Below are positions 1-64,000 of a stretch of 64,000 bases of DNA, piece after piece. Position numbers and translations under genes: made by a program. This DNA comes from Bordetella parapertussis (lineage in GTDB: Bacteria; Pseudomonadota; Gammaproteobacteria; Burkholderiales; SG8-41): assembly GCA_945906815.1 (NCBI GenBank), contig CAMDRT010000017.1, positions 1-64,000 on the forward strand, in the 5' to 3' direction. The notes under the pieces are model-generated. The model saw only the letters and a program-made list of their open reading frames with translations, searched no databases and had not been told where the DNA came from. The stretch's first letter is position 1, and each line of letters opens with the position of its first letter.

Positions 1-380
1 AGCGGCAGTTCGGCGGCGGGGTCGGCATGCATCAGGCTGCCGCCCACTGTGCCGCGATTGCGGGTCTGACTATGCCCCACCCACGCCAATGCCTGCGCAA
101 GCAGGGGCACGCGCGCCGCCAGCGCAGTGTCGCGTTCCATCACGCATTGCCGTGTGCAGGCGCCGGTGCGCGCCACGTGGGCCTCCAGCGCGACACATTT
201 AAGTGCGGCAATTTCATTGATATCGACGAGCTGACGCGGACGGCTGAGGCGCATCGCCATCATCGGCACCAGGCTCTGGCCGCCGGCAATCAGCTTGGCT
301 TCGTCGCCGTGCTGCCGCAACAGCGCACAGGCTTCGGCAACCGATGCGGCGCGTGCATATTCAAAAGGGGCTGCTTTCAA
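1..380 (-). CDS. Xanthine dehydrogenase-type FAD-binding subunit (CoxM family), 3' part outside window
   Basis: The first 127 residues of a molybdopterin-dehydrogenase FAD-binding subunit are present; the rest lies beyond base 1. The frame starts KAAPFEYARAASVAEACALL, has the FAD-binding stretch IAGGQSLVPMMAMR near residues 35-48, and reaches RNRGTVGGSLMHADPAAE at the window edge, the two hallmark FAD loops of this family. The only suitable start is a TTG at 380; no good Shine-Dalgarno is visible, so the start is uncertain. It lies 70 bases downstream of a Bug-family gene on the same strand and is probably cotranscribed with it. It would carry electrons from a [2Fe-2S] subunit/Mo subunit pair expected to the left. 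It is distinct from the coxM at 19221. Confidence 0.85.
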   Translation of the reverse strand, partial: MKAAPFEYARAASVAEACALLRQHGDEAKLIAGGQSLVPMMAMRLSRPRQLVDINEIAALKCVALEAHVARTGACTRQCVMERDTALAARVPLLAQALAWVGHSQTRNRGTVGGSLMHADPAAELP

Positions 381-450
381 GATTCGATCACTTGCAAGAG
401 AGGGTTTTGCTGCGCAATGCCAAAGTGTAACCGCGCGGCGTGCGTTCCCG

Positions 451-1425
451 CTAATCGATTTTCATGCCCGACGCTTTGACCACCTTGCCCCAGCGCGCAA
501 TTTCGCTGCGCAGTTTTTTGCCGAGGTCTTCGGGTGAGGTGAGTGCGGGTTCCACACCGGCGGCCAGGAGTCTGACGCGGATGTCGTTGTCGCGCAGCGC
601 AGCGGCGAATTCGCTGTACAGCCGTTGCACTACGGCAGCCGGTGTTTTTGCCGGTGCAAATAGGCCGCTCCAGCCCTCGGATTCATAGCCGGGCAATCCT
701 GCTTCGGCGATGGTGGGCAGGTCGGGCAGCACCAGCGAGCGTTTCGCATTGGTCACGCCCAGCGCGCGCAGCCGGCCCGCTTTGATGAACGGCACCACGG
801 CGGGCGCGCTCAAAAAAGCCAGTTGCACTTGTCCGGCAACTTGTTCGACGGCCGCCGGCCCGCCGCCCTTGTAGGGGACGTGCAGCAGTGTGATGCCGGT
901 CATGGTTTTCAGTAACTCGCCCGCCAGATGCGACGGCGAGCCGTTGCCCGCCGAGCCGTAGGTGAGTTGGCCGGGACGCGCCTTGGCCAGGGCGATCAGT
1001 TCCTGCACCGACTTTACCGGCAGCGACGGATGCGCGGTGAGTATGCTGGTGGTGATGAAGAGCTGCGCGACCGCTTCAAAATCGCGGATCATGTCGTAAG
1101 GTATGTTTGGAATCAGGCTGACGTTGATCGCGTTGGTGACAGTGCAGTTCAGCAGCGTGTAGCCGTCGGGCGGTGCTTTGGCGACGATATCCGAGCCGAT
1201 GATGCTGGAAGCACCGCCGCGATTTTCGATGATGATGTTGTGGCCTAGTGCTGCGGAAATTTTAGGACTGATGATGCGCGCGGTGATATCGGTGGGGCCG
1301 CCGGCGGGGAAGGGTACGATGAGGCGGATGGGCTTCGATGGATACGCCTGTGCCTGTGCGCCGCATGCGGCACACCATGCGGCGGCGAGCAGCATGGCGT
1401 TGAGTGAAGGATGGGGATATAACAT
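451..1425 (-). CDS. Bug/TctC-family tripartite tricarboxylate transporter substrate-binding protein
   Basis: Periplasmic solute-binding protein of the Bug (TctC) family, 324 residues, the usual length. A signal peptide ends around residue 26 (AQAQA before YPSKPIRLIVPFPAGGPTD). The family signature AYPSKPIRLIVPFPAGG and the internal LLHVPYKGGGPAAV block are intact. The family binds carboxylated or amide ligands such as tricarboxylates, nicotinate or amino acids; the ligand cannot be read from sequence. No tctA or tctB is nearby. The start may instead be the internal ATG at residue 11, which would leave a shorter but complete signal peptide. It is followed 49 bases downstream of a second Bug gene and precedes the partial FAD subunit at 380. 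Confidence 0.9.
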   Translation of the reverse strand: MLYPHPSLNAMLLAAAWCAACGAQAQAYPSKPIRLIVPFPAGGPTDITARIISPKISAALGHNIIIENRGGASSIIGSDIVAKAPPDGYTLLNCTVTNAINVSLIPNIPYDMIRDFEAVAQLFITTSILTAHPSLPVKSVQELIALAKARPGQLTYGSAGNGSPSHLAGELLKTMTGITLLHVPYKGGGPAAVEQVAGQVQLAFLSAPAVVPFIKAGRLRALGVTNAKRSLVLPDLPTIAEAGLPGYESEGWSGLFAPAKTPAAVVQRLYSEFAAALRDNDIRVRLLAAGVEPALTSPEDLGKKLRSEIARWGKVVKASGMKID

Positions 1426-1473
1426 AAGATTTTGTTTTTAAAAGATAAACTATTTCCGCGCGGTTTTTCTTAT

Positions 1474-2457
1474 TTACTGCTGTTTCATGCCTGCCGCCTG
1501 CGTCACCCTACCCCAACGCGCCCATTCGCCGGCGATTTTTGCGGCGAGTTTTTCCGGCGTGAGTGTTTCGAGTTCGACGCCGGCGTTGATCAATCTTGTT
1601 TCGACAGCCGGCGTGCTGATGGCTTGGAGCGATGTGCGATGCAGGTGTTCGATGATGGCACGCGGCGTGCCGGCGGTGGCGAATACCGCGTACCACGAGC
1701 CGACGTCGTAACCCGGCAGCGTTTCAGCAATGGTGGGCATGTCTGGCAACAGCGACACACGCTTGGCGCTGCTGACCGCCAACAAGCGCAGTTGTTTTTG
1801 CTTCACATAGGGCATGCCAGATGACAGGCCGGAAATTATGACTTCAACCTCACCCGACAGGAGTCCGATCAACGCTGCGCCAGCGCCTTTGTAGGGCACA
1901 TGCACGATGTGGATGCCCGCCAGCATTTTGAACATTTCGCCCGCGAGATGCGAAGTCGCGCCCAAACCCGAGGAAGCGAAGTTGAGCGTACCGGGCCGCG
2001 CTTGCGCGCGCGCGACCAGCTCCTTCACCGACTGCACCGGCAGCGGCGGATGCACCATCAACCCCAGCGGACTGTTGCCGATCAGCGCTATCGGCGTGAG
2101 ATCCTTGCGCGCATCAAAAGTGAGTTTGACCAGATGTGGCGCGACCGCGATGGTGCCGTTTGCCGCGACCAGCAGTGTGTAGCCATCGGCCGGTGCGCGT
2201 ACCGTGATTTCGCCGGCGATGGCGCCGCCGGAACTGTGCCGGTTGTCGGTGACCAGTTGCTGGCCCAGCAGTTCGGCCATGCGCGCGCCGTAAATGCGCG
2301 CGACGATATCGGTGGCGCCGCCAGCCGCTTGCGTGACCAGCATGCGGATGGGACGATTGGGATAACCCTGCGGCGCGCCAGCAATTTGCGCGCAGGTGAC
2401 ACCGCTAGCCGTCAGCGCGGCGGTGAACCAGAGCCATTGTCGTCCGGTGTAAGGCAT
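1474..2457 (-). CDS. Bug/TctC-family substrate-binding protein
   Basis: Second Bug-type periplasmic binding protein, 327 residues, with an N-terminal signal peptide (hydrophobic stretch about residues 8-22) followed by GYPNRPIRMLVTQAAGGATD, the family start motif. The loop HIVHVPYKGAGAALIGLLSG near residues 185-204 is conserved. It lies immediately upstream of the Bug gene at 451-1425 on the same strand. The two share fold but are clearly diverged, so this is not a recent duplication. As with the other Bug genes here there is no TctA/TctB membrane pair. Possible roles are substrate capture or sensing for the neighbouring oxidase and aldolase genes (inference). Confidence 0.9.
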   Translation of the reverse strand: MPYTGRQWLWFTAALTASGVTCAQIAGAPQGYPNRPIRMLVTQAAGGATDIVARIYGARMAELLGQQLVTDNRHSSGGAIAGEITVRAPADGYTLLVAANGTIAVAPHLVKLTFDARKDLTPIALIGNSPLGLMVHPPLPVQSVKELVARAQARPGTLNFASSGLGATSHLAGEMFKMLAGIHIVHVPYKGAGAALIGLLSGEVEVIISGLSSGMPYVKQKQLRLLAVSSAKRVSLLPDMPTIAETLPGYDVGSWYAVFATAGTPRAIIEHLHRTSLQAISTPAVETRLINAGVELETLTPEKLAAKIAGEWARWGRVTQAAGMKQQ

Positions 2458-2492
2458 ATCAATAAAAACAATAAGTTACTAATAATCCACGG

Positions 2493-2515
2493 CGTAGCGT
2501 GCGCTGCGCGCACGA
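2493..2515. repeat. Short palindromic interspersed repeat (CGTGCGC-TGC-GCGCACG)
   Basis: A 7-bp perfect stem with a 3-base loop lies in the 223-bp gap between the class II aldolase and the Bug gene. The same core, including the GTAGCG lead-in and the trailing A, recurs at 56703-56725 with one loop base changed, which marks it as a small dispersed repeat rather than a chance palindrome. It could form a weak hairpin in transcripts of either strand. Nothing else recognisable is in 2458-2680. Confidence 0.5.
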
Positions 2516-2680
2516 TCAACCCCAAAGTTTTGAGCGACCCGGCACCATCGATGACGGCAGCAGAGAAATTCAGCGCAATATTCGGTCGCGCTATGTGCTG
2601 AAGCTGCGGCAGTAGCGCGGCGCGCCAGGCCGCGCGTCAGGCGCAGCAATGATCGAGAAAAATAGGCAGAGGCGCCGCGC

Positions 2681-3457
2681 TCAGTCTTTGTAACCGGGAT
2701 CGAGTCGTTCGGCTAGACGCAAGCATGCCGCCCAATCCCTGCCGCCTCTCTTGCCGCTGCGCGCGATCTGGCTGTGGGCGTATTCGCAGGCTTCCTTGCT
2801 GGGGAGCGTGTAATTGCCCGCGCCCGCCGCCAGTGCCGCGACCTGCCCCTGGCAGGCCATTTCGAGAAAGTGATGCGTGACCACGCATTCGGCGACGCCT
2901 TCGCCGCAGACGAGGACACCGTGATTGCGCAGGATCATAACCGAGCCGCCATCGAGATCGCGCATCAGTTTCGGCGTCATGTCGTGGTCAAACTCCAAGC
3001 CTTCGAATTCATGGTATTTCACTTCGCCATAGAATCCCAGCGCATGCTGATTGATCGGCAGCAAGCCAAATTTATGCGCCGCCACGCCCATGCCGTTTAT
3101 GGTGTGCGTATGCAGGGTCGCATTCAGGTCCGGGCGGCCCTTGAGCAGGCCGGCATGGATAATCAGGGCGCCGCCGCGGATGGTGCGCACGTCGGTGTCG
3201 GTCACCACGTTGCCGTCGAAATCGACTTTCAACAGGGAGGAAGCCGTCACCTCGCCAAACATCCAGTCTGCGCGCTTGACCAGCATGTGGTTCGGTTCTC
3301 CCGGCACCCGCAGACCAAAATGATTGTAGGTCATGTCGTCGACGCCGTAATGCGTCAGCACGCGGTGCCCGGCCGCCAGTTCGACACGGGCTCTCCACTC
3401 CTCGGGACTGACCTGTTCGCGGACTGATTTTCCCTTCGCTACGAGTTGCATGGCCAT
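2681..3457 (-). CDS. Class II aldolase/adducin family protein
   Basis: A 258-residue class II aldolase-fold protein. The open frame extends further upstream, but the ATG at 3457 is preceded by AGGAG ten bases earlier and gives the normal N-terminus. Family features: [17 protein letters not shown] near the start, a metal-binding HTHTINGMG block and a second conserved block [14 protein letters not shown]. The HTHT histidines plus a later His ([11 protein letters not shown]) fit the zinc site. Members include fuculose-phosphate aldolases and many decarboxylase-like enzymes of unknown substrate. It is divergent from the nitrile hydratase operon, sharing the 247-bp region 3458-3704. Whether it acts with nitrile hydratase is unknown. 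Confidence 0.88.
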
Positions 3458-3704
3458 GATGCTGGTTCTCCTGAAGGCAGTGGATACCCGCATGGAATAC
3501 GCTACGGGTAGGGGAATTTCAAACACCACATCACCAGTCGGCAATTTAGCCCGTGTCCGGCGAACAGTCAACAGTGTGAACTGTTGCGCAGTTATGCTGC
3601 TGCACCTCACTTTGCATCGCATCAGCGGTAGGCACTGTGCGCGATCCGGCGCGCAGCGTGTGATATATTTACCCGCAGTCCACTTGCCGCAGGCTTGGAA
3701 TTCC

Positions 3705-4346
3705 ATGGCTAATCACGATCACGATCACGATTCCGACCACGACCATGCGGAGGGCTCTGAGCTCTCCGACACGCAGTTGCGCGTGCGCGCGCTGGAAACC
3801 ATTCTGACCGAGAAGGGTTACGTCGATGCCGCCGCGCTGGACACGATCATCGAGGCCTACGAAACCCGCATCGGGCCGCACCATGGTGCCCGCGTTGTGG
3901 CAAAAGCGTGGGCCGATGTCGGCTTCAGGAAGGCGCTGCTTGAAGATGCGTCAAAAGCGGTCTCCACACTGGGTCATGGCAGCCGCGTCGGTGAGCACCT
4001 GGTGGCCGTAGAGAACACGCCGCAGACGCACAACATGGTGGTGTGCACGCTGTGCTCCTGCTATCCGTGGGATCTGCTCGGCCTGCCGCCGGTGTGGTAC
4101 AAGGCTGCCCCCTACCGCTCGCGCACAGTGAAGGAGCCGCGCGGCGTGCTCGGCGACTTTGGCGTCACGCTGCCGCCTGACACCGCGATTCGCGTGTGGG
4201 ACTCCACGGCCGAAACCCGCTTCCTGGTGCTGCCGCTGCGGCCGGCGGGCACCGAAGGCTGGAGCGAGGAGCAACTCGCCGCGCTGGTCACCCGTGATTC
4301 GATGATCGGCACCGGCCTTGCGCGCGCCCCTGGAGAAACTGCCTGA
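3705..4346 (+). CDS. nthA: Nitrile hydratase alpha subunit, cobalt type
   Basis: Catalytic subunit of nitrile hydratase, which hydrates nitriles to amides. The protein has 213 residues from the ATG at 3705; the upstream open frame is not homologous. The metal site is VCTLCSC at residues 113-119 (C114, C117, C119 with the two backbone amides); a Thr between the first cysteine and Leu is the cobalt-type signature, whereas iron enzymes have Ser. A conserved YRSR follows at 137-140. The N-terminus is an unusual run alternating His and Asp (residues 4-14), which may bind metal. The beta subunit gene starts at the last base of this stop codon, so the two are translationally coupled. Confidence 0.95.
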
Positions 4347-5014
4347 TGGACGGCGTACACGACATGGGCGGCATGGATGGTTTTGGCCCGGTTAAGCCCG
4401 AGCCCGGCGAGCCGGTGTTCCATGCGCCGTGGGAAGGGCGGGTGATGGCAATGACGCGCGCCATGGGCGTTGCTACCGGCTGGAGCATCGATATGCAGCG
4501 CTACTCGCGCGAGCGGCTGGCGCCCCACCGCTACCTCGCTGTCTCGTACTATCAGAAATGGTTGCTTGCGATGCGGCAGATGTTGCTCGACCATGGCCTG
4601 ATCGCCGCCGACGAATTGGCCGCAGGCCATGCGTTGCGCCCGGGTATGCCGCTCAAGCGCGGCCCGTTCACGCTGGCCAATGTCGAGCGCGTGATGACGC
4701 GTGGCGCATTTGCCCGCGCCGCTGGCGCTGCTGCCCGTTTTCGGCCGGGCGACCCCGTGCGCGCAAAAAACATGCACCCGCAGACACATACGCGGCTGCC
4801 GCGCTACGCACGGGGGCACGCCGGCGTGGTCGAGCGCGTGCAGGGGTGCCACGTCTTTCCCGATACAGTGGCGCACGGGCAGGGGGAACAGCCGCAGTGG
4901 CTGTATACCGTAGTATTCGAGGGTCGCGAGCTGTGGGGGCCGGATGCGGATCCGGCGCTCAGGGTTTCGATCGAGGCCTTCGAGTCCTACCTCGATCCGC
5001 TGTGTCCGCTGTGA
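4346..5014 (+). CDS. nthB: Nitrile hydratase beta subunit
   Basis: The 222-residue beta subunit begins with [16 protein letters not shown], the diagnostic MNG/MDG-HDxGGM start of the family, and keeps the N-terminal helical region (RYSRERLAPHRYLAVSYYQKW) and the C-terminal SH3-like barrel with FRPGDPVRAKNMHPQTHTRLPRY. The Arg residues that hydrogen-bond to the oxidised cysteines of the alpha subunit are expected in this segment. It overlaps nthA by one base (TGATG) and its stop is followed after one base by the activator gene. The alpha-beta-activator order is typical of cobalt enzymes. Confidence 0.95.
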   Translation: MDGVHDMGGMDGFGPVKPEPGEPVFHAPWEGRVMAMTRAMGVATGWSIDMQRYSRERLAPHRYLAVSYYQKWLLAMRQMLLDHGLIAADELAAGHALRPGMPLKRGPFTLANVERVMTRGAFARAAGAAARFRPGDPVRAKNMHPQTHTRLPRYARGHAGVVERVQGCHVFPDTVAHGQGEQPQWLYTVVFEGRELWGPDADPALRVSIEAFESYLDPLCPL

Positions 5015-5015
5015 T

Positions 5016-5402
5016 ATGACAGCCGTTGATCCCGCGGCTGCGCGCCGCGTCGCCGAGGCGATTCCCGGCATGCCTCACGATGAGGCAGGCCCGGTGTTTC
5101 GCGAGCCCTGGGAAGCGCAGGCCTTTGCCATGACGGTGGAATTACACCGGCGCGGCTTGTTCGCGTGGCCGGAATGGGCGGCGACGCTGGGTGCGGAGAT
5201 TAAACGTGCGCAGGCTGCCGGAGATCCCGACACCGGCGAGACCTACTACCGGCACTGGCTGGCGGCGTTAGAGCGGATCGTGGCCGACAAGGGCGTGACC
5301 GACGCGCAGACTTTGGCGCGCTACGGCGCCGCCTGGGATCATGCTGCCGACCGCACACCCCACGGCCTGCCTATCGAGCTGCGCGCGGACGACTTTCGCT
5401 AG
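5016..5402 (+). CDS. Nitrile hydratase accessory (activator) protein
   Basis: A 128-residue protein starting at the ATG one base after the nthB stop. It resembles the N-terminal half of the beta subunit (PGMPHDEAGPVFREPWEAQAFAMTVELHRRG and YYRHWLAALERIVADKG), as expected for the small activators that deliver cobalt to the alpha subunit by subunit exchange. The chaperone role is family knowledge; no metal-binding motif is obvious in it. It closes the three-gene operon; the first copy of the 104-bp hairpin repeat begins 54 bases after the stop and could terminate transcription. No amidase gene is nearby to process the amide product. Confidence 0.88.
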   Translation: MTAVDPAAARRVAEAIPGMPHDEAGPVFREPWEAQAFAMTVELHRRGLFAWPEWAATLGAEIKRAQAAGDPDTGETYYRHWLAALERIVADKGVTDAQTLARYGAAWDHAADRTPHGLPIELRADDFR

Positions 5403-5456
5403 CCGCGTATCCGGGCACCTATGCACACATCTTCCGTAGCTCGGAAGGAGTCCGCA

Positions 5457-5560
5457 GGATGCATTACGGGAAGAAGCACGGCGCATCGACAACACACCAG
5501 TTCATCCACCCACACTACCCCGGAATACGGCCATGAAAAGCCATGGCCTTCTTCCGGGCT
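5457..5560. repeat. 104-bp hairpin repeat, copy 1
   Basis: This 104-bp segment aligns without gaps to 7861-7964, differing at about 13 positions (near 87 percent identity). Its right part, 5519-5558, folds into a long hairpin: 15 of 17 stem positions pair, with a six-base loop AAAAGC. Differences between copies are not biased to third codon positions in any frame, so the element does not look like protein-coding sequence. It sits just after the nitrile hydratase operon and marks the left edge of the decayed island. It may act as a terminator or be a small mobile repeat. Confidence 0.75.
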
Positions 5561-5606
5561 ACGGCTGATGTGCCAGATATTCGGCCCGGTACTCTATAAT
5601 CAGCCA

Positions 5607-5738
5607 ATGCAAAGTCTGTGGAATGAAGCGGAAGCCGCTTGCGGCGTCGGTGAACTCGCGCTGCGCGCCTATAGCTCGCGGCTGCTGGGCGGCGGCGACT
5701 AGCTGGTGCTACATAGCTGCGGCAACACCTCGGCGCTA
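5607..5738 (+). pseudogene. 5' fragment of a class II aldolase gene
   Basis: The frame MQSLWNEAEAACGVGELALR, then AYSSRLLGGGD, TAG stop at 5700-5702, then LVLHSCGNTS, matches the N-terminus of class II aldolases of the rhamnulose-phosphate aldolase-like type, where intact proteins read RLLG..P.LVLHGGGNTS. The match ends shortly after the GGNTS motif and is followed by sequence without coding character. An in-frame stop, a Gly-to-Ser/Cys change in the motif and loss of the whole catalytic part show that it is dead. It is unrelated in detail to the aldolase at 2681-3457. The interval 5739-5900 holds nothing recognisable. Confidence 0.55.
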
Positions 5739-5900
5739 TGCGCACCGGAGTCGAATAGCGAGTTAAGCGTACCGGCGACTGTGCGTTCGTAGCTCTCGGA
5801 TAAGCAGACATATCCCTCAGTTTGTAGTTTCCGTTCCATAGGGTCTGCAATTAGTCCAGAATCGCGCATATGGGCCGCCCGCTTTTATGGCCCGCAAAAA

Positions 5901-6158
5901 ATGAACAAAACGGAACACAAACCCAACACCATCGTCACGGGGCCGTTTTTCTCCGAGCCGGTGCATGTTCTCGTTGTCGATAGCTCGGGTACCGGCCGCG
6001 GCGAGGCGATGAAGCGATTTCTTGTAGATGACGGCGCGGGCAATGATCAACGATTCTGGAGCCTTGCGCAGGCATTGTCGGCCCTTTACCCCGCATCGAG
6101 CACCGAAAAGCGCTGGGTGGACGGCGTGCTGGCGCGGAAAAAAGGCCTGGGGTTGTGA
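5901..6158 (+). pseudogene. Apparent fusion of defence-gene ends (helicase-like start, DUF1156 methylase-like end)
   Basis: An 85-residue ORF whose first part, NTIVTGPFFSEPVHVLVV, resembles the start of SNF2-type helicases found in anti-phage clusters. Its last part, FWSLAQALSALYPASSTEKR followed by WVDGVLARKKGLGL, resembles the C-terminus of the large DUF1156 DNA-methylase-like proteins of the same clusters. The full genes would each be several kilobases, so I infer a large internal deletion that joined the start of one to the end of another. These identities come from memory of the families, not a search. The ORF itself is open but is unlikely to be functional. Confidence 0.5.
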
Positions 6159-6159
6159 C

Positions 6160-6742
6160 ATAGCGGATGCTCTGCCCACGCGTTTCCGCGACGCGTTTTT
6201 CAGGGTCGTTCAGCAAGATGAGCTGGCTGCAGAGCTGAAGCAGACGGCAACGGCAGCGAATCTTGCGGGGTGGACACGTGCGCTAACCGGCGCGGCGGTC
6301 AGGACATGTCATGCTGTAGGGTGGACAGCCTCGGCCAAAGGACACAAACTGGAACTGCTGCCGATACACCGCAGCGAGTATCTGGTGCTTGATGTGACGG
6401 CGTTTGCGGATGGCGAAAAACGTTGGCGTTTTCCGGTAGCCGTCATGGAACTCGAGAACCGTGCGCGTGAGGACCAGATTGCGTATTCGCTGTGGAAGGT
6501 GCTTTCAGTGCGGGCGGAGTTGCGTATCGTTTTTTGTTATCGCAGGAACAGCGAGGACATACCCGCGTTGCTGCGACACTTGCGGGGAGAGGTGATTGCG
6601 GCCATGGGCCTGGCAGAGCGTGAATCTGGAAGGTGCTACGCTGCTGGTGGTAGGCTCCCGCAGCGAATCAGGGACATTCCCGTTTGGTTATTTCGGCTGG
6701 TGGTCGCTGGATACCAATACCGGAAAAATTGAACGGTTGTAG
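6160..6742 (+). pseudogene. Frameshifted DUF1156-associated protein of unknown function
   Basis: Reads ADALPTRFRDAFFRVVQQDE, continues through ASAKGHKLELLPIHRSEYLV and FPVAVMELENRAREDQIAYS, then the coding frame shifts by one near 6621: after GLAER the homologous text resumes as NLEGATLLVVGSRSESGT and FPFGYFGWWSLDTNTGK, ending at TAG 6740-6742. Without the shift the frame runs into low-complexity text and stops at 6732. No start codon is present where one is expected; ATA stands at 6160 just after the upstream stop. About 195 residues would be encoded if intact. I recall this protein as a neighbour of DUF1156 and DUF499 genes; its function is unknown. Confidence 0.6.
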
Positions 6743-6853
6743 TGCTTATGTGCGGAATGTGTACGGCAAGTGTAGCTAAAACAAGGGCCGGCCCATTGCG
6801 CTACACGATACAAGGCGCGCAGAATCACAAAGCGAGCGAATTGGAGAGCAATC

Positions 6854-7108
6854 ATGACCACTGTGACTATTGATCTGCCCGACACGGTGTTTTCAGCGCT
6901 GCGGCTGGCGCCGAATGACTTCGTCAGGGAGATGCGTATCGCGGCAGCGGTGCAGTGGTATGCCCAACAGAAGATTTCTCAGGGTAAGGGCGCAGAGATT
7001 GCTGGATTGAACCGGGTGGAGTTCCTGGACGAACTCTATCGCCGCAAGGTGCCCGCCATTCAGGTCACGCTGGAGGAACTGAAAAAGGAAATCGACGGTG
7101 ACCGGTAA
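6854..7108 (+). CDS. UPF0175 family antitoxin
   Basis: An 84-residue protein, MTTVTIDLPDTVFSALRLAP at the N-terminus and a small helical DNA-binding core (QKISQGKGAEIAGLNRVEFL) typical of UPF0175, which resembles a helix-turn-helix. A GGAGAGC motif lies just upstream of the ATG. It overlaps the next gene by 11 bases, an arrangement typical of TA operons. It should neutralise the DUF3368 protein and repress the promoter. It is intact although genes on both sides are broken, which fits selective retention of an addiction module. Confidence 0.82.
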   Translation: MTTVTIDLPDTVFSALRLAPNDFVREMRIAAAVQWYAQQKISQGKGAEIAGLNRVEFLDELYRRKVPAIQVTLEELKKEIDGDR

Positions 7109-7583
7109 ATGCTGGGTCATCAACGCTTCACCGTTGATTCTGCTGGGCAAACTTCGACGACTGGATATTGTTGAGGCGTTGGCAACCTGTGCGGCTGTTC
7201 CGGACAGCGTATTGCGCGAGGTAAGCGCTGGCCTGAGTAAGGATGAGGCCGGCAACGCGACGCTGGATTGGGCCAGCGCACATCGGGTCGCGGATGTGCC
7301 CCTGCCGGTCTCGATTACAAGTTGGGACTTGGGCGCGGGTGAATCGCAGGTGATTGCTCATTGCCTGGCCGGCGCGCAGATTCCTGTGCTTGACGACGGC
7401 GAAGCGCGGGCTTGCGCTTTGGCGCATTCCTTGCCCGTGATTGGAACGCTGGGCGTTATTTTGCGTGCCAGAAAGCTGGGACTGATTCCTGCGGCACGCC
7501 CTTTGGTGAATCAAATCCGCGCTGCGGGATCGTATCTTAATGACGAACTGGTGAGGCAGGCGCTCGCCCAGGTGGGGGAATAG
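7098..7583 (+). CDS. DUF3368 PIN-like toxin
   Basis: 161 residues from a GTG start that overlaps the antitoxin. WVINASPLILLGKLRRLDIV at the start carries the first acidic position region of the PIN fold (here N-A-S instead of the canonical Asp), LGAGESQVIAHCL contains the conserved Glu and VLDDGEARACA the Asp pair. DUF3368 proteins are PIN-related and regularly paired with UPF0175 antitoxins; ribonuclease activity is inferred from the fold. The next gene begins four bases after the stop. The pair is often embedded in DUF1156/DUF499 clusters, consistent with the flanking debris. Confidence 0.8.
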   Translation: MTGKCWVINASPLILLGKLRRLDIVEALATCAAVPDSVLREVSAGLSKDEAGNATLDWASAHRVADVPLPVSITSWDLGAGESQVIAHCLAGAQIPVLDDGEARACALAHSLPVIGTLGVILRARKLGLIPAARPLVNQIRAAGSYLNDELVRQALAQVGE

Positions 7584-7587
7584 TGCA

Positions 7588-7848
7588 ATGACACTCAAAC
7601 CCTGGTATGACGTGATTAAGCCGCGCGTGGATCTGCGGGAGAGGAAACCGCTCGACGCCTCCGAGTTCGCCGTGCATCTGGACAAGGTGCGGTTGGGCGA
7701 TGCGACCGAGGTTTACAAAAGCCCGCAACAGTTTTTCGAACGCACGTTTCTTACCGTAAATCTGACTGGTCTCGCGGGCGAAGTCGTGCGCAGGCTTGCC
7801 GGCGTACCTCGCAACCCAGAAGTCCGCTGCGCCTGCGGCAAGTGCTAG
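7588..7848 (+). pseudogene. 5' remnant of DUF499 anti-phage ATPase
   Basis: Starts MTLKPWYDVIKPRVDLRERK then PLDASEFAVHLDKVRLGDATEVYKSP is the characteristic N-terminus of DUF499 proteins, which are about 1000 residues and carry a P-loop (GGGKTH) soon after. Homology stops after VVRRLAG, around residue 72, just before the P-loop, and the frame ends at 7848 after a short unrelated tail. The protein therefore has no ATPase site. It follows the toxin gene by four bases, the original operon spacing. The second copy of the 104-bp hairpin repeat begins 12 bases after its stop, placing the break point at the repeat. Confidence 0.72.
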
Positions 7849-7860
7849 TGACGGTGGACA

Positions 7861-7964
7861 GGACGTATTGCGGGCAGAAGCACGGCGCATCGACAGCATG
7901 CGATTTCATCTGCCCACACTATCCCGGAATACGACCATGAAAAGCCATGGCCTTCTTCCGGGCT
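7861..7964. repeat. 104-bp hairpin repeat, copy 2
   Basis: Direct copy of 5457-5560. The hairpin is at 7923-7962; one stem pair is lost compared with copy 1 (G to A at 7934). It lies between the truncated DUF499 gene and the oppositely oriented MFS gene, whose stop is at 7991, so it may also serve as a bidirectional terminator. The direct orientation of the two copies around the decayed genes is compatible with insertion at, or deletion between, such repeats. Confidence 0.75.
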
Positions 7965-7990
7965 TGCTTATGCGCTGACGCCAGTCATGC

Positions 7991-9193
7991 TCACTCCAAT
8001 TTGCGCAGGCGCGGGACCCACAGCACTATGGCCAGCATGATGAGTAGGGCGACCACCGCGTAGGCACCCTGGGCGATGGGCGCACCAAAACGCTCGGCTG
8101 CTGCCCCCGCCAGTAAATTGCCAAACGGCAGGCTGATCACCACGCCGGTGCGTAGTCCCATCACGCGGCCGCGCATGGGCGGCGTCGTATTGCTCAATAT
8201 CAAGGTGGCGATCATGGTCCAGCAGATAGCCTGAGCAAGTCCAGCCACAAACACCAGCGCCAGCGACAGGGAATACCACGTGGACAGGGCAAGCAGTAGC
8301 AGAGAAACCGGCCACAGCAGACCACCCCACACCAGCAGCCAGCCCTTGCCTCTGAAGTTGCCCAGCATGACTACCCAGAGCCCAGCCAGCAGCGCCCCAA
8401 AACCCGCCATGGCAGTGAGCATCCCATAGCCGGTCGCACCCGTGTCCAGGACATAACGCGCAAAAAGAGGGAGGAACGCATAGCGGTATGGGGCCGCTAA
8501 CAGGTTTAATAAAAAGGCCAGCACCAGCAACACGAAGACAGTCTGGTTGCCCCAAACGTAGCGCAGGCCGCTGATCAGGCTCCGCCCCGGAGACTCGTGA
8601 ACTGCAAGGGCCGACTGCTTGACGCTGTTTAACCGCAACAGCACCACCACGTCCACGAGATAGATGCCCGCTATCAGCCAATAGGCGCCGCTCATGCCAA
8701 ATGTCGGGATCAGTAGCCCACCCAGTGCCGGACCAATCACCACTGTAATCTCCATAGCCACTGAACTCAGGGCGACAGCGTTGGTCACGTCTTCCCGCTT
8801 CACCAGGTCCGGTATCAGCGCCTGACGCGCGGGGTTGTCCAGTGCCCAGGTCAGGCTGCTCACCAGGGATAGCCCGATGAGATGTCCCAGCGTGAGCCAC
8901 CCGTTAAGCAACAGCAGCAGCATGGCCAGCGCTACTGCCCAATTCACCGCTGCCGCGATAATCAGCAGCAGCCGCCGGTCCATGCGGTCAGCGGCCACTC
9001 CCATAAACGGTGCCAGGATATAGCCGGCCATCTTGCTCGCGGCAACGATGCCCACCATCAGTGGCGACTCAGTCAGTTCCAGGGTGAGCCAGCCGACCAC
9101 CACCATATCTGCCCAGCGCGCAGTAGAGGAAAGCAGGGTCGCCGTCCACAGCAGGCGAAAGTCACGATAGCGGAGGGCAGCAAGCTGATGCAT
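7991..9193 (-). CDS. MFS transporter (EntS-like, MFS_3 family)
   Basis: A 400-residue major facilitator with about 12 predicted membrane segments. The start MHQLAALRYRDFRLLWTATL and the loop GVAADRMDRRLLLII between TM2 and TM3 (motif A variant) are typical of the enterobactin-exporter-like MFS_3 group. The DNPARQALIPDLVKREDVTNA loop is also characteristic. Substrate is unknown. It is convergent with the decayed island and divergent from the hydrolase-monooxygenase operon at 9332, with a 138-bp region between the start codons that should hold both promoters. Confidence 0.88.
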   Translation of the reverse strand: MHQLAALRYRDFRLLWTATLLSSTARWADMVVVGWLTLELTESPLMVGIVAASKMAGYILAPFMGVAADRMDRRLLLIIAAAVNWAVALAMLLLLLNGWLTLGHLIGLSLVSSLTWALDNPARQALIPDLVKREDVTNAVALSSVAMEITVVIGPALGGLLIPTFGMSGAYWLIAGIYLVDVVVLLRLNSVKQSALAVHESPGRSLISGLRYVWGNQTVFVLLVLAFLLNLLAAPYRYAFLPLFARYVLDTGATGYGMLTAMAGFGALLAGLWVVMLGNFRGKGWLLVWGGLLWPVSLLLLALSTWYSLSLALVFVAGLAQAICWTMIATLILSNTTPPMRGRVMGLRTGVVISLPFGNLLAGAAAERFGAPIAQGAYAVVALLIMLAIVLWVPRLRKLE

Positions 9194-9331
9194 GCTGGCG
9201 ATTTAACCACGGAACCTGTTGCAGCATGCGCGACCTTGCCTGTAGTGCGGTCAGCGTTTGAAATTCCTGTCCCCGATGCGTTACATTCGGGGTTACCTGC
9301 TATTTCCCGGTTTCACTGCAAGGAACACTGA

Positions 9332-10117
9332 ATGTCCACCGCTACCAGCGCTCCATCCACGGCACTTACATCGATAGCCGGCATCGAGCTCGACGTCCTG
9401 CGCCGGGGCGACGGCCCTCCGTTGCTGCTGTTACATGGCTTCCAGCCCATCGATCCCCGGCTGCCGCTGGTGGAGTTGCTCGCGCGCGATGCGCAGCTCA
9501 TCGCACCTTCCCATCCCGGATTCGGCGCTTCCCCGCGCCCCACGGATTTCGGCACGGTCTACGACCTTGTCCATCTTTATCTGGAATTTCTCGACACCCT
9601 GCCCCAAGGTCCAGTGACGCTGATGGGCCTTTCCTTCGGCGGCTGGCTGGCAGCCGAGATCGCGGTGAAAGCGGGGCGGCGCATCGAGCGTTTGATTCTG
9701 GTCGATGCGCTGGGCATCAAGGTGAGCGACCGCGAGACCGCGGACATCCTCGATGTGTTCAACACCCACCCGCAGGAAGTGATCCGTCATAGCTGGCACG
9801 CGCCGGACACCTACGCGCCCCGCTATGACGACATGGAGGACGACGAACTCATCACCCGCGCGCGCAACTGGGAGGCGCTGTGCCGCTACGGCTTTCACCC
9901 CTACATGTACAACCCGCAACTCAAGCGCTGGCTGGCAAGCATCAAGGCGCGCACGCTGGTGCTGTGGGGCGCTTCTGACGGCGTGGTGAAACCTGCCTAC
10001 GGCGAAGCCTACGCAAGACTGATACCCGGCGCACGCTTCGAGACCATCGCCGGCGCCGGACATCATCCCGAAATCGAACAGCCCGCGGCACTCGCCGCGC
10101 GCGTGCATGCCTTTTAG
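9332..10117 (+). CDS. Alpha/beta hydrolase
   Basis: 261 residues with the alpha/beta hydrolase fold: oxyanion-hole motif LLLLHGFQP, nucleophile elbow GLSFGGW with the catalytic Ser, acid residue in LVLWGASDGVVKP and His in IAGAGHHPEIE. No signal peptide, so cytoplasmic. AAGGAAC precedes the ATG by seven bases. It is the first gene of a four-gene operon with a flavin monooxygenase, another alpha/beta hydrolase and a MaoC-like dehydratase. It may hydrolyse an ester, lactone or C-C bond produced in that pathway; the substrate is unknown. Confidence 0.9.
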   Translation: MSTATSAPSTALTSIAGIELDVLRRGDGPPLLLLHGFQPIDPRLPLVELLARDAQLIAPSHPGFGASPRPTDFGTVYDLVHLYLEFLDTLPQGPVTLMGLSFGGWLAAEIAVKAGRRIERLILVDALGIKVSDRETADILDVFNTHPQEVIRHSWHAPDTYAPRYDDMEDDELITRARNWEALCRYGFHPYMYNPQLKRWLASIKARTLVLWGASDGVVKPAYGEAYARLIPGARFETIAGAGHHPEIEQPAALAARVHAF

Positions 10118-10143
10118 CAACCGTAGCCAGGACAGCGAACACC

Positions 10144-11358
10144 ATGGATATTTGGTATCAGTGCGAAATCCCCTATCCCCACGTCCCCCAGGATGTACTC
10201 GATCGCGCGCCCTCGGTGCGCGCGAGCCTGCCCAACCGTTATTGCGATCCCAAGGTTGCCGCCAACCTGTTCGAGGAGTGCATCGACGAATTCCTGTTAT
10301 GCGATGAGCGCGGGTTGAACGTGGTTGCGATCGAGCACCACGCCGGCATCAATTCGCTGCTGGCGGCGAACCCCATGCTGTTGGCGATCCTCGCGCGTCA
10401 GACCAGGAAGGCGCGCATCCTCAGTCTGGGAACGCTGGTCACGCTGCGCCCGGACCCGGTACGCATCGCCGAAGAGTACGCCACTGCCGACGTGATCAGT
10501 CGCGGGCGCCTGGACATCGGCTTTGTAAAATCCGGCGGCAGCGAGATGGCATCGAGCAATATGAGCGCGCTGGACAATGGCGAGCGCTACTGGGAGGCGA
10601 TTGATCTCATCTCCAAGGCGCTCACCCACCACGACGGCCCTTTCAGTTGGGAGGGCAAGCACTTTACCCACCGCCACGTGAATATCTGGCCACCCGCATT
10701 CCAGCAACCGCTGCCACGAATGTGGTCCGCCACCGGCGACGCTTCCACCTCCGCCGACGTGGGCCGGCGCGGCATGGTGCATGCGCTGGTGCTGCGTGGG
10801 CCCGAAGGGACGAAGGCTGCCTATACGGCTAACCGCCGCGCGCGCATCGAGGCCAACTTACCGGCCTCGACCACCGAGCGCTTTGCGTATGCGGCGATGG
10901 TGGCGGTGGGCGATACCGAAGAGGAGGGCATGCGTGTGGGCGAAAAACTGCTGTGGTTTCTCAACACCAGTCTTAGATCAGCGCCGCAGTACGGCAAGTT
11001 TCTGGCGGGCGGGGCACCGCCCGAGGCCGCGCCGATGATCTACCGCACCCGTCCCAGGGCCGACGCCAAGCCGCTGCCGGGTATGAGACCATCCGTCGGG
11101 AATGCCGCAGCGCTGATAGGCATCACGCCCGAAGCCGCGAAAGCGCAGGGTATTTTGTTCGCGGGCACACCGGACTCGGTGTACCAGCAGATCATGGATT
11201 TCTACAACTTTGTGGGCGGCTTTGGGCACTTGGTGATGATCGGCCGTTCGGGCTTCATGACCCACGAAGAAACCGAGAAAAGCATCAACCTCTTTGCGCG
11301 CGACGTGCTGCCGCGGCTACAGGCGATTACTCCGGTCATCGCAGGATTCAATCAATGA
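10144..11358 (+). CDS. LLM-class flavin-dependent oxidoreductase
   Basis: 404-residue luciferase-like monooxygenase family protein. Family features: N-terminal IWYQCEIPYP, AIEHHAGINSLLAANPMLLA (the glutamate/histidine flavin pocket), ILSLGTLVTLRPDPVRIAEEY and SRGRLDIGFVKSGG. These enzymes use reduced flavin from a separate reductase to insert oxygen. No reductase is encoded next to it. AGGACA lies 12 bases before the ATG. The gene is 26 bases after the first hydrolase and 7 bases before the second, so all are one transcript. The length and the WSATGDASTSADVGRRG segment suit the longer alkanal/limonene-type subgroup, but the substrate is not predictable. Confidence 0.9.
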   Translation: MDIWYQCEIPYPHVPQDVLDRAPSVRASLPNRYCDPKVAANLFEECIDEFLLCDERGLNVVAIEHHAGINSLLAANPMLLAILARQTRKARILSLGTLVTLRPDPVRIAEEYATADVISRGRLDIGFVKSGGSEMASSNMSALDNGERYWEAIDLISKALTHHDGPFSWEGKHFTHRHVNIWPPAFQQPLPRMWSATGDASTSADVGRRGMVHALVLRGPEGTKAAYTANRRARIEANLPASTTERFAYAAMVAVGDTEEEGMRVGEKLLWFLNTSLRSAPQYGKFLAGGAPPEAAPMIYRTRPRADAKPLPGMRPSVGNAAALIGITPEAAKAQGILFAGTPDSVYQQIMDFYNFVGGFGHLVMIGRSGFMTHEETEKSINLFARDVLPRLQAITPVIAGFNQ

Positions 11359-11365
11359 TTGCGCT

Positions 11366-12214
11366 ATGAGTCACGACGTCGAGAGCGCGACAGTGCAGCA
11401 GTTGGACGCCGAGGCGCGGCGTTCCGAGTCCGTGTGCGGCGACGGCAGCATGGTGTGGCGTGACTGGGGCGATGGGCCTGCCCTCGTCCTGCTCCACGGT
11501 GGGGCCGGCTCCTGGCAGCACTGGGTGCGCACTGTGCCGGCCTTCAGTTCCAGCCACCGCGTGCTCGCGCCCGATCTGCCGGGGCTCGGCGAGTCCGCGA
11601 ATCCGCCAGCGCCGCCGACGATGACGAGCATCGCCGCCATCGTGGCGGCGGGCATCGACGGGCTGCTGGGTGCGCAGGCATCCTACGATCTGGTCGGCTT
11701 TTCCTTTGGCGCCTCGGTGGGCGGGCACGTTGCGCTGTTGCACGGCGGGCGCGTGCGCTCGCTGACACTGCTCGGTGCGGGCGGGCTGGTGCGGCCGCGC
11801 ACGCCCATGACGCTCGAGCGTGTGCGCGACAAAATCGGCGAGGCGCGCATGCAGGCGCACCGTACCAACCTTCTGCGCAGCATGATTGCGGACCCGGCGC
11901 GGGTCGACGACCTCGCCCTCGCGATCCAGGACTGGAACGTGCACCACACGCGGCTGGACAGCCCGGCCCTGATCACGCTGCGGCCGCTCGCCGTGTCGCT
12001 GCCGCAGTTGCGCGTGCCGGTGAACGCGATCTGGGGAGAGCGCGACCAGATAGCCTACTATACGTTGGCAGAGCGGATCGCCGCGCTGCGCGTGCTGCGC
12101 CCGCAGATTGAACCGCATATCATTCCCTTGGCCGGCCACTGGGCCGCCTACGAGGCGCCCGGCGAATTTAACGCCACGCTCGCGACAGTGCTGCGCACGG
12201 CGGCGCTCGCATGA
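11366..12214 (+). CDS. Alpha/beta hydrolase
   Basis: 282 residues from the ATG at 11366 (the frame is open further upstream, inside the monooxygenase gene). Hydrolase motifs: LVLLHGGAGSWQHW (oxyanion hole, HGGAGSW as in C-C bond hydrolases), VGFSFGASVGG with nucleophile Ser, AIWGERDQIA with the acid and LAGHWAAYEAP with His. It resembles the MhpC/BphD-like group in the HGGAGSWQHW motif. It overlaps the following dehydratase gene by four bases (ATGA), so the two are translationally coupled. It is diverged from the first hydrolase of the operon and is probably not redundant with it. Confidence 0.9.
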   Translation: MSHDVESATVQQLDAEARRSESVCGDGSMVWRDWGDGPALVLLHGGAGSWQHWVRTVPAFSSSHRVLAPDLPGLGESANPPAPPTMTSIAAIVAAGIDGLLGAQASYDLVGFSFGASVGGHVALLHGGRVRSLTLLGAGGLVRPRTPMTLERVRDKIGEARMQAHRTNLLRSMIADPARVDDLALAIQDWNVHHTRLDSPALITLRPLAVSLPQLRVPVNAIWGERDQIAYYTLAERIAALRVLRPQIEPHIIPLAGHWAAYEAPGEFNATLATVLRTAALA

Positions 12215-13242
12215 ACGCAGGTAAGACGCCGCCGCACCCCATGTCGTCAGAGGTGCAAGAAAAGCTGTGGGACTACGATGCCGTGCAACCCGGCCAGGAC
12301 GGCTTTCCCACAGTCGTCACGCTGAGCGACGAGCACATCGCCGCTTACGCGCGGGTGGCGCAGAATCCTGATCCGCGCTTCCACGCCTCCGCGGCGAACC
12401 CGGCGTATGGCGGCGCGCTGATCGCGATGCCAACGATGGTGCTCACCTATGCGCCGCTGCTGCGCGACGAGATCGCCGAACGCCAGGGCTACCTCGCGCT
12501 GGAAGAGTCCACCACAGCGCGCCGTCAGACCCCGTTTGCCAAGTGCGAGATCCATTGGTTTCGTCCGGTGCGCGCCGGCGATACGCTCACCGGCACGCGC
12601 CGGGTTCTGGAGAAGTATGAGCGCCGGGGCAGCCGCTTTGTCACCTTCCGCGTCGAGGCCAGCAATCAGGCAGGCGAGCTGGTGGCCCGTTACGACTACA
12701 CCTGCATCTTCTCCTACGCCAAGGGCCAGCGTGATTTACCCCGTGAACTGGCGCAGCCGCAGCTGGCGGACGCTGCGGCGGCAGTGACCACAAACGTCAC
12801 AGGGCGCTGGCTCACCTTCGACGCCATCGCCGTCGGCGCGCCGTTGGCGCCGCTGGCGCTGGCGGAGAGCCAGGAGATTATGCTGCGCAAGAACGGACTG
12901 CGCCTGGCAGGCAAACCCAAGCCCAGCAACATTCACACCGACGAAGAATTTGCCCGGAAAAATATTTTTGCCGGCATGGTCAACTCCGGTCCAGCCACTT
13001 TGTCGTATGTCGATCAGATGCTGCAGCGCTCCTTCCCGCTACGCGCGTTCTACGACGGCGGCCGCTTGCTGATGCGGGCCATCACGCCTTTTCGCTCTGG
13101 CGACACGGTAACTTTCGCCGGCGAGGTGAGCGGCAAGCGGCAAGAAGACGGCAACAAGATAGTCGACTGCCGGGTGCGCGGCACCAACCAGCGCGGCGAG
13201 CTGGTGTGCCTGTGCGACGCTACGATGATGCTGCCGGCATGA
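12211..13242 (+). CDS. MaoC-like double-hotdog dehydratase
   Basis: 343-residue protein with two hotdog domains: an N-terminal FAS1-like dehydratase domain (residues about 20-165, VAQNPDPRFHASAANPAYGG) and a C-terminal domain (about 205-340, PSNIHTDEEFARKNIFAGMV). This layout is shared with mesaconyl-C4-CoA hydratase-like and HTD2-like enzymes. It likely hydrates or dehydrates an acyl-CoA or related thioester. As last gene of the operon with the monooxygenase and hydrolases it may act on the acyl product. Its stop at 13242 faces the convergent coxL1; the inverted repeat at 13299-13378 lies between. Confidence 0.8.
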   Translation: MNAGKTPPHPMSSEVQEKLWDYDAVQPGQDGFPTVVTLSDEHIAAYARVAQNPDPRFHASAANPAYGGALIAMPTMVLTYAPLLRDEIAERQGYLALEESTTARRQTPFAKCEIHWFRPVRAGDTLTGTRRVLEKYERRGSRFVTFRVEASNQAGELVARYDYTCIFSYAKGQRDLPRELAQPQLADAAAAVTTNVTGRWLTFDAIAVGAPLAPLALAESQEIMLRKNGLRLAGKPKPSNIHTDEEFARKNIFAGMVNSGPATLSYVDQMLQRSFPLRAFYDGGRLLMRAITPFRSGDTVTFAGEVSGKRQEDGNKIVDCRVRGTNQRGELVCLCDATMMLPA

Positions 13243-13298
13243 TTGCTGGTGCGCCATCATCATTGCGGTGCAGGGTTTGAGTGGCGAACTTCAAGACC

Positions 13299-13378
13299 AT
13301 TAACCGCGGAAAATACGGAACACACAGAAAAATTCCGCGCCCTTGTTGTTTCCGCGTATTCCGTGTGTTCCGTGGTTA
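13299..13378. terminator. Imperfect inverted repeat between convergent genes, likely bidirectional terminator
   Basis: Two arms of about 30 bases, each built from TTAACC-CGGAA and ACGGAACACAC-like units, face each other around a central segment, with several mismatches. The sequence family (accacggaacacacggaa) is a commonly seen dispersed hairpin in proteobacteria. It lies between the stops of the MaoC gene (plus) and coxL1 (minus), where a shared terminator is expected. Confidence 0.5.
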
Positions 13379-13420
13379 AAATCGCTTGATGTTGGGGTTA
13401 CTTCGGCACCTACAACTTCT

Positions 13421-13487
13421 GCATCTACTGCATCTACTGCATCTACTGCATCTACTGCATCTACTGCATCTACTGCATCTACTGCAT
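13421..13487. repeat. 9-bp tandem repeat, seven copies, made of Met-Gln-stop codons
   Basis: Seven perfect copies of GCATCTACT (13421-13483) plus a partial unit. On the minus strand the unit reads ATG CAG TAG, which is exactly the last two codons and stop of coxL1 (stop at 13479-13481). The array therefore starts in the coding end and expands into the 3' untranslated region, each unit carrying a stop in the coxL1 frame. Copy-number change would not alter the protein. It is a microsatellite-like array, not a CRISPR. Confidence 0.9.
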
Positions 13488-15839
13488 ACCGCGAATCGCG
13501 CGCCAGATGCGCTCGGGCGTTGCTGGCATTTCGATGTGCTTCACGCCAAATTCGGACAGTGCGTCCACCACCGCGTTGATCACTACGCCGAGTGCGGGTG
13601 TGGTACCGCCTTCGCCCGCCGGGCGCATGCCGAGCGGGTGCGTGGTGCACGGCACTTCGCTGATTGCGGTATCAAAGAACGGAAAGTGGTCGGCGCGCGG
13701 CATGGCGTAATCCATGAACGAACCGGTCAGCGGCTGTCCGCTGCGAGGGTCGTAATGACATTGTTCGAGCAGCGCCTGTCCCACGCCCTGGGCAATGCCG
13801 CCGTGCACCTGACCGTGAATAATCATCGGGTTCACCGCGCGCCCCACATCATCGACTGCCGAATATTTTACGATTTCCAGCGTTCCCAATGCGGGATCGA
13901 TTTCGACTTCGCACACATGACAGCCATAGGGAAAGCTTGCCAGCGTGAAGGTTTCATCCGAGAACGCGGCCAGTGGCCCGCGTAAATCTTCGGGTAAATC
14001 CGTGAGCTGCGTGGCAGCAGCCGCGATTTCGAACAAGCTGGCGGAGCGCTCTGCGCCCTCGGCACGGAAGCGGCCCTGCTCGAAGCGGACCACACTCGGG
14101 TCACATTCCATCAGGCGCGCGGCGATGCGCGTGCCTTTGGCGATAATCTGCTTCGCGCAATTCCAGATGACGACACTGCCCATGCGCATGCCACGACCGG
14201 AATGCGTGCCGCCGCCGACACTGACGATGTCGGTATCACCCGCGATGATTTGCACTTGCGCTATCGGTACGCCCAGCCATTCGTTGATCAGTTGCGCGAA
14301 GCTCGTCTCATGTCCCTGGCCGTTGGACACAATCCCGATCACGACCTGTATGTGGCCCGCGCCTTCGCCATCAGCATGCACGCTCACTTCGGCGCGTTCG
14401 CGCGGGATGCCGGTGGCGGTATCGACGTAATTGGCGATGCCGATACCGCGGCATTTGCCGCGTGTCCTGGCCTCGGCATGCCGCGCGGCAAAGCCCGCCC
14501 AATCACCCAGCGTGAGCGCTTTTTCCATCGCCGCTGGATAATCGCCGCTGTCGTAGAGCATGCCAAAGGGATTGGTGTAGGGTAGTTCCGCCGCGGTGAG
14601 CAGGTTGCGGCGCCGCAGTTCAACCCGCTCGAAGCCGAATTCCCGTGCGGCAATGTCGATCAGCCGCTCCATCACATACATGACTTCGGGCCGTCCGGCG
14701 CTGCGGTAGGGGCGGGTGATCATGGTGTTGCTTACCACCGCGCGCGCGCGAAAGTGCGCGGCAGGCACGCGATAGATGCTCGACATGATCTCGACGCCTT
14801 TTTTCAGCGGGCCATAATTCGTGGGGTGTGACCCCTGATTGCTGATGTTCGAGCCGCGCATGGCGAGAAACCTGCCGTCCTTATCGAGCGCCAGTTCCGC
14901 GCTCACCGCGAGATCGCGGCCCTGATAGTCGCTGACCAACGCTTCGCTGCGCTCAGCGGTCCATTTCACCGCACGTCCCACGCGCCGTGCCGCCCATGCC
15001 ACCAGCGCAAATTCGGGATAGATCATGCCGCGGGTGCCGAAGTTGCCGCCCACGTCGCCCATCACCACACGCACATTTTCGGTGGGCACATCGAGCATCA
15101 ACGCGAGATCTTGCTTCAGGCGCACCGCACCGCCACTGCCGGCATACAGGGTGTAGCGTTGCGTAGCCGCGTCAAAGTCACAAACAGCGGCACGCGGTTC
15201 CATCGGTACGCCGGTCACGCGCTGGATCCAGCTATCGAATTTCGCGATATGCGCGGCGCGGGCAAAGGCTGCCGCAGTGGCATCCTTGTCGCCGACATCG
15301 GCATCCAGAGACACGTTCGATGCCGCGTTTTCCCACAAGCGCGGCGCGTCCGCCTGCGCTGCTGCCAGTGTTGCTGTAATCGCGGGCAGTATCTGATAAT
15401 CGATCTCAACCTGTTCGGCCCCATCCTTCGCACTGTCGATAGTTTGTGCAATCACCATCGCCACCGCTTCACCGGCATAACGCACCTTGTCCAGGGCCAG
15501 CGCATAATGCGGCGCCTCAAAGCCTGCGAAGCCTTCGCGATTGACGAGTTGGGGTTCCGCAGGACTGGTGGATTGCGGCTTGTGCGGGAGGGGTTTCAAA
15601 CCGTCGGCGAGCATGTCCGTGCCGCTCAGGACTGCCAGCACGCCGGGTAGCGCCAGCGCCTTGCGGCTGTCGAGGGTACGGATATGCGCGTGCGCATGCG
15701 GCGAGCGCAGCATCACCGCATACACTTGCCGCGGCAGGTTCACATCGTCGCTGAAACAACCCCTGCCGGTGACCAGGCGCTGGTCTTCCTTGCGTCGTAC
15801 GGGTTGCCCGATACGCTCACTTTGTGCTGTCACTGACAT
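13479..15839 (-). CDS. Xanthine dehydrogenase-family molybdopterin-binding subunit (CoxL-like), copy 1
   Basis: Large catalytic subunit of a molybdenum hydroxylase, 786 residues. Motifs: substrate-domain start IGQPVRRKEDQRLVTGRG, GGNFGTRG near 264-271 (Mo-pterin region), PYRSAGRPE at 377-385, GQGHETSFAQ and near the end PAGEGGTTPALG with the catalytic Glu. Form I CO dehydrogenase has AYRCSFR at the 377 site, so this is not a CO dehydrogenase; even generic relatives usually have AYRGAGR. It is about four-fifths identical by eye to the copy at 16824-19205. Last gene of the operon; it starts 16 bases after the Bug gene. Its stop lies inside the 9-bp tandem array. Confidence 0.92.
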   Translation of the reverse strand: MSVTAQSERIGQPVRRKEDQRLVTGRGCFSDDVNLPRQVYAVMLRSPHAHAHIRTLDSRKALALPGVLAVLSGTDMLADGLKPLPHKPQSTSPAEPQLVNREGFAGFEAPHYALALDKVRYAGEAVAMVIAQTIDSAKDGAEQVEIDYQILPAITATLAAAQADAPRLWENAASNVSLDADVGDKDATAAAFARAAHIAKFDSWIQRVTGVPMEPRAAVCDFDAATQRYTLYAGSGGAVRLKQDLALMLDVPTENVRVVMGDVGGNFGTRGMIYPEFALVAWAARRVGRAVKWTAERSEALVSDYQGRDLAVSAELALDKDGRFLAMRGSNISNQGSHPTNYGPLKKGVEIMSSIYRVPAAHFRARAVVSNTMITRPYRSAGRPEVMYVMERLIDIAAREFGFERVELRRRNLLTAAELPYTNPFGMLYDSGDYPAAMEKALTLGDWAGFAARHAEARTRGKCRGIGIANYVDTATGIPRERAEVSVHADGEGAGHIQVVIGIVSNGQGHETSFAQLINEWLGVPIAQVQIIAGDTDIVSVGGGTHSGRGMRMGSVVIWNCAKQIIAKGTRIAARLMECDPSVVRFEQGRFRAEGAERSASLFEIAAAATQLTDLPEDLRGPLAAFSDETFTLASFPYGCHVCEVEIDPALGTLEIVKYSAVDDVGRAVNPMIIHGQVHGGIAQGVGQALLEQCHYDPRSGQPLTGSFMDYAMPRADHFPFFDTAISEVPCTTHPLGMRPAGEGGTTPALGVVINAVVDALSEFGVKHIEMPATPERIWRAIRGMQ

Positions 15840-15855
15840 TCAGCTTTGCTCCCAC

Positions 15856-16815
15856 TCAATCGAGTGCAACTTTAAAACCTTGGGTCACGATTTCCCATTT
15901 GGCGATTTCCGCTGTGATGTGTGCGGCAAATTCTTCCGGGGAATTGGCGATGGGCTGCGAGCCTGCGGCAACAAATTGTTGTGTGACCTTGGCAGTGCCT
16001 ATAGCTTTTACGAGGGCTGCGTGCAACGTCAAAATGACCTCGCGTGGTGTGGTGGCCGGTGCCAGCAAGCCCACCCATTGCGTAATTGCGTAGCCGGGCA
16101 GCGTTTCGGCGATCGCGGGCAGTTGCGGGAATAGTTTTGAGCGTTGTGCGCCGGTGGTGGCAATCGCGCGTAGCTTGCCGGCGCGGGATTGATGCACCAC
16201 GCTGGGCCCGCCGAAATAAATGCTTGTTTCGCCGCTCGCGGTCGCAATCACTGCGGGGCCGCCGCCCTTGTACGGCACGTGCACGATGTCGACCTGGGCG
16301 CGCTGTCTGAATAACTCCCCGGCCAGATGCGCCACCGACAGATTACCGGCAGAGGCAAAGGCGATTTGCCGCGGGCGGATTTTGGCGATGGCGATCAAGT
16401 CCGTTACGGTTTTCACCGGCATCGACGGATGGGTCACGAGCGCATAGTCGGCGGAGTCGATGAGGCTCACTGGCGCGAAATCCCTCACCGCATCGTACGG
16501 CAACTTCGCGCGGGTGGCGGGAAGAATTGCATTCGGTCCGGCGGTGCCGAGTAGCAGCGTGTAACCATCGGCTGCTGCCCGCGCCACCAGTTCGGTGCCG
16601 ATACGGCCGGTCGCGCCCGCGCGGTTCTCCACAACCATCTGCCAGCCCGCGGTCTCGGCCAGTGCCTGCGTCAGAATGCGCGCGCTCGCATCCGTTCCGC
16701 CGCCGGGCGGAAACGGCACGATCAGGCGTATCGGTTTGCTGGGGTAGGCCTGCGCCTGTGCGGTGAGGGTGCTGCTGATGAGCGCAAGACCGAGAATGCC
16801 AAAGGCGCCATGCAT
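15856..16815 (-). CDS. Bug/TctC-family substrate-binding protein within the molybdenum hydroxylase operon
   Basis: 319-residue Bug protein with a cleavable signal peptide (MHGAFGILGLALISSTLTAQ, then AYPSKPIRLIVPFPPGGGTD). DIVHVPYKGGGPAVI marks the ligand-loop region. It is wedged between two paralogous large subunits: 8 bases after coxL2 and 16 bases before coxL1. The tight spacing shows cotranscription, so the protein probably binds the substrate or product of the hydroxylase. Its signal peptide sends it to the periplasm, whereas the Mo enzyme has none and should be cytoplasmic. Confidence 0.92.
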   Translation of the reverse strand: MHGAFGILGLALISSTLTAQAQAYPSKPIRLIVPFPPGGGTDASARILTQALAETAGWQMVVENRAGATGRIGTELVARAAADGYTLLLGTAGPNAILPATRAKLPYDAVRDFAPVSLIDSADYALVTHPSMPVKTVTDLIAIAKIRPRQIAFASAGNLSVAHLAGELFRQRAQVDIVHVPYKGGGPAVIATASGETSIYFGGPSVVHQSRAGKLRAIATTGAQRSKLFPQLPAIAETLPGYAITQWVGLLAPATTPREVILTLHAALVKAIGTAKVTQQFVAAGSQPIANSPEEFAAHITAEIAKWEIVTQGFKVALD

Positions 16816-16823
16816 GTGACGCC

Positions 16824-19205
16824 CTACATCTTCTGCGACGGCATACCGTTAATCGCGCGCCAGATGCGCTCGGGCGTCGCTGGCATTTCGATGTGCTTCA
16901 CGCCATATTCGGACAGGGCGTCCACCACCGCATTGATCACCACGCCGAGTGCGGGCGTAGTGCCGCCTTCACCCGCCGGGCGCATGCCGAGTGGGTGTGT
17001 GGTGCACGGCACTTCGCTGATTTCGGTATCAAAGAACGGAAAGTTGTCGGCGCGCGGCATGGCGTAATCCATGAACGAACCGGTCAGCGGCTGTCCGCTG
17101 CGAGGGTCGTAATAACATTGTTCGAGCAGTGCCTGTCCCACGCCCTGGGCAATGCCGCCGTGCACCTGACCGTGAATAATCAGCGGGTTCACCGCGCGTC
17201 CTACATCATCCACCGCTGAATATTTCATGATCTCCAGCGTTCCCAATGCGGGATCTATTTCGACTTCGCACACATGGCAGCCGTAGGGGAAACTGGCCTC
17301 GTTGAAGGTCTCGTCACTGAAGGCTGCCAGCGGCCCGCGTAAATCCTCCGGCAGGTCATGCAATTGTGTGGCGGCAGCGGCGACCTCGAACAGGCTCGCC
17401 GAGCGTTCAGTGCCGCCCGCCTGAAAGCGGCCGTGCGCGAATTGAACATTGCTCGGATCGCACTCCAGCAGGCGCGCGGCGATGCGCGTGCCCTTGGCGA
17501 TAATCTGCTTCGCGGAATTCCAGATGACGACGCTGCCCATGCGCATGCCGCGGCCCGAGTGCGTGCCGCCGCCGACCCGCACGATATCGGTGTCACCGGT
17601 GATGAGCCGCACGCTGGTCATCGGCACGCCCAGCCATTCGTGCACCAGTTGCGCGAAACTGGTTTCGTGGCCCTGGCCGTTGGAGACCGTGCCGATAATC
17701 ACATCGACACGGCCCTCGCTTTCGCCACCTGCGTGCACCGTGATCTCTGCCCGCTCGCGCGGCGCGCCGGTGGCAGTGTCGACGTAATTCGCGATGCCGA
17801 TGCCGCGGCATTTGCCGCGCGTTTTTGCCTCGCTGCGGCGCCCGGCAAAACCCGTCCAATCACCGAGCTTGAGCACGCTGTTCATGGCGTCGTGGTAGTC
17901 GCCGCTGTCGTAGTGCATGCCGAAGGGATTGGTGTACGGCAGTTCGCTTGAAGCGAGCAGATTGCGGCGCCGCAGTTCGATGCGATCAAAGCCGAATTCC
18001 TGCGCGGCGATATCGATCAGCCGCTCCATTACGAACATCACTTCCGGTCGGCCCGAACTGCGATAGGGGCGCGTGGGTGTGGTGTTGCTCACCACCGCGC
18101 GCGCGCGAAAATTTGCGGCGGGTATGCGGTATATGCTCGACATGATCTCCACGCCTTTTTGCAGAGGCGTGAAACTGCCGGTGTGTCCGCCGGCGTTGCC
18201 GATGTTCGAGCCGCGCAGGGCAAGAAAATTTCCCGCGGCGTCGAGCGCCAATTCCGCGCTCACCGCCAGATCCCGCCCCTGAAAATCGCTGACGAAGGCC
18301 TCATGCCGCTCGCAGGTCCATTTCACCGGGCGTCCGATGCGCCGTGCCGCCCATGGCACCAGGGCGAACTCTGGATAGATCATGCCGCGGGTGCCGAAGT
18401 TGCCGCCCACGTCATCCATGGTGACGCGTACCTTGGCAGGTGGCACATCCAGTATCAGCGCGAGATCCAGTTTCAGACGCACCGAGCCGCCGCTGCCCGC
18501 ATGCAGGGTGTAGCGTTGGGTCGCGTTGTCATAGTCACCAACAGCAGCACGCGGCTCCATCGGTACGCCGGTCACGCGTTGCACCCAAGTCTCGAGTTTC
18601 GCGATATGCGCGGCGCGTGCAAAGGCCGCAGCCGTGGCCTCTCTGGCGCCGACGTCGGCATCGAGGCAGACGTTCGATGCTGCCTCGTCCCACAGCCGCG
18701 GCGCATCCGCCTGCGTCGCGGCGATGGTGCCAGTGACTGCGCGCAGCACCTCGTAGTCGACCTCAAGCTGTTCGGCGCCATCCTTCGCCAGATCCACGGT
18801 CCGCGCAATCACCACTGCCACCACTTCGCCGACGTAACGCACCTTGTCCAGCGCGATCGAATAACAGGGCGTTACAAAGGGCGGCGTGCCGTCGCTGTTG
18901 GTGAGGCGGATTTCCGCCGGATGCAGCGTGAAGGGATTGTACGGAATCTGCTTGAGCCCATCGGCGCGAAATTCCGCGCCGGTGAGCACCGCCAGCACGC
19001 CGGGCACTGCCAATGCTTTGCGGCTGTCGATGCTGCGAATGCGCGCGTGCGCGTGGGGCGAGCGCAGCATGACTGCATAAACCTGTTGCGGCAGGTTTAC
19101 GTCATCGCTGAAACGGCCGCGGCCGGTGAGCAGGCGGTGATCTTCCTTGCGCCGGACCGGTTCTCCGATGCGGCTGCTGTTGGCGACTAGAGACACAGTA
19201 GGCAC
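16824..19205 (-). CDS. Xanthine dehydrogenase-family molybdopterin-binding subunit (CoxL-like), copy 2
   Basis: 793-residue paralogue of the product of 13479-15839, with the same motifs: IGEPVRRKEDHRLLTGRG, GGNFGTRG, PYRSSGRPE in place of PYRSAGRPE, GQGHETSFAQ and PAGEGGTTPALG. The C-terminus ends GMPSQKM instead of GMQ. The last roughly 370 bases of the two genes are nearly identical, while their 5' ends differ much more. It follows coxM by 15 bases and precedes the Bug gene by 8, so it is probably the ancestral position after the small and medium subunits. Either copy could pair with the single coxS/coxM set. Confidence 0.92.
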   Translation of the reverse strand: MPTVSLVANSSRIGEPVRRKEDHRLLTGRGRFSDDVNLPQQVYAVMLRSPHAHARIRSIDSRKALAVPGVLAVLTGAEFRADGLKQIPYNPFTLHPAEIRLTNSDGTPPFVTPCYSIALDKVRYVGEVVAVVIARTVDLAKDGAEQLEVDYEVLRAVTGTIAATQADAPRLWDEAASNVCLDADVGAREATAAAFARAAHIAKLETWVQRVTGVPMEPRAAVGDYDNATQRYTLHAGSGGSVRLKLDLALILDVPPAKVRVTMDDVGGNFGTRGMIYPEFALVPWAARRIGRPVKWTCERHEAFVSDFQGRDLAVSAELALDAAGNFLALRGSNIGNAGGHTGSFTPLQKGVEIMSSIYRIPAANFRARAVVSNTTPTRPYRSSGRPEVMFVMERLIDIAAQEFGFDRIELRRRNLLASSELPYTNPFGMHYDSGDYHDAMNSVLKLGDWTGFAGRRSEAKTRGKCRGIGIANYVDTATGAPRERAEITVHAGGESEGRVDVIIGTVSNGQGHETSFAQLVHEWLGVPMTSVRLITGDTDIVRVGGGTHSGRGMRMGSVVIWNSAKQIIAKGTRIAARLLECDPSNVQFAHGRFQAGGTERSASLFEVAAAATQLHDLPEDLRGPLAAFSDETFNEASFPYGCHVCEVEIDPALGTLEIMKYSAVDDVGRAVNPLIIHGQVHGGIAQGVGQALLEQCYYDPRSGQPLTGSFMDYAMPRADNFPFFDTEISEVPCTTHPLGMRPAGEGGTTPALGVVINAVVDALSEYGVKHIEMPATPERIWRAINGMPSQKM

Positions 19206-19220
19206 ATTCTGGTTCGCTGC

Positions 19221-20015
19221 CTAGCGCGCGGCCAACACCGCGCGCCTGGCCATCTCGATGACGCTGTGCGCGCGGTACTCGGCGCTGGCATGAATATCGG
19301 CGTTAAGGTCTGCGGCATTGAGGGTGATACCGTCCAGCGCCGAGGGCGCAAAGTGTAGTGCGAGAGCCGCTTCCGCTGCAGCCAGGCGAAATACCGCAGG
19401 GCCTGCGCCGGTCACTGCCACCCGCACACTGTTGCCGGTCTTCGCCACGAACACACCGACGATGGCGAAACGCGAAGCGGGCTGGCGGTACTTGGCGTAA
19501 GCGGCTTTGTCAGCGAGCGGAAAATGCACCGCAGTGATGATTTCGCCTGGCAGCAACGCGGTTTCAAACACGCCTGTGAAAAAATTGTCGCCCGCGATCC
19601 TGCGCTGGTTGGTAATTACAGTAGCGCCCAGGCCCACCACGCCTGCGGGATAATCCGCTGCCGGATCGGCGTTCGCGAGCGAGCCGCCCAGAGTGCCGCG
19701 ATTGCGCACCAGCGGGTCCCCGATGCCCTCGGCCAGATCAGCTAACGCCGGCAAGGTGTTGCGCACCTCGGCGCTGGCGGCGACCAGCGCATGTGGCGTC
19801 ATGGCACCGATCACCAGTGCATTGCCCTCGCGGTGGATGCCCCGCATAGCGTGCAAGGCACCCAGATCCACCAGCGCCGGGTGGCGGTTCAAACGCAATT
19901 TCAAACTGGGAATGAGGCTCATGCCGCCAGCCAGCAGCTTGTTGTCGCCGTGGTCTGCGAGCAGGATGGCCGCTTCGTGCAGGCTGGCCGGCCGGTGATA
20001 GTCGAACGCGTACAT
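19221..20015 (-). CDS. Xanthine dehydrogenase-family FAD-binding subunit (CoxM-like)
   Basis: 264-residue medium subunit. FAD-binding loops: LLAGGMSLIPSLKLRLN near residues 32-48 and RNRGTLGGSLANADPAADYP near 112-131, then a C-terminal CO-dehydrogenase flavoprotein domain (ITAVHFPLADKAAYAKYRQP). It passes electrons from the [2Fe-2S] subunit to the acceptor. It lies 36 bases after coxS and 15 before coxL2 on the same strand. It is homologous to but diverged from the partial FAD subunit at the left window edge. Confidence 0.93.
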   Translation of the reverse strand: MYAFDYHRPASLHEAAILLADHGDNKLLAGGMSLIPSLKLRLNRHPALVDLGALHAMRGIHREGNALVIGAMTPHALVAASAEVRNTLPALADLAEGIGDPLVRNRGTLGGSLANADPAADYPAGVVGLGATVITNQRRIAGDNFFTGVFETALLPGEIITAVHFPLADKAAYAKYRQPASRFAIVGVFVAKTGNSVRVAVTGAGPAVFRLAAAEAALALHFAPSALDGITLNAADLNADIHASAEYRAHSVIEMARRAVLAAR

Positions 20016-20051
20016 GGGATAAACGCTCCGGGGACGGTTACAGGCGCCGCG

Positions 20052-20525
20052 TTAGGAATTTTTCATCGCGCGCGCGCCCGCCTGAACGGCCAGCACAATG
20101 TTGTGATAGCCGGTGCAGCGGCAGATATTGCCTTCAAGCTGCGTGCGCACGGTTTTCTCATCGAGGTCAAAGCCTTTGCGCTTGACCATATCCAGCGCCG
20201 ACATAATCATGCCCGGTGTGCAATAGCCGCATTGCAAGCCATGGTGTTCGCGAAACGCCTCTTGCATTGGATGCAGCTGGTCGCCGCTGGCGAGCCCTTC
20301 AATGGTGACCACCACAGCACCCTGACAAGCGAGCGCCAGCACGCTGCAGGACTTGACGCCTATGCCGTCAAGATGCACGGTGCAGCAGCCGCATTGACTG
20401 GTATCGCAGCCCACGTGCGTCCCGGTCAATTGCAGATGTTCGCGAAGGAACTGCACCAGCAGCGTGCGCCCCTCGACGTTACCGGTGACCGCTTTTCCGT
20501 TGACCGTCATTGCTACGGTGGGCAT
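20052..20525 (-). CDS. [2Fe-2S] subunit of molybdenum hydroxylase (CoxS-like)
   Basis: 157 residues with the two clusters of this family: plant-type ferredoxin cysteines C40, C45, C48 and C60 ([16 protein letters not shown]) and the C-terminal helical cluster C99, C102, C135 and C137 ([23 protein letters not shown]). It transfers electrons between the Mo site and FAD. First clear gene of the minus-strand operon coxS-coxM-coxL2-Bug-coxL1. Cytoplasmic, no signal peptide. The promoter should be in the 186-bp region shared with the divergent Bug gene. Confidence 0.95.
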
Positions 20526-20527
20526 GA

Positions 20528-20680
20528 TTACGCGTTCCTGTTTGCGGAGTAGATGTCAAACGCTTTGGCGGTGGCGCCTGCGGCAATCGCACCGTGTTGC
20601 GTATATTGGGACGGCGGCACAGCAGTGTCAACCGGATGGCGTGCGGCGGCACGCCATCGCAATGCCACGATAGTATCCAT
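20528..20680 (-). CDS. Possible 50-residue small ORF just upstream of coxS
   Basis: An ATG at 20680 opens a 50-codon frame ([15 protein letters not shown]... ending SANRNA) whose TAA stop lies two bases before the coxS ATG, the spacing of a coupled leader gene. I recognise no family, no good ribosome site precedes it, and the opposite strand is also open here. It may be chance, or the tail of a lost gene. If it is not a gene, 20526-20711 holds only the divergent promoters; a TTGACA with a TATACG about 20 bases on is seen on the minus strand within it. Confidence 0.25.
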
Positions 20681-20711
20681 GGGCGAACGGCTTTATCATC
20701 TGTCTGATGTC

Positions 20712-21722
20712 ATGCTTCGCTTGCGTCCCGTGGGATGGGTTGTGAAATTCGCGTATCGCATAGCCACTGCCGCCATGCTGATGCTGTTCGGTTCGCCGGT
20801 GGCCGCGCAAGCGGGCGCGGCGCCAGCCTATCCCGCCAAAAGTATTCGCCTGGTGCTGCCGTATCCGCCGGGGGCTGCCACGGATCTGCATGCGCGCGCG
20901 CTGGCACAGAAGATGAGCGAAAACCTCGGCCACGCGGTGATTGTCGACAATCGCGGTGGTGCCAATGGTGCGCTGGCCATGGCGCTCGTTGCGAAAAGCG
21001 CCGCCGACGGTTACACCCTGGTGTACGCGTTGCCGGCGCAGTTTGCCGTCAACCCGGCCCTGTATCCCAAACTTGCCTATAACCCGATTCGGGATTTCGA
21101 GCCGATCGCGCTGGTGGCGCGAACGCCGCTGGTGTTGTTTATGCATCCTTCGGTGCCGGTGAAATCGATCGGCGATTTGATCGGGCTGGCAAAGGCTAAG
21201 CCTGACTACCTGGTGCTGGCATCGGCAGGCAGCGGTTCTACCGGACACCTTTGTCTTGAGTTGTTCAAAAAACTATCGGCGACAAAAATTTTACATGTGC
21301 CTTACAAAGGCGCTGCGCCCTCGATGATCGATTTGATTGCCGGGCAGACGCAACTTTCTTTTCTTGCGTGGAGCACCGCCAGTGCCTTCGTCCACAGCGG
21401 CAAGCTGCGCGCACTGGGCGTGACCTCGGCAAAGCGGGCAGCGGTGTTACCCGATTTACCGGCAATTTCCGAAACCCTGGCGGGTTACGACATTGTGAAT
21501 TGGTATGCTATGGCAGGGCCAAAGGGTATGCAAAAACAAATACTTGCAAAGGTTCATGCGGACATACTGCGCGCCCTAGCAGCCGCCGATCTGCGTCAGG
21601 CTTTCGAGAAAGAGGGCATCGAAATCATCGGCAGTTCTCCGCAGGCGTTGGGCGACTACCTCAACAACGAGTTGGTGAAGTGGGGCGGTCTGGTGAAAAG
21701 CGCCGGTTTGAAAATCGACTGA
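20712..21722 (+). CDS. Bug/TctC-family substrate-binding protein
   Basis: 336 residues from the ATG at 20712, giving a normal signal peptide (VVKFAYRIATAAMLMLFGSP) before AYPAKSIRLVLPYPPGAATD. The frame is open back to 20553 and an ATG also occurs at 20679, but those would put a long non-signal extension in front; no start has a strong ribosome site. Ligand-loop motif ILHVPYKGAAPSMIDLIAG is present. It is divergent from the molybdenum hydroxylase operon, which already contains another Bug protein. Function is substrate capture in the periplasm; ligand unknown. Confidence 0.88.
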   Translation: MLRLRPVGWVVKFAYRIATAAMLMLFGSPVAAQAGAAPAYPAKSIRLVLPYPPGAATDLHARALAQKMSENLGHAVIVDNRGGANGALAMALVAKSAADGYTLVYALPAQFAVNPALYPKLAYNPIRDFEPIALVARTPLVLFMHPSVPVKSIGDLIGLAKAKPDYLVLASAGSGSTGHLCLELFKKLSATKILHVPYKGAAPSMIDLIAGQTQLSFLAWSTASAFVHSGKLRALGVTSAKRAAVLPDLPAISETLAGYDIVNWYAMAGPKGMQKQILAKVHADILRALAAADLRQAFEKEGIEIIGSSPQALGDYLNNELVKWGGLVKSAGLKID

Positions 21723-21760
21723 GCGTCTCGTGCTGCCGCAAGTGGGTGTTAGATCTTGGT

Positions 21761-22438
21761 TTATTGCGGTGCTTTATCGCTGCCTGCGCTTTGCCGAAAC
21801 CAGGTGCGGATTTCGTTCAGCTTTTTTTCAAGGGATAAACCGGCCATCATATTGCGTGTGTGCAGCACCATCAGCGCGTTGATGCCGGCATCGTTCTGTG
21901 TCGCGCGTGTTATGCGTTTCGCGAACGCCTCGTTGAGCCTGTGGAAATCCGCGAAAAATCCAGTAAGCTCTTGCAGGCCGGGCGTGGTCCCGCGCAGATA
22001 GCAGTCGAAAAGATGCATGGTGGCTATGCGATACACCAGCTCGGTATCGGTGGTGAACGGCAGATGCATGCGCGCCAGGGGCCGCATACGGCTCAGTATC
22101 GGACAAGCGCTGGTGGCGAGGATAAGTCCCATCAGCGCACTCAGCGCGGTTTGGGTATCGGTGCGTTTATGCACTTCGTACTGCGCGTTGACGACGCGCA
22201 CCTCAACATTGTCATAGGAGGCCAGCGCGGAAAATCGCTTGAGCACTGGTACCAGGTCTGCCGCAGCCGGACAGCGTGCGCCAGGACTGCTGGCCAATGG
22301 GCAGTGCCCGCACTTATCGGTGTCGAGCAGTGTCCAGTCCGGCAACGCGCCGCCTGGCGCAGGACGCTCAAAATCGACGCCGAAGCGATGCTCTACTCCA
22401 GACTCAAGGCGGAAAAAATAGGTGATGGTATGGTTCAT
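21761..22438 (-). CDS. DUF6901-like protein
   Basis: 225 residues from the ATG at 22438, chosen because it gives MNHTITYFFRLESGVEHRFG, the usual start of this group; an ATG ten codons earlier is possible. Conserved features are a CGHCPL zinc-like or structural cysteine pair (residues about 43-47) with another Cys soon after (ARCPAAADL), and SALMGLILATSACPILSRMR with MARFHLP-like RMHLPFTTDTE. I recall this pattern from DUF6901 proteins, whose function is unknown. It is convergent with the Bug gene and lies 49 bases downstream of the MaoC hydratase on the same strand. Confidence 0.6.
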   Translation of the reverse strand: MNHTITYFFRLESGVEHRFGVDFERPAPGGALPDWTLLDTDKCGHCPLASSPGARCPAAADLVPVLKRFSALASYDNVEVRVVNAQYEVHKRTDTQTALSALMGLILATSACPILSRMRPLARMHLPFTTDTELVYRIATMHLFDCYLRGTTPGLQELTGFFADFHRLNEAFAKRITRATQNDAGINALMVLHTRNMMAGLSLEKKLNEIRTWFRQSAGSDKAPQ

Positions 22439-22487
22439 GAGGTGCCGGTGTCCCGCCCCGTGGCGCATGACCTGGTTGTCTATCTGT

Positions 22488-23345
22488 TTAAATAATCTGC
22501 GCCCGCCCGTTGTTCAGTACCGTGACCCCGCGCGCCGGCACCGTCGCGCGGAACGTCACCACCTTGCCGTCCATCCACATTTCCGTGCGTATGGTTTCGC
22601 CCGGATACACGGGTGACGAAAACCGGCCTTCCATGCTTCTGAATTTCGACGCGTCGTAAGCGCAGCAGGTTTTCAGCAGCGCGTGACCGGCGACGCTGAA
22701 AGTGGCGCGGCCATGCAGTATCGGCGCTTTGTATCCGGCATTAGCTGCATACGCCGGTTCGGCGTGCAGCGGGTTGTAGTCGCCCGATAAGCGATAGATC
22801 AATGCGGCCTGAGGCAACGTCGGCAGATCGCACACCTGATCCGGTGCACGTTCGGGTATCGGATGCAGCGGCTTCTGCGGACCGGAGGGTCCGCCAAAAC
22901 CGCCGTCCTTGCGGCAGAAGGTGGTGGAGGTCAAAGTGCAGATGAGGTCACCGCAGGCTTTGTCGCGCACCTCACATTCGGTCAGCACCAGCGCGCCTTT
23001 GTCCGCGCCTTTGTCGAGCACCGCAACCACGCGCGTCTTGCCGGTGATTACGCCGTCGACCGGCAGCGGCTGGTGGATGACGAAGCCCTGCTCACCATGC
23101 ACCACGTGGCTGCGCGTGATGCCGGTGCTGGCGCTGGCATGCCACGGGCCGGGTGAGGCGAGAACGGTCGCCATCGTCGGCAGCGCCTGCAGAGTTTTTT
23201 CATACACATACTGCAACTGCTGCTCGTCCATGGGATCGGCGCCGAGGCCCACACCCAGTGCGTAGAGCATGGTATCGCGCTGAGTGAGCGTTTGTTCCAC
23301 CAGGGGGATATCGTGTTGAAGCAGCTTTTCGTATTGAATGGCCAC
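22488..23345 (-). CDS. MaoC-family 2-enoyl-CoA hydratase
   Basis: 285 residues from a GTG start preceded by AAGGA. It resembles the hydratase 2 part of peroxisomal multifunctional enzymes: N-terminal hotdog with YALGVGLGADPMDEQQLQYV, C-terminal hotdog with the hydratase-2 motif YRLSGDYNPLHAEPAYA followed by GYKAPILHGRATFSVAGHAL, carrying the catalytic Asp and His. It should hydrate trans-2-enoyl-CoA to the R-3-hydroxyacyl-CoA. It is cytoplasmic. No CoA ligase or dehydrogenase is adjacent, so the pathway is unclear. Confidence 0.9.
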   Translation of the reverse strand: MAIQYEKLLQHDIPLVEQTLTQRDTMLYALGVGLGADPMDEQQLQYVYEKTLQALPTMATVLASPGPWHASASTGITRSHVVHGEQGFVIHQPLPVDGVITGKTRVVAVLDKGADKGALVLTECEVRDKACGDLICTLTSTTFCRKDGGFGGPSGPQKPLHPIPERAPDQVCDLPTLPQAALIYRLSGDYNPLHAEPAYAANAGYKAPILHGRATFSVAGHALLKTCCAYDASKFRSMEGRFSSPVYPGETIRTEMWMDGKVVTFRATVPARGVTVLNNGRAQII

Positions 23346-23699
23346 GGCGAGTCCTTGCGGTTAGGGTTGGGGAGAGGCGCAAGCACGATGTGACAAAGCG
23401 GGCAATCGCGCACCACCCCAAAAGTTCGAGAGTTATACTATCACAGCACTATCAACATTCTTCAGGGAGAGGCCCGTGATCAAGCAGTGCCACCCCGAAC
23501 AGCCCGGCCAGTTTGAGTTGAGCTCAGCGGAGTACGTGTTGGGGCAGTTGTAGTCCGGATGCAACGTAGTGTAATCCGGGAGTCGCGATGCCCAAGATGA
23601 CAGGCGCACGGCTGTTTGCCGAGATGATGTGCGATAGCGCCGCATCCCTGGACAGCGAGCGGAGGCGATTTCCACTCGTATCAGAAAACGGGGGGTAGA
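23346..23699. other. Intergenic region with REP-like palindrome and a possible gene remnant
   Basis: A 354-bp stretch between divergent genes. At 23551-23581 it has a short palindromic repeat of the dispersed type tagtCCGGATg...aATCCGGga (arms CCGGAT 23555-23560 and ATCCGG 23574-23579). Just before it a 25-codon frame opens at a GTG near 23476 with a strong GGGAGAGG upstream and ends at a TAG inside the repeat border, possibly the start of a gene cut by the repeat. Nothing else is recognisable. Confidence 0.4.
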
Positions 23700-24536
23700 T
23701 TGGAAAGTAAGTTGGCAAGTAAGTTGGCAACTGGGATGACAACTGGGCTGACAACCAGGAAGGCCCGGTTCGCGCAAGGTCCGGATTGCGCTTACTGGAT
23801 ATCCTGGTTCAATCTGCCGCAAGCCGCCGGTGGTGCGCCACCGCATGAAGTTTTGGACTGGGCGTATGCGTCTTATGTGCCGCGAGTACTCAAGCGCGAA
23901 GGCGTCTTGTGGGGCGCACTGTATGCCTCGGAACCCAGTGGCAGTTTCACGCCGTTGGGCGGTGGCGGGCGCATCAGTCACAAAAAACATCCACGCGGCG
24001 TTCCTGCCGGCGACCGTTACATCATGATGTTCGGCGCGCAAAATGTTTATGCACTGGCCAATCCGACGCCTGATGAGTACCACGCGAAGCTCAACCAGAC
24101 AGACCGGAAAATGCTTGCGCTGCGCAGCGACGAACGCCATAACCTAATGCTCGAAGAAGGGCGCGTGGAAGGGCCGGGCCTCGCGCACAACCAGCCACTG
24201 ATGGCGCCGGCACCGGTGATCCAGCTCGGCAGCTTTAACGCCGGCACATGGCGCGATGAGGCAGAAATGGCGGCGTGGTATGCGCGCTGGCGCCTGCCGT
24301 CGTTGACGAAACTGCCGGGCTGCGTGCGCGTGCGCAAACTGATTTCGGTGGCAGGCTGGGCCAAGCACGCGTGTCTTTATGAATTCACTACACTGCAGGC
24401 GCGCGAGCAACACTTCGTGCATTACGAAAAGCGCACCCCGAAAATGGTGCAATGGTCTACCGACGTGGTGCGCGACACGCTGCATGCGCCGGGTTCAGCC
24501 AATGTCGCGAGCAGAATTTTTTATATCATAAAATAA
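23700..24536 (+). CDS. Uncharacterised protein with two apparent alpha/beta-barrel-like halves
   Basis: Up to 278 residues; function not recognised. The two halves look related: YWISWFNLP...EVLDWAYASYVPRVLKREG and IQLGSFNAGTWRDEAEMAAW then YARWRLPSLTKLPGCVRVRK. Both fit the pattern of ferredoxin-like (dimeric alpha-beta barrel) domains, where a strand is followed by a helix ending LPxLxxLPG. Starts are ambiguous: TTG at 23700 with a GGGGGG stretch before it, further TTGs, and ATG at 23736; the first 36 bases are a 12-bp tandem repeat (TTGGxAAGTAAG). The codon use matches neighbours, so it is a real gene. Confidence 0.7.
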   Translation: MESKLASKLATGMTTGLTTRKARFAQGPDCAYWISWFNLPQAAGGAPPHEVLDWAYASYVPRVLKREGVLWGALYASEPSGSFTPLGGGGRISHKKHPRGVPAGDRYIMMFGAQNVYALANPTPDEYHAKLNQTDRKMLALRSDERHNLMLEEGRVEGPGLAHNQPLMAPAPVIQLGSFNAGTWRDEAEMAAWYARWRLPSLTKLPGCVRVRKLISVAGWAKHACLYEFTTLQAREQHFVHYEKRTPKMVQWSTDVVRDTLHAPGSANVASRIFYIIK

Positions 24537-24548
24537 AAAGTGTGAGGT

Positions 24549-25535
24549 TTACTCCACCTTAATTCCCGCTGCCTTTACCACCTTGAGGTTCTGTGCGACC
24601 TCGTTGCGGATGAAGGCGTCAAATTCCTCCGCTGTGCTGGGGGCCGGATCCAGTCCTTGCTGCATGAACGCCTGTTTCATCTCCGGCATATTGACAATTT
24701 GCACGAGGGCCGAATTCAGGCGCGTAATGATTTCTCGTGGTACGTTGGCGGGTGCGATCACGCCGTACCAGCCGGTGCGTTCATAACCCGGCACGCCGGA
24801 TTCATTGAGGGTGGGCATCGTAGGCGCGAGCGGCGTGCGTTGCAGGGTGGTGACCGCGAGCGCTCTGATGCGTCCTGCGGCGAGCAGGGGTAGCGACGCC
24901 GGGATACTCGCGAAGATCATGTCCACTTCGCCACTGGCAGTGGCGATTACGCCCTCGGAGGTGCCTTTGTAGGGCACGTGAACGATGTTGACCCTGGTCA
25001 TTGAATTGAATAACGCGTTCGCCAGGTGTGCTGAACTGCCTATGCCGGAGGTTGCGTAGTTGAGTTTGCCAGGGCTGCTGCGCGCCAGCACCACGAATGC
25101 CTTTACGCTGCGCGCCGGCACCGACGGATGCACCACCAGAAACCAGGGGCCGTACACGATGCGCGCGACCGGCGCAAAATCGCGTTCCAGCTGGTACGGC
25201 AACTTGCGGCGCAGTGCCGGTTGCACGGCATCTGCGGCGGGCATCAACAGCAGTGTGTAACCGTCGGGCGGTGATTTAGCGACAGCGTCGGTGGCCAGCA
25301 TACCCCCGGCACCCCCGCGATTTTCGACAATGATGTGCTGTCCCAGCCATTCTGACAACTTAGGTGCAAGCAGGCGCGCCGTCACATCGGCCGCGCCGCC
25401 GGCGGCAAAGCCGACCACGATTTTGATCGGCTTGGCGGGATAGGCCTGTCCTGCGCCGGTCGAAAGCGGCTGCGCCATCGCGGCACTGATGAGGACGCTG
25501 GCGCCGAGTAAGCCTGTTAAAACAGTCATCTGCAT
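24549..25535 (-). CDS. Bug/TctC-family substrate-binding protein
   Basis: 328 residues from the ATG at 25535, which has AAAGGGAA eight bases upstream; an ATG six codons earlier is also in frame. Signal peptide MQMTVLTGLLGASVLISAAM, then QAYPAKPIKIVVGFAAGGAA. Ligand-loop block NIVHVPYKGTSEGVIATASG. It is convergent with the uncharacterised gene ending at 24536 (12 bases between stops) and divergent from the secreted protein at 25639. No transporter membrane components nearby. Confidence 0.9.
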   Translation of the reverse strand: MQMTVLTGLLGASVLISAAMAQPLSTGAGQAYPAKPIKIVVGFAAGGAADVTARLLAPKLSEWLGQHIIVENRGGAGGMLATDAVAKSPPDGYTLLLMPAADAVQPALRRKLPYQLERDFAPVARIVYGPWFLVVHPSVPARSVKAFVVLARSSPGKLNYATSGIGSSAHLANALFNSMTRVNIVHVPYKGTSEGVIATASGEVDMIFASIPASLPLLAAGRIRALAVTTLQRTPLAPTMPTLNESGVPGYERTGWYGVIAPANVPREIITRLNSALVQIVNMPEMKQAFMQQGLDPAPSTAEEFDAFIRNEVAQNLKVVKAAGIKVE

Positions 25536-25638
25536 GCGGTGTTCCCTTTGCATCGGCAGCGAACGTTACACGTTTTGCGATGCCTGTGCTTGCGGTGTAT
25601 GCTCGAAAATAAATCAACGACAGAACTGAGGGTGCATA

Positions 25639-26211
25639 GTGGCGCAACCCTTGTGTAAGCTCGTTTTAAGTTTTTTGATGGGCGTGGCGATGATCTCGCA
25701 CAGCGCGGATTTCAGGTATGAAAACACACCACAGAATCTGAAAGCGCTGTTCGAGCGTGTGCATCATGAGGTGCATGTCAAGAAAGATGCGAAACAAGCT
25801 GCGGCGCTTTTCGGCGCGCTGCTGCCGGACGAGGCGCGCGCGAAGAAAGCGCTCAAGGACAATATCGCGCCCGACACCCTGCAGCCGATTCTGAATATGC
25901 ACCAGAAGCTCAGCGGCAGCATCACGCCGCAGGGCGTGATCAAAGTGGCGCGCGCCACGCAGAAAGAAGTGCGGGTGCAGGGCGCGAACACCGAGGACAT
26001 CATTCGCTATCGCGAGGGGTCCGTCGCGTTCCAGGCGTTTCCCGACGGTGCCAAGCGTGTCGCCGCGGAGGCGCTACGGGCGGGCACGATTTTTTATGAA
26101 GTCGAGTATCTTGAGCCGGGCAAATCCGCAGGCATGAAATACCACTTGCTCTACTGGGATGGCAAGCAGTGGTCGATGCTGGGTCCGGTGTGGCGGGTGT
26201 TGAAGCAGTAG
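25639..26211 (+). CDS. Uncharacterised secreted protein
   Basis: 190 residues from a GTG start with GAGGGTG upstream. The N-terminus is a signal peptide (LCKLVLSFLMGVAMISHSA). The mature part contains no motif I recognise; it has a helical middle (KDAKQAAALFGALLPDEARA) and a C-terminal beta-rich segment ending YHLLYWDGKQWSMLGPVWRV, which suggests a small NTF2- or lipocalin-like domain, unverified. It is divergent from the Bug gene (about 100 bp between starts) and is followed by the cupin pair after 194 bp. Confidence 0.65.
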   Translation: MAQPLCKLVLSFLMGVAMISHSADFRYENTPQNLKALFERVHHEVHVKKDAKQAAALFGALLPDEARAKKALKDNIAPDTLQPILNMHQKLSGSITPQGVIKVARATQKEVRVQGANTEDIIRYREGSVAFQAFPDGAKRVAAEALRAGTIFYEVEYLEPGKSAGMKYHLLYWDGKQWSMLGPVWRVLKQ

Positions 26212-26405
26212 GCGCTAGATTTCAAGTTGTATGGAAAGAGTGCGTTTGTTAGCATCGCACGCAAACGCAGGATGCGATAGCCGCACGCTGGCGAAACAGC
26301 GAGAGCGTAGCGGCGGAAGGGCGCGCCTGACCCACCCTACAAAAATGCGTGTTCATCTGTGGCAAAAGATTTTTGATTTTACCGACTCAACGGAGATATC
26401 CAAGC

Positions 26406-26984
26406 ATGGCTGAAGGCGTCAAACCGATCCGGCGCGTGGTGACCGGTAACGATGCGCAGGGGCGTTCGAAGGTGTTGTTCGACAGCGCCGCACCCAACGT
26501 CAATGCCAACGCCTTCAAAAAGGGCACGGGCATGACAGATATCTGGGTGTTTCACGAATGCCCGGCAATTATTTCCGGTGAAAAAGACTACGGCAATCTG
26601 CCATTTCACTTTGAGCCGCCAGCCCAGGGCGGGCAACTGCGTATCGTGCAGTCGGATGCCAAGCCTGCGGATTACGCTGCTGCGAACGATACGTTTATCA
26701 CGCCGGCGCATGCACCGAAAAAAACACCCGGCGGCACCTGGGAGCGCGGCAATCAAAATCTCTACACCACGCGCACGCATAAATCCGAAACCATCGATTA
26801 CGGTATTGTCCTCAATGGCGAACGCACCCTGATCCTTGACGACGGTGAGTACCACCTGAAGGCCGGTGACTGCGTGATTCAGTTGGCGAGCTGGCATGCG
26901 TGGCGCAATGTTGACGCGGGTTTGATGGCGTTTGTGTTCGTTGCTGCATCTTTCGCAAATGCGTCTGAGGAAGGGAAACCATAG
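26406..26984 (+). CDS. Cupin-domain protein
   Basis: 192 residues from the ATG at 26406, preceded by GGAGATAT. The C-terminal half is a single cupin barrel: ETIDYGIVLNGERTLILDDG then YHLKAGDCVIQLASWHAWRN. The usual metal-binding His pair of motif 1 is replaced (DYGIVLNGE lacks HxH), so it may bind metal poorly or not at all. It lies two bases before a second cupin of similar layout, so the pair is cotranscribed and probably arose by duplication. The substrate is unknown. Confidence 0.85.
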   Translation: MAEGVKPIRRVVTGNDAQGRSKVLFDSAAPNVNANAFKKGTGMTDIWVFHECPAIISGEKDYGNLPFHFEPPAQGGQLRIVQSDAKPADYAAANDTFITPAHAPKKTPGGTWERGNQNLYTTRTHKSETIDYGIVLNGERTLILDDGEYHLKAGDCVIQLASWHAWRNVDAGLMAFVFVAASFANASEEGKP

Positions 26985-26986
26985 CC

Positions 26987-27532
26987 ATGGCCAACGACAT
27001 CAAATCGCTGCGCCGCATCGTCGTTCGCGACCATAGTGACGGCGGAAAATCACGCGCGCTGTGCGATGCACCATCGCCCGACGTGCGTCTTGATCCGGCG
27101 CGCCCTGGATTCGCGGCGACGCGCATGTGGGTGACCGACGCCACGCCCGCGCGCATCCACAACGAAACGCTCAACCTGCCGCACACCCTGGAGCCGCCCA
27201 AGGCGGGATCGCTGTGCCGCTACCTGCAAATACCACCGGACGCCGCGTGGCAAGGCAAGGTGGGATTGCAACAAGTGCAGGCGTACTTTGCAGCAATGGG
27301 ATCCCCCGCTGCAAGCACGTATTCGGGTAGCGCGCCACATCCCTATATGCAGAAAACGCGCAGCCTGGATTTCGCGCTGATTATCGCAGGCGAAGTGACG
27401 CTGGTGCTTGATCTTGAAGAAGTGCATCTTGCAGCCGGTGACACTGTGGTGCTGCGAGGCGCCAATCATGCGTGGAGCAATCGTTCGGATAAACCGTGCA
27501 TCATAGCGATGTCGATGCACGATGCGGCGTAG
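26987..27532 (+). CDS. Cupin-domain protein, tandem paralogue
   Basis: 181 residues; starts MANDIKSLRRIVVRDHSDGG, paralleling the MAEGVKPIRRVVTGNDAQGR of the upstream gene. Cupin barrel in the C-terminal half: SLDFALIIAGEVTLVLDLEE then VHLAAGDTVVLRGANHAWSN. Like its partner it lacks the HxH of motif 1 and keeps a single His in motif 2. Such proteins can form dimers or heterodimers; a joint role is inferred only from adjacency. It is convergent with the vapC at 27575, 42 bases away. Confidence 0.85.
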   Translation: MANDIKSLRRIVVRDHSDGGKSRALCDAPSPDVRLDPARPGFAATRMWVTDATPARIHNETLNLPHTLEPPKAGSLCRYLQIPPDAAWQGKVGLQQVQAYFAAMGSPAASTYSGSAPHPYMQKTRSLDFALIIAGEVTLVLDLEEVHLAAGDTVVLRGANHAWSNRSDKPCIIAMSMHDAA

Positions 27533-27574
27533 CAGATTTCGGCTGCGCGGAAATGACCTGTTGCGCGCAATCCA

Positions 27575-28015
27575 TCATGAATGCAACACCGTCACATGCT
27601 TGTTGCGTTCGTGCGTGTTCGCCAGCAGATGCTCGACACCCGCGTCGAACGTAATCAGCTTCATGCCGTTGCGGATGGCGGCGGTCAGCAGCCATGCATC
27701 GGTGATTTGCCGATGTCCGAGGATGCCGCCTGTGCAGGCAGCCCAAACATCGGCAAAGCCGAAATCCAGTGCCACCAGGCGGTGTTTGGGGTGAGCGGTA
27801 TTACGTAATAACAGTTCCGCCACTTCGCCGATGGCAATTGAGCGGCCTGAAAACGCCGGTTGGGAGACGATTCGAACGAAAGCGGACTGCGTGAACGCCG
27901 TGCTTGCCCATCCGGCGCGGGCATGTTGGCTGAACCATTTGAGCATGCGCGGGTGGTGCTCGTGCGTGGGCCAGCCCAGTGCGATCAAGGCGTTGGCGTC
28001 AAGCAGATGGCTCAC
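27575..28015 (-). CDS. VapC-family PIN-domain toxin
   Basis: 146-residue PIN ribonuclease. Acidic residues of the active site: D6 in HLLDANALIALGW, E85-region acidic residue in the middle, and the C-terminal pair in QITDAWLLTAAIRNGMKLITFDAG. The family cleaves RNA and is held in check by the upstream antitoxin. The start ATG overlaps the antitoxin stop by four bases. It is of the longer TA-system VapC type with the HRQITDAW motif. Confidence 0.88.
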   Translation of the reverse strand: MSHLLDANALIALGWPTHEHHPRMLKWFSQHARAGWASTAFTQSAFVRIVSQPAFSGRSIAIGEVAELLLRNTAHPKHRLVALDFGFADVWAACTGGILGHRQITDAWLLTAAIRNGMKLITFDAGVEHLLANTHERNKHVTVLHS

Positions 28016-28239
28016 GCAGACTCGTCCAGCATCTGCTGCACTTGCCGTGCCGTTACGCGCGGGGTGTTCGGGGGCAGGTCAAATATCCACACGCCACTCA
28101 CTTGTTTGATCGGCAGCTTCTGCGCACTACCCCGGAGTATCAGTTCCGACACGGCCTGCCCCAACTTAAGTGCTCGCGCCTGAGCGTAGGCCTTAGCCGC
28201 AGCAAACGCATCGTCCTCAATGCTGATGGTGGTTCGCAT
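28012..28239 (-). CDS. VapB-type ribbon-helix-helix antitoxin
   Basis: 75 residues from ATG 28239: MRTTISIEDDAFAAAKAYAQ is a ribbon-helix-helix DNA-binding N-terminus, and the C-terminal region (SGVWIFDLPPNTPRVTARQV) is the toxin-binding tail. It overlaps vapC by four bases, so the pair is coupled. The promoter region 28240-28354 contains TGATGCAGTTTATACAAAAG-type AT-rich sequence with repeated GATGC/GTGCATC elements that could be the operator. Confidence 0.82.
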   Translation of the reverse strand: MRTTISIEDDAFAAAKAYAQARALKLGQAVSELILRGSAQKLPIKQVSGVWIFDLPPNTPRVTARQVQQMLDESA

Positions 28240-28354
28240 AATTGATGCCGTTTTGTTTAAGTGATGCAGTTTATACAAAAGTGCATCAACCGTCAAAGCA
28301 GAGCAGGAGCATGCTCGTGGCTGACTTCGGGCGGGAGCCCTTCTGCGTTCCGAC

Positions 28355-29590
28355 CTATACCGGCTTGCGAAACAGCACAATACGGTTGGTATTGGTGCCC
28401 ATGCTATTGTTCGAGACGCCCCAGATGTTCGCGGTCTTGGTAAATTTCTGGGCGTTGATCGCCACCGCCATGCAGGCGAAGCCCGCCGAGATGCCGATGG
28501 GCGCAACCACTTCTTCGAGTTTTATTTTTCCGCCACGCACTTCGCCCACTTCGAATGCCACCCAGCCATTGGGCACAGTAATGCGGTAGAGCTCGCGAAA
28601 CACGTCCAGCATCGCGGTTGACCAGTGCGACACGGTGCTGCACATAGTGATGCGCGAGGCGACCTCAGCCGCGTCGTGCGCGTTGAACCAGCAGCGCAGC
28701 CAATTGTCCCGCGCATACTGGACCACATCCAGGAAAGGCGGTGAGGTGACGGTGAGGTTCACTACTGCGGTGGGGATACCCAGCGTGCTGGCGGCGCTGT
28801 CGTCCATGAAGGTGGCGGTTTCGGCGGCGCTGCGCAGGCGTTCGCGATCCTGTGTGGTCAGCTTGTTTTGCAACTGCTGTGATTTCTTCAATATCAATTG
28901 GCGGATATCACGGTAATCGGGTTTTTGTTTCAGGCGCAGATTGATGCGAACCTGGTTTTCGGCGGTCGTCGCCTGATTGGGCGGCAGCGTGTATACCGAG
29001 AAAAATCCCGGCGAATGGCCGGTCAGCCGATTGGTGGCGACCATGCGTATCCAGCGGTCGATGGCGTCCTCGGTATAGTCCTCGCGCCGGTAGATCAGGT
29101 AGCGGCGCAGCGCCAGCAGTTCACGCTCGGTGTCACGGTGATAGAACATCGACAGGTCGATTTCCTTGCGCTCGCGTGCGCCCAGCCGCAGCTGGTTTAA
29201 ACGCGCCGCAATGTCGTCCAGAGCGGGAAGTTCCAGCCGTGGCTGCGTGAGTATCGACGACAGCGGATTGACATCGTTGGCGATAATGCGGCGCCCGTGC
29301 AGGGCCGCTTCGACGGCGGTAGTGCCGCGCCCGCTGAAAGGATCGTAAACAATGTCGCCTGGCTCGGTCAATCGCTCGATGAAGTACGCTGGCAGTTGCG
29401 GCTTGTAGCAGGCGCGGTAGGAGATTTCGTGGATCGAGCTGGCCTGCCGTTGCAGCGCGGTCCACATCTCGCTTTGGTAGACCGGTATATCCTGGGTGTA
29501 GACCTCGCGCGCGCGCGCGCGGCGCGACGCAATCGATGCCCCCTGTACCCGCAAACTGCCTGTGGCCAGCGCTGAGTCGAAGCTGAGCAT
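28355..29590 (-). CDS. Orphan DNA methyltransferase, probable N4-cytosine/N6-adenine type
   Basis: 411 residues from the ATG at 29590, six bases after a strong GGGAGG. SAM-binding motif I DPFSGRGTT at residues 83-91 and catalytic motif IV TSPPF at 282-286, the Ser-Pro-Pro form common in N4-cytosine enzymes. Motif I precedes IV, separated by about 190 residues that would hold the target-recognition domain. No restriction endonuclease is adjacent, so it is either a solitary (regulatory) enzyme or the remainder of a system. Upstream are five GTAC tetramers within 101 bp. Confidence 0.88.
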   Translation of the reverse strand: MLSFDSALATGSLRVQGASIASRRARAREVYTQDIPVYQSEMWTALQRQASSIHEISYRACYKPQLPAYFIERLTEPGDIVYDPFSGRGTTAVEAALHGRRIIANDVNPLSSILTQPRLELPALDDIAARLNQLRLGARERKEIDLSMFYHRDTERELLALRRYLIYRREDYTEDAIDRWIRMVATNRLTGHSPGFFSVYTLPPNQATTAENQVRINLRLKQKPDYRDIRQLILKKSQQLQNKLTTQDRERLRSAAETATFMDDSAASTLGIPTAVVNLTVTSPPFLDVVQYARDNWLRCWFNAHDAAEVASRITMCSTVSHWSTAMLDVFRELYRITVPNGWVAFEVGEVRGGKIKLEEVVAPIGISAGFACMAVAINAQKFTKTANIWGVSNNSMGTNTNRIVLFRKPV

Positions 29591-29593
29591 TAC

Positions 29594-29694
29594 GTACCTC
29601 CCTAGCAAGATGCGAGGCATGGTACGTGGGTTTTAAAAAAAGTACAAGTACCTCAACGGGTTATATGGTTTTACTCAAGTGAGCCACAAGGTAC
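29594..29694. promoter_or_regulatory. Cluster of five GTAC palindromes in the methyltransferase upstream region
   Basis: GTAC occurs at 29594, 29622, 29642, 29648 and 29691, five times in 101 bp; at this base composition one would be expected about every 290 bp. The surrounding sequence is AT-rich and lies between the methyltransferase start (29590, minus) and the stress-protein gene (29818, plus). It may be an operator or a self-methylation site. The rest of 29591-29817 shows no gene. Confidence 0.4.
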
Positions 29695-29817
29695 TGGGTG
29701 CAACTACAAGTGTATGCGCAGTTTTTCGCCGCACCCTGCTGCAGGTCGCGAGACCTATGCTGCACGATGTTATGCTTGGCGGCGATTGCTCATCCTGCCC
29801 GCGAGAGAGGTGTCAAC

Positions 29818-30654
29818 ATGAAAACCATACTGCTCCCCTTCTATGACGACGACGTTTCGCAGCGTGCGTTCGAATTGTCGGCACGGATAGTGCACCCGCT
29901 GGACGGGTATCTCGAAGGGCTCTTTGTATTGCGCCGTCCGCCGATTGTCGACGGTGATCTACTCTCGGAGTCGCATTTTGCCCAGTTCGACGAGGAGTGC
30001 CGGCGCATGGCCGCGCGGGCGCGCACGCGTTTTGAGACCTGTGCCGCCGCGCAAGGTTTTGCCGTCGACACTGCCGGTGCTGCCGGGGGCGCGGCGGCCG
30101 GCTGGCGGGAAATGGATGGCGAGGAGGGACAGGTCGTCGGTAGTCAAGGGCGGCTGTTTGATCTCATTGTCGTGGGGCGCGATTTCGGGCGCTCCTGGCT
30201 GGACTGGCGCGTGATGGTCGAGTCGGCGCTGTTCGAGAGCGGCCGGCCGGTGCTACTTGCACCTGAAAACCCCGGCACGAGCTGCGGCGAGCATCTGATC
30301 ATCGCGTGGAATGCGAGCCCCGAAACCGCCCGCACAGTCGCCTTCGCGATGCCGCTGCTGGCGCGTGCGCGTAGCGTGACCGTACTCTCTGTAGAGGGCT
30401 GGGGCGTTCCTGGCCCAACGGGCGAAGAATTTGCGGTTTACCTCGGGCGCGCCGGCGTGCGCGCCACCGCACGCACTGTGGATCCCAAGGGCGGCTCTGC
30501 GGGCGTTGCGATTCTCGACGAGTGCTCCCGCAGCGGCGCCGATCTCCTGATTAAGGGCGCATACACGCAAAGCCGGCTGCGGCAGTTGATCTTCGGCGGC
30601 GCCACCCGACACATCCTCGCGCACGCGCAAATCCCTGTCCTGTTGGCACACTGA
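29818..30654 (+). CDS. Universal stress protein, tandem UspA domains
   Basis: 278 residues from the ATG at 29818 (GAGAGAGG upstream). Two Usp domains: residues 1-145 (MKTILLPFYDDDVSQRAFEL to FDLIVVGRDFG) and 155-278 (EHLIIAWNASPETARTVAFA to GGATRHILAHAQIPVLLAH). The second keeps the ATP-binding G-2X-G-9X-G(S/T)-like end; the first is degenerate. Cytoplasmic; role in stress survival is by family. Followed by the convergent glcF, with 43 bases between stops. Confidence 0.9.
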   Translation: MKTILLPFYDDDVSQRAFELSARIVHPLDGYLEGLFVLRRPPIVDGDLLSESHFAQFDEECRRMAARARTRFETCAAAQGFAVDTAGAAGGAAAGWREMDGEEGQVVGSQGRLFDLIVVGRDFGRSWLDWRVMVESALFESGRPVLLAPENPGTSCGEHLIIAWNASPETARTVAFAMPLLARARSVTVLSVEGWGVPGPTGEEFAVYLGRAGVRATARTVDPKGGSAGVAILDECSRSGADLLIKGAYTQSRLRQLIFGGATRHILAHAQIPVLLAH

Positions 30655-30697
30655 GCCGCGTTCGAGTATCACCTCAGAAATTTCGTCTGATCGCGTC

Positions 30698-31939
30698 CTA
30701 ACTTCCGCAGATCAGGTCGTCCAGTGCTTCAACCCAGTGACGCACCGGCAAGGCGGTGGCGCATTGAAGGTGCGATTGGCAACCAATATTGGCGGTGAGT
30801 ATGGCTTGCGGTGCGTGTAGGGTGAGCGCCGAAATTTTATTCTCGCGCAACTGGTTGGAGAGTGCGGGTTGCAGCATGGAATAAGTGCCAGCCGAGCCAC
30901 AGCACAGATGCGCGTCGGCGACCGGTGTGAGATCGAAACCCAATGCTGTCAGCAGCGCTTCGACGGCGCCTTTCTTTTTCAGTCCGTGTTGCAGCGTGCA
31001 GGGCGCGTGAAATGCGATGCGTTTGGCGACGTGTGAGGGGTGAGGGGTGAGGTGCGACTGCAGCGTGGCTTGCTCGGCAATGATCACATCGCTGATGTCG
31101 CATGCCAGTTCAGACACGCGTTTGGCTTTCTCGGCATAGGCCGTGTCCCGTGCCAGCGCATGCGCGTAATCCTTGATCATCACGCCGCAGCCGCTGGCGG
31201 TGATGACGATCGCTTCCGTGCCGCTTTCTATGTGCGGCCACCAGGCGTCGATGTTGCGGCGCATGTAGTCCAGTGCTTCGTCCTGCGCGTCGAGATGAAA
31301 TGACACCGCGCCACAGCAGCCGGCTTGCGGTGCGCGCAGCAGCGTGATGCCGAGGCGGTCGAGCACACGCGCGGCCGCTGCGTTAGTGGCGGGTGAGAGA
31401 CTCGGCTGCGCGCAGCCTTCGAGCACCAGCATTTTGCGCGCATGATTGCTGTGCGGCCACGGCTTTGCAGAAGCGGCGCTCGCAGGTATTTTCTGTTTTA
31501 AAGCGGTGGGCAGCAACGGGCGCGCGAGTTGTCCGAGTTTGAGCAGCGCTCCGAAGAGCGATGGTTTCGGTATCACTGTACGCAGCGCCGCGCGTTGCAA
31601 CGATGCGTAGCCGCCGCGCCCGACCTGTTTTTCCACCACACCGCGCCCGATATCCAGCAGCCGGCTGTAGTGCACACCCGAGGGGCAGGTGGTTTCGCAC
31701 GCGCGGCAGGTCAGACAACGGTCGAGGTGCAGTTGCGTTTTCGCGGTGGCTGCCGCGCCTTCGAGCACTTGCTTGATCAGGTAGATGCGCCCGCGCGGGC
31801 CGTCCAGTTCATCGCCGAGCAATTGGTAGGTCGGGCAGGTCGCGGCGCAGAATCCGCAATGCACGCACTTGCGCAATATGCTTTCTGCCTCCTGGCCTTC
31901 GGGCGTGTCTTGGATGAATGCTGCCAGTCTTGTTTCCAT
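30698..31939 (-). CDS. glcF: Glycolate oxidase iron-sulfur subunit GlcF
   Basis: 413 residues. Two [4Fe-4S] motifs near the N-terminus, CVHCGFCAATCPTY (about 26-39) and CLTCRACETTCPSG (about 76-89), followed by two CCG domains including the CCGAVSFHLD and CCGSAGTYSMLQ stretches. It passes electrons from the GlcD/GlcE flavin centre to the quinone pool; glycolate is oxidised to glyoxylate. Last gene of glcDEF; 25 bases separate it from glcE. No glcC, glcG or malate synthase is next to it. Confidence 0.95.
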   Translation of the reverse strand: METRLAAFIQDTPEGQEAESILRKCVHCGFCAATCPTYQLLGDELDGPRGRIYLIKQVLEGAAATAKTQLHLDRCLTCRACETTCPSGVHYSRLLDIGRGVVEKQVGRGGYASLQRAALRTVIPKPSLFGALLKLGQLARPLLPTALKQKIPASAASAKPWPHSNHARKMLVLEGCAQPSLSPATNAAAARVLDRLGITLLRAPQAGCCGAVSFHLDAQDEALDYMRRNIDAWWPHIESGTEAIVITASGCGVMIKDYAHALARDTAYAEKAKRVSELACDISDVIIAEQATLQSHLTPHPSHVAKRIAFHAPCTLQHGLKKKGAVEALLTALGFDLTPVADAHLCCGSAGTYSMLQPALSNQLRENKISALTLHAPQAILTANIGCQSHLQCATALPVRHWVEALDDLICGS

Positions 31940-31964
31940 GTAAGCGTATGGTTTTATTATGTTT

Positions 31965-33029
31965 TTACATGCCGCTATAGAGGCGACCCGGATTCAGTAT
32001 GCCAGCGGGGTCCAAGGTCTGCTTCAGTTTGCGATGGATCGTGGCTAACGCGGGTGACAGCGGATGAAACACGCCGTCAGCACTTTTGCCGCCGCGAAAC
32101 AGTGTGGCGTGGCCGCCTGCCTGCGCTGCTGCGCTACGCACCTCGTCGGCGCTGGCCTCGGTGTGTAACCAGCGCAACGCGCCGCTCCATTCGATCAGGA
32201 GTGTGCCGGACAGCGCGAGTGCAGGCGCGGTGGATTTAACCGATAGCCGCCACAGCGTTGCATCGCGTCTAAAAAACGCATCGCTGTGATCGCGTATGCC
32301 GTTCCAAAATTGGGCGGCTGGTGCCGGATCAACCACTACGCCGCCGAGTTTTTTGTGCGCTGCTTGCACTGCGCTGGCAGCACCCGCAAGCCGGATGGCG
32401 AGATCACCGCCGTTCCACGCCGTCGCGGAAATCGGCAAGGGCTGTCCCGCCCATGCGTTCATCAGGCGGATTGCATCGGCTTCGCCATGCTGCTGCCGCA
32501 ATGTCATTTCCGCTGCAGGCAGCGGCAGGGTTTTCAGCGAAACTTCAAGAATGACGCCCAGCGTACCCATAGCGCCTGCCATCAGCCGCGACACATCGTA
32601 ACCCGCGACGTTTTTAATCACCTGTCCGCCAAAGCGCAGGTCGGCACCGTTGCCGTCCAGTATGCGCACACCCAGCACCAGATCGCGTACTGCGCCAGCG
32701 TAGGCGCGGCGCGGGCCTGACAGTCCAGCAGCTATGCATCCGCCCAGGGTTGTGCCCGTGCCAAAATGTGGCGGCTCGAAGGCCAGCATCTGGCCGCTAG
32801 CGTGCAGTGCGGCTTCGATGTCCGCGAGCGGTGTGCCGGCGCGCGCGGTGATCACCAGCTCGGTCGGTTCGTAATCGACGATGCCGCAATAGGCGCGTGG
32901 CGAAAATGTTTCGCCGGTAGTGGCGTTGCCGTAGAAATCCTTGCTGCCGCCGCCGACGATGCGCAGTGGCGTTTTGTTGGCGGAGGCATGGCGCAGGGTT
33001 TCTGCGAGCTGCCTGACGATGGCGTCCAT
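31965..33029 (-). CDS. glcE: Glycolate oxidase FAD-binding subunit GlcE
   Basis: 354 residues from ATG 33029; the open frame extends 19 codons upstream into glcD, but MDAIVRQLAETLRHASANKT is the family start. A PCMH-type FAD domain is shown by LRIVGGGSKDFYGNAT and by FGTGTTLGGCIAAGLSGPRR, typical of GlcE, which lacks the C-terminal cap of GlcD. It lies 10 bases after the glcD stop and 25 bases before glcF, so the three form an operon. Confidence 0.95.
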   Translation of the reverse strand: MDAIVRQLAETLRHASANKTPLRIVGGGSKDFYGNATTGETFSPRAYCGIVDYEPTELVITARAGTPLADIEAALHASGQMLAFEPPHFGTGTTLGGCIAAGLSGPRRAYAGAVRDLVLGVRILDGNGADLRFGGQVIKNVAGYDVSRLMAGAMGTLGVILEVSLKTLPLPAAEMTLRQQHGEADAIRLMNAWAGQPLPISATAWNGGDLAIRLAGAASAVQAAHKKLGGVVVDPAPAAQFWNGIRDHSDAFFRRDATLWRLSVKSTAPALALSGTLLIEWSGALRWLHTEASADEVRSAAAQAGGHATLFRGGKSADGVFHPLSPALATIHRKLKQTLDPAGILNPGRLYSGM

Positions 33030-33039
33030 TAGCGAAAAG

Positions 33040-34530
33040 CTAAAACCGTGAAAGCTCGGGAAACTTGACCTGCCCTGCATGCACATGCATGCGCCCCATT
33101 TCCGCGCAGCGATGCAGGGTGGGCACAGCCTTGCCGGGGTTGAGTAATCCGCTGTCGTCGAATGCGCGCTTCAGCGCATGAAACATCGCCAGTTCCGGCG
33201 CGCGGAATTGATCGCACATGGCGTCTATTTTTTCCACGCCCACGCCGTGTTCGCCGGTGATGGTACCGCCGACTTCGATGGATAACTTGAGTATCTTCGC
33301 GCCGAATTCTTCGGTGCGCGCGAGTTCGCCGGGCTGGTTGGCATCATACAAAATCAGCGGATGCAGATTGCCGTCGCCAGCATGAAACACATTCATGCAG
33401 CGAAGATGGTATTCCTGCGACAACGCGGCGATGGCTTGTAACACGCGCGGCAACGCCCGCTTAGGTATGGTGCCGTCCATGCAGTAGTAATCGGGCGACA
33501 CGCGGCCCGCCGCCGGGAACGCTGCTTTGCGCCCGGCCCAGAAGCGCACGCGCTCGGCTTCGCTTTGCGACACCCGCACTTCAGTGGCACCGCTGTGCTG
33601 CAGCACAGCTTTCATATGCTCGATTTCGTCCGCGACTTCCGCCATCGCACCGTCGGACTCGCACAGTAGTATCGCCTCGGCATCCAGCGGATAGCCTGCG
33701 TTGACGAACGGCTCCACCGCGCCGGTGGTGATCTTGTCCATCATCTCCAGGCCCGCGGGGATGATGCCGGCAGCGATGATGTTCGCCACCGCCCGTGCGG
33801 CGTTGGTCACATCGTCGAACGCTGCCAGCACACATTGCGCGCGTTCAGGCTTGGGCAGGAGCTTAACCGTGACTTCGGTGATCACCGCCAGCAATCCTTC
33901 AGAGCCGGTCAGCAGCGCCAGCAGATCGTAACCGGGCGCATCCAGGCTGTCAGCGCCGATTTCGAGGAATTCGCCTTCGACGGTGTAAGCACGCAGCTTT
34001 AATACGTTGTGCACGGTGAGCCCGTACTTAAGGCAATGCATGCCGCCGGAATTTTCGGCGACATTGCCACCGATGGAACAGGCAATCTGGCTCGAGGGAT
34101 CCGGTGCGTAATACAGTCCGTAAGCAGCAGCGGTTTCGGAAATCGCCAGGTTGCGCACGCCGGGTTGCACGCGTGCGGTGCGTGCAGCCGGATCGATGTC
34201 GATAATGCGCATCAGCTTGGCCAGCGACAGCAACACGCCGTTGCCCAGTGGTAGCGCCCCGCCGGAGAGTCCTGTGCCCGCGCCGCGTGGCACCACTGGC
34301 ACTTGCATGCGATGGCAGGTTTGCAACACCCGCTGTACCTGTGTTTCGTTCTCTGGCAGCGCAACGATCATCGGTATTTGTCTGAACGCTGGCAGGCCGT
34401 CGCATTCGTAGGGCTTCACGTCTTCGCTGTTGAATAGTACCGCGGCTTCCGGCAAAAAGGCACGCAAGGCCTCGGCCACCAGGCGCTGACGCGCGAAATC
34501 AATGACAGTCTGCTGGGCGAGTGCGCTCAT
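33040..34530 (-). CDS. glcD: Glycolate oxidase catalytic FAD subunit GlcD
   Basis: 496 residues, the normal length. FAD-binding PCMH domain: PVVPRGAGTGLSGGALPLGN near residues 75-94 and SIGGNVAENSGGMHCLKYGL. The C-terminal FAD-oxidase domain holds the substrate residues, with MNVFHAGDGNLHPLILYD and ITGEHGVGVEKIDAMCDQF. It oxidises glycolate (and D-lactate) using the GlcE and GlcF partners. First gene of the minus-strand operon; divergent from the Bug-hyuBA operon with 72 bases between the starts. Confidence 0.96.
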   Translation of the reverse strand: MSALAQQTVIDFARQRLVAEALRAFLPEAAVLFNSEDVKPYECDGLPAFRQIPMIVALPENETQVQRVLQTCHRMQVPVVPRGAGTGLSGGALPLGNGVLLSLAKLMRIIDIDPAARTARVQPGVRNLAISETAAAYGLYYAPDPSSQIACSIGGNVAENSGGMHCLKYGLTVHNVLKLRAYTVEGEFLEIGADSLDAPGYDLLALLTGSEGLLAVITEVTVKLLPKPERAQCVLAAFDDVTNAARAVANIIAAGIIPAGLEMMDKITTGAVEPFVNAGYPLDAEAILLCESDGAMAEVADEIEHMKAVLQHSGATEVRVSQSEAERVRFWAGRKAAFPAAGRVSPDYYCMDGTIPKRALPRVLQAIAALSQEYHLRCMNVFHAGDGNLHPLILYDANQPGELARTEEFGAKILKLSIEVGGTITGEHGVGVEKIDAMCDQFRAPELAMFHALKRAFDDSGLLNPGKAVPTLHRCAEMGRMHVHAGQVKFPELSRF

Positions 34531-34602
34531 GCGCGAATTCTAGCGTATTGACTCCACGCGGTGCGCAAGTTAGCTTGCGTCTGAATAACCGGAGGCAGGA
34601 AG

Positions 34603-35610
34603 ATGGAAAGAAGAATTATTCGCAGCGTCATCGGCACAGGCATGGTTGGTGCGGCCTGCGCGTGCGCGCTGTCCGTGGGGGCGCAGCAGACTGCTGCGAC
34701 AGGCGCGGGACCAGCCTATCCCACGCGTGCCATCCGGCTGGTAGTGCCGTTCCCTGCGGGCGGCACGGCAGATGTTCTGGGGCGCATGATGGCGCAGCGC
34801 CTCTCCCCGCAGTACGGCCAGCAGATAGTGGTGGAAAATCGTCCGGGCTCGGGCGGACATGTAGGTGCGGAGTTCGTGTCGCGAGCCGCGCCCGACGGCT
34901 ACACGATCATGTTTGGCACCATCGGCATCCATGCGGCTTACGGCATTTATGCGAAGCTCGCCTACGATCCGGCGAAAGACCTGCAACCGGTCAGCCTGCT
35001 TGCTGATTTGCCCAACATACTGGTGGTGCATCCATCGCTGCCTGCGCGCACCGCCAAAGAATTCATTGCGCTCGCCAAAACGCGGCCGGGTGAGCTCAAT
35101 TTCGGCACCGCGGGCAGCGGCTCGTCCACGCATATGATCGGCGAGTTGTTCAAGGTGGTTGCGGGTGTCAATCTGACGCACATACCGTACAAGGGCAGCG
35201 CGCCGGCGATGGCGGATTTACTCGGCGGGCAGATTCACTTGATGTTCGAGAATCTGCCGGTGGCCATTCAGCATGTGCGCGCAGGAAAAATCCGCGCCAT
35301 CGGCGTGACCAGTCGCAGCCGTTCGCCGAGCATGCCCGACGTGCTGACGATTGCTGAGAGCGGACTGCCGCAGTACGAGGCCACGGCATGGTTTACCATC
35401 GCCGCGCCCGCCAAGGCGCCTGCAGATATCGTGCGCAAGCTGAACGGCGATATCGACGCCTGGCTCAAAGCGCCCGACATGCAGGTGCGCTGGAAAGACA
35501 TGGGCGTCACACCGATCGGCGGTAGCAGCGATGCGGCGGCGAAGTTTTTCGCCAGTGAAACCGTGAAGTGGAACCGGGTGATCAAGGCGGCGGGTATACG
35601 CGGGGATTAA
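34603..35610 (+). CDS. Bug/TctC-family substrate-binding protein
   Basis: 335 residues, start ATG with GGAGGCAGGAAG just upstream. Signal peptide up to about SVGAQQ, then AYPTRAIRLVVPFPAGGTAD and the ligand loop NLTHIPYKGSAPAMADLLGG. It lies three bases before hyuB, so it is cotranscribed with the hydantoinase genes and most likely captures their substrate, or a related cyclic amide (inference). Divergent from glcD. Confidence 0.93.
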   Translation: MERRIIRSVIGTGMVGAACACALSVGAQQTAATGAGPAYPTRAIRLVVPFPAGGTADVLGRMMAQRLSPQYGQQIVVENRPGSGGHVGAEFVSRAAPDGYTIMFGTIGIHAAYGIYAKLAYDPAKDLQPVSLLADLPNILVVHPSLPARTAKEFIALAKTRPGELNFGTAGSGSSTHMIGELFKVVAGVNLTHIPYKGSAPAMADLLGGQIHLMFENLPVAIQHVRAGKIRAIGVTSRSRSPSMPDVLTIAESGLPQYEATAWFTIAAPAKAPADIVRKLNGDIDAWLKAPDMQVRWKDMGVTPIGGSSDAAAKFFASETVKWNRVIKAAGIRGD

Positions 35611-35613
35611 GAC

Positions 35614-37215
35614 ATGAAATTCAACGCCATCACCCTCGAAATGCTATGGACACGGTTAATCTCCATCGTCGATGAAGCCGCCGCCGCGCTGGTGCGCACC
35701 TCGTTTTCAACCGTGGTGCGCGAATCGAATGACTTTGCCTGCGTGCTTACCGACGCGTACGGCAACTCGCTGGCGCAGGCCACCGACAGCATCCCGTCAT
35801 TTATCGGTACCGTGCCGCGCACGGTGCGGCATTTTCTTGCGGCATTTCCGGCGGATCAATTGTCGCCCGGCGACATTCTGATCACCAACGACATCTGGAT
35901 GGGTACCGGTCATTTGCCTGACATTACTGTGGCGATGCCGATTTTTTACAAGAAACGTCTGGTGGGTTTCGCGGGATCGGTGGCGCACGCGCCCGATATC
36001 GGCGGGCGCATGCGTTCGCCGGATGCACGCGAGGTGTTCGAGGAAGGCTTGCAGATACCGGTGATGAAGGCCGTGCGTCGCGGCAAAATCGATGCGACGC
36101 TGGAACGTATTTTGCGCAAGAACGTGCGTGTACCGGATCAGGTGATGGGCGACTTGCACGCGCAATTCACCGCGCTGCATCTGATGGAAAGCCGCGTGAT
36201 TACGCTGCTCAGGGAGCATGCGTTAGCGAATCTGCAGGATCTGGCGCGTGAAATCCATACCCGTTCCGAAAGCGCGATGCGCAAGGCGATCCGTGCCGTG
36301 CCGGATGGCGTCTACCGTCAAAGCGCAGTGAGCGATGGCATCGATGCGCCGATACACCTGGAGTTGGCATTGACGGTAAAAGGCGGCGCGCTGGGTATCG
36401 ATTTTGCCGGCACTGCACCGCAAGTCGCGCGCTCGATCAACGTGTGCATGGCCTACACCATTGCCTACACCGCTTACGGCATAAAGGCGGTGCTCGCGCC
36501 TGATGTGCCGAATAATGAGGGCGTGCTGCGCCCCATAAAAATAGTTGCGCCCGCAGGATCGATTGCCAACTCCACGCCGCCGGCGGCAGGGGGTGCGCGT
36601 GCGCTGATCGGGCACTTTTTTCCGATGATGGTGATCAACGCGCTGGCACAGGCGTTGCCCGGCAAAGTGGTGGCCACGGCAGGCTCGCCGCTGTGGTGTA
36701 TCAATCTCGCGGGACAGCGGCGCGAGGGGGGCGCCTTTGCCAATATGTTTTTTGTCAACGGCGGTTATGGCGCAGCACATCATCGTGATGGCGCGCATGT
36801 GTTGTCGTGGCCCAGCAATGTGTCTTCGACGCCGGTGGAAATGATCGAGCAACTCGCGCCGCTCAAAGTGCACTACCGGCGGCTGCGCGTAGGCACCGGC
36901 GGTCGCGGCAGGTTTCGCGGCGGCAATGGCCAGGAAGTGCTGATGGAAAGCCGCGCGTCGGGTCCGCTGACGCTGTCGTTTCTGGCCGAACGTACGCGCG
37001 CCGAGGCGGCGCCCGCGGGCATCAGTGGCGGGGAAGCGGGCGCTACCGGTGAAATTATGATCAACGACCAGCGCGTTAACCCCAAAGTGCAGCATGTCAT
37101 CCATCCCGGCGGGACGGTGCTGATACGCACGCCAGGCGGCGGCGGCTTTGGTCCGGCGGTGGAGCGCGACGCTGCTGCGACCGAGACGGACCGCGTGGAA
37201 GGTTACGTGGCATGA
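35614..37215 (+). CDS. hyuB: Hydantoinase B/N-methylhydantoinase beta-type subunit
   Basis: 533 residues of the HyuB family: N-terminal ITLEMLWTRLISIVDEAAAA, the VRTSFSTVVRESNDFACVLT block, GDILITNDIWMGTGHLPDIT and the C-terminal GGGGFGP. It forms an ATP-dependent cyclic-amide hydrolase (5-oxoprolinase, N-methylhydantoinase) or acetophenone/acetone carboxylase with HyuA. It overlaps hyuA by four bases (ATGA), so expression is coupled. The substrate class cannot be told from sequence. Confidence 0.93.
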   Translation: MKFNAITLEMLWTRLISIVDEAAAALVRTSFSTVVRESNDFACVLTDAYGNSLAQATDSIPSFIGTVPRTVRHFLAAFPADQLSPGDILITNDIWMGTGHLPDITVAMPIFYKKRLVGFAGSVAHAPDIGGRMRSPDAREVFEEGLQIPVMKAVRRGKIDATLERILRKNVRVPDQVMGDLHAQFTALHLMESRVITLLREHALANLQDLAREIHTRSESAMRKAIRAVPDGVYRQSAVSDGIDAPIHLELALTVKGGALGIDFAGTAPQVARSINVCMAYTIAYTAYGIKAVLAPDVPNNEGVLRPIKIVAPAGSIANSTPPAAGGARALIGHFFPMMVINALAQALPGKVVATAGSPLWCINLAGQRREGGAFANMFFVNGGYGAAHHRDGAHVLSWPSNVSSTPVEMIEQLAPLKVHYRRLRVGTGGRGRFRGGNGQEVLMESRASGPLTLSFLAERTRAEAAPAGISGGEAGATGEIMINDQRVNPKVQHVIHPGGTVLIRTPGGGGFGPAVERDAAATETDRVEGYVA

Positions 37216-39311
37216 TAAAAAAACCGCTGAAGCAGGCCTACGCGCTGGGTATCGATATCGGCGGCACCTTCACCGATATCGTGCTCTATGACTACGCCGC
37301 ACAACGCGAACTAAGCCACAAGGAGCTCACCACACCGGCAGCGCCCGAGCAGGGCGTGATCACCGGCACGCGCCGCCTGTGTGAGGCGCACGGCGTCGCC
37401 TACGCATGCATCGCGCGTGTGGTGCATGCGACGACCTTGTTTTCCAATGCCCTGATCGAACGGCGCGGCGCGGTAACGGGCTTAATTACCACCGCCGGGT
37501 TTCGCGATACACTGGAAATGCGCCGCGAGCACAAGTATGAGCTCTACGATTTGTTCCTCGAGTTTCCCAAGCCGCTGGTGCCGCGGCGCCTGCGGCTGGA
37601 AGTCGCCGAGCGCATCGGCCCCGATGGCCAGGTAGAAACAGCGCTGGATGTGGATGCGTTGCTGACGCAGGTGGAAAAACTTCAGGCGTTGGGCGTCACT
37701 TCGCTTGCCATTGCATTTTTGCATGCCTACGCGAACCCGCTGCATGAGACACAGGCGCTCAAGGCCGTGCGCGAAAAATTTCCTGCTCTGTTCGTATCGA
37801 TTTCGTCCGAGGTGGCGCCGCAAATACGCGAATACGAACGTACCTCAACCACGGTGGCGAATGCGTTCATCAAGCCGCTTGCCGACAGCTACCTGGATTT
37901 GCTGGGACGCGAGATCGCCCGGCTGGGCATACGCGCACCACTCTATATGATGCTGTCGAACGGCGGCCTCACGCATGTGGACGAGGCCAAGCGGGTGCCG
38001 ATTCAGTTGCTCGAGTCGGGGCCCGCGGCGGGTGCGCTGGCGGGTTCTTTTTTCGGGCTGCGCGCGAAAGAAAAAGATGTGCTCGCCTTCGACATGGGGG
38101 GCACTACCGCCAAGCTTGCGGTGGTGCAGGAGGGTAAACCGCTGATCGCCTATCAGTTTGAAGCGAGCCGCGAGAAACGCTTTCGCGATGGCAGCGGCTT
38201 GCCGATCAATATTTCGACCATCGAGCTGATCGAGATCGGCGCGGGTGGTGGCAGCATCGCGGCGATGGATGATCTGGGCCTGCTCAAAGTGGGTCCGCGT
38301 AGCGCGGGTTCGGTGCCGGGCCCGGCGTGTTATGGCCGCGGCGGTGTTGAGCCGACGGTGACGGATGCCAATCTGGTGCTGGGCTATCTGGATGCCGCGA
38401 ACTTTGCTGGCGGCACCTTGGCGATTGATCGTGCGCAGGCGGTGGCGGCGATCGCGCCGCTGGCGCAGCGCTCCGGACTATCGCTTGAAGAAACCGCCTG
38501 GGGTATCCATTCCGTGGTGAATGAAAACATGGCGGCTGCGGCGCGCGTGCACGTAGCCGAGCGCGGCCATCACGCGGCGCAGTTTGCGCTGCTCGCCACC
38601 GGCGGCGGCGGGCCGCTGCATGCCTGCGAAGTGGCGCTGCGGCTGGGCATCAAGCGGGTGGTATGCCCTCCCGGCGCGGGTGTGGCGTCGGCGATCGGTT
38701 TGCTGATGGCGCCAGCGCGGGTCGATCGCGTGGCGACGCTGGCGCGGCGTTTGTCGACGCTGGATTGGCGGGTGTTCGAAGCCGCCTTCAAAACGCTGGA
38801 GCGCGATGCGGCGAAAGTGGTGGCGGCAACCGTCCTCAAGCGCGAGCGGTTGCACAGTGCGCGTGCCGCGGATTTGCGTTTCGTGGGGCAGGGCTTCGAG
38901 CTGGTGACGCCGCTGCCCGCGGGACCGTACAGCGCAAAAACCGCTAAACGCCTGGTCGCGGCGTTTACCGCGATCTACCGGCAAACCTTCGGCCATGTGC
39001 CGCCGGTCGGTGACATCGAAATCATCAATATCCGGGTTGCGGTTTCCGCGCGCGCCGGTAGTGGCGAACTCAAGGTGGCGAGCGGCCGGCGCGGACGCTC
39101 ACGGGCGCTTAAGGCCAAGCGTCTCGCCTGGGTGAGTGCGCGCGGGCGCATGCAGGAACTGCCGGTGTACCAGCGTTATGCGCTGGCGGCGGGTGAAACC
39201 GTGCGCGGACCGGCGATCATTGAAGAGGCGTCGTCGACGCTGATCCTGCCGCCCGCATCGCGCGCGCGGGGCGACCGTTCAGGGAATCTGATTGTCGATT
39301 TGGCATCGTGA
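37212..39311 (+). CDS. hyuA: Hydantoinase A/oxoprolinase-family ATP-binding subunit
   Basis: 699 residues. HyuA signatures: LGIDIGGTFTDIVLYDYAAQ at the N-terminus (phosphate-binding loop of the ASKHA fold), GVTSLAIAFLHAYANPLHET, QLLESGPAAGALAGSFFGLR and the FDMGGTTAKLAVVQEG phosphate loop. It hydrolyses ATP to activate the substrate for HyuB. The C-terminal domain is complete. It ends 138 bases before the convergent SAF-domain dehydrogenase, with the perfect inverted repeat at 39359-39432 in between. Confidence 0.94.
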   Translation: MIKKPLKQAYALGIDIGGTFTDIVLYDYAAQRELSHKELTTPAAPEQGVITGTRRLCEAHGVAYACIARVVHATTLFSNALIERRGAVTGLITTAGFRDTLEMRREHKYELYDLFLEFPKPLVPRRLRLEVAERIGPDGQVETALDVDALLTQVEKLQALGVTSLAIAFLHAYANPLHETQALKAVREKFPALFVSISSEVAPQIREYERTSTTVANAFIKPLADSYLDLLGREIARLGIRAPLYMMLSNGGLTHVDEAKRVPIQLLESGPAAGALAGSFFGLRAKEKDVLAFDMGGTTAKLAVVQEGKPLIAYQFEASREKRFRDGSGLPINISTIELIEIGAGGGSIAAMDDLGLLKVGPRSAGSVPGPACYGRGGVEPTVTDANLVLGYLDAANFAGGTLAIDRAQAVAAIAPLAQRSGLSLEETAWGIHSVVNENMAAAARVHVAERGHHAAQFALLATGGGGPLHACEVALRLGIKRVVCPPGAGVASAIGLLMAPARVDRVATLARRLSTLDWRVFEAAFKTLERDAAKVVAATVLKRERLHSARAADLRFVGQGFELVTPLPAGPYSAKTAKRLVAAFTAIYRQTFGHVPPVGDIEIINIRVAVSARAGSGELKVASGRRGRSRALKAKRLAWVSARGRMQELPVYQRYALAAGETVRGPAIIEEASSTLILPPASRARGDRSGNLIVDLAS

Positions 39312-39358
39312 ATTTTCATCCTGGAAAAAGCGTTGTGCCAAAGGTCCAGCGTAGCCCG

Positions 39359-39432
39359 CGTAGGGCGCAATCCCATTGCGCCGAATGTGGTTTGCAATGC
39401 TGCCATGTGGCGCAATGGGATTGCGCCCTACG
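39359..39432. terminator. Perfect 24-bp inverted repeat, likely bidirectional terminator
   Basis: Arms 39359-39382 and 39409-39432 are exact reverse complements, with 26 bases between. Each arm is itself nearly palindromic (GCGCAATCCCATTGCGC). It sits between the convergent stops of hyuA and the gene at 39449. The GTAGGGCGCAAT motif is a known kind of dispersed hairpin repeat in bacteria. No U-run follows, so termination efficiency is uncertain. Confidence 0.6.
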
Positions 39433-39448
39433 TGCTGTGCCGAATCGC

Positions 39449-40804
39449 TTACCCGGCAGGCATTGCGTTTTCGCGACAGGCCGCTTCCATCTCGCGCCGC
39501 ACGCGCACCGCTTCACTGTCCGGTGCGGCGATGTCGTTCCAGGTTACGGTTTGCCCCTTGGCCACGCGTCGCGTCATTTTCACGCCATGCGCGAGCCCGA
39601 TGGGCAGCCCCGCGCACGCCAGTGAATCGGTGGCGGGCATCAGCCGTCCATACACCGTGTAGCCGCCTTCACCGTCGAGTGCTTCGCCTTCGCGCAAGTC
39701 GCGTTTGGCGGTAGCTACTGCATCGCCGCGAAAACCGGTGGCGGCACCGGTGGCTTCGCCGCGCAGCCCTACTGAAGCCACGCTGATGCCGAGTTCCAGG
39801 CCGATCAGGTGATAGGGCTTGTACATCGCAGCATAGTTGCCGCTGTCGTCGGTGTGCAGACCGTATTCCTTGAAGCAGCGGCGCACGTACTCGGTGTCGG
39901 CAGCGAAGTTGACGTAGACACCCCAGCGCAAATCGCGAAACACCGGACGGCCGTCTCGCTCCAGACTGGATATGACTTCGACTTGGCCGCGATGATGCAG
40001 ATGCCCGCCCTCGGCGCGCGGGCGCATCACCCGTGGCAGATCATCCACACCGCACGGCGGAAACGCCAGTCCGCCGGGTGCCGGCGTGAGTCCGGTAGCG
40101 TTGGCCACCGCAGCCATTTCGATTGCGGATTTGGTGCCGTCGAGAAATGAATTAAACATTTGCGCATTGAAATCACCACTCGCGACCTGCTCCGGCGTGA
40201 AACCATAATGCCCCCATACCGTGTCGGGCGTGGCGTCGTGATACGCGGGTAAATACTTGGTGCCTTTGCCTGCGGCAATCACCTCAAAGCCGGCCGCGCG
40301 CGCCCAATCGACCATTTCGCAAATCAGCGCTGGCTGATCGCCATAGGCCAGGGTGTAGACGATGCCCGCTGCGCGTGCGCGTTGCGCGAGCAAGGGGCCT
40401 GCCAGCGCATCGGCCTCAACGTTGACCATCACGATGTGCTTGCCGTGTTTGCAGCAGGCGAGCACATGGCGGATGCCGGCGGCGGGACTGCCAGTGGCAT
40501 CAATCACTATTTCAATGGCAGCACTGGCGATGGCAGCTTGCGCATCATCGGTGATGAAGGTGGTGCCGTGCTTGCGCGCGTGGTCGAGCGTAGTGGCGGC
40601 ATACTGCTCGGCGGGCCAGCCCACGCGCGCGAGGCTTTGTTGCGTGCGTTGCGGCGAGAGGTCGGCTACCGCCACCAAATGCAGGCCAGGCGTGCGCCGC
40701 ACTTGCGACAGAAACATTGAGCCGAATTTACCGGCGCCGATCAGCAGCACGCGCAACGGTTGGTTAGCGGCGGCACGCTGTGCGAGCAGGGTGTGCAGAT
40801 TCAT
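39449..40804 (-). CDS. NAD(P)-dependent homoserine-dehydrogenase-like oxidoreductase with SAF domain
   Basis: 451 residues from the ATG at 40804 (an in-frame ATG ten codons earlier is possible). Rossmann N-terminus RVLLIGAGKFGSMFLSQVRR, then VVDVDVE-like NAD-binding region and a catalytic domain with YGDQPALICEMVDWARAAGF. The C-terminal part has the SAF fold, KRDLREGEALDGEGGYTVYG, as in antifreeze/FlgA-type domains. Similar proteins act in catabolism of unusual sugar acids; the substrate here is unknown. It starts 32 bases after the Cu-ATPase stop, so it may be read through from the copper operon. Confidence 0.8.
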   Translation of the reverse strand: MNLHTLLAQRAAANQPLRVLLIGAGKFGSMFLSQVRRTPGLHLVAVADLSPQRTQQSLARVGWPAEQYAATTLDHARKHGTTFITDDAQAAIASAAIEIVIDATGSPAAGIRHVLACCKHGKHIVMVNVEADALAGPLLAQRARAAGIVYTLAYGDQPALICEMVDWARAAGFEVIAAGKGTKYLPAYHDATPDTVWGHYGFTPEQVASGDFNAQMFNSFLDGTKSAIEMAAVANATGLTPAPGGLAFPPCGVDDLPRVMRPRAEGGHLHHRGQVEVISSLERDGRPVFRDLRWGVYVNFAADTEYVRRCFKEYGLHTDDSGNYAAMYKPYHLIGLELGISVASVGLRGEATGAATGFRGDAVATAKRDLREGEALDGEGGYTVYGRLMPATDSLACAGLPIGLAHGVKMTRRVAKGQTVTWNDIAAPDSEAVRVRREMEAACRENAMPAG

Positions 40805-40836
40805 GGGATAGGGTCTCTGAAAGAGCGGTAACAATA

Positions 40837-43158
40837 CTACGAAAGGCGGATGCGGCGCAGCCGCAGCGCATTGCTCACCACCGACACCGAACTTAGCGCC
40901 ATCGCCGCGCCCGCAAAAATGGGCGACAGCAGCAGGCCGAAGGCCGGATAGAGCACGCCCGCCGCGATGGGGATGCCCAGCGCGTTGTAGCCAAAAGCGA
41001 AAGCCAGGTTTTGCCGGATATTGCGCATGGTGGCGCGCGACAAGGTGGCGGCTCGCGCGATGCAGCGCAGGTCACCTTTGACCAGGGTCACGCCGGCGCT
41101 TTCCATCGCCACATCGGTGCCGGTGCCCATGGCGATGCCGACATCGGCCTGTGCCAGCGCCGGGGCGTCGTTAATGCCATCGCCGGCCATTGCAACTTTA
41201 TGGCCGGCAGCCTGCAGCCGTTTCACGTGTGCGGCCTTGTCTTGTGGCAACACTTCGGCCAACACTTCGTCTATGCCCAGGGTGCGGGCGACGGCCTCGG
41301 CCGTGCCGCGCGCATCGCCGCTAAGCATCACGATGCGCACACCGCTACGTTTGAGCGCCGCGATCGCCTCCGGCGTGCTTTCCTTGAGCGGATCAGCCAC
41401 CGCCGCAATGCCCCCTGCCCCACCGTCAATGGCAAAGAACACGACCGTCTTGGCGTCGTTACGCCACGCTAGCGCACGTTCTTCCCAGCGCTGGGTATCC
41501 ACCTTATGCTGGGCAAGAAAGCCGCTGCTGCCGACCAGCACGCGCCTGCCATCGACAGCGGCCACCACGCCGAGGCCGTTGATGGCCTCGAATGCCGTGG
41601 CCGTCTGGGTGGGCAGGCCGCGTGCCTTGGCACCTGCCACCAGCGCCAGTCCTAGCGGATGTTCGGAGAGCTGTTCCACCGCCGCTACCAGTGCCAGCGC
41701 TTCGTTTTCCGCCATGCCTTCGGCGAGAAAATCCGTCAGTGCGGGGTGGCCGAGGGTCAGCGTGCCGGTCTTGTCCACCACTAGGGTATCGATGTCGCGC
41801 ATGCGTTCGATCGCCTCGGCATTGCGAAACAGAATGCCGGCGCGCGCACCTTCGCCCATCGCTACCGTCATCGAGAGGGGTGTGGCGAGACCCACTGCGC
41901 AGGGACAGGCGATGATCAATACCGCAATCGCATTGAGAAACGCGTAGCCGAGTCGCGGCTCCGGGCCCAGGAACCACCAGGTGAGCGCGGTCACCACGGC
42001 GATGGCCACTACGATTTGCACGAAGTAGGCCGCGATGACATCGGCAAGCCGCTGAATCGGCGCGCGTGTGCGTTGTGCTTCGCCTACCATGTGAACGATG
42101 CGCGCCAACAGCGTGTCCGCGCCCACCCGCTCGGCGCGCATCACCCATGCGCCATTGCCGTTTACCGTGGCGCCAGTGACTTTGCTACCCGCAGCCTTGG
42201 CCACCGGCAGCGGCTCGCCGGTGATCATCGATTCGTCGACTCTGCTGCTGCCTTCAATTACTGTGCCGTCCACTGGTACCTTTTCACCCGGCTTCACCCG
42301 CAGCCGGTTGCCGACAGTGACTGCCTCCAGTGCCACCTGTTCCTCACTGCCGTCGTCGCGCAAACGCCACGCGAGGTTGGGCGCGAGCTGCAGCAGTTGT
42401 TGTAGCGCCTGCCCGGTCTGTCCCATCGCCCGCAACTGCAGAAAGTCACCCAGTATCACCAGCGTCACGATCACCGCTGCGGCCTCGAAATAGGTGCCGA
42501 CGGCGCCGTCGTGTTCGAGGAATGCCTGCGGAAACCAACCAGGCATGAGCACAGCGGCAAGGCTGAACGCATAGGCCAGCCCCACGCCCAATCCGATCAG
42601 CGTGTACATATTGAGTGCGCGATGGGTCAGTGACAGCCAGAACTTGCGCAGTAGCGGCCAGCCGACCCCCAGCACCACCGGCGTGCCCAGCGCGAACTCG
42701 ACCCAGCCGCGTGCGCGTGGCTGCAAGCCGAACAACTCATGCATGCCGATCATCGGCGACATCGCCAGCACCACCAGCGGCATCGACAGCACAGTGCCGA
42801 TCCACAGCCGCCGCTGCAGATCGCGCAACTCGCTATCGTCGGCGACGCCGGTGCCTGCGGTTGGCACCAGTGCCATGCCGCACAGCGGGCAATCGTCGGG
42901 CGCATCACGCTGCACCTCCGGATGCATCGGGCAGGTGTAGCTGGCATCGCTGGCGGCAGAGACCGGCACCGCTGAGGCGGGTGGCGTATGCGCATGGTGT
43001 GGCTGACCCGCAGTGGCAGCGGCGAGGAAATGCGCCGGATCAGCGCGAAATTTCGTCTCGCACGACGCACAGCAGAAATAATAGGTGGCGCCAGCGTGCG
43101 CGAAATTTCGCGCCGTTGCCGGGTTGACCGTCATGCCACATACGGGATCAGTTGCCAT
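40837..43158 (-). CDS. copA: Cu(I)-exporting P1B-type ATPase with YHS and metal-binding N-domains
   Basis: 773 residues. N-terminal YHS domain ([25 protein letters not shown]), then a CPMHP...CPLCGM heavy-metal-binding domain at residues 76-94, which replaces the usual CxxC HMA domain. Core: TGEP at 313-316, CPC in TM6 at 418-420 (ACPCAVG), phosphorylation site DKTGT at 462-466 and [10 protein letters not shown]. Eight TM segments, inner membrane. The CPC and the C-terminal [17 protein letters not shown] point to copper export. Last of the contiguous copper genes. Confidence 0.93.
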
Positions 43159-43176
43159 TGCCTTGCCTCAAAATAG

Positions 43177-43515
43177 TTACTTGTCCATTTCAATCCCGGT
43201 CACGGTGAACGCACCACCGATTTTTTCGGCGGAGAATTTTATTTTGTCGCCGGCGCTCACCTGGTCGAGCAGCGCCGGGTCCTTGACCTGAAACACCATG
43301 GTCATCGCCGGCATGTCGAGATTTGGAATGGGGCCGTGTCGCAGGGTGATTTTTTTTGCGTCTTTGTCCACTTTGCGCACTTCGCCATGGCTCAGCACCG
43401 CGCCGGTTTTCGCTGGCGCGATTTTATAGGAGGATCGGTCAGTATCCTGGGTTTGCGCGTAAGCCGGTGTGGCTAATGCGGCGACCATGATTGCTGCGAG
43501 CGTGAGTTGATGCAT
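43177..43515 (-). CDS. CusF-like periplasmic copper-binding protein
   Basis: 112 residues with a signal peptide (MHQLTLAAIMVAALATPAYA). The mature domain is the CusF-type beta-barrel: ITLRHGPIPNLDMPAMTMVF, in which His, Met, Met and the adjacent Met residues are the copper ligands of this family. A strong AAGGAGATCAGC precedes the ATG. It lies 11 bases after the cupredoxin and 18 before the ATPase. It should carry periplasmic Cu(I). No cusCBA pump is present, but a TolC-like protein is in the cluster. Confidence 0.9.
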   Translation of the reverse strand: MHQLTLAAIMVAALATPAYAQTQDTDRSSYKIAPAKTGAVLSHGEVRKVDKDAKKITLRHGPIPNLDMPAMTMVFQVKDPALLDQVSAGDKIKFSAEKIGGAFTVTGIEMDK

Positions 43516-43526
43516 GCTGATCTCCT

Positions 43527-44015
43527 TTATCTAACGGTCACTTTGCCGATCATGCCGGCCTCGAAGTGGCCCGGCAGCAGACAGCCGAAGTTGAACTCTC
43601 CGGCTTTGGTGAACTGCCACACCACGGTTTGCGTTTTGCCGGGTGCGACATGTGCCATATACGGTTCGTCGTGTTCCATGCCGGGGTGTTTTTTCATCAG
43701 TTCGGCATGCTCCTTCAATTCCTTCAGGTTACCCAGCACGAATTCGTGCATGAGTTTTCCGGAATTTTTGATTGTGAAGCGGATAGTTTCTCCGCGTTTG
43801 ATGGAAATGTCTGAAGGTGTGAAGCGCATTTTGTCGCTCATATCGACATGCAGGGTACGCGTGGTTTGTTTCGGATCGCCTTCGCGCCCGAACGCCGTTT
43901 CTTCGGTGGATATCGTCTTCTTGTTGCTTGTTGATTTTTGTGCCGCATCGCCGTGCGCCCACAGGTTTCCAGTCAGGATCCCGCTCAGGAAAATGGTTGC
44001 AAGTAATTGTTTCAT
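43527..44015 (-). CDS. Cupredoxin-domain copper protein (CopI/plastocyanin-like)
   Basis: 162 residues with a signal peptide. The cupredoxin fold is shown by MRFTPSDISIKRGETIRFTI and by the type 1 copper ligands: His in KLMHEFVL, then Cys, His and Met in FGCLLPGHFEAGMIG. CopI-like proteins are induced by copper and protect periplasmic haem and cytochrome maturation. It lies between the multicopper oxidase (27 bases) and CusF (11 bases). Confidence 0.9.
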   Translation of the reverse strand: MKQLLATIFLSGILTGNLWAHGDAAQKSTSNKKTISTEETAFGREGDPKQTTRTLHVDMSDKMRFTPSDISIKRGETIRFTIKNSGKLMHEFVLGNLKELKEHAELMKKHPGMEHDEPYMAHVAPGKTQTVVWQFTKAGEFNFGCLLPGHFEAGMIGKVTVR

Positions 44016-44042
44016 AATGATTTTTCTGCTTCTTGCCTTACA

Positions 44043-45431
44043 TCAATGTTTGTGTGTCATGGGTTTGCGCGCATGCAGTTCACTTGCCGGCGCGGCTGCG
44101 CGCGCGGCGGGTGTGGTTTCGGGTGCCGCACGAGTGGCGGCAGGTGCCGTGCCGGTCCATTCGTAAGCTACCGTGCCTTGCGGATGCTTGAACCAGCCGG
44201 GATCCTTGTAATCATTTTTTGCGAGACCTTCGCGCACCTTCACCACGCTGAACATGCCACCCATTTCGAGTGCTCCGAACGGCCCCGCGCCGCTCATCAT
44301 CGGCAATGTGTTATCGGGCAATGGCATTTCCATCTCGCCCATGTCGGCCATGCCGCGTTCGCCCATCACCATGTAATCGGGAATCAGGTTGATGATTTTT
44401 TGCGCCACGCCGCGGTGATCGACCCCGATCATGGTCGGTACCTTGTGCCCCATGGCATTCATGGTGTGGTGCGACTTGTGGCAGTGTATCGCCCAGTCAC
44501 CCGCTGCATCGGCGACGAATTCAAAGGCGCGCATCTGGCCGACTGCGACATCGATACTGACTTCCGGCCAGCGCGCACTTTTTGGCACCCAGCCGCCGTC
44601 GGTGCAGGTGACTTCAAAATCGTAGCCATGCATATGTATCGGGTGATTGGTCATGGTGAGATTGCCAAAGCGGATGCGCACACGGTCACCCTGGCGCACC
44701 ACGAACGGATCGATACCGGGAAACAGGCGCGAATTCCAGCACCACAAGTTGAAGTCGAGCATGGTGTTGATCTTCGGCGTGGCCGCGCCCGGCTCGATAT
44801 CAAAGGAATTGATGAGAAACACGAAATCGCGATCCACCCGGTGCAGCAGCGGATTTTTCGGATGCACCACGAAAAATCCCATCATGCCCATAGCCATCTG
44901 CACCATCTCGTCGGCGTGCGGGTGATACATAAAGGTGCCAGACTTTTTCATCTCGAATTCGTAGACGAAAGTCTTGCCCACCGGGATTTGCGGCTGCGTG
45001 AGACCGCCCACACCGTCCATGCCGTTGGGCAGCAGGATGCCGTGCCAGTGGACGGTGGTGTGTTCTGGCAGTTTGTTGGTGACGAAAATTCTTACCTTGT
45101 CGCCTTCGACGCATTCGATGGTGGGGCCGGGCGACTGGCCGTTGTAGCCCCACAGATGTGCGGTCATGCCGGGCGCCATCTGGCGGCGCACCGGCTCGGC
45201 GATGAGATGAAATTCCTTCCAGCCGTTGTTCATGCGCCAGGGCAGGGTCCAACCGTTCAAAGTGACGACCGGGTGGTACGGACGGCCGTTGGGCGGAGTC
45301 AGCGGTGGCTGGGTGTCGGGTGTGGTCTGCGTGGGTGCTTCCGGCACCGCGCCTTGTGCAGCGCGGCTCACCGTGGCGGCGGCCAACAAGGCGCCTCCGG
45401 CGGCACCGAGAAAATTGCGACGTGAGTTCAT
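44043..45431 (-). CDS. Multicopper oxidase (CopA-like copper-tolerance oxidase)
   Basis: 462 residues with a Tat signal (MNSRRNFLGAAGGALLAAAT). Copper-site motifs: HWHG at 128-131, HPH at 170-172 and, near the end, NHPIHMHGYDFEV and WAIHCHKSHHTMNAMGH with the Cys-His electron-transfer pair. It oxidises Cu(I) and possibly Fe(II) or phenols in the periplasm. TGGAGC lies before the ATG. The C-terminus has an Ala-rich tail ending RKPMTHKH. It follows the TolC-like gene by 20 bases. Confidence 0.93.
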   Translation of the reverse strand: MNSRRNFLGAAGGALLAAATVSRAAQGAVPEAPTQTTPDTQPPLTPPNGRPYHPVVTLNGWTLPWRMNNGWKEFHLIAEPVRRQMAPGMTAHLWGYNGQSPGPTIECVEGDKVRIFVTNKLPEHTTVHWHGILLPNGMDGVGGLTQPQIPVGKTFVYEFEMKKSGTFMYHPHADEMVQMAMGMMGFFVVHPKNPLLHRVDRDFVFLINSFDIEPGAATPKINTMLDFNLWCWNSRLFPGIDPFVVRQGDRVRIRFGNLTMTNHPIHMHGYDFEVTCTDGGWVPKSARWPEVSIDVAVGQMRAFEFVADAAGDWAIHCHKSHHTMNAMGHKVPTMIGVDHRGVAQKIINLIPDYMVMGERGMADMGEMEMPLPDNTLPMMSGAGPFGALEMGGMFSVVKVREGLAKNDYKDPGWFKHPQGTVAYEWTGTAPAATRAAPETTPAARAAAPASELHARKPMTHKH

Positions 45432-45451
45432 GGCGTGCTCCAGGGAATGGA

Positions 45452-46885
45452 TTAATGGCTGGGCTGCGCGTCGCCAGCAGCCACTGCTGCGCCGCCGCCG
45501 ATGCGCATGCTGCCGGGCGCTTTGCCGGTGAGAGCGAGATTGAAGCTGGATTCGGCGAGCCAGAAATCGCGCTGCGCTTCGATAGTGGCATTGACGCTGG
45601 TGATCTGCTGGCGCGCGTCGGCGAGCAACTCAAACACGCTGATCAGCATGCCGTTGTAGCGCAGCAGGTTTTCCTCCGAGATACGTTTGCGCAAAGGTAC
45701 GATCTCATCGCGGTAGTGGCGCGCCAGATCGTAGCTCGTACGGTAAGCGGCGTATGCCTCGCGCACTTCGGAGCGTGCCCTGACCGCGGTATCGGCAGCG
45801 CGGTGAACTGCCTGCATATACGTGTGTTCGGCGCGTGCGACACGCGCGCCGCCCCAGTCAAAGATCGGCAAACGCAGTTCGATCTCATAGCCGCTCTGGC
45901 GCGGCATGCCGCTTGCGTTGTTGCGCCGGTAGCCCACCTCAAGCAGATTGATAAATCCGCTTGTTTTGACCAGACCCATGCTGGCTGCGATGTTCTGCGC
46001 TTCCTGCATGGCGCCCTGCACATCGAGGCGCTGTTTCAGCGCCTGTGCCTCCAGGTCGACGATCTCGCGTGTTGCCTTGGGCAGATCCGGCAGCCGCTCG
46101 GGCAGCGTGTAGCCGATGTCCTCGCCCCACAGTCCCATCAGCCGTGTCAGCCGCTCGCGCTCGGCGAGCGCCTTAAGCTGGACGCGGGAAAGCGTGGCAG
46201 TCACTTCGGCATAGAACAGTTGTTCGCGTGCCTGGTCGAGTTTGCTGAAGTTGCCGGCGGCGGCCATGCGGCGCGCCAGTTCGGCGCTGGCTTCGGCGGC
46301 CAGTTTCACCTGCGCCATGTATTTGACTGTCTCGAGTGCCGCCACTGTGCTGAAGTACGCGCGACGGGTATCCGTGGCGACCTGCAGCGTTTCGGCCGTA
46401 ACGCGCCCCTGCGTAAGCGCGAAGCGCCGCTGTTCCAGCTCGGTGCGTATGGGCATGGTGATAAGCCCCAGCACATTGAACAGAAACGTGCGGTCGATGG
46501 ACAGGTCATCACCGCGACGCAGGCGCTCGAGGGTGTAGCCCGGATTGGGCAGCCGTCCGGCTTGCACCAGATCCGCTTCGGCGATACCCAGTTCCGCATA
46601 GATCGCTTGCAGCCCGCGGTTGTTGAGCAGGGCGATCTGCGCGGCCGCGTCGGCAGTGAGCGGGCTGGCCAGCAGTTGCTTGAGCGTTGCCTGCACTGCT
46701 TGGGCATCCTGGTCGGTCTTGATCCATTTCACGTCCTGCGTGAGGCCGCGCTGTTGCAGCGCAGAGCCGACAGCCCCAAAGCCGCCGTCATCGGAAAACG
46801 TCGCACAGCCGCCCAGGAACAACACAGCCACGGCCACCGATAGCGTGCGTAGAGGTGTTGTAACTAATTGTTTTGATGGATTCAT
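45452..46885 (-). CDS. TolC-family outer-membrane lipoprotein
   Basis: 477 residues from ATG 46885. Lipobox LGGC (FLGGCATF) near residues 24-28 shows an acylated outer-membrane protein. The rest is the duplicated alpha-helical/beta-barrel OEP domain, for example LNNRGLQAIYAELGIAEADL and GYEIELRLPIFDWGGARVAR. It exports metals or xenobiotics if joined to an RND pump or membrane-fusion protein, neither of which is seen here. It overlaps the upstream small protein by four bases and precedes the multicopper oxidase. Confidence 0.9.
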   Translation of the reverse strand: MNPSKQLVTTPLRTLSVAVAVLFLGGCATFSDDGGFGAVGSALQQRGLTQDVKWIKTDQDAQAVQATLKQLLASPLTADAAAQIALLNNRGLQAIYAELGIAEADLVQAGRLPNPGYTLERLRRGDDLSIDRTFLFNVLGLITMPIRTELEQRRFALTQGRVTAETLQVATDTRRAYFSTVAALETVKYMAQVKLAAEASAELARRMAAAGNFSKLDQAREQLFYAEVTATLSRVQLKALAERERLTRLMGLWGEDIGYTLPERLPDLPKATREIVDLEAQALKQRLDVQGAMQEAQNIAASMGLVKTSGFINLLEVGYRRNNASGMPRQSGYEIELRLPIFDWGGARVARAEHTYMQAVHRAADTAVRARSEVREAYAAYRTSYDLARHYRDEIVPLRKRISEENLLRYNGMLISVFELLADARQQITSVNATIEAQRDFWLAESSFNLALTGKAPGSMRIGGGAAVAAGDAQPSH

Positions 46886-47193
46886 TTCTTCATTCCTTGA
46901 TGGCCATCGTCGTGCTTCATCGGTGGCGCGCCCGTTGCGCCACGTCCGGCTGCGCCGCCGAAGATGCCAAGGTGACCACCGACACGGGCAGCCTCGTCGT
47001 TGACCTCGCGCCATGGCGCGAGGTTTTCATCGCGGAACGGCACATAGCCAGTGAAAGCTGACTGGTACTTCACGACAGGTACTGGGGCGGCGGCATCGGT
47101 GGGGCGGGATATCCTCGTACTCTGCTGCGCCGTGGCCACAAGTGGCGTCAGTGCGGCAGCGCAGTAGAGCATTGCGGCAAATCTGAATGGCAT
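46882..47193 (-). CDS. Small secreted protein of the copper cluster
   Basis: 103 residues from ATG 47193 with a signal peptide (FAAMLYCAAALTPLVATAQQ). The mature part is short: KYQSAFTGYVPFRDENLAPW followed by a Gly/Ala-rich stretch and a C-terminus ending MKHDDGHQGMKK, rich in Met, His and Asp as for metal-binding peptides. I do not recognise a family with certainty; similar small proteins precede TolC-like genes in copper clusters. It overlaps the TolC-like gene by four bases. Confidence 0.7.
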   Translation of the reverse strand: MPFRFAAMLYCAAALTPLVATAQQSTRISRPTDAAAPVPVVKYQSAFTGYVPFRDENLAPWREVNDEAARVGGHLGIFGGAAGRGATGAPPMKHDDGHQGMKK

Positions 47194-47285
47194 GGTGATC
47201 CTCGTTTTCCGGACGCACAAAGCGTGCGCAAAGCCCATGGCGTGCGCAAAGCGGCGCACACCCAGCTCACTGGGTCAAAACGGGA

Positions 47286-47663
47286 TCAGGGTCGGGGAGG
47301 GCGCAGCAACTGTTCAGGAAAGAACAGCGGTGGTGCGGTGGCAACTTGGTCTACAAAGACGAATGGCATATCCGGCGCTGGCAACACTGCCACGGAGGGC
47401 GCGCCAGTGTACACATGATGGCAACAAAAATGTCCCGCCTCGTTGCTGGAAGGGCTGCCATGATGCAGGGCCGTCGCGGCTGTGGTGGCGTCGTGCTCAT
47501 GCGTCACACTTTCGCCATGGTGCTGGGGGCCGGCGGCGGCAGAGGTAGAGGCATGCTGATCGCCGGTCAGGCAATGGAACGGCATCAGCACTGCCGACAG
47601 CCCCTGCAAGGGCAGGGCCAGCAGCAGCACTAGTGTTACTAATTTGCATAGCCATTTATGCAT
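47286..47663 (-). CDS. Small His/Cys-rich secreted or membrane protein (DUF2946-like)
   Basis: 125 residues. Signal-like or membrane N-terminus (LVTLVLLLALPLQGLSAVLM), a mid-part rich in His (QHHGESVTHEHDATTAATA), then GHFCCHHVYTG and a C-terminus of the type seen in DUF2946-like proteins, ending PEQLLRPPRP. The function is unknown; the His and Cys content and its place between the cation transporter and the copper genes suggest metal binding. Confidence 0.65.
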   Translation of the reverse strand: MHKWLCKLVTLVLLLALPLQGLSAVLMPFHCLTGDQHASTSAAAGPQHHGESVTHEHDATTAATALHHGSPSSNEAGHFCCHHVYTGAPSVAVLPAPDMPFVFVDQVATAPPLFFPEQLLRPPRP

Positions 47664-47727
47664 ATCTGTTCAGCGTAGCAGACTCTTAATCCACGAGCAA
47701 CAGCCGGCTAAGGGCAAGGTTTTGCTG

Positions 47728-48366
47728 TCAATCACTGCTGCCTGCGCTACGAGAACTGACCGCCGGCCTGAGTTCACGCAGGGCCTGCCGCACGACACTT
47801 ACTGCGGCAAGCAGGGCCAGTGCTCCCATGATCGCGGCAACCATGATGTCGGGCCAACCGCTGCGCATGCCGAATACGCCGAGTGCTGCGCAGATGACGG
47901 CGATATTGCCTATCGCATCATTGCGCGTGCACAGCCACACCGAGCGCATATTGGCGTCACCTGTACGATAACGGTAGAGCATCGCCGCGACGGCGACATT
48001 TGCGAGCAGTGCGACGCAGCCGACCGTTCCCATGATCACCGGTTCGGGCAGGACCCCGGCGGTTGCGTTCCATGTCGCCTTGGCGAGCACGAAAACGCCA
48101 AACGCGCCCATGGTCAGTCCTTTGAACAATGCCGCACGCGAGCGCCAGACCGGCAACATCGCGAGCACGGCCAGTGACACGGCATAGTTGGCTGCATCGC
48201 CGAAAAAATCCACCGCGTCAGCCAATAGCGAAACCGATAGTGCGTGTAGGCCTGCCGTTACTTCGGCGCCAAACATCGCCGCGTTCACCCACAGCGCTAT
48301 CCACAGGATGCGACGATAGCGCGGATCGACCGCAGGTGTAGGTGCCGGGCAGCAGTGTGCGCTCAT
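47728..48366 (-). CDS. Cation diffusion facilitator family transporter
   Basis: 212 residues from ATG 48366, membrane part of the CDF family with about six TM segments. Metal-site motifs: the first Asp pair in LSVSLLADAVDFFGDAANYA (DxxxD-like) and the second in WLCTRNDAIGNIAVICAALG. The usual C-terminal cytoplasmic domain is missing; such short forms are common near MerR-type regulators. Probably exports Zn, Co, Cd or Pb. It leads the minus-strand metal cluster. The 64-base gap to the next gene leaves the operon question open. Confidence 0.88.
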   Translation of the reverse strand: MSAHCCPAPTPAVDPRYRRILWIALWVNAAMFGAEVTAGLHALSVSLLADAVDFFGDAANYAVSLAVLAMLPVWRSRAALFKGLTMGAFGVFVLAKATWNATAGVLPEPVIMGTVGCVALLANVAVAAMLYRYRTGDANMRSVWLCTRNDAIGNIAVICAALGVFGMRSGWPDIMVAAIMGALALLAAVSVVRQALRELRPAVSSRSAGSSD

Positions 48367-48487
48367 CGCGGTTGTTCCATTAGAAGATAAGATGACGCTA
48401 TTGGAAACACTGCATCCGCTCCAGGGGCTAGGGGTAGAATGATACAGCCTGATGGGGGTGATTATGCGTATCAGAGAGGAAACGCAA
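48367..48487. promoter_or_regulatory. Divergent promoter region between CDF transporter and ynfA
   Basis: 121 bp between divergent starts. It contains a partly symmetric element, CTCCAGGGGCTAGGGG at about 48420-48435, followed by TAGAAT, which resembles a MerR-family operator with a -10 box, but the symmetry is incomplete. No MerR gene is in the window. AGAGGAAACGC before ynfA is its ribosome site. Confidence 0.3.
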
Positions 48488-48823
48488 ATGATCGAACTCA
48501 CAAAAACCGCCGGCTTATTTTGCCTGACCGCGCTGGCGGAAATTGCGGGTTGCTATCTGCCTTATCTCTGGCTGAAGCAGGATAAGTCCGCATGGCTGCT
48601 GATACCCGCCGCATTATCACTGGCGCTGTTTGTGTGGCTGCTGACGCTGCATCCGTTTGCAGCCGGGCGTACCTATGCGGCATACGGCGGTGTTTACGTC
48701 GCGGTCGCAATCGGCTGGCTGTGGTGGGTCGAGCGCATGCAACCGACGCGCTGGGATGTGATCGGCGCCGCCGTGACGATAGCCGGAATGGTGATTATCG
48801 TGTTGCAACCGCAGCGTGGTTGA
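48488..48823 (+). CDS. ynfA: YnfA family (UPF0060) membrane protein
   Basis: 111 residues from ATG 48488, four TM segments. YnfA signature: [20 protein letters not shown], then [20 protein letters not shown] and [20 protein letters not shown]. Related to SMR-like small transporters; substrate not established. Upstream AGAGGAAACGC is a good ribosome site. It is divergent from the CDF gene. Confidence 0.93.
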
Positions 48824-49139
48824 TTATCTTAAAGCCGGCAGATCAGCCACAGCGGACGGTGTCGCCGTCGCTAACACCCACTATTACGCCCGTAAGCTCA
48901 GCGGCTCAGGATAGCTGGGCTATCAGCAGGTAGGCGGTGTTACCGGCTGCGTAGATCCGCATAAAAGTGGCGGCAGATTTTATCAAGGACATGGGGCCGG
49001 AAATGGCCCCTCGTTCTACAAACTAAATGTTGAGGATTAGAACGGCGGATCGTCCAGGATTACCGGCTCGCAGCCAACAACCTGTGCACCGCACGCGCCG
49101 CGATAGACCTCAGCTACGGCAGTAGGGGGCGCGCATGAC
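48824..49139. other. Intergenic region without recognisable genes
   Basis: 316 bp between ynfA and the XRE antitoxin. I see no start/stop frame of coding character, no tRNA and no strong repeat. The sequence looks like decayed DNA with short G-rich tracts such as GGGGCCGGAAATGGCCCC, a perfect short hairpin (GGGGCC/GGCCCC) at about 48992-49009 that could act as a terminator for ynfA. Confidence 0.35.
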
Positions 49140-49463
49140 TCACAACTGCTCGGCCCTCAGCCCCAGCGCCTCGGCCACCTTTTGCAGCGTCGCCTTGCGC
49201 GGACGCTTGGCCGCCTCGATTTGGGCAAACGCTGGCTGTGACACGCCCATGCGCGCGGCCACCTCGGCCTGCGTCAAGCGCAAATACTCGCGCCAGGCGC
49301 GGGTAGCGCTGACGCCATCCACCTCGGCACTCACCACCGCATGGGGAATCATGCCCGGCGTGAACGCCCTGGACATGCGCCGGAACTCGGCATACGGCAC
49401 CACCACAAACGCGGGCTTGCCGTTCTTCCCCAGGATGGTCTGGAACTCAGTATGTGCGCTCAT
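49140..49463 (-). CDS. XRE-family antitoxin with N-terminal Phd/RelB-like part
   Basis: 107 residues. The N-terminal part (TILGKNGKPAFVVVPYAEFR) resembles a Phd/RelB-type antitoxin strand-helix element, and the C-terminal part is an XRE helix-turn-helix: REYLRLTQAEVAARMGVSQP and AFAQIEAAKRPRKATLQKVA. It binds the toxin and operator. It overlaps the RelE gene by 17 bases and follows it, so the order is toxin first, as in HigBA-like systems. Confidence 0.82.
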   Translation of the reverse strand: MSAHTEFQTILGKNGKPAFVVVPYAEFRRMSRAFTPGMIPHAVVSAEVDGVSATRAWREYLRLTQAEVAARMGVSQPAFAQIEAAKRPRKATLQKVAEALGLRAEQL

Positions 49464-49668
49464 CGCGTTTCCTCACTTCCTCGATACTGACGATGCAGGC
49501 CGCACCGCCTTCAAAATCGAACAACACCCGATAATTGCCCACCCGCAAGCGGTAGCCGTATTGGTGAGCGCTGAGCGCCTTGACCCCCGCGCCGAACGGG
49601 AAAACGGCCAGCTTCATCCCCACCGCATCGCGCACCTGCATGCGGGCTTGTTGATCCAGCTTGAGCAA
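49447..49668 (-). CDS. RelE/ParE-family toxin, apparently shortened at the N-terminus
   Basis: 73 residues from a TTG at 49668. The C-terminal RelE core is intact: YGYRLRVGNYRVLFDFEGGA and IVSIEEVRKRDERTY. Usual proteins are 85-95 residues and start with a strand-helix that is missing: the frame is open only back to a TGA 8 codons before, giving ARKQLLKLDQQ, then unrelated sequence. A deletion or frameshift has removed the first 10-15 residues. It may be inactive or use the TTG start. Confidence 0.65.
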   Translation of the reverse strand: MLKLDQQARMQVRDAVGMKLAVFPFGAGVKALSAHQYGYRLRVGNYRVLFDFEGGAACIVSIEEVRKRDERTY

Positions 49669-49760
49669 TTGCTTGCGCGCGCGGGGCTGCCATCCTCAAG
49701 CCGTCACACCAAGTCCCTCCAGCAGCAATCGCTACGCGAAGGTGTCGATGCCTACACGCT

Positions 49761-51074
49761 TCAGCGCAAATTGCCGGTATGTCCGAGTGAATAGCGCCCG
49801 GGCTGCGGCCATACTGTCAGCCCATGCGGTTCGCGGCCCACTTTGATTTTATCGACAGCGCCCGTTGTGGTTTCGATGCGGTACACCACGTCGTCGTAGC
49901 GGCCGGACAGCCACAGGTATTTGCCATCGGCGCTGAGGTTGCCCATGTCGGGACTGCCGCCGCCCGGAATCGGCCAGTTCTTGACCACCGCGCGCGTCGC
50001 AAAGTCGATCACCGATACGCTGCCTTTGCCCTTAAGTGTGCCGTGAACCGTGTTGCTGCCGCGATTGGCGACGTAGAGCAACTTGCCATCGCGGCTGGGG
50101 TACAGCCCATGTGTGCCCACGCCAGTGGCAATAAAGCCGATCTGTTTGAAGGATTCACCGTCGACCACGTGCACCCCATCGGCCATCATGTCGGCGACGT
50201 AAAATATCTTGCCGTCGGGTGATGCGCGCACGTCCTGCGGCATGCCGGGCGTCGTGCAGATTACCGCACCGGGCTGGTTCGGGTCGGGAATTTTCGTGGG
50301 TTTCTTGCCCGCCTTGGCAGACTTGGCGATGGCCGCCAGCGCATCGGGCCGGTCGAAGTACTGGCTCAATTTGATGGTGTCCACGACGCGGCGGTTCACC
50401 AGATCTATTTTGGTGATGGAGCCGTTGAACTCGCAGGTGAACAAGGCGAATTTTCCGTCGATGGAAAAATCGGCATGATTGATCCCGGCACATCTTGGGG
50501 TAGCGATCGTATGCTGCATCGCCATCGTAACCGGATCACGAAAATCCAGGCGCTTATAGGCCTCGGCCACGACGATCGCGGACTTGCCGTCCGGCGACCA
50601 GTACATATTGTAGGGATCATCCACGGGAATGGACTTGCCCGGCTTGCCGGTTTTGGGGTCTATCGGTGTCAGGCTGCCATCGGTGCGCCCCTCGGCGTTG
50701 TTGGCGACCCATAGTTTGCGTAAATCCCACGACGGCACCACATGCTGCGGGTGGATGCCGACTTTGAAGGTGTCAATCACCTTCAGCGTTGCTGGATCGA
50801 TTACCGACACCGAGTTGGCCGCCCGGTTGGGCACATAGACGCGTTCCAGCGCGCCCGCCACCGCACCGCTGATGCGGTCGGCGGCAGTCTCGCTGTAGAG
50901 ATTGCTGGGGTCAGGAACTTCCGGCATGCCAGGTACGGTCACTACGCGCGCCGCAGTCGCGGGCACCACGGCGGCCTTGGCCGCGGGCGCTGCGCCGGTC
51001 TGGGCCGCAACCCACCAGGTCATCGCCCCCATTCCGGCGAACGCAATCACGACGATTAGAAATCTCTTGCGCAT
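49761..51074 (-). CDS. YncE-like YVTN beta-propeller protein, secreted
   Basis: 437 residues with a signal peptide or anchor (FLIVVIAFAGMGAMTWWVAA). Repeats of the YVTN/YncE type: RVYVPNRAANSVSVIDPATL, LWVANNAEGRTDGSLTPID, KLLYVANRGSNTV and YLWLSGRYDDVVYRIETTTG. The C-terminus HGLTVWPQPGRYSLGHTGN is highly conserved in this group. A seven-bladed propeller in the periplasm; ligand unknown. It is the last gene of a loose cluster with two TPR proteins on the same strand. Confidence 0.88.
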   Translation of the reverse strand: MRKRFLIVVIAFAGMGAMTWWVAAQTGAAPAAKAAVVPATAARVVTVPGMPEVPDPSNLYSETAADRISGAVAGALERVYVPNRAANSVSVIDPATLKVIDTFKVGIHPQHVVPSWDLRKLWVANNAEGRTDGSLTPIDPKTGKPGKSIPVDDPYNMYWSPDGKSAIVVAEAYKRLDFRDPVTMAMQHTIATPRCAGINHADFSIDGKFALFTCEFNGSITKIDLVNRRVVDTIKLSQYFDRPDALAAIAKSAKAGKKPTKIPDPNQPGAVICTTPGMPQDVRASPDGKIFYVADMMADGVHVVDGESFKQIGFIATGVGTHGLYPSRDGKLLYVANRGSNTVHGTLKGKGSVSVIDFATRAVVKNWPIPGGGSPDMGNLSADGKYLWLSGRYDDVVYRIETTTGAVDKIKVGREPHGLTVWPQPGRYSLGHTGNLR

Positions 51075-51275
51075 AGTCCTTGACCTTCAAAGTAAACTAA
51101 ATCGAATGAATAGCGTCAGCGGTCTGCATTTGCAGCAGGGGACGCACTTTAACATATTGCTTTTTCGTCTCTATTCAGTCTCTATGAAAGATCAACATCT
51201 TCCCTCACCCCTAGCCCTATCGGGCTGGCGTGACGTTCGTGAATGTCGAAACCAAACTGACGGGGGGCTTTCTGC

Positions 51276-51746
51276 CTACATTTTTCCGGCGCGATACGCC
51301 TTAACCGCTGTTTCCAGCTTTGCGAATTCGTCACACGGCAACAGGCAGATAGCACGCAGCGCGGCGAGATGTTTTTCCGCGTTCGCAAGGTCGCCCACCA
51401 TCAAGTACCCTTCACCAATGTACTCATGCGCGCCGCGGTGGCGCGGGTTGAGTTCTATCGAGCGTTCGTAATACTTGAACGCAAGGTCCATCTGCTTGAG
51501 ATTGCGGTACGAAAAGCCGAGGAAGTTGTGTAGATCGGCGCTGTCCGGATCACGCAGCGCCGCCTGATGAAACCGCTTGACCGCCTCGGCCCAGTTCTTT
51601 TGTGCCAAGGCTGACTTTCCGGCGGCGTAGTCCGGATCGCTGGTGGCGGCGTCAGGGCTGTCTTCGTAGGGCTCGGCGTGGGTGATGGGTGTTGCCGCGC
51701 ACAGTGCGAGCATGAGGCAGATGGTAATGGTTTTTATTGATTTCAT
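51276..51746 (-). CDS. Small secreted TPR protein
   Basis: 156 residues from ATG 51746; the frame is open further upstream into the next gene's end, but the signal peptide MKSIKTITICLMLALCAATP fixes the start. Three TPR-like repeats: ALAQKNWAEAVKRFHQAALR, LGFSYRNLKQMDLAFKYYER and YLMVGDLANAEKHLAALRAI. Scaffold or partner-binding role in the periplasm. It lies 82 bases downstream of the large TPR gene and 201 upstream of the propeller gene. Confidence 0.82.
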   Translation of the reverse strand: MKSIKTITICLMLALCAATPITHAEPYEDSPDAATSDPDYAAGKSALAQKNWAEAVKRFHQAALRDPDSADLHNFLGFSYRNLKQMDLAFKYYERSIELNPRHRGAHEYIGEGYLMVGDLANAEKHLAALRAICLLPCDEFAKLETAVKAYRAGKM

Positions 51747-51828
51747 GGCATAAAGCTCAATACAGAATCCTTGCCCGGCGAAACACAGACCGCCGCGTGT
51801 CACACGGTCGTCTGCAAGTGGATGCGCG

Positions 51829-53400
51829 TCAGCGCTGCGCCACGTAAGCACGTGCACGCGCGAGTTCAGGCCGCGACGAATCGGCATTTTTCGCCAGCGC
51901 CATCAGCCGGTTGTAATGGTCCGCCGCTTTGCGCTTGTCACCAGACGCTTCCGCCGCACGCGCAATGCCGTAGATGCTGCGATAGCGGTTGGGGTAGGCT
52001 TTCAACGCCGTTTCAAACTCGCGCAGCGCGGGCGCAGCCTGGCCGATTTCCAGCAGCAGTTCGGCGTAAAGCTCGCGCAGCGGATACAGCCGGTTCTCCA
52101 TCGCGACATGTTTTACGCTGCCGTCTTCATTGTCGGCAGCGCTACGCATGAATTTTTCGGCTTGTTCCCGGTTGCCTTCCGCGAGTGCAACCCAGGCCGT
52201 TACCGCGAGCATTTGCTCTTCGGTACGGTCGGCCCAGTAAGCGTTGTTGGATTTCTCAAGTTTCTCGCGCAGCTCCTGCAGGGTTGCGAGTTCGGCCTTG
52301 GCGCCGGCGACATCGCCGGTGCGTGCCATGCCCAGTCCGCGTGTAAAGCGCGACAGCGATTCGGCCATCGGTGAGTTGGTGGGCGTGACCGGCAGCGCGG
52401 CAGCACCCTTCCAGTCGCCACGCTCGATCACCAGACGCGCCGGCATCGCTGACAGCGCTGTGTTCATGCCCAGAGCCGAGGCAGGCGCGTCTGCCGCGAT
52501 CTCGCGCGCTCGATCAAGCATCGCTTGCGCTTTGACATCCTGTGCCAGCTGCAGATGCGCGTACAGGATGAAATCCATCGCATGGTAATAATCCTTGCGC
52601 ACTTCGAGCGCATGCAGATTCGAGGCGATGGAATCCTCCCACAAACCCACCATGGAGTAGATGTGCGAGGGCATGTGGCGCGCGTGCGGCGCCGCCGGCG
52701 CGAGTTTGGCGTAACGGCGCGCCGCGGCGATGCCTTTTTCGGCGAGTGGCGGGTAGTCGTAGGCGTGTATCAGAAAATGCACAACGCCCGGATGCTCGGA
52801 ATTCTGGATCAGCAATTTTTCGAGGATGCCCGCCGACTTGAGTTGATTCGAATACTGTATGTCATTCTTGGGCGCGGTGGCCTGAAGATTCAGCGCATAG
52901 AATACCCACGCCTCGAAGTCATCCGGATACCGTTGTGTCAGTTGCTCGGTGGCGCTGGTGTAAGCAAGCAGGCGTGTATTAACCGGCACCTTGTCGTGAT
53001 CACGGTAGTAAGTGGAGATGGCTTCGATGTAGTCGTGCTCGCGCTCTGTCTTGGCGCCGATGCTGCGCGCTTTTTCCAGCGCTTGCCACGCCGCTTCGGC
53101 GTTTTTGCGTTGCGGCGGAGCTGACAGCGAGTTGCCGAGATAATCGAGTGCGATGCCCCAATAGGCAATCGCGCAGTTGGGGTCTTCCTTCAGCGCCGCA
53201 TCGAAAGTCTTGCGTGCTTCGCCGAACCAGTAGGAGTGCAGCATGGCCACGCCGGTGACAAATTTCGCGTGGGCCTTGGCGTTGCACGATGTCGCAAAAG
53301 TGACTTTGCCGAGCTGGTCTTCTTTTTCGTGCGCCAGCGCGGTGCCGGTAGTGAGCAGCAGTATGGTGCTGATCGCGGCAAGCAACGGATGTTTATTCAT
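51829..53400 (-). CDS. Large secreted TPR-repeat protein
   Basis: 523 residues with a signal peptide (AAISTILLLTTGTALAHEKE). Helical TPR-like repeats fill the rest, for example AMLHSYWFGEARKTFDAALK, PNCAIAYWGIALDYLGNSLS and a late canonical unit LLLEIGQAAPALREFETALK. Central motif HARHMPSHIYSMVGLWEDSI is typical of this family of alkaline-phosphatase-island TPR proteins whose function is not known. A strong GGAGACCGCC precedes the ATG. It starts the minus-strand cluster with the small TPR and the propeller proteins. Confidence 0.85.
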   Translation of the reverse strand: MNKHPLLAAISTILLLTTGTALAHEKEDQLGKVTFATSCNAKAHAKFVTGVAMLHSYWFGEARKTFDAALKEDPNCAIAYWGIALDYLGNSLSAPPQRKNAEAAWQALEKARSIGAKTEREHDYIEAISTYYRDHDKVPVNTRLLAYTSATEQLTQRYPDDFEAWVFYALNLQATAPKNDIQYSNQLKSAGILEKLLIQNSEHPGVVHFLIHAYDYPPLAEKGIAAARRYAKLAPAAPHARHMPSHIYSMVGLWEDSIASNLHALEVRKDYYHAMDFILYAHLQLAQDVKAQAMLDRAREIAADAPASALGMNTALSAMPARLVIERGDWKGAAALPVTPTNSPMAESLSRFTRGLGMARTGDVAGAKAELATLQELREKLEKSNNAYWADRTEEQMLAVTAWVALAEGNREQAEKFMRSAADNEDGSVKHVAMENRLYPLRELYAELLLEIGQAAPALREFETALKAYPNRYRSIYGIARAAEASGDKRKAADHYNRLMALAKNADSSRPELARARAYVAQR

Positions 53401-53606
53401 GGCGGTCTCCTATGAAGAAAGAATCTTCCTCCAAGCGTTATTTTGACGTACGCAAACATGCGAACAGTACGTAAAAAAATATCTTGCGTCGCTGGGCAAG
53501 GACTTGTCAATGCCGTGCCGTCCGGAATTACAAAACGTTGTGCTGCCTGTCTCTAAGTGATTGTTGTAATTTAAATTCCTGTATGCATGCCCACGTGTGG
53601 TGCCGT

Positions 53607-54461
53607 TTAGTGAGTAACGAGGTCGGCTGCGGTCACCTTGCCCGTATGCACATAGCCCGCGTCCTCGATGCTACCCGCGCCGGTGTAGACGCCAATGATT
53701 TCGAGTGCTTCCGTTTTGCTGGTATTGGCGATGAAATGCTCGACCCTCTGCGGTATGAAATGCACATGACCGCCGCGCACGCGCGCGGTGCTGCCAGCTG
53801 CGCCAGCGATGCCTTGCCCAGCAACCACATAATAGAGCACCTCGCAGTGGTCGAAGCGGTGTTTGTGGTGCACGTCGCCGGGCGCCAGCTTGGCCCAGAA
53901 CTGCGCGTTGCGCGCACTGCCGTTGTGTGTGCCGATGGGCAGGCGGTAGTCGTTGACATTCCAGCCGTTGGCGGCGCTCAATGGCAGCGGTTTCACATCG
54001 GCAACATTAAGCAAAATGCCTTCGCTGAGCGTGGGTGCGCGCGGCATGTCAAGATCGGACTGCGCCACATGCCCGCAGAACTGGTAGCCAGTGTCCGGCA
54101 CGCTCTTGGCCCCCATGTAAAAGCCGATGACCAGCCCGTCCTGATCCTTGGTTTCGTTGTGAAAAAAATGCGGCGAGCCGGCAGGCATCAGGCGGCAATG
54201 GCCGGGCCTGACCTCGGTGCGCTGATCGCTCTGGCCGACGATGCCGTGCCCTTTGATGTAGACCGCGATCTCATCGCAGCGGCTGTGCAGGTGCTTGGCG
54301 TGGGTGGAGCCGGGGCGGAAGATGGAATGGAAAATCGTCGTCGCGCTACCGTGCGCGCCGGTGATGAGCAAGCGAAATTCGGAGATCGCCCAGCCGTCAC
54401 CTTTTTGCATGCTTTCGGGGGTGACGTCATCGACGTGGACGAGGTAGGGTTGGGAGGGCAT
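53607..54461 (-). CDS. Bicupin-domain protein
   Basis: 284 residues with two cupin barrels, residues about 20-125 (HAKHLHSRCDEIAVYIKGHG, GHCRLMPAGSPHFFHN) and about 170-270 (GDVHHKHRFDHCEVLYYVVA, GHVHFIPQRVEHFIANT). Both keep the His/Glu/His metal ligands (HLHSRCDE...PHFFH; HHKHRFDHCE...EHFI). Likely a metal-dependent dioxygenase, isomerase or decarboxylase of oxalate-decarboxylase-like layout. It starts four bases after the vapC stop, so it is read through from the TA operon, an unusual neighbour. Confidence 0.87.
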   Translation of the reverse strand: MPSQPYLVHVDDVTPESMQKGDGWAISEFRLLITGAHGSATTIFHSIFRPGSTHAKHLHSRCDEIAVYIKGHGIVGQSDQRTEVRPGHCRLMPAGSPHFFHNETKDQDGLVIGFYMGAKSVPDTGYQFCGHVAQSDLDMPRAPTLSEGILLNVADVKPLPLSAANGWNVNDYRLPIGTHNGSARNAQFWAKLAPGDVHHKHRFDHCEVLYYVVAGQGIAGAAGSTARVRGGHVHFIPQRVEHFIANTSKTEALEIIGVYTGAGSIEDAGYVHTGKVTAADLVTH

Positions 54462-54465
54462 TGGA

Positions 54466-54864
54466 TTAAACCCAATTCTCCCGCATGAGTCCGGGCACGC
54501 GCTGGAATTCGTTTTCGTTGTTGGTGACCAGCACCAATGCAAGAGCGCGCGCATGTCCCGCGATCATCGCATCGTAGGGGCCTATCGGTTTTCCGATTTT
54601 TGCCAGAGCCGCGCGTACTTGCCCGAAATGAACTGCCGCCCGCGAATCGAAGGGCATCACCTCCAGCCGTGAGACCATGCTCTCGATGTCCGCGAGATTT
54701 TGCTCCGGCGCGGTCGATTTCTCCGCGCCATAAATCAGTTCACCCAGGGTGACCGATGAAATGCACATTTGTCCGTCGTACTTCTTGAATGTGCCGCGCA
54801 CGTGCTCGGGGCGGTTCTTCATCGTGTAAATTACGATGTTGGTGTCCAGCATGTACTTGAGCAT
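54466..54864 (-). CDS. vapC: VapC-family tRNA(fMet)-type endonuclease toxin
   Basis: 132 residues, the usual length. PIN acidic residues: D7 in MLKYMLDTNIVIYTMKNRPE, E42 in SSVTLGELIYGAEKS, D97-D-type in GPYDAMIAGHARAL and the final NNENEF loop. The MLDTNI/ITLAEL pattern is that of VapC enzymes that cleave initiator tRNA. It lies one base after vapB. It precedes the bicupin gene by four bases. Confidence 0.93.
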   Translation of the reverse strand: MLKYMLDTNIVIYTMKNRPEHVRGTFKKYDGQMCISSVTLGELIYGAEKSTAPEQNLADIESMVSRLEVMPFDSRAAVHFGQVRAALAKIGKPIGPYDAMIAGHARALALVLVTNNENEFQRVPGLMRENWV

Positions 54865-54865
54865 G

Positions 54866-55102
54866 CTACAGCGCCGCGCGTTCCTGATCCGCCGGCTGGT
54901 CGCGTGTGTCCATGAAGTCAGCTGACACCCCTTTCTTGGCGAACCACAGATCCCAGGATTCCCCCGCAGGCACGATCACTCTGGCGTTGCCTTCGGCAAT
55001 GATATCCACCCGTTTTACGGAGTCGGGCATGGCAACGCCTTTCGGTAGTCTCACGGCCTGACTTTTATTGCTTTTGAAAATCGTTGTTTGGACGGTACTC
55101 AT
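54866..55102 (-). CDS. vapB: VapB antitoxin (AbrB/SpoVT fold)
   Basis: 78 residues from ATG 55102: MSTVQTTIFKSNKSQAVRLP is the swapped-hairpin AbrB DNA-binding fold typical of VapB with the KSNKSQAVRLPK motif; the C-terminus (WDLWFAKKGVSADFMDTRDQ) binds VapC. It is followed after one base by vapC. The AT-rich palindrome TTTGTATATACATTGCGTATA upstream (about 55119-55143) is a plausible operator, with repeated GTATA elements. Confidence 0.9.
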   Translation of the reverse strand: MSTVQTTIFKSNKSQAVRLPKGVAMPDSVKRVDIIAEGNARVIVPAGESWDLWFAKKGVSADFMDTRDQPADQERAAL

Positions 55103-55275
55103 GGCGTCACCTCGCAGATTTATTTGTATATACATTGCGTATATCCCAAACCATAGCGCAAGCCTGAAAGCGTGTCAAATCAGACTGGGTTGTAGTGAAT
55201 TGACGCACCAATGAAGCCCTAGGCCTGGAGCTGATATATTATCCTAACTGATTGTTTATGTTAATTAATTTAAAA

Positions 55276-56670
55276 TTATTCCTGCTTTGGATGTCCTTCC
55301 TCAGCCAGATCCCAAAACAGCCCCGTCATCATCTGCAAACCTTCGCGCATGATCGAACCCAGCGCGTGTTCGTTGGGCGCGTGCTGCGAGCAGCCGGCGT
55401 AGGAGTGTGGCACCCATAGCGTCGGCAGGCCCAGCGTTTCCGCGAAACAATCGTTGGGCAGCGAGCCGCCTATGTTGGGCAGGATCGCGGGCGCAGCACC
55501 GGTAGTGCGGCGGATCGATTCGGCTGCCCAGCGCACCCAGGCGTTGTCGGGGTCGAGGCGCGTGGCCTGCATGAAACTTTTGCGCGCCATGCTGATGGTC
55601 ACATTTGGGTAGTTGTGGGCATCGAGATGTTTGCGCAGGATCGGAATAAAGGATTGCGCATCGCAACCCGCCACAAAACGTATCTGGCAGGTTGCCACTG
55701 CTTTTCCGGGAATCGCGTTCACCGGGTTCTCGGGATTGCCGGTGCGAAAGGCAAGTATCTCGAAGGTGTTCCAGGCGTAGAGTTTTTCCGCCGCTGACAG
55801 ACCCGGCTCGCCCCACCACGGATCGATTTGCGGCTCATCGGGTTCGGGCGTGGGCTGGCAGTCGGTGAGCGCCTTGCGGATGCTGTGCGGAATGTTTTGC
55901 GGCATGAGTTCACGCACCAGCACTTTGCCTTCGCGCGTGACGATGCTTGCCAGCGCGTGCGCCAGCACCACGCCGGGATTGGCCAGCAGCCCGCCCCAGT
56001 TGCCGGAGTGGTGCGCGCCTTCGCGCAAATCAACTGTGAAATTCAGATTCATGCAGCCGCGCGAGCCCAGATACAGCGTCGGTCGTTTTGCCGAGAGGCG
56101 CGGCCCGTCGGAGGCTATCAGCACATCGGCTTTCAATCGCGCCTGGTGCTGCTCGCAAAACTCGCGCAGCCCCGGCGAGCTCAGTTCCTCGCCGGTCTCC
56201 AGCATGAACTTCACGTTAAAGCCGAGTTTGCCGCGCTCGGCGATCACGGTTTGCATGGCGGCCATGTTCACCGAGTGCTGGCCTTTGTTGTCGGCGGTGC
56301 CGCGGCCGTAGTAGCGGTCGCCCTCTTGTTTCAGCGTCCACGGTGCTATGCCCGCGCGCCATTGCTCCTCCAGGCCGCGTATCACGTCGCCGTGGCCATA
56401 CATCAACACCGTCGGCAGGTGAGCGCCTTCGATGCGCTCGGCCAGCAGTATCGGCCCCACGCCCTCGACCGGGTTGGGCAGAATTTCTGTTTTGAAGCCC
56501 ATGCGCTCAAACGCAGGGGTGATTTCGCTGTTGAGATACACGTCCATATAGGGACGGCTTTCAGGGATTTGACTCTCGGTGCGGATGGCGACTCGCCGCG
56601 CGAGGTCGGCGATGAATTGGCCTTCGTCAAAGTGACGGGTGGCGCGGGAGATGGCGGATTCGCGGGTCAT
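55276..56670 (-). CDS. M20-family metallopeptidase
   Basis: 464 residues from ATG 56670. Metal/catalytic motifs: VLMYGHGDVIRGLEE (first His and Asp), YGRGTADNKGQHSVNMAAMQ (bridging Asp), MLETGEELSSPGLREFCEQH (Glu pair) and the C-terminal His in WVPHSYAGCSQHAPNEHALG. A dimerisation domain interrupts the fold. Members split dipeptides or acyl-amino acids, often with two zinc ions. No signal peptide, cytoplasmic. Divergent from the dehydrogenase operon at 56907. Confidence 0.9.
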   Translation of the reverse strand: MTRESAISRATRHFDEGQFIADLARRVAIRTESQIPESRPYMDVYLNSEITPAFERMGFKTEILPNPVEGVGPILLAERIEGAHLPTVLMYGHGDVIRGLEEQWRAGIAPWTLKQEGDRYYGRGTADNKGQHSVNMAAMQTVIAERGKLGFNVKFMLETGEELSSPGLREFCEQHQARLKADVLIASDGPRLSAKRPTLYLGSRGCMNLNFTVDLREGAHHSGNWGGLLANPGVVLAHALASIVTREGKVLVRELMPQNIPHSIRKALTDCQPTPEPDEPQIDPWWGEPGLSAAEKLYAWNTFEILAFRTGNPENPVNAIPGKAVATCQIRFVAGCDAQSFIPILRKHLDAHNYPNVTISMARKSFMQATRLDPDNAWVRWAAESIRRTTGAAPAILPNIGGSLPNDCFAETLGLPTLWVPHSYAGCSQHAPNEHALGSIMREGLQMMTGLFWDLAEEGHPKQE

Positions 56671-56700
56671 GGTTTGAGCACTCCAGGATAGTTTGTGCAA

Positions 56701-56784
56701 AGTGTAGCGTGCGCTGTGCGCACGACAAAGCAACATTGTATTTTGAACAGCGAATGGATTCGCACGTATGGTGCACGCTACACT
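56701..56784. repeat. 84-bp inverted-repeat element (MITE-like)
   Basis: Terminal inverted repeats of 12 bp, AGTGTAGCGTGC at 56701-56712 and GCACGCTACACT at 56773-56784, enclose an 84-bp element containing the same palindrome as 2493-2515 (CGTGCGC-TGT-GCGCACG at 56708-56724). It lies in the gap between divergent genes. No open reading frame is inside, so it could be a non-autonomous mobile element or a REP-like sequence. Confidence 0.55.
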
Positions 56785-56845
56785 ATCCAAGCAAGCTGGA
56801 CTACAATTATTGTTATCTCATATTGACTGTCCGAGGGAGAATGCG

Positions 56846-56923
56846 ATGAAGATGCGTGCCCTGATGTTATCGTGCGCGGCAGGAAACCCGATGCGCTTGC
56901 GGACCGATGATGGCGGACTTTGA
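56846..56923 (+). CDS. Possible 25-codon upstream ORF of the FAD-dehydrogenase operon
   Basis: An ATG at 56846 with a strong CGAGGGAGAATGCG in front opens a frame of 25 codons (MKMRALMLSCAAGNPMRLRT...) that stops at TGA 56921-56923, overlapping the FAD-oxidoreductase start. The FAD gene's own start has a poor ribosome site, so the ORF may allow translational coupling. It could also be a chance frame. Confidence 0.35.
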   Translation: MKMRALMLSCAAGNPMRLRTDDGGL

Positions 56924-58025
56924 CACCATCGTAATCGGCGGCGGGCTGGTTGGCGCAGCCGTCGCTTATGGTCTCGCGCGCCGTGGCCAGAAAGTAGTTG
57001 TGCTGGACGAAGGCGACATCGCGCATCGCGCGTCGCGTGGCAATTTCGGGCTGGTGTGGGTGCAGAGCAAAGGTTTTGGGGTGCCCGAGTATCAGCGCTG
57101 GACGCGCCGTTCATCCGAGGTGTGGGGCGGATTCTCCAAGGAATTGCTGGATGAAACCGGCATTGCCACGGGTCACCAGCGGCCCGGCGGCGTTACCCCG
57201 TGCCTTAGCGACGAAGAATTCGACAAGCGCCGCCGCTTGATGGCGCAGCTGCAGGCAGAGGCCGGCGACACGCCATTCGAGTATGAGATGCTGGATCATG
57301 CAGCACTCAAAAAAATGTTGCCGGTGATTGGGCCGGACGTGGTGGGCGCCTCGTACACAGGCTACGATGGCCACGCCAATCCGCTCTACACGCTGCGTGC
57401 ACTGCATGCCGCGTTGCTTAAACGCGGCAGCCTTTATGTGCCCCAGGTACACGTCAACCAGATCAACGCCGCGCCCAACCACTTTTCCGTTACCGCGCAG
57501 GGGGAAACATTTGCCGCGCCGCGGTTGGTGCTGGGTGCGGGTCTGGGCAACAAGGCGTTGGGCGCGCTGGTGGGGTTGAATGTGCCGGTGCGGCCGCTGC
57601 GCGGGCAGATCATCGTCACCGAGCGCGTGGCGCCGGTGCTGCCCATGCCTACACTGATGATCCGGCAAACGGTTGAGGGCAGCATCATGATCGGCGAATC
57701 GCGCGAAGAGGCGGGCTTTGATGACGCCACCTCGCCAGAGATCATCCGCACGCTGTCCGCGCGCGCGGTGCAAACGTTTCCGTTCCTGCGCGATGTGCGC
57801 ATCGTGCGCACCTGGGGCGCGCTGCGCGTGATGGCGCCCGATGGCCTGCCGATTTACGAACAGTCGCGTGCGTTCCCCGGCGCCTTTGTCTGCACCTGCC
57901 ACAGCGGGGTGACGCTGGCCGCAGCGCACGCGCTGCACTATGCGCAGTACGTGATCGATGGTGCGTTGCCGCCGGAACTCACGCGGTTTTCGACGGCTCG
58001 TTTCGATGTTCGCGCTGCTGCCTGA
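56907..58025 (+). CDS. FAD-dependent oxidoreductase (DAO family), beta-type subunit
   Basis: 372 residues. Rossmann FAD motif DTIVIGGGLVGAAVAYGLAR at the N-terminus, then a DAO-type substrate domain (GGVTPCLSDEEFDKRRRLMA) and the C-terminal FAD loop FVCTCHSGVTLAAAHALHYA. It resembles HcnC and the beta subunit of D-hydroxyproline/opine dehydrogenases. It oxidises an amino acid-like substrate and passes electrons to the [2Fe-2S] and the second FAD subunit. First large gene of the operon, whose [2Fe-2S] gene begins inside its end (20-base overlap). Confidence 0.9.
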   Translation: MMADFDTIVIGGGLVGAAVAYGLARRGQKVVVLDEGDIAHRASRGNFGLVWVQSKGFGVPEYQRWTRRSSEVWGGFSKELLDETGIATGHQRPGGVTPCLSDEEFDKRRRLMAQLQAEAGDTPFEYEMLDHAALKKMLPVIGPDVVGASYTGYDGHANPLYTLRALHAALLKRGSLYVPQVHVNQINAAPNHFSVTAQGETFAAPRLVLGAGLGNKALGALVGLNVPVRPLRGQIIVTERVAPVLPMPTLMIRQTVEGSIMIGESREEAGFDDATSPEIIRTLSARAVQTFPFLRDVRIVRTWGALRVMAPDGLPIYEQSRAFPGAFVCTCHSGVTLAAAHALHYAQYVIDGALPPELTRFSTARFDVRAAA

Positions 58026-58320
58026 TACTCCGCAAGCGCGGACGCCGCCAGCGCGGCTGACGGTCTACATCAACGGCGCGGCGGTTGCGGTGCCTGCGGG
58101 CTTTACCGCCGCTGCCGCGATGTTGCTGCAAGGGGTGGGCGCCACGCGCACTACGCCGGTGAGCGGTGCAGGCCGCGCGCCGTATTGCATGATGGGCGTG
58201 TGCTTCGAATGTTTGATGGAAATCAACGGCGAGCCCAACCAGCAGGGCTGTCTGGTCACTGTCAGCGAAGGTATGCGCATCGATTTTCAGCGCGGTAAAC
58301 GCGCGGTGGATGGCGCATGA
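58006..58320 (+). CDS. [2Fe-2S] subunit of three-component dehydrogenase (HcnA-like)
   Basis: 104 residues from ATG 58006, overlapping the first subunit by 20 bases and the next by 4. Ferredoxin-type cysteines: PYCMMGVCFECLMEINGEPN followed by QQGCLVTV, in the order seen in HcnA and the gamma subunit of hydroxyproline dehydrogenases. It is the electron link between the two FAD subunits. Confidence 0.88.
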   Translation: MFALLPDTPQARTPPARLTVYINGAAVAVPAGFTAAAAMLLQGVGATRTTPVSGAGRAPYCMMGVCFECLMEINGEPNQQGCLVTVSEGMRIDFQRGKRAVDGA

Positions 58321-59744
58321 GCAGCGCGATCCACGATCTTGCCATCATCGGCGCCGGCCCGGCGGGCATGGCGGCTGCCATCGCAGCATCTGAATGCGGA
58401 TTGAGTACGGTGGTGCTCGACGAACAAGCGCAACCCGGTGGACAGATTTATCGTGGCATTGAGCAGCTTGCCGCGACGCGACCGCTGCACCTCGATTGGC
58501 TGGGTCCTGACTATGCCGCCGGACTCGAGCTCACGCGCGCGTTTCGTCAGGCCCAGGTTGATTACCTCGACAGCGCCCAGGTATGGCAGGTAGAACCCGA
58601 GGGCCGCGTGTTCTACCGGCGCAATGGCGCGGTAGGCATTCTCAACGCCAAAAAAGTGCTGATCGCCCCCGGCGCCATGGAGCGCCCGATGCCACTGCCC
58701 GGCTGGACCTTGCCGGGTGTGCTCACCTGCGGTGCAGCGCAAACGCTGCTGAAGTCCCATGGACTCGCGCCCGATGCACGCGCTGGCCGCTTGGTGCTCG
58801 CGGGCTGCGGCCCCTTGCTGCTGTTGCTGGCGGCACAACTCACGCGCGCCGGGGTAAAGCCTGCCGCCCTACTTGAAACTGCCGTAAATCGCTGGGCCGC
58901 GTTGCCGCATCTGCCGGGATTTTTGGCGTCGCCGGGCTATGCGGGCAAAGGGCTGGCGCTGTTGCGTGAATTGAAAGCGGCTGGCGTGACACTGCACAAA
59001 GGGGTTACCCGTCTCGTGCTGCACGGCGACACGCAAGTGCGCGAAATCGAATTTGATTGCGATGGCGCAACGGTGCGCGAGCCGGTGGCTATGGTGTTGT
59101 TGCATCAAGGCGTGGTGCCCAACGGCAATTTGGCGTGGTCGCTGAATCTTAAGCATATATGGGACGAGCGGCAGCGCTGTTTTCAGCCCGTGCTCGATGC
59201 GTGGGGCCGCAGTTCGGCGTCCGGCATAGGGGTGGCCGGTGACGCCGGCGGCATTGTGGGGGCGCAGGGCGCGCAGGCGATGGGGCGCCTAGCGGCGCTG
59301 GCCGCGGCGCTGGATCTGGGCCAACTGACCACCGTTGCGTGTGACGAACGTGCGCGGGGTGCGCGTGCCACGCTCGCGCGGGAGCGCGCGGCGCGGCCCT
59401 TTCTGGATGCCCTGTATCGCCCCGCGCAGCACTGGGTTGCGCCAGCGGATGCCGACACCATCGTTTGCCGCTGCGAAGAAATACGCGCCGGCGAGATACG
59501 CACGCTGGTTACCCAACAACATTGTCCGGGGCCGAACCAGATGAAGTCTTTCGTGCGCTGTGGCATGGGGCCGTGTCAGGGCCGGCTGTGCGGTTTGAGC
59601 GTAGTCGAAATGATTGCCGAGTGCCGCGGCATACCGGTGCGCGACGTTGGCTATTATCGAATTCGTCCGCCGGTGAAGCCGGTGACTATGGGTGATCTGG
59701 CAGCCATGGACGTCGCCACGCGCAATGACGCTGTGGGTTTATAA
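58317..59744 (+). CDS. FAD/NAD(P)-dependent oxidoreductase with C-terminal [2Fe-2S] domain, alpha-type subunit
   Basis: 475 residues. FAD-binding start DLAIIGAGPAGMAAAIAASE, then the middle domain with GLLARLVLAGCGPL-like NAD(P)-type motif and GIGVAGDAGGIVGAQGAQAM. The C-terminal part, residues about 380-440, is a BFD-like [2Fe-2S] domain with VCRCEEIRAGEIR and CPGPNQMKSFVRCGMGPCQG then RLC. This matches HcnB or the alpha subunit of opine/hydroxyproline dehydrogenases. Together with the other two it forms a membrane-associated dehydrogenase. The GGT-like gene starts 12 bases later. Confidence 0.9.
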   Translation: MSSAIHDLAIIGAGPAGMAAAIAASECGLSTVVLDEQAQPGGQIYRGIEQLAATRPLHLDWLGPDYAAGLELTRAFRQAQVDYLDSAQVWQVEPEGRVFYRRNGAVGILNAKKVLIAPGAMERPMPLPGWTLPGVLTCGAAQTLLKSHGLAPDARAGRLVLAGCGPLLLLLAAQLTRAGVKPAALLETAVNRWAALPHLPGFLASPGYAGKGLALLRELKAAGVTLHKGVTRLVLHGDTQVREIEFDCDGATVREPVAMVLLHQGVVPNGNLAWSLNLKHIWDERQRCFQPVLDAWGRSSASGIGVAGDAGGIVGAQGAQAMGRLAALAAALDLGQLTTVACDERARGARATLARERAARPFLDALYRPAQHWVAPADADTIVCRCEEIRAGEIRTLVTQQHCPGPNQMKSFVRCGMGPCQGRLCGLSVVEMIAECRGIPVRDVGYYRIRPPVKPVTMGDLAAMDVATRNDAVGL

Positions 59745-59756
59745 AAAGGAAAACAA

Positions 59757-61469
59757 ATGTCCACCTACCGTCCTACCATCACCGGCGCACGTCACATGAT
59801 TTCGGCAGGCCACTATTCCGGCACGCACGCCGGTTTTCAGATACTGGAGGCCGGCGGCAACGCGATAGATGCGGGGGTCGCGGCGGGCATGGCGCTGAGT
59901 ATTTTGCAAACGGACCGGGTCAATTTCGCCGGCGTCGCGCCGATCATGATTTACCTTGCAGCCACGCGCGAAGTGCTCAACATCGATGGCCTCGGCACCT
60001 GGCCCAAAGCAGCATCCATCGATTATTTTCGCGAAAAACACGGCGGTAAAATGCCGCCCGGCATACTGCGCACGGTGATGCCGGCGGCACCGGCCGCGTG
60101 GATCATGGCGCTGGAACGCTACGGCACTATGCGCTTTGGTGAGGTCGCGCGCGAAGCGACGCGGCTTGCGCGTGAGGGCTTCGCCATGCATGGTTTCATG
60201 GCTGAATATATTTCAGATCACGTTGCAAGTTACCAGCGCTGGCCGTCGAGTGCGGCGGTGTTTTTGCCCCACGGCCGGCCGCCGCAGGTGGGCGAGCGCT
60301 TCGTGCAAACAGAGCTGTCCGCTTCGTTGCAATACATGATCGACGAGGAAGCCGCGCACAGCAGCAAGGGCCGCACGGCGGGCCTCAAGGCTGCGCGCGA
60401 CGCTTTTTACAAGGGTGACATTGCGCAAAAAATCGCGCGTTATCACCACGACAACGGCGGCTGGGTGACGGCGGATGACCTCGCTGACTACCAAGTCAGT
60501 TTTGAAACACCGGTGCATACGAATTTTCACGGCATTGAACTCTATGCCTGCGGGCCGTGGTCGCAGGGCCCGGTATTGCCGCAGACGTTGAACCTGCTGT
60601 CGGGCTTTGATTTGAAGGCGATGGGCCACAACTCAGCGGCGTATGTGCATACCCTCACCGAAGCGTTGAAGCTGTCGTTCGCCGACCGCCACCGTTATTA
60701 CGGCGATCCCAAATTCGTGAAGGTGCCGCTCGATGTGTTGTTGTCGCCGGCCTACGCTGCCGAACGCAGGAAGCTCATCCGCGCTGATGGGGCGGCGGCG
60801 GGCATGCCCGCCGCCGGTGATATTGCCGGTTACGCGCCGGCAACACCCTTGCCGGCGGCCACCCCAGGGGACGCAAATCCGCCGCCGGATACCTCGTACG
60901 TGTGCGTGGTGGATCGCCACGGCAACGCGTTTTCAGCCACGCCCAGCGACGGCTCCAGCGCCATGCCGGTAATCCCGGGCACGGGGCTGTGTCCCTCGTC
61001 GCGCGGCTCGCAGTCGTCGACCGACCCCGCACACCCCGCTGCGCTGGCACCGGGCAAGCGGCCGCGCCTGACGCCGAATCCGGCGCTGGCGTTAAAAGAC
61101 GGCAAGCTGTTCATGCCGTTTGGTTCGCCCGGCAATGACGTTCAGCCGCAGGCGATGACGCAGGTATTTCTCAATATGGTGGTGTTCGGCATGGAACCGC
61201 AAGCCGCGGTGGAAGCGCCACGCTTCGCGAGCTACAGTTATCCGAGTTCGTCCGCGCCGCACGATTATCATCCGGGGCAACTAAACCTCGAAGCGCGTTT
61301 TGATAAAGCGGTGACGGAAAAACTCGCGCAGCTGGGACACCAGATCGCGCCGTGGCAGGAGGTCGAATGGCGCGCTGGCGCGGTATGCGCGATACGCGTG
61401 AACGAGGAAAACGGATTACTGGAAGGGGCGGCCGATCCGCGACGCCCATGTTACGCCTTGGGCATCTGA
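59757..61469 (+). CDS. Gamma-glutamyltransferase-like Ntn hydrolase
   Basis: 570 residues. Gamma-glutamyltransferase fold: N-terminal ISAGHYSGTHAGFQILEAGG, a predicted autocleavage site PPPDTSYVCVVDRHGN with Thr379 as new N-terminal nucleophile, and GSPGNDVQPQAMTQVFLNMV. No signal peptide is visible, so it is probably cytoplasmic, unlike classical GGT. It may cleave gamma-glutamyl or other amide bonds. It follows the three dehydrogenase genes by 12 bases and likely belongs to their operon. Confidence 0.88.
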   Translation: MSTYRPTITGARHMISAGHYSGTHAGFQILEAGGNAIDAGVAAGMALSILQTDRVNFAGVAPIMIYLAATREVLNIDGLGTWPKAASIDYFREKHGGKMPPGILRTVMPAAPAAWIMALERYGTMRFGEVAREATRLAREGFAMHGFMAEYISDHVASYQRWPSSAAVFLPHGRPPQVGERFVQTELSASLQYMIDEEAAHSSKGRTAGLKAARDAFYKGDIAQKIARYHHDNGGWVTADDLADYQVSFETPVHTNFHGIELYACGPWSQGPVLPQTLNLLSGFDLKAMGHNSAAYVHTLTEALKLSFADRHRYYGDPKFVKVPLDVLLSPAYAAERRKLIRADGAAAGMPAAGDIAGYAPATPLPAATPGDANPPPDTSYVCVVDRHGNAFSATPSDGSSAMPVIPGTGLCPSSRGSQSSTDPAHPAALAPGKRPRLTPNPALALKDGKLFMPFGSPGNDVQPQAMTQVFLNMVVFGMEPQAAVEAPRFASYSYPSSSAPHDYHPGQLNLEARFDKAVTEKLAQLGHQIAPWQEVEWRAGAVCAIRVNEENGLLEGAADPRRPCYALGI

Positions 61470-61474
61470 TGGCA

Positions 61475-61913
61475 TGGGTTAAGCCGGTCGCGCGCGTGCT
61501 CCCCGCTGCGCCAGCCAGGCAGGCGCTGCCGTTGCAACACCTCGCAAAGCTGCGCCAGCAGGTTCCTGCCTGGCGCACTGGCAGCGCCGGGTTACTGCGC
61601 GAATTGCGCGATGCGGAATGATTTATCTGGATACCAGTTTTTTGACCCCGCTATTTCGATAGGAAGCCACTTCCGCAAAGGTCGCGAATTTTCTTGCTTG
61701 ACAGGCAGCGGGGACTCTGGCGGTGAGCAAGTGGGCATCTGTCGAATTTGCAAGCTTGACGTCGCTCACTTTGCTAGCCAACTGCGCGGACCCGACGCGC
61801 TGCATCTGGCGGTTGCGCATAGTAACGGCGTGGAATTTGTCGCCACTCTGGACAACGGCATGCTTGCTGCGGCGAAGAGGCTGAAGATTGCCGCGAAGCG
61901 CGTGATCCGCTAA
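61475..61913 (+). pseudogene. Dead Phd/VapB-VapC toxin-antitoxin remnant
   Basis: The first part, KPVARVLPAAPARQALPLQH to TGSAGLLRELRDAE (stop 61619-61621), is the C-terminal half of a Phd/VapB antitoxin; its N-terminus is lost. A vapC follows at 61619: MIYLDTSFLTPLFR, TAG, EATSAKVANFLA, TGA, then SKWASVEFASLTSL, a frameshift, and GPDALHLAVAHSNGVEFVAT to the stop at 61913. The PIN core between FASL and GPDALHLA is deleted. Two in-frame stops, a deletion and the frameshift show it is not functional. It overlaps the MFS stop by four bases. Confidence 0.72.
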
Positions 61914-63205
61914 CAGGCTTGCCCAGGCCGCAGCGCATGCCCGCGCCGCGCGCGGTAGATGAGAAATCCGACGATGCTGATGTTGAGCAGGTTCCATGCG
62001 GTGCCGTTGAGGAATGCGGCGCGATAGGAACCGGTGAGGTCGAAGACCGCACCGGACATCCAGCCGCCCAGCGCCATGCCCAATAGCGAGGCCATCAGCA
62101 CAGTGCCGACGCGTATGCCGGCTTCCCGCGGCGTGAAAAACTGGCGCACGATCAGCGCATAGCTGGGGACGATACCCCCCTGAAACAGTCCGAACATCGC
62201 TGACACTACATAGAGCGATGCGATGCCGTCGGTGAAAAGAAACATCAGCAAAGCGATGCCCTGCAAGATCGAGCCCACCATCAGGGTGCTGAGGCCGCCG
62301 ATGTGATCAGACAGCCAGCCCGAGACCAGGCGGCTGACCACACCCGCTGCCATCATCAGAGACAGCATCTCGGCACCGCGCGCCGCACCGAAACCCAGAT
62401 CGCTGCAGTAAGCCACGATGTGCACCTGCGGCATCGACATGGCCACACAGCACGCGACGCCTGCGACACACAGCAAGCCTTGCAGCATGGCAGGAGAAAA
62501 TCCCAACGGCCGCGATGGGTCCGCTCCGGGCGGCGGCTCAAACGGCCGCGCAGGCGTCGACGCTGTGACCATCGGCAAGGGTGTCACTGCGGGTGGCCGC
62601 CGGCGCAATACCAGCGCAAGCGGCAGCATGGTGAACAGGCAGAACACGCCCATGCCGATGTAGGTCTGGCGCCAGCCTGCGTGGTCGACGAAATACTGGA
62701 TGACGGGCGCCCATACGGCGCCCGCGATGTAGTTGCCGCTCATGCAGATGGCCACGGCAATGCCGCGGCGGCGCGTGAACCACTGCGAGGTGTCGGCCGC
62801 GAGGGGTGCGAAGGTGGCCGAGGTGCCCAGCAGTCCGATCATCACGCCCTGTGCAAGGCTGAAGTAAAGCAGGTTGCTGGCCGAACCGGCAGCAATAAAG
62901 CCCGCGCTCAAGAACATCGCGCCCAGCATTACCGGCACCATCACGCCGTAGCGGTCCGCCAGGCGGCCCATCAATATGCCGCCGAAACCGAAGCCGATCA
63001 TCGACAGCGTGTAGGGTAGCGATGCATCGCCGCGGGTGACGCCAAACTCGGTCTGTATGCGCGGCAGTACCACGCTGATGGTGTAGATGCCGGAGCCGCC
63101 GATGGTCATCAGCAGCAGCGACGCGCACAGACGCGCCCATGCGTAGGGGGATTCGATGTCGCGCGACGCGGTGGTTGATGGCTGGTGGGTGGTGGGGATA
63201 TCCAT
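61910..63205 (-). CDS. MFS transporter (monocarboxylate/OFA-like)
   Basis: 431 residues with 12 TM segments. N-terminal half: GIYTISVVLPRIQTEFGVTR, motif A GGILMGRLADRYGVMVPVML. The cytoplasmic loop between halves is Pro/Ala-rich, and the second half starts MSMPQVHIVAYCSDLGFGAA. These resemble the OFA/monocarboxylate group (oxalate-formate, pyruvate). Substrate unknown; it may import a substrate for the GGT/dehydrogenase operon. The serine hydrolase follows upstream on the same strand, 12 bases away. Confidence 0.9.
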   Translation of the reverse strand: MDIPTTHQPSTTASRDIESPYAWARLCASLLLMTIGGSGIYTISVVLPRIQTEFGVTRGDASLPYTLSMIGFGFGGILMGRLADRYGVMVPVMLGAMFLSAGFIAAGSASNLLYFSLAQGVMIGLLGTSATFAPLAADTSQWFTRRRGIAVAICMSGNYIAGAVWAPVIQYFVDHAGWRQTYIGMGVFCLFTMLPLALVLRRRPPAVTPLPMVTASTPARPFEPPPGADPSRPLGFSPAMLQGLLCVAGVACCVAMSMPQVHIVAYCSDLGFGAARGAEMLSLMMAAGVVSRLVSGWLSDHIGGLSTLMVGSILQGIALLMFLFTDGIASLYVVSAMFGLFQGGIVPSYALIVRQFFTPREAGIRVGTVLMASLLGMALGGWMSGAVFDLTGSYRAAFLNGTAWNLLNISIVGFLIYRARRGHALRPGQAC

Positions 63206-63217
63206 AATCTCGATAAA

Positions 63218-64000
63218 TCAGTGAATTGCCGCAATCACCTTGCCGATAAACGCATTCAGCGATGCGGTGGAATCGATCCAGCGCACCACCATCAGCAAGT
63301 CGTTTTGAATATCCACGTATACGATATTCTGGCCTGCGCCGTTGAAGGTGACTGCGGATTCGGGGGCGGCTGGCAGGCGCTTTTGACTCGGGTTGAGGTA
63401 CCAATTGGCAAAGCCGTATTCCGCGTTGGCAGTGCCGGGGGTACGTGCCATGCGTATCCATTCGGGCGCGACGATCTGGCGGCCGTTCCATTGCCCGCCG
63501 CGCAGGAACAAATAGCCGAAGCGCGCCATGTCCCAGGCATGGATGAACATGCCGCCGCCATAATGTCCGCCGCCAGACACCGACTGCATGCGCTGTCCGT
63601 CGAGTGCGACCCAGGAATTCTCATAGCCTAACCAGCGCCAGGTAGTGGAGGCGCCGATCGGCTCCATGACCTGTTCGCGCAACACCTCCGGCAGCGGGCG
63701 GCGCCACACCTGCAGCGTCGCCAATGCCAAGGCGTTGATGCGCACATCGTTGTACTTGTAGCGGGTGCCCGGCGCATACAATTTGCGGTTGGCCCATTCC
63801 TCCGGCTTGCCTTCCGGCCGGTCGGCCCAATCCGGCTTGCCCCACAGCGTGCCCTGCCAGTCGCTGGTCTGGCGCAGCATATGATCCCAGGTGATCGGCT
63901 GGTTATGCGGTGCGTGAAAGAGTGTCACGTCGGCTGGCATGTAACCCGCCATCCGGTCATTGACGTCACGGATCAGTCCCTGCTGCCACGCCAGCCCTAC
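63218..64000 (-). CDS. Beta-lactamase-fold serine hydrolase, C-terminal part
   Basis: About 260 residues are present; the frame continues open past base 64000, so the N-terminus and the SxxK site lie outside. The segment TWDHMLRQTSDWQGTLWGKP and YKYNDVRINALALATLQVWR (Tyr of the YxN motif) and the SGGGHYGGGMFIHAWDMARF region fit class C beta-lactamase/esterase/aminopeptidase relatives, with the VTFNGAGQNIVYVD C-terminal block in place of the KTG triad. Substrate unknown. It is transcribed toward the MFS gene with 12 bases between. Confidence 0.8.
   Translation of the reverse strand, partial: VGLAWQQGLIRDVNDRMAGYMPADVTLFHAPHNQPITWDHMLRQTSDWQGTLWGKPDWADRPEGKPEEWANRKLYAPGTRYKYNDVRINALALATLQVWRRPLPEVLREQVMEPIGASTTWRWLGYENSWVALDGQRMQSVSGGGHYGGGMFIHAWDMARFGYLFLRGGQWNGRQIVAPEWIRMARTPGTANAEYGFANWYLNPSQKRLPAAPESAVTFNGAGQNIVYVDIQNDLLMVVRWIDSTASLNAFIGKVIAAIH

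Follow-up and report, generated by a model that had tools for sequence, protein, structure and literature searches.

A probable molybdenum hydroxylase operon with two diverged, partly homogenised large-subunit genes beside a single pair of electron-transfer subunit genes

Enzymes of the molybdenum-hydroxylase family hydroxylate their substrates at a molybdenum site and pass electrons on through 2Fe-2S centres to FAD. Form I CO dehydrogenases (CoxSML) carry the active-site loop AYXCSFR, with a Cu-ligating cysteine, in the large subunit CoxL, and the large subunits of form II 'putative CO dehydrogenases' read AYRGAGR at this place. A functional type II CO dehydrogenase was still undemonstrated as of 2014, according to one article (PMC4053681). 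The DNA described here, a 64,000 nt stretch from an uncultured beta-proteobacterium (hereafter the window), carries genes for all three subunits, with the large subunit encoded twice (coxL1 and coxL2, or L1 and L2). Both of these loops are absent from the two copies, which read PYRS[AS]GR.

Five tightly spaced genes run along the minus strand from 20525 to 13479 in the order coxS-coxM-coxL2-bug-coxL1 (Table 1), with intergenic gaps of 36 bp (coxS/coxM), 15 bp (coxM/coxL2), 8 bp (coxL2/bug) and 16 bp (bug/coxL1). For every one of these genes, at least one Pfam model of the anticipated family scores above its cut-off; on coxM, CO_deh_flav_C scores 23.5 bits, just under its cut-off of 25.5. Coordinates and domains agree with the gene order given in the initial annotation, one coxS and one coxM with two coxL genes and a gene for a Bug-type periplasmic binding protein between the copies. 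The N-terminus of the protein encoded by this gene (bugM) resembles a Sec signal when inspected by eye. A second Bug gene, bugD, diverges from coxS and probably starts downstream of 20553; its relatives adjoin coxS or the decarboxylase gene described below. Another medium-subunit gene, cut off, lies at 3-368 on the minus strand and belongs to a different operon.

Table 1. Features of the operon and its surroundings in the window.
Feature	Position	Strand	Evidence
coxS-like small subunit, 2x[2Fe-2S], 157 aa	20052..20525	-	Fer2 and Fer2_2 above Pfam cut-off
coxM-like FAD subunit, 264 aa	19221..20015	-	FAD_binding_5, 144.7 bits
coxL2, molybdopterin-binding large subunit, 793 aa, GTG start, loop PYRSSGR	16824..19205	-	Pfam domains; L2 clade
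bugM, TctC/Bug periplasmic binding protein, 319 aa	15856..16815	-	PF03401, 199 bits (cut-off 27)
coxL1, molybdopterin-binding large subunit, 786 aa, loop PYRSAGR	13479..15839	-	Pfam domains; L1 clade
coxL1 active-site loop, P377-R383, PYRSAGR	14691..14711	-	alignment
coxL2 active-site loop, P380-R386, PYRSSGR	18048..18068	-	alignment
coxL1 residues 333-343, site of 5/10 fixed L1/L2 differences	14811..14843	-	
coxL2 residues 336-346, counterpart of coxL1 333-343	18168..18200	-	
coxL1 3' tract homogenised with coxL2, about last 136 codons (5' edge uncertain, set by 50-codon windows)	13479..13889	-	repeat, identity, trees, dS
coxL2 3' tract homogenised with coxL1 (5' edge uncertain, set by 50-codon windows)	16836..17246	-	repeat, identity, trees, dS
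bugD, divergent TctC/Bug gene adjoining coxS	20553..21722	+	PF03401, 218 bits
Convergent neighbour set: alpha/beta hydrolase, luciferase-like monooxygenase, alpha/beta hydrolase, FAS1_DH/MaoC protein	9332..13242	+	

Ald_Xan_dh_C, MoCoBD_1 and MoCoBD_2 all exceed their Pfam cut-offs in both large subunits, and the partner domains of the xanthine oxidase family (Fer2, Fer2_2 and FAD_binding_5) do so in the 2Fe-2S and FAD subunits. Near the C-terminus, Glu743, which we take to be the catalytic glutamate of this family, is present in 49 of the 50 rows of the serine clade described below (the remaining row has a gap) and in 119/119 rows outside it. An AlphaFold model of CoxL1 (mean pLDDT 89.6) has CO dehydrogenase large chains as its best structural matches (Z 40-48 over 752-754 residues) and matches a bacterial xanthine dehydrogenase with Z 45 over 726 residues. 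The predicted fold is consistent with the molybdenum-hydroxylase family and adds nothing on substrate.

The two large-subunit genes had been called near-identical, a description that applies only to their 3' ends. The proteins are 79.5% identical (625/786) and the DNA 79.3%; third codon positions agree at just 48-66% over the first 650 codons, and high nucleotide identity (92-95%) is confined to the last ~136 codons. A repeat between the copies (D1) extends over 300 nt at 94%. Sixty related genomes were searched, 20 stretches were taken and trees were built from 23 genes. In the tree of codons 21-640 the L1 genes cluster together without exception (100/98), as do the L2 genes (100/99). The grouping by gene is gone in the tree of codons 650-780, where L1 and L2 pair with each other in the genome of the window (G000; 97/95) and in G003 (100/99). 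That tree resolves no such pairing for G004, G012 and G018; in G004 and G012 the L1 and L2 tails are alike in identity. AU tests, on groups chosen after the trees had been seen, rejected grouping by paralogue in the 3' part (p = 9e-40 for L1, 1e-40 for L2) and grouping by genome in the 5' part (p = 4e-9 for G000, 5e-5 for G003).

Between L1 and L2 of G000, dS falls from 0.85 in the 5' part to 0.21 in the 3' part, and the corresponding values for orthologues of G000 and its sister species (G004/G012) are 0.24-0.29 and 0.38-0.52. The 3' paralogue value falls under that of the orthologues, indicating that the tails were homogenised after the split from the G004/G012 species. Across four genomes the 5' dS between L1 and L2 ranges from 0.85 to 1.37. 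Homogenisation is weak in G018, and G003 has an additional alike stretch at codons 500-550. The dN/dS of orthologues (L1-L1 and L2-L2, G000 against G004 and G012) is 0.03-0.11, so both genes have been maintained by purifying selection. L1 and L2 are old paralogues, the C-terminal part of which is kept alike by repeated gene conversion.

The full order S-M-L2-bug-L1 is found in five genomes (G000, G004, G012, G003 and G018). G005 and G011 have S-M-L2-bug without an adjoining L1, and in G013 L2-bug is visible up to the contig end. In these genomes the L1-type gene is elsewhere, on another contig (G005) or some 7 kb (G011) and 10 kb (G013) from L2, and is paired in tandem with another copy, which in G011 is cut by the contig end. 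Other genomes have an L1-type gene only, either as S-M-L1 (G001, G002 and G007), as M-L1 at a contig start (G008, a genome 62% complete) or on a 4.4-kb contig (G006). The L1-only genomes, together with those in which L1 is separated, show that the pair is not obligatory.

Comparison of the eight L1 with the eight L2 genes (eight genomes) gave ten positions that are fixed differently: 86, 89, 90, 305, 333, 337, 340, 341, 343 and 381. Five of them fall within 333-343 and one (381) in the active-site loop, and the last 400 residues hold no fixed difference between the same genes. When positions were drawn at random from the 347 variable ones, none of 20000 draws placed five in an 11-residue window, a width picked after the data were seen. 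Under a looser rule (7 of 8) there are 21 differing positions, eight of them in 333-358. Residue 381 is Ala in L1 and Ser in L2 in all eight genomes; it is Ser, as in L2, in the L1 genes of all five L1-only genomes, so that 381 alone is no marker of L1. By ungapped offset, residues 340, 343, 347 and 381 presumably correspond to Leu873, Ser876, Arg880 and Phe914 of bovine xanthine oxidase, which would put 340, 343 and 381 among the residues of the substrate channel. Residues 333-343 may lie close to the substrate, and L1 and L2 probably accept different, related (hetero)aromatic acids.

The loop itself was placed within a sample of 170 large-subunit rows, drawn by likeness to the window genes. 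The 51 rows at least 52.5% identical to either window gene were treated as a clade; of the 119 below this limit, at least six are second copies of G000 genes. Position 380 is Ser in L1, in L2 and in 50/51 clade rows, and in 0/119 outside (110 Gly, 9 Ala), and position 377 is Pro in 43/51 and 28/119, respectively. The loop sequences PYRSAGR and PYRSSGR first reported for the two genes are confirmed, and their description as replacing a usual AYRGAGR is overstated, since the proline is also found outside the clade and it is the Gly to Ser change at 380 that is clade-specific. The 50 Ser rows form a single clade (SH-aLRT 99 in a quick tree) with 15 diagnostic positions including 380, among them T269, K347, H546 and R739 (diagnostic meaning at least 95% within the clade and at most 10% outside). 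Members come, by record titles, from Beta- and Alphaproteobacteria, and the five rhizobial plasmid genes inspected, from 14 plasmid hits (50-53% identity), all carry YRS as well.

Ser380 aligns with the cysteine of the CoxL loop in a phmmer alignment; this is the Cu-ligating residue, which we take to be Cys388. With serine in place of the Cu-binding cysteine, no Mo-Cu site would be expected. Among the six different solved enzymes whose loop was aligned, three CO dehydrogenases have Cys at this position (8uem, 1ffu, 1n5w), one enzyme has Ala (7dqx), two have Gly (1t3q, 1rm6) and none has Ser. The loop type was thus not seen among enzymes of known substrate in this small sample, and no characterised enzyme was met among the 50 clade rows, two annotated members being labelled 'xanthine dehydrogenase family protein'. 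PYRSAGR and PYRSSGR were not found in the literature searched, a weak negative as papers rarely spell out such sequences. The earlier suggestion of an unusual substrate is plausible, as the Ser loop marks a distinct clade and is absent from these six solved enzymes.

Gene neighbourhoods give some indication of substrate class. A gene of the Amidohydro_2 family, with ACMS decarboxylase (ACMSD) as its best solved relative, was found at 12 of the 20 clade loci with S and/or M beside L (two of the 20, L129 and L052, are truncated on the side expected to hold it), at 1/26 other clade loci and at 0/54 control loci, with a limit of 200 bits below which there are weaker hits at L069, L095 and L112. 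UbiD-type genes are near 9/46 clade loci, seven of them among the 26 other loci, compared with 1/54 controls. An ACMSD-like or UbiD-like gene occurs at 20/46 clade loci, not all of which are independent (for example, three rhizobial plasmids). The enzyme of the window is probably a hydroxylase of (hetero)aromatic acids, by an argument borrowed from relatives, as its own cluster is without a decarboxylase gene: the ACMSD-like gene is absent beside the operon in the window, G004 and G012, and the best match that this genome has at other loci is only 34% identical. A described parallel is the picolinate pathway of Alcaligenes faecalis JQ135 in which, according to PMC10142695, PicA and PicB hydroxylate the ring and PicC, of the amidohydrolase family, then decarboxylates. 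The likeness to PicA, PicB and PicC is one of analogy, and a literature search combining picolinate and molybdopterin with three further terms found no paper.

The window, G004 and G012 instead carry genes for a luciferase-like monooxygenase, two alpha/beta hydrolases and MaoC-type proteins beside the operon, and this convergent set possibly belongs to the same pathway. Across 14 genomes of the genus, the monooxygenase orthologue lies beside coxL only in these three; it is off the coxL contig in G001, G002 (in two pieces), G003, G006 and G007, and in six of the 14 genomes nothing matches at E 1e-60. Comparable genes in Neorhizobium show only 26-37% identity (alignments of at least 200 residues). 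As a conserved partner set, the monooxygenase and hydrolases are weakened by not being tied to coxL elsewhere in the genus.

The Bug gene had been proposed to have a special place in the middle of the pair. It lies directly 3' of L2 in all eight L2-bearing genomes, being 73-88% identical to that of the window in the seven others, and this constancy could be taken to mean that the Bug protein is a dedicated part, scouting substrate for both enzymes and for that reason encoded between the copies. Such a role is rather doubtful. The gene is between two L copies in just five of the eight genomes, so it is not always in the middle, and at least 150 Bug genes are listed in this genome (those beside coxL2 and coxS not among them), so that Bug neighbours are to be expected. 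Some Bug gene is present in the stretch at 19 of the 20 clade loci with S/M, and the L2-linked one at seven of these. The significance of the middle position is mostly one of base rate, and at most the protein would act as a periplasmic scout for the substrate of the cluster. No paper linking a molybdenum hydroxylase to TctC was found in a literature search.

On balance, the locus is judged to encode a xanthine-oxidase-family molybdenum hydroxylase with two alternative catalytic subunits, not a CO dehydrogenase. CoxS (2Fe-2S) and CoxM (FAD) would form one electron-transfer module onto which either CoxL2 or CoxL1 docks. Each CoxL would bind the Mo cofactor and, helped by Glu743, put a water-derived hydroxyl on an electron-poor ring carbon, the electrons passing from Mo to 2Fe-2S to FAD. 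An old duplication would have given L1 and L2, which now differ near the active site, with recombination keeping the C-terminal part alike. Judged solely from gene position, the single CoxS/CoxM would be common to both CoxL; alternatively, L1 may draw on a different module. It is common for large subunits to have no S/M detected nearby (45/54 control loci, 20/25 controls with 5 kb on both sides, and 11/13 loci of other clade members with 5 kb on both sides), counts from search profiles built on the Ser clade that could miss distant partners, and sharing of partners may therefore be widespread and ordinary. A fuller proposal, offered tentatively, is that of a combinatorial hydroxylase, one CoxS/CoxM module with two exchangeable catalytic subunits for different substrates, in which selection diversified residues near the active site, recurrent conversion keeps the C-terminal, perhaps docking, part common, and Ser380 confers a Mo-site chemistry not yet described.

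L1 and L2 could also be isoenzymes of equivalent function, retained for reasons of dosage or regulation, with their fixed differences due to neutral drift. Location in one operon, the same loop type and the homogenised C-terminal part would fit this, as would the presence of only an L1-type gene in five genomes of the genus (the incomplete G008 included). However, such old paralogues have remained distinct clades in eight genomes, and the positions fixed differently are concentrated in 333-343, with 381 also among them, making equivalence unlikely. Less probable again is an obligate heteromeric enzyme, a mixed hexamer (L1 M S)(L2 M S): the five genomes with both genes in one operon and the common tail as a putative interface would agree with it, but L1 is off the S-M-L2 contig or kilobases from L2 in G005, G011 and G013 and stands alone with S-M in G001, G002 and G007. 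A form II 'CO dehydrogenase' oxidising CO can be dismissed as extremely improbable, for although CO dehydrogenase large chains are the nearest solved structures in both sequence and fold, Ser replaces the Cu-ligand Cys and the scores are far under the curated CO dehydrogenase cut-offs, at 469.7 (L1) and 463.6 (L2) bits against 991.15 for TIGR02416 and 499.1 and 505.4 against 950 for NF040766. The cut-off for glyceraldehyde dehydrogenase (NF041018, 790 bits) is likewise not reached (537.3 and 535.6).

For the preferred reading, with two alternative catalytic subunits, the genus offers a direct test of one chassis with several heads, having two old, diverged L genes beside one S/M pair and relatives with S-M-L1 only or with S-M-L2 and no adjoining L1. 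The frequent occurrence of large subunits in this family with no partner genes detected nearby raises the question of where their electron-transfer partners come from, and the Ser380 clade, at 50 rows, is a sizeable group.

Among known systems, the form I CoxSML enzymes of O. carboxidovorans (1n5w/1n60) and M. smegmatis (8uem) resemble the window locus in their three subunits, the fold of the large chain and a glutamate at the catalytic place. They differ in having a Cu-ligating Cys where the window genes have Ser380, share 31-36% identity in structural alignment, and are set apart from this locus by its two diverged large subunits. The form II 'putative CO dehydrogenase' large subunits belong to the same superfamily and have the Tyr-Arg-x-x-Gly-Arg loop in common, but the window genes depart from them by Gly to Ser at 380 and by 14 further clade-specific residues; the form II rows surveyed are ~47% identical or less to the window genes, with the exception of one Gly row (L059) at 53%. 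Quinoline 2-oxidoreductase (1t3q) and 6-hydroxypseudooxynicotine dehydrogenase (7dqx), hydroxylases or dehydrogenases acting on N-heteroaromatics or related compounds, have a similar large-chain fold (Z 41 and 46), whereas their loops read GAYRGVGF or GAYRAPGR and identity is 31-32%.

The imperfect palindrome downstream of coxL1 is dispersed in the genome carrying the window. Its half-site, TTCCGTGTGTTCCGTGG, occurs 63 times when up to one mismatch is allowed, and the reversed control pattern gave no occurrences in the same genome. Inverted pairs of the half-site are frequent, with a spacing of about 45–60 bp, and several times it lies close to the start of a contig. A second repeat, in tandem, starts within the final codons and stop codon of coxL1; runs of three or more copies of its 9 bp unit were not found in loci L118–L123 of relatives.

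Features of the window and of related loci
Feature	Position	Remarks
Medium (FAD) subunit gene	3-368	truncated by contig start
Dispersed imperfect palindrome	13295-13385	between maoC-like gene and coxL1
9 bp tandem repeat, seven copies	13425-13487	unit ATGCAGTAG on coding strand of coxL1
DUF6901 protein gene	21761-22468	beside cluster
Neorhizobium plasmid loci	L182:2725-11370; L183:4007-11364	

The end of another contig, C24 (59874–60011), carries a matching remainder of the medium-subunit gene cut at the window start, so C24 and the window contig (C17) are probably adjacent in the genome. On C24 this remnant adjoins another small-subunit and large-subunit gene. A further tandem pair of large-subunit genes, of the YRGAGRPD type, is found on contig C5 (40803–45522), adjoining an Amidohydro_2-like match that contains one stop. 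No small- or medium-subunit gene was found on the whole of C5, and several relatives have tandem large-subunit pairs resembling this one.

TctC/Bug genes number at least 150 in the 4.77 Mb genome (426 first-look candidates). The DUF6901 gene is retained next to the cluster in two sister species (G004 and G012).

Small- and medium-subunit genes were not detected within 9 kb in the two Neorhizobium loci. Luciferase-like monooxygenase/hydrolase genes lie on one side of their Ser-clade large subunit (Ser at loop position 380) and an enoyl-CoA hydratase gene on the other; a gentisate dioxygenase gene is close by.
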